Assembly: GCA_022562855.1 (NCBI GenBank)
Contig: JADFON010000066.1
Location: 1-8,203 of the forward strand
Direction: 5' to 3'
Source: Candidatus Zhuqueibacterota bacterium
GTDB taxonomy: Bacteria > SM23-31
DNA: 8,203 nucleotides
The first letter of the stretch is position 1. Each line of letters starts with the position of its first letter. Of this stretch, positions 1 to 8,203 are shown in pieces. A program made the position numbers and the translations under genes. The notes beneath the pieces are model-generated. The model had not been told where the DNA came from. It did not search any database and was given only the letters and a program-made list of their open reading frames with translations.

Positions 1-116
1 TTCCCCATTCGGGTTATGGTTTGGGTATCGAGCGGACATTAGCCTGGATATGCAAGCTAAAACACGTCCGGGAAAGTATACCGTTTCCGCGTATGATTTA
101 CCGGATAACGCCGTAG
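1..116 (+). CDS. asnS: Asparaginyl-tRNA synthetase, C-terminal end (5' truncated)
   Basis: Reading from base 3, 37 codons run to a TAG at 114-116. They include [13 protein letters not shown] and end in [17 protein letters not shown]. This is the C-terminus typical of class II aspartyl/asparaginyl-tRNA synthetases. GLGIER is class II motif 3, whose arginine contacts ATP, and the HVRE-IPFPR segment close to the stop is characteristic of AsnRS rather than bacterial AspRS. The enzyme charges tRNA-Asn with asparagine in the cytoplasm. Everything upstream of motif 3 lies outside the window. The frame is short and has no start, so it is easily missed. A different frame (codons from base 2) stays open to 283, but it does not encode this conserved tail. 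AsnRS versus an archaeal-type AspRS cannot be fully settled from 37 residues. Confidence 0.9.
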
Positions 117-307
117 GAATGTCGAATGCCGAAGTACGAGTTTCGAGGATAGAGTTTACAGCGCCGGTACCAATTTTTCATTTTTTAATGGTAGGACAGA
201 CATTCATGCCTGCCCCGCTGCTTGGGGTCTGTCATATACGTTTGATAAACAAACACAAAAAATTGAACAGGCAGTCCCATTAAGCGGGAATTTCAACGGT
301 AAATCAA
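117..307. other. Intergenic region with an interrupted inverted repeat
   Basis: About 190 bases separate asnS from the next gene. Arms GACAGAC (195-201) and GTCTGTC (227-233) are perfectly complementary, and a nested CCCC (213-216)/GGGG (224-227) lies inside them. The sequence could fold as an imperfect hairpin, but no T-run follows, so it is not a classical intrinsic terminator. I see no RNA gene and no convincing coding sequence. Frames that stay open here have no supporting start codon, ribosome-binding site or recognisable motif. Confidence 0.4.
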
Positions 308-814
308 ATGGACCAAGAAAAACCAACACCTTTTTCGGATTACATATTTAAAATCGCTCACCGGAAACCGTTGATAGCCGTTATCGGTGCGGGGTCATGC
401 GATCAAAAGATATATGATGTGGCGGAACAGGTCGGCAAAGAGATCGCAATTCGCGAAGGAATCGTGGTATGCGGCGGGCTTTTCGGGGTAATGGAGGCGG
501 CTTGCAAAGGGGCAAAATCTGCAGGAGGACTGACCATCGGCATACTCCCCGGGGTGGCAATAGACGAATCGAATGAATATATTGACTTCCCTATCGCTAC
601 CGGGCAGGGAATCGGAAGAAATTCGATAATCGCCCACACCGGACGCGTGGCAATTGCCATAGACGGAAAATACGGAACCTTGTCGGAAATAGGATTCTTT
701 CTTCAACTTGGCAAACCGGTCATCGGTCTCGACACCTGGGATTTTACTGAGGACATCATAAAAACTGACACGGCGGTAAACGCCGTTGACAAGGCTTTTG
801 GATTTTTGGCATAA
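308..814 (+). CDS. TIGR00725-family LOG-like Rossmann protein
   Basis: This 168-residue cytoplasmic protein resembles the TIGR00725 family, a branch of the LOG/lysine-decarboxylase-like and DprA-related Rossmann fold. Visible landmarks are a beta-strand plus glycine turn, VIGAGSC (25-31), then CGGLFGVMEAACKGA (55-69), then TIGILPG (76-82), an RN pair (104-105) and DGKYGTLSEI (119-128). The last corresponds to the PGGxGTxxE phosphoribohydrolase signature of LOG proteins, but with DGK in place of PGG. Reduced conservation there is common in this family, so cytokinin-type nucleotide phosphoribohydrolase activity should not be assumed; nucleotide binding is the safer inference. Start: the ATG at 308 gives a family-typical length, though no good Shine-Dalgarno precedes it. 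The acylphosphatase gene follows after 37 bases, so the two are probably co-transcribed. The precise cellular role of the family is not established as far as I know. Confidence 0.85.
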   Translation: MDQEKPTPFSDYIFKIAHRKPLIAVIGAGSCDQKIYDVAEQVGKEIAIREGIVVCGGLFGVMEAACKGAKSAGGLTIGILPGVAIDESNEYIDFPIATGQGIGRNSIIAHTGRVAIAIDGKYGTLSEIGFFLQLGKPVIGLDTWDFTEDIIKTDTAVNAVDKAFGFLA

Positions 815-851
815 AGAAGTTATTAAGAAATATGTTTCTATAATTATCACT

Positions 852-1127
852 ATGGACGCAAGAGCAAATATTATTATAACCGGCGTCGTGCAGGGGGTTG
901 GCTTCAGGTGGTTTGTCGAACGGGCTGCAAATAAGCTTGGGGTGACCGGATGGGTGAAAAACCGGTTTGACAGTTCTGTGGAGGCTGAGGTGGAAGGGAG
1001 CAGAAGTCAGCTCGAAACTTTTATCAAAGAACTCCACATCGGTCCCCGTTCGTCGTCGGTCAAAAGTGTCAACGTAAACTGGCTTCCCCACGAAGGAAAG
1101 TTCAAAAAATTTGATATTACTTTTTAA
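852..1127 (+). CDS. acyP: Acylphosphatase
   Basis: This 91-residue protein matches acylphosphatase (EC 3.6.1.7), which hydrolyses the carboxyl-phosphate bond of acyl phosphates such as acetyl phosphate or 1,3-bisphosphoglycerate. The signature GVVQGVGFRWFV (11-22) supplies the phosphate-binding loop and catalytic Arg19. GWVKN (33-37) supplies catalytic Asn37. Both correspond to the conserved Arg and Asn of the family. The start is set at the ATG at 852 because it gives the usual length of about 90 residues with the first strand directly following. The frame extends upstream to a TTG at 786, but that would add 22 residues overlapping the preceding gene. No strong ribosome-binding site is visible. 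It follows the TIGR00725-family gene by 37 bases. Complete, with no missing key residue. Confidence 0.93.
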   Translation: MDARANIIITGVVQGVGFRWFVERAANKLGVTGWVKNRFDSSVEAEVEGSRSQLETFIKELHIGPRSSSVKSVNVNWLPHEGKFKKFDITF

Positions 1128-1138
1128 TATAAATAGTC

Positions 1139-1260
1139 GACATTGATTTGCACTGATTTTATGGATTGAATACTAAGCCGGTTTTAATCAGTTATTTCTG
1201 TGCAATTCCACGTTAAAATCCTCTGATTTTCTTTGTATCTTGGCGTCTTTGCGAGAAAAA
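1139..1260. repeat. Degenerate palindromic intergenic repeat, copy A
   Basis: The sequence begins GACATTGATTTGCACTGATT, continues with complementary ATCAG-type blocks, and ends in the tail CTTGGCGTCTTTGCGAGAAA (1239-1258). It shares its plan with the segment at 1874-2091: CACTGAT-type half-sites, an A/T-rich middle, and a C-TTGGCG-CTTTG tail in the same orientation. From memory, tails resembling CTTTGCGTCTTTGCGAGAAA recur in intergenic DNA of many bacterial genomes, but I cannot search for this. Just beyond it, CGAGAAAA (1252-1259) and TTTTCTCG (1280-1287) form a perfect 8-base inverted repeat. The copy fills most of the 215-base gap between acyP and apt, and no gene is visible in that gap. 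Confidence 0.6.
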
Positions 1261-1342
1261 TCTTTGATTGGAGAATTAATTTTCTCGTGAAAGTCACAAA
1301 AAATTAAGTGTAAATCTGAGTCATAATTTTCGGGATTTTAGT

Positions 1343-1867
1343 ATGATTGACATTCGAAAACTTATACGTATAGTCCCCGATTTCCCAAAACCCGGAATCG
1401 GTTTTTTTGATATTACCACCCTGCTCAAGGATAAGCAGGGATTTCAGGAGGTGATCGACACCTTTGCCAATCATTTCAAAGATTTCGATTTCGATAAAAT
1501 CTCCGGCGTCGAAGCGAGAGGATTTGTGTTTGCATCGGCTTTAGCATATAAGATGAATAAAGGGTTGATCCTCATCCGCAAACCCGGGAAACTGCCTGCT
1601 GAGACATTCAGCCAGGAATATGAGCTTGAATACGGGGCGGATGCCGTTGAAATGCACAAGGATGCGGTTGAGCCGGGTGAGAAAATTGTGGTTATCGACG
1701 ATCTGATTGCGACCGGAGGCACCGTGAAAGCAGCATGTAGGTTGATCGAAAATGCCGGAGGTGAAGTCGCCGGTATCGGTTTTATGATAGAATTATGTTT
1801 CCTGAAAGGAATAGATAAACTAAAGAAATATAACGTCTATTCAATGTTGAAAATTGAAGATGATTAA
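1343..1867 (+). CDS. apt: Adenine phosphoribosyltransferase
   Basis: This 174-residue cytoplasmic enzyme of purine salvage converts adenine and PRPP to AMP and pyrophosphate (EC 2.4.2.7). It has the full set of APT landmarks: an N-terminal IRIVPDFPKPGIGFFDIT segment (8-25), VEARGF (56-61), the flexible-loop region with RKPGKLP (79-85), and the type I phosphoribosyltransferase PRPP-binding loop VVIDDLIATGGT (116-127), whose two acidic residues and TGGT turn are intact. Length is normal for bacterial APT (about 170-180). The start is the ATG at 1343, giving the family-standard N-terminus; no Shine-Dalgarno is evident in TTTTAGTATG. The gene stands alone between two copies of the palindromic intergenic repeat, so it may be transcribed separately from its neighbours. 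No anomalies. Confidence 0.97.
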   Translation: MIDIRKLIRIVPDFPKPGIGFFDITTLLKDKQGFQEVIDTFANHFKDFDFDKISGVEARGFVFASALAYKMNKGLILIRKPGKLPAETFSQEYELEYGADAVEMHKDAVEPGEKIVVIDDLIATGGTVKAACRLIENAGGEVAGIGFMIELCFLKGIDKLKKYNVYSMLKIEDD

Positions 1868-1873
1868 AATCCC

Positions 1874-2091
1874 CCGCCAAGCCGCTGATACGCAATTATC
1901 AAATATTATTTTGACACTGATCTCCACTGATTTGTTACGATTAACACTGATTATTTGTAGTATTTTATCTATGTGTTTACACTTTTATGTACTTTTTGTT
2001 TAAAGAATATCAGCGAAAATCATTTTTTATCAGTGTCAATCTGTGTCAGAATTTTTTGAATTTCTTTGTGCCTTGGCGGCTTTGAGGGAAA
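1874..2091. repeat. Palindromic intergenic repeat, copy B, with nested inverted repeats
   Basis: This element shows two nested perfect inverted repeats. The outer arms are CCGCCAAG (1874-1881) and CTTGGCGG (2072-2079). The inner arms are GACACTGAT (1913-1921) and ATCAGTGTC (2029-2037). Additional CACTGAT/ATCAG half-sites fall between them. The 3' tail, TTTCTTTGTGCCTTGGCGGC (2061-2080) followed by TTTGAGGGAAA, parallels that of copy A upstream of apt. It contains no open frame of note. The nested ends suggest a small non-autonomous mobile or structured-RNA-like repeat rather than ordinary spacer, but no transposase or target-site duplication is visible. It ends about 20 bases before dtd and so would lie in that gene's leader if transcription starts upstream. 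Confidence 0.65.
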
Positions 2092-2111
2092 TATTATAAA
2101 CAGGACAAAAC

Positions 2112-2555
2112 ATGCGTGTTGTAGTTCAAAGAGTCAGCAAAGCCAAAGTAACCATCGACAAAAAGGTCATCGGGAAAATCGGCAGAGGTCTTGTAATCTT
2201 GTTGGGTGTATCTGAAGACGATACAAGCGAAGATGCGCAGTTTCTTGCCGATAAATGTGTGAATCTCAGGATTTTTAACGATGATAAAGGGAAGATGAAT
2301 CTGTCCGCCTTGGATATCGGGGGCGAAATCCTGTCTATTTCCCAGTTCACACTTTATGGTGATTGCCGTAAGGGTAGACGACCAAGCTTTATAAAGGCTG
2401 CCAGACCCGAACGGGGAAAAGAGTTATACGACAGGTTTAACGAAATTCTACGGGAAAGCAGGCTGAAAATCGAAACCGGTGAATTCGGCGGGATGATGGA
2501 CGTGGATATTTATAATGAAGGTCCCGTGACTATCATTATAGACTCAAAGCATTAG
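2112..2555 (+). CDS. dtd: D-aminoacyl-tRNA deacylase
   Basis: This 147-residue cytoplasmic enzyme hydrolyses D-aminoacyl (and glycyl-mischarged) tRNAs, recycling tRNA and protecting translation. It begins MRVVVQRVSKAKVTID, the standard DTD N-terminus. It carries both hallmark active-site motifs: SQFTL (77-81), which holds the catalytic Thr80 region, and NEGPVT (135-140), containing the Gly-Pro cis-dipeptide that enforces chirality. The GRRPSF segment (88-93) is also typical. Length matches bacterial DTD (about 145-150). The ATG at 2112 is preceded by AGGACA (2102-2107), a plausible ribosome-binding site. The gene is convergent with the cheX-like gene 64 bases downstream, and I see no clear terminator in that gap. 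Intact, with no odd features. Confidence 0.97.
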   Translation: MRVVVQRVSKAKVTIDKKVIGKIGRGLVILLGVSEDDTSEDAQFLADKCVNLRIFNDDKGKMNLSALDIGGEILSISQFTLYGDCRKGRRPSFIKAARPERGKELYDRFNEILRESRLKIETGEFGGMMDVDIYNEGPVTIIIDSKH

Positions 2556-2619
2556 AGGATTGTATTTAGTAATAAAAAGCAGGTTATTGTGGGGATTATC
2601 TTTATCGGGTGAGATTGTG

Positions 2620-3087
2620 CTATTTCACCATCAGGCTGATTTCCATGATAAATTTGTTACCTTCTACAGAATAGGGAATAACCATTACCGGGTTGTCATG
2701 CTTGTGTTTTATTACGTGGTTTGTGCCCGATACCACTAAAGGCAGGCTGATATTAAAGGGCAACCCTAACTCCGAAAACTCCTTCTTTGCCCCGCCAACG
2801 ACGATATTGGTCAGTTCACCAACAATATCGTCAACTTCGTTGTTTATTTCATCTACAGGGGCTCCCATCATCAATTCATAGATCTTGAGAATGGTTTTGG
2901 TGGGAAAACTCAATGCAACAGAGCCCGAAATCCTTTTTTCTGCAAATCCTATGACCCCGGTAATATCTCCGGTTGTAGTCCTGCTGTCTTTAATGTACGG
3001 TTTATCCCGCACAGGGGAAACACCAATCATAGTCTCCATCGCGTTATCCACAGCATTTAAAAAAGGATTGATATATTCAATTTTCAT
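2620..3087 (-). CDS. cheX: CheX-like CheY-P phosphatase
   Basis: This 155-residue cytoplasmic protein resembles the CheX family (CheC/CheX/FliY superfamily), which dephosphorylates CheY-P. The diagnostic helix appears at 87-101, DIVGELTNIVVGGAK. Glu91 and Asn94 form the E-x-x-N catalytic signature that inserts into the CheY active site. Upstream, the ITGVIGFAEKRISGSVALSF segment fits the conserved beta-strand region of CheX-like domains, and the N-terminus INPFLNAVDNAMETMIG matches the family's first helix. It starts at an ATG ending at 3087, 33 bases after the stop of cheY on the same strand, so the pair is almost certainly one transcript with the phosphatase downstream of its presumed substrate. 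No receptor, CheA or flagellar gene is in view. The output could therefore be chemotaxis or another CheY-dependent process. Confidence 0.88.
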   Translation of the reverse strand: MKIEYINPFLNAVDNAMETMIGVSPVRDKPYIKDSRTTTGDITGVIGFAEKRISGSVALSFPTKTILKIYELMMGAPVDEINNEVDDIVGELTNIVVGGAKKEFSELGLPFNISLPLVVSGTNHVIKHKHDNPVMVIPYSVEGNKFIMEISLMVK

Positions 3088-3120
3088 CGTGTGCTATCCG
3101 TGGTTTTGAAAGAATTAAGA

Positions 3121-3480
3121 TCAGCCTTTTATTGTCGCGTTCACCTTGCTGAGTAAAGTTTCCTTGTCGAACGGCTTGACAACATAATTATTCACACCAT
3201 GCTTCAGAGCTTCGACAACCTCTGTTTTCGCTCCTTCTGTGGTGATCATGATAATGGGAATGTCCGCGTAAACAGGGCTTTTCCGCAATTCCTTAACAAA
3301 GGTAAGACCGTCCATATTCGGCATATTCCAGTCGGTTAATACCAGTTCAACGCCGTCCATATTAGCCAGACCTTCCACACCGTCGCCTGCCTCAACAATA
3401 TCGTCAAATCCCGATGACTTGAGACTATTGATGATTATTCGGCGCATAGTAACAGAATCGTCAACAACAAGTACTTTCAT
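3121..3480 (-). CDS. cheY: CheY-like single-domain response regulator
   Basis: This 119-residue stand-alone receiver domain begins MKVLVVDDS, with acidic pair Asp7-Asp8 for Mg2+ binding. The phosphoacceptor Asp50 lies in TDWNMPNMDG (49-58), the switch Thr80 in IMITTEG, and the conserved Lys102 in VVKPF (100-104). DWNMP is a hallmark of chemotaxis CheY rather than a generic receiver. The start is placed at the ATG ending at 3480, preceded on the coding strand by AAGGGT about six bases upstream. A longer frame from a TTG ending at 3501 would only prepend seven residues ahead of the first beta strand. It uses a TGA stop (3121-3123), the only gene in the window ending in TGA, followed two codons later by TAA. 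First gene of a two-gene unit with cheX. Confidence 0.93.
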   Translation of the reverse strand: MKVLVVDDSVTMRRIIINSLKSSGFDDIVEAGDGVEGLANMDGVELVLTDWNMPNMDGLTFVKELRKSPVYADIPIIMITTEGAKTEVVEALKHGVNNYVVKPFDKETLLSKVNATIKG

Positions 3481-3527
3481 AGTTCTACCCTTCACGCTCA
3501 ATAAAACTACATTATGGTAAAAATAAA

Positions 3528-3548
3528 TTTGATGCCACCAGCATCAAA
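3528..3548. promoter_or_regulatory. Perfect 8-base inverted repeat upstream of cheY
   Basis: TTTGATGC (3528-3535) and GCATCAAA (3541-3548) are exact inverted repeats around a five-base centre, CACCA. The site lies about 50 bases upstream of the cheY start. On the cheY strand it is followed by an A/T-rich run containing several Ts. It could be an operator, or a hairpin in the leader. Which protein, if any, binds it cannot be told from the sequence. Confidence 0.4.
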
Positions 3549-3573
3549 ACATCTGAATAGTACAAAAAATATA

Positions 3574-3590
3574 TATGATTATCAATCATA
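3574..3590. promoter_or_regulatory. Palindrome TATGATT-ATC-AATCATA in the divergent intergenic region
   Basis: TATGATT (3574-3580) and AATCATA (3584-3590) form an exact 7-3-7 inverted repeat, a typical size for a dimeric repressor operator. It lies in the roughly 310-base A/T-rich region between the divergent cheY and Asp-rich protein genes, about 95 bases from the cheY start. The match to Fur or CRP/FNR consensus sites is poor, so I assign no regulator. Palindromes arise readily in A/T-rich DNA, hence the low confidence. Confidence 0.3.
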
Positions 3591-3758
3591 AATTCTTTAT
3601 TTTTCAATATTTGTATTCTAAATAGAGAATGCCAATAATAACACACAAAACAGATATTTCCATTTTTGATCATTTTTTAAGAACTTTTTATGTCTACAAA
3701 GAGTCTCAAATACAAAAGACGGAAAAGGATTGAATCAAATTCAAGAATTCTACGTATC

Positions 3759-3764
3759 TATAAT
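3759..3764 (+). promoter_or_regulatory. Possible -10 box (TATAAT) for the Asp-rich protein gene
   Basis: An exact TATAAT sits 28 bases before the start codon at 3793 and 16 bases before its GAGGTG ribosome-binding site (3781-3786). The predicted leader of about 20 bases is sensible. There is no good -35 hexamer at 16-18 bases. Instead an inverted repeat, TTGAAT-CAA-ATTCAA (3730-3744), ends 14 bases upstream, where an activator or repressor might bind. Confidence 0.35.
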
Positions 3765-3792
3765 AGTCAGACCATTGGAAGAGGTGTTTATT

Positions 3793-4515
3793 ATGAAATT
3801 CAATTATGCTTTAACAGGAATATTGGTCTTAGCGGTGGTATCCGTTGGACTGATTGATTGTTCTGCCCAGAATCTTCAAAAAAAGCGCGTTACCGGTGAT
3901 CCATCCTTCAGTTATGACAGTAAACGGGATATGACAAAAATAACCTACCCGGACGGCAGGACGATCAGGGTCAAAGGCAAGTGGGACGAAAAAGACGTGG
4001 AAAAACTGCACGAAACCATGCTCCGGTTAGAGGAACAATTGGAGAAACTCGAAGATATAGATATATATATTCCCGGCATTACTATTGACCTTCACGATCT
4101 TGACTTTCAACTGCACGATCTAAGCGACCTGATTAATGATGAGATTCTTGACGCGCTGCGGCATGAAGATTTTGAGGATTTTCATATAGAATTGGACGAT
4201 TTAGACTTCGATTTGTCACATTTGGACGATCTCAATTTTGATTTTGACATGTCTCATCTCGACGACTTTAATTTTGATTTCGATTTTTCCCATCTTGATG
4301 AAATAATAGGTGAATTGGAGCTTAAATTAGACGACATCGATGACATCAAAATTCGATTCCCGGAGCGCTTGTTCGACATTGTACCTCTTCGTGAGTTGAA
4401 TCTAAGGTTAAACGGTCTTCCCAATTTTGAGGAGCTGCTTGAAAATAACTTACGATTTTTCGATTGGGACCGCATGAGCGTTAAGGACAGAAAAAATAGA
4501 AAAATAAATCACTAA
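3793..4515 (+). CDS. Exported Asp-rich repeat protein of unknown function
   Basis: I do not recognise this 240-residue protein. The start is the ATG at 3793, preceded by GAGGTG six bases upstream and giving a clean signal peptide: Lys2, hydrophobic core to about residue 21, then a probable cleavage near CSAQ (23-26). An earlier TTG at 3730 would place 21 extra residues before the signal. The mature part begins with a basic stretch and a short YPDGRTIRV segment, then a likely coiled coil (about 60-85: KLHETMLRLEEQLEKLED). A strongly acidic region of D, L and F alternations follows. Within it are two adjacent 12-residue repeats, HLDDLNFDFDMS (143-154) and HLDDFNFDFDFS (155-166), with degenerate versions on both sides. 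The C-terminus is basic. It may be a periplasmic or surface cation-binding or adhesive protein, but that is speculation. Monocistronic: promoter-like sequence before it and a terminator after it. Confidence 0.8.
   Translation: MKFNYALTGILVLAVVSVGLIDCSAQNLQKKRVTGDPSFSYDSKRDMTKITYPDGRTIRVKGKWDEKDVEKLHETMLRLEEQLEKLEDIDIYIPGITIDLHDLDFQLHDLSDLINDEILDALRHEDFEDFHIELDDLDFDLSHLDDLNFDFDMSHLDDFNFDFDFSHLDEIIGELELKLDDIDDIKIRFPERLFDIVPLRELNLRLNGLPNFEELLENNLRFFDWDRMSVKDRKNRKINH
4219..4290 (+). repeat. Two tandem 36-base coding repeats (12-residue units)
   Basis: Units at 4219-4254 and 4255-4290 encode H-L-D-D-(L/F)-N-F-D-F-D-(M/F)-S. A partial third unit (HLDE) follows and a shorter relative (LDDLDFDLS) precedes. 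Many codons differ synonymously between units (TTG/CTC, GAT/GAC, TTT/TTC), so the amino-acid pattern is better conserved than the DNA. That argues for selection on the peptide and against a recent duplication. Confidence 0.8.
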
Positions 4516-4537
4516 AATTTTTTATATATATAATTTC

Positions 4538-4574
4538 AAAAAAAACTAAGTTTAAATTAAGCTTAGTTTTTTTT
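4538..4574. terminator. Strong intrinsic terminator, symmetric (bidirectional-capable)
   Basis: The left arm is eight As followed by CTAAGTTT (4538-4553), the loop AAATT (4554-4558), and the right arm AAGCTTAG followed by eight Ts (4559-4574). The arms pair over 16 positions with one T-G wobble. The flanking A- and T-runs give a U-tract in either direction. It lies 22 bases after the stop of the Asp-rich protein gene, ends that transcript, and separates it from the selenoprotein region. Confidence 0.88.
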
Positions 4575-4672
4575 GTTTCAGGAAAAACAACAAAGAAATC
4601 AATAGGTCAATTTGAATCCGGATAATTTCAGGACACGTAAAATCCTCCGGTTTTGTTCCGGAAAAGCTGAAA

Positions 4673-4708
4673 AAAATTGAATTATATAATAAAATTGAAT
4701 TATATAAT
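4673..4708. repeat. Perfect 18-base tandem duplication upstream of the selenoprotein gene
   Basis: The unit AAAATTGAATTATATAAT occurs at 4673-4690 and again, identically, at 4691-4708. Its core AATTGAATTATATAA recurs at 6872-6886, ahead of the efflux adaptor gene. The location, 85-120 bases upstream of the start at 4794, fits an upstream promoter or regulator-binding region. No well-spaced -35/-10 pair is obvious. The rest of 4575-4793 shows only a small TCCGG...CCGGA hairpin (about 4646-4662). Confidence 0.6.
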
Positions 4709-4793
4709 AAATAAATTGTAACAGTATACTATGATTTGAGGCGCAGTAGAAGTTTCAGTTTAATTTAAAAGTTTCTAACGAAAGGTTTAAAAC

Positions 4794-6137
4794 GTGCGGT
4801 TTCTCAATAATCTATCAACCCGAAGGGATAAAAACCTGTTTTTGCGAAAATCTTTATTGCTTGCAGCCGCAGTAGCAGTATCGATGGGAGCTTACTCTGT
4901 TTTTGGGATTATTTCCTCATCGTTCGCCGGTGATCGCAGGCTCCCGGATGTTAGTGATTCGGAGGATAGCATAATCTGGATCAGGAGCTATGCAAGAGCT
5001 TTGGACGAAGCAAAGAGAACAGGCAAACCTATCTTTCTCGAATTTCGATGCGCGCCTTGACGCGCCGGCAGAGTATTTGATGCACAGGTTGTGCAGACCG
5101 ATAAAAATTCTCCCCGCGGTAAATTGTTATCGCAATATGTTACTGCCCGAATAACAAGTATGACGGGAATCGACATTGGACTATTCGATTATGACCGTCA
5201 TAACGCGCTGTATTATTTTATCATGAATGCCGATGAACACATTTATTTTCGGTATGGTGGGAGGGACGAGACCTCTCCAACCGCTTATCTCGATCTTTCG
5301 AGTATTGAAATAGCGCTGAAACTGGGGCTGGAGCAGCATACATTATACAATGAAGGAAAAATTGAAAAGCAGAAACGCTCCGATCCATTTTATCCAAGAT
5401 ATCTGTCATTGCTTAGAAGAGAGGTCATAGACCGCGGGCGATGTGTTGAATGCCACTTAATTGCAGATTTTGAGGCGCTGGAGAAGGAAATGCTTGGTGA
5501 ACTCAACAAGCTTGAGGACATGTACCTGTCGCCCGATATTAAAACCATCGGGATCCATCTTGATATTCCAAAAGGACTTGTTGTAAACAATGTGGACGGG
5601 GCTGTTAAAGAAGCCGGAATGGAACCGAATGACTTGATTGTTGGTTTCAACGGAACGCAGGTATTCACTTTTGGTGACTTTCAGTATTTTTATAATAAGA
5701 TTCCAAGAAATTCAGATCAGATACGGATTACGGTAGACCGTAATGGGGTCAATCGGGACCTTACGGTGACCTTGCCAAAGGAGTGGTGGTGGACCGACCT
5801 GTACCACCGGTACTGGTCCATTGAACCGATATTGTTTTTCAAAACAACACCTTTGACTTTAGATGAAAAGAAGAAACATGGTTTTAACCCGGAGGGGTTC
5901 GCAAGCACAGTAAACTGGGTTTATGAAGATGCGAAGAAGCGCGGATTTATTGATTTGAAAATCGGGGACATCATCTATTCGGTTGATGGCGTGGAAGTTG
6001 ACGAGTTGACCCGGAATTTCGAGACACACGTAAAGCTCAATACTACAGCGGGTGCGACCTTCACCTCATTGATTCTCAGGGACGGTAAAAGATTTGAAAC
6101 AAAGATTACTTCCGGCAGGCAGCGCTACCGAAAATAG
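4794..6137 (+). CDS. Exported CxxU thioredoxin-like / CxxCH / double-PDZ selenoprotein (in-frame UGA = Sec89)
   Basis: I read one 447-residue protein through the TGA at 5058-5060. GTG at 4794 is the first start after an in-frame TAA at 4788 and has AAAGG (4781-4785) eight bases upstream. Parts: basic N-terminus and long signal peptide, hydrophobic 20-45, likely cut after SSSFA (41-45). Then a thioredoxin-like segment, DEAKRTGKPIFLEFRCAPU (71-89), with Cys86-Ala-Pro-Sec89 after the expected beta strand and FDAQVV (95-100) after it. Then CVECH (217-221), a c-type haem or metal motif. Then two PDZ-like domains, about 252-328 and 366-440, separated by a Trp-rich WWWTDLYHRYW segment. Phase is conserved across the TGA and a SECIS-like hairpin follows it. 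From memory, related exported proteins in other phyla have Cys at this position (FRCxPC). Probable role: periplasmic thiol/selenol redox or peroxide chemistry, with the DsbD-alpha-like protein downstream. Alternatives: nonsense-mutated pseudogene or sequencing error. Confidence 0.82.
5058..5060 (+). other. Recoded UGA codon, predicted selenocysteine 89
   Basis: The codons around the site are TGC GCG CCT TGA CGC, that is Cys-Ala-Pro-UGA-Arg. The UGA is the only internal stop between 4794 and 6137, and reading frame is kept on both sides. It sits exactly where the second cysteine of a thioredoxin C-x-x-C site belongs. Cys-to-Sec replacement at redox positions is the commonest pattern in bacterial selenoproteins. 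Confidence 0.82.
5066..5100 (+). promoter_or_regulatory. Candidate bacterial SECIS element
   Basis: TGCACA (5081-5086), loop GGT (5087-5089) and TGTGCA (5090-5095) form a perfect six-pair hairpin; if the top A-U pair is open the loop is AGGUU. The loop starts 25-26 bases after the UGA, within the spacing known for bacterial SECIS elements. A G at the first or second loop position matches the SelB-recognition rule. It resembles the upper part of the E. coli fdhF SECIS, whose loop also contains AGGU. A weaker lower pairing, CGG (5066-5068) with CCG (5098-5100), is possible. Confidence 0.7.
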
Positions 6138-6196
6138 AGTTTGCTTAAAAGACAGTTTGTCGATAAATTACAGTTTAGCTAAGTAAAGAAAAACTC

Positions 6197-6769
6197 ATGA
6201 AAATCTTTAGATATATACTGTGCGCTATACTTTTCTTACAGGTTTCGGATCTTCTCGCGGGTCAATGGAGCGAGGCGTATGAGGTGATGTACAGGTTCGA
6301 CGTTATTGTAACGTACAAGGCTAAGTTGGACGGAGATGTTCTGCTGATCGAGGCAACCCATGCGTCTGAATGGCATACCTATTCAATGGACAATATTGAG
6401 CGGGCTCGCAAAAAATCGGGCAAGGAAGATCCTGAAACAGAACTTCCTACCCGGATTGAAATATCAGGCGGCTTGAAAGTATCCGGCAACTGGTATCAAA
6501 CAGATCCAATTGAACTCTCCCAACCTGAAATTCTATGGTATACCTGGGGATTTGAAAAAGTATCCCTCTTTGCTGTAAAAGTTGAAAGGACTGAGGGTGA
6601 AGAAGTAAAGATTACGATTAACGGGCAGGCATGCAACGCAACCCTCTGCAGTATGGTTGACGACGCAGCCATTTTATTACCACTCCCTTCGAAAGAAAAA
6701 TTTGCCTCTGAAAACAAATATTCTGCATTTGATTTTTCTTCGCTTGTTAAAGTCTTTCACACGAGATAA
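6197..6769 (+). CDS. Exported DsbD alpha-domain-like protein with CxxxxC
   Basis: This 190-residue protein opens with a signal peptide: Lys2, Arg5, hydrophobic to about 20, likely cleavage after DLLA (18-21). The mature part is a beta-rich single domain. The key segment is ITINGQACNATLC (139-151), in which Cys146 and Cys151 form the C-x4-C pair typical of the DsbD N-terminal / 'disulphide bond corrector' domain (Pfam PF11412, by recollection). The preceding GNWYQTDP (97-104) and the aromatic-rich strands also fit that fold. In DsbD this domain receives electrons from the membrane domain and passes them to periplasmic thiol proteins. Here it stands alone, without the transmembrane or C-terminal thioredoxin parts. 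It starts 59 bases after the selenoprotein gene with no terminator between, so co-transcription and a shared redox role are likely. No clear Shine-Dalgarno. The family assignment is moderately sure. Confidence 0.75.
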   Translation: MKIFRYILCAILFLQVSDLLAGQWSEAYEVMYRFDVIVTYKAKLDGDVLLIEATHASEWHTYSMDNIERARKKSGKEDPETELPTRIEISGGLKVSGNWYQTDPIELSQPEILWYTWGFEKVSLFAVKVERTEGEEVKITINGQACNATLCSMVDDAAILLPLPSKEKFASENKYSAFDFSSLVKVFHTR

Positions 6770-6871
6770 ACTGAAATATACAGGAAAGAAAGTAAAATAA
6801 TTGGAGATTGGATTGATTTATGATTTAAACGGAGCTTTTTGGAGAGTAAAAGAGTAAAACCTGGACAAAAC

Positions 6872-6886
6872 AATTGAATTATATAA
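6872..6886. repeat. Third copy of the AATTGAATTATATAA motif
   Basis: This 15-base A/T-rich sequence is identical to the core of the tandem duplication at 4673-4708. It sits about 100 bases upstream of the efflux adaptor start at 6985. The remainder of 6770-6984 shows no gene or RNA that I recognise; the region is the likely promoter segment for the adaptor gene. Confidence 0.45.
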
Positions 6887-6984
6887 CATTTCACTTGTAT
6901 TTAACGTGTCGGCATAGACAGGCGCTATATAAGGCTAAAAATAAGTCACGGTTAAACCCTATAAATAGGATATGAGATAATAAT

Positions 6985-8203
6985 ATGTTGAACAATTTCA
7001 CAAATTTGAAAGAGAGTATCGACGGTAAGGTACTGCGTCTTGTTGTAATTTCAGTAATTGCAATTTTTGTAGTAACATTGACTGTAATGTACTTCAGCAA
7101 GGACGCCGAAGCAGATATGGGCCTCTACACGATAACGAACCAGGACATAGCAATAACCATTACGGAAACCGGTGATATAAAAGCCCTCAATAATAACGAA
7201 GTGCGGCTGCCGTATGCACGTGGTCGCAGCAGAGGTGGTCGCGGCGGATATTTCGGCGGCGGCGGTTCGGCTGCAATTACCTATTTAATACCTGAAGGAA
7301 CAAGAGCGGAACCGGGAGACGTTCTTCTCCAGCTTGATACTTCGAGTCTATTGACCGACCGCGAAGGTTTGGTTGACCGGCTTTTAAATGTCCAGCAGAT
7401 ACTCGAAGACGAAATACTGAACCAGGAGACCCTGGTAAGGCAGGAAGGGCGCGCGATGCAGGATATAAGCTTCACGCTTTCATCGAGACGATTGGAAGTG
7501 GAGCTATCCCAGTTCGGATCTGCCAACCAGAAAGAACAGCAAAAACTTCAGTTGGAAATGTCGATTCTTGATTCCTTAAAACTCGAAACAAGGACCAGAA
7601 GCGATATTGTGATAAGAAAACTCCGTCTCGATAAGGCTGAAAAGCGTGTGAGAGACGCCCGGCAGCGAATAGACGATCTGGATGTTAAGATCGAATCGTA
7701 CACCATGAAAGCTGAATACCCTGCATTAGTTGTTTACGCCGAGGATTTTCGCACCCAGGAAAAGATAGCTGTCGGAGATACCCCTTATCCCGGACAGAGT
7801 TTGTTACTGCTCCCTGATCTGTCCACCATCACCGCGGTTCTCCAGGTAAGCGACCTTGACAGAGCGAATATCTGGGTTGGTCAGGAAGGAAAAATCAAAC
7901 TTGAAGCCTATCCCGAAACAGATTTTCACGGAGTTGTCTCCGAATTCACACCGATATCGCAAAATTCGCAGTTTGATACTTATTCAAATATAAAAGTGTT
8001 CGAAGTCCTGATAGAACTCGACGGTACAGATGATCATTTTATACCCGGTCTTCCCGCGACGGTTGAATTGATAGTAGACAAAGTGGAGAATGTACCTGCC
8101 GTTCCATTGAGCGCGATAACAGAAATCGAAGGAAAGCTATTCGTCTATATAAGAGTCGGTAACGATCTTAAACTCCGCGATGTAGAGTTGGGATTGACTA
8201 ACC
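6985..8203 (+). CDS. RND/HlyD-type periplasmic adaptor (membrane-fusion) protein, 3' truncated
   Basis: The frame is open from the ATG at 6985 through the window end, 406 complete codons. It is a membrane-fusion protein linking an inner-membrane exporter (RND or MacB-type ABC) to an outer-membrane channel. Visible order: short cytoplasmic N-terminus; one transmembrane anchor (about 16-37); a lipoyl half-motif with ITETGDIKAL (59-68); an Arg/Gly-rich insert (79-95); the second lipoyl segment, IPEGTRAEPGDVLLQLD (102-118); a long coiled-coil hairpin (about 120-245) rich in Gln, Glu, Arg and Leu; the return strand; then the beta-barrel domain beginning LLLLPDLST (273-281), a near-invariant feature of these adaptors, with VGQEGKIKLEAYP further on. 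The final part is the membrane-proximal domain (VPAVPLSAI). No strong Shine-Dalgarno: AGGA lies 14 bases upstream. Its partner genes would be expected just downstream. Substrate unknown. Confidence 0.92.
   Translation, partial: MLNNFTNLKESIDGKVLRLVVISVIAIFVVTLTVMYFSKDAEADMGLYTITNQDIAITITETGDIKALNNNEVRLPYARGRSRGGRGGYFGGGGSAAITYLIPEGTRAEPGDVLLQLDTSSLLTDREGLVDRLLNVQQILEDEILNQETLVRQEGRAMQDISFTLSSRRLEVELSQFGSANQKEQQKLQLEMSILDSLKLETRTRSDIVIRKLRLDKAEKRVRDARQRIDDLDVKIESYTMKAEYPALVVYAEDFRTQEKIAVGDTPYPGQSLLLLPDLSTITAVLQVSDLDRANIWVGQEGKIKLEAYPETDFHGVVSEFTPISQNSQFDTYSNIKVFEVLIELDGTDDHFIPGLPATVELIVDKVENVPAVPLSAITEIEGKLFVYIRVGNDLKLRDVELGLTN

Follow-up and report, generated by a model that had tools for sequence, protein, structure and literature searches.

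Locus and gene architecture

In the window, by which we mean the whole stretch of 8,203 nucleotides analysed here, a single reading phase extends across positions 4794–6137 of the forward strand, and its sole interruption is a TGA at 5058–5060, where the sequence reads C-A-P-U. Two open frames, 4794–5060 (88 aa, GTG start) and 5091–6137 (348 aa), share this phase with the TGA between them. Codon usage in the phase is gene-like 5′ of the TGA, 3′ of it, and also in the 30 nt from the TGA to the downstream GTG. This bears out the claim of an earlier note on this DNA that two in-phase frames are split by a TGA alone, at a Cys-Ala-Pro-U site. Homologues of the joined protein divide into clade A, which includes the window, and a Poribacterial clade B, a split with full support in the tree (midpoint root; some long branches). 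The features of the locus are as follows.

4780–4785, + strand: Shine-Dalgarno-like GAAAGG, by inspection, 5′ of the GTG start
4794–6137, + strand: gene for a predicted Trx7/PDZ selenoprotein of 447 residues, Sec89 included; starts with GTG, stops with TAG; NF041199 match
4827–4931, + strand: hydrophobic N-terminal export signal or anchor segment (approximate), by inspection; modelled helix 10–37
4977–5153, + strand: Thioredoxin_7 domain, aa 62–120 (Pfam span at least aa 62–107)
5049–5060, + strand: predicted CxxU active site, TGC GCG CCT TGA = C86-A-P-U89
5058–5060, + strand: UGA predicted to be recoded to selenocysteine; TGA in 12 of 12 clade-A loci retaining the site, Cys codon in three clade-B homologues
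5081–5095, + strand: predicted bacterial SECIS hairpin UGCACA-GGU-UGUGCA, with the GGU apical loop 26–28 nt past the UGA
5337–5339, + strand: His182, speculative candidate for a second haem ligand
5442–5456, + strand: C217-V-E-C-H221, the CxxCH motif, which may be a site for c-type haem
5571–5774, + strand: PDZ domain 1, aa 260–327 (Pfam PDZ_2)
5904–6110, + strand: PDZ domain 2, aa ~371–439 (weaker HMM matches and AlphaFold model)
6197–6769, + strand: nDsbD-like putative partner of 190 aa with the redox cysteines C146-x4-C151; lies downstream of the selenoprotein gene at all intact clade-A loci

Thioredoxin_7 (aa 62–107) and PDZ_2 (aa 260–327) are above their Pfam cut-offs in the joined protein, which has two PDZ_2 stretches altogether; the second PDZ unit gives weaker HMM matches, and its strands and helices are confident in the AlphaFold model. 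In that model, built from 7 sequences, most of the thioredoxin/CxxCH part has a pLDDT of ~30–50 and was set aside. Solved structures with sequence kinship to the protein cover the PDZ regions only. The signal or anchor segment, and with it export, was assigned by eye from the sequence. Taken together, the Pfam domains, the model and a CxxCH that is invariant across the family agree with the thioredoxin, CxxCH and two-PDZ architecture that had been proposed.

Two other elements were observed in the window. An exported-looking acidic protein at 3730–4515 carries SHLDDLNFDFDM-type repeats and has no confident family, and a short AT-rich direct repeat, GAATTATATAATAAA twice, lies at 4679–4712, upstream of the selenoprotein gene.

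Predicted selenocysteine at the in-frame UGA

The source genome, a fragmentary draft assembly that is 79.6% complete, contains a tRNA-Sec with anticodon UCA (TCA in DNA), adjacent selB and selA genes on contig C464, and a selD gene with one in-frame TGA (L016, G000:C359), which is likely a Sec-containing SelD. All the genes for which a search of the same genome had been suggested, selA, selB, selC (tRNA-Sec) and selD, are present. SelB is above the cut-off in six of seven homologue genomes, with a partial match in the seventh. Seven named relatives, from Poribacteria, Acidobacteria, Bryobacteraceae and Hydrogenedentota, were found by protein, and the rest of clade A came from phylum surveys. 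In all 11 other clade-A members that retain the site, the Sec codon is TGA and both flanks are conserved, and in L069, L071 and L087 a Cys is aligned to the in-frame UGA, giving CxxC. The homologues thus have Sec or Cys at residue 89, with conserved flanks on both sides, the pattern that the earlier note had proposed to look for.

Mechanical ORF calls would divide the locus into two proteins, one an exported peptide of 88 aa and the other a PDZ protein with its start at GTG 5091. This reading is very improbable, as the thioredoxin domain and the coding signal continue across the TGA and the frame is uninterrupted at that site in the CxxC homologues. The fragmentary state of the assembly could also suggest a pseudogene or a sequencing error, in which a nonsense TGA splits a once-normal gene, but this is refuted by independent homologues with TGA: the codon is the same in all site-retaining clade-A relatives, which belong to several phyla, both sides are constrained, and the SECIS is conserved. 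As the TGA and both its flanks are kept in relatives from several phyla, a chance origin of the TGA can be ruled out. A general change of the code that makes TGA specify an amino acid (code 4 or 25) would account for an in-frame TGA but is practically excluded by a genome with tRNA-Sec, SelA, SelB and SelD, by the position of the TGA at a redox-Cys site with a SECIS hairpin next to it, and by a cheY-like gene of the window (3121–3501) in which TGA serves as an ordinary stop, so that there is no general code change.

The hairpin at 5081–5095 and the nDsbD-like neighbour at 6197–6769 had both been overlooked in the earlier note. In clade A, GCACAGGUUGUGC is identical in all sequences, synonymous sites included, and clade B carries stem variants with paired changes (GAACA/UGUUC, GGACA/UGUCC or GGGCA/UGUCC). 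Across 23 distinct sequences, 96.4% of the stem cells are paired, versus 84.9% in shuffles, and the 19 compensatory cells, in which both sides have changed, compare with 7.7 in shuffles, none of 500 shuffles being as high. Since kindred sequences can exceed shuffles, more weight falls on two other results, namely that sliding the stem partner by 1–3 columns destroys the pairing and that the hairpin is absent from all three CxxC homologues, which act as a natural negative control. When the window hairpin is folded alone, its stability is unexceptional (z 0.28), and the case for a SECIS is therefore built on the comparison across homologues. An Rfam search of the window and the SECIS region gave no relevant match. 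On the strength of the comparison, we conclude that the hairpin is a bacterial SECIS.

The sel genes, the tRNA-Sec, the covarying SECIS and the Sec/Cys exchange strongly support an exported selenoprotein with Sec at its redox site. As judged from these sequence data, 4794–6137 encodes a true selenoprotein, and the TGA had been read correctly.

Relation to a catalogued selenoprotein family

The joined protein matches NCBIfam NF041199 with 389.6 bits (cut-off 300), its residues 62–439 covering model positions 3–389 of 390. Architecture, CxxU motif and Sec are the same, and nothing essential differs. A 2026 review lists this family as "Trx7/PDZ domain-containing protein, NF041199, CxxU, 1 Sec" (PMC13188914), and a 2022 list has the entry "PDZ domain-containing protein, pfam13899, CxxU" (PMC9312934). 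The protein had been called undescribed-looking, which does not hold against a profile of the same architecture and two reviews that list the CxxU family. The 2026 review credits its entry to Zhang & Gladyshev 2008 (PMC2398784); judging by this citation, the table order and the motif, the CxxU "putative secreted serine protease MucD" of that paper is probably the Trx7/PDZ entry. The "MucD" family and the window protein have in common CxxU, a PDZ-related name, a predicted SECIS and Cys homologues, and the same family is probably also the pfam13899 entry of the 2022 list. The VPGUxxT thioredoxin-like (seleno)proteins NF041382 and NF041383 match weakly in the thioredoxin part (E 0.01–0.04) but differ from the window protein, since they are far under the cut-off, have another motif and match without the PDZ domains.

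By these profile matches, the window protein is one more member of the catalogued, functionally uncharacterised Trx7/PDZ selenoprotein family, which is thereby confirmed in another lineage, now with a covarying SECIS. Among 6 genomes of its small phylum, the family is above the cut-off in the source genome only. No paper on selenoproteins in Poribacteria was found in a literature search of a limited collection. The nDsbD-like neighbour and the invariant CxxCH seem to be less documented in the literature than the family itself.

The nDsbD-like neighbour

An nDsbD-like orthologue lies 3′ of the selenoprotein gene in L048–L054, L064, L097, L099, L100 and the window, that is, in every clade-A locus that is intact in the sense that the match to the selenoprotein extends to the end of the gene. 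The exception within clade A is L065, which has a truncated selenoprotein match. The gene was not found in clade-B loci, in which short flanks were searched; as far as these flanks show, the pairing is confined to the window's clade.

The motif Q144-A-C146-x4-C151 is invariant in the orthologues. Pfam DsbD_N matches six of seven relatives (best E 8.9e-6), and the window protein scores 19.6 bits with it (Pfam cut-off 25). Foldseek and VIA-align rank ScsB-N and nDsbD first (fold Z 7–9). The GAE/adaptin-ear fold scores near nDsbD, so that the identity of the partner stands on sequence, fold and the conserved Cys pair together. It resembles nDsbD and the ScsB N-terminal domain in its weak DsbD_N match, its fold and a conserved Cys pair late in the domain, but differs from DsbD in that it stands alone, without the membrane and C-terminal domains, and has a C-x4-C spacing. 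A search for a DsbD/CcdA-type membrane electron transporter (PF02683) found none in the 79.6%-complete genome. nDsbD is the redox partner of DsbC and CcmG.

The CxxCH motif and a possible haem

C217, C220, H221 and H182 are each invariant in all 42 homologue rows. One c-type haem may be attached at the CxxCH and link the redox site to electron transfer; alternatively, the motif may provide an extra thiol pair. If the protein were mainly a PDZ-cytochrome, the CxxCH would bind haem c and the Sec site would only keep apo-cytochrome thiols or aid haem attachment. The invariance of CxxCH and His182 is in line with this, as is the presence in the source genome of two proteins for cytochrome c assembly (PF01578), and CcmG is served by nDsbD-type proteins during cytochrome c maturation. 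MamP, which likewise joins PDZ and CxxCH (a magnetochrome) in one exported protein, gives a weak match; however, this match is confined to the PDZ region, and MamP is without a thioredoxin domain. Moreover, Pfam finds no cytochrome domain in the selenoprotein at E<=10, and a short invariant CxxCH occurs also at zinc or thiol sites. We consider a protein that is mainly a cytochrome possible but doubtful.

A bolder variant, which we regard as quite improbable, is a selenocytochrome, a periplasmic PDZ protein in which CxxU (or UxxU, in one Poribacterial subgroup) would share a single electron path with one c-haem. A stand-alone nDsbD-like carrier, working in the absence of DsbD, would either supply this path with electrons or receive electrons from it. 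If true, this would be a not-yet-described selenium-dependent periplasmic thiol relay.

Proposed mechanism

Coding, the SECIS, the Sec machinery, the operon-like pairing and the conservation of motifs are observed by sequence comparison. The reading that we prefer, and hold to be very probable, is a Sec-containing thiol-disulfide oxidoreductase of a known family, produced by SECIS-driven UGA read-through, that acts in the periplasm, binds clients through its PDZ domains and has the nDsbD-like protein as its partner. SelB with Sec-tRNA(UCA), bound to the SECIS hairpin, would insert Sec at UGA 5058–5060, if read-through takes place in this cell as it appears to, and translation would then run to the TAG at 6135. 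The mature protein would lie in the periplasm or on the outer face of the inner membrane. There, the CAPU thioredoxin-like site would form a selenylsulfide and swap electrons with disulfides, and the tandem PDZ domains, as their fold suggests, may grip clients or partners through C-termini or strands. Co-occurrence and fold point to the nDsbD-like protein as a dedicated redox partner, in the way that nDsbD serves DsbC and CcmG. The fixed nDsbD-like neighbour and the invariant CxxCH give a handle on Trx7/PDZ function.

Sec/Cys variation across the family

Across the family, the active-site pair varies only between Cys and Sec, as CxxU, UxxU or CxxC. It is C/U in the window's clade; in clade B, it is U/U in 25 rows, C/U in one and C/C in three. 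The double in-frame TGA, in FR-U-V-P-U-xx-C, was found in the Poribacterial survey in L066, L068, L070, L072–L086, L088–L090 and L092–L095. The reviews give only CxxU with one Sec for the Trx7/PDZ family, and UxxU is not listed (PMC13188914, PMC9312934). This range from CxxC through CxxU to UxxU makes the family useful for studying the gain and loss of selenium at redox sites. One of the CxxC homologues, L087, has a TGA within the first PDZ region, beside frame-shifted-looking sequence, and is probably a broken gene or an assembly error.
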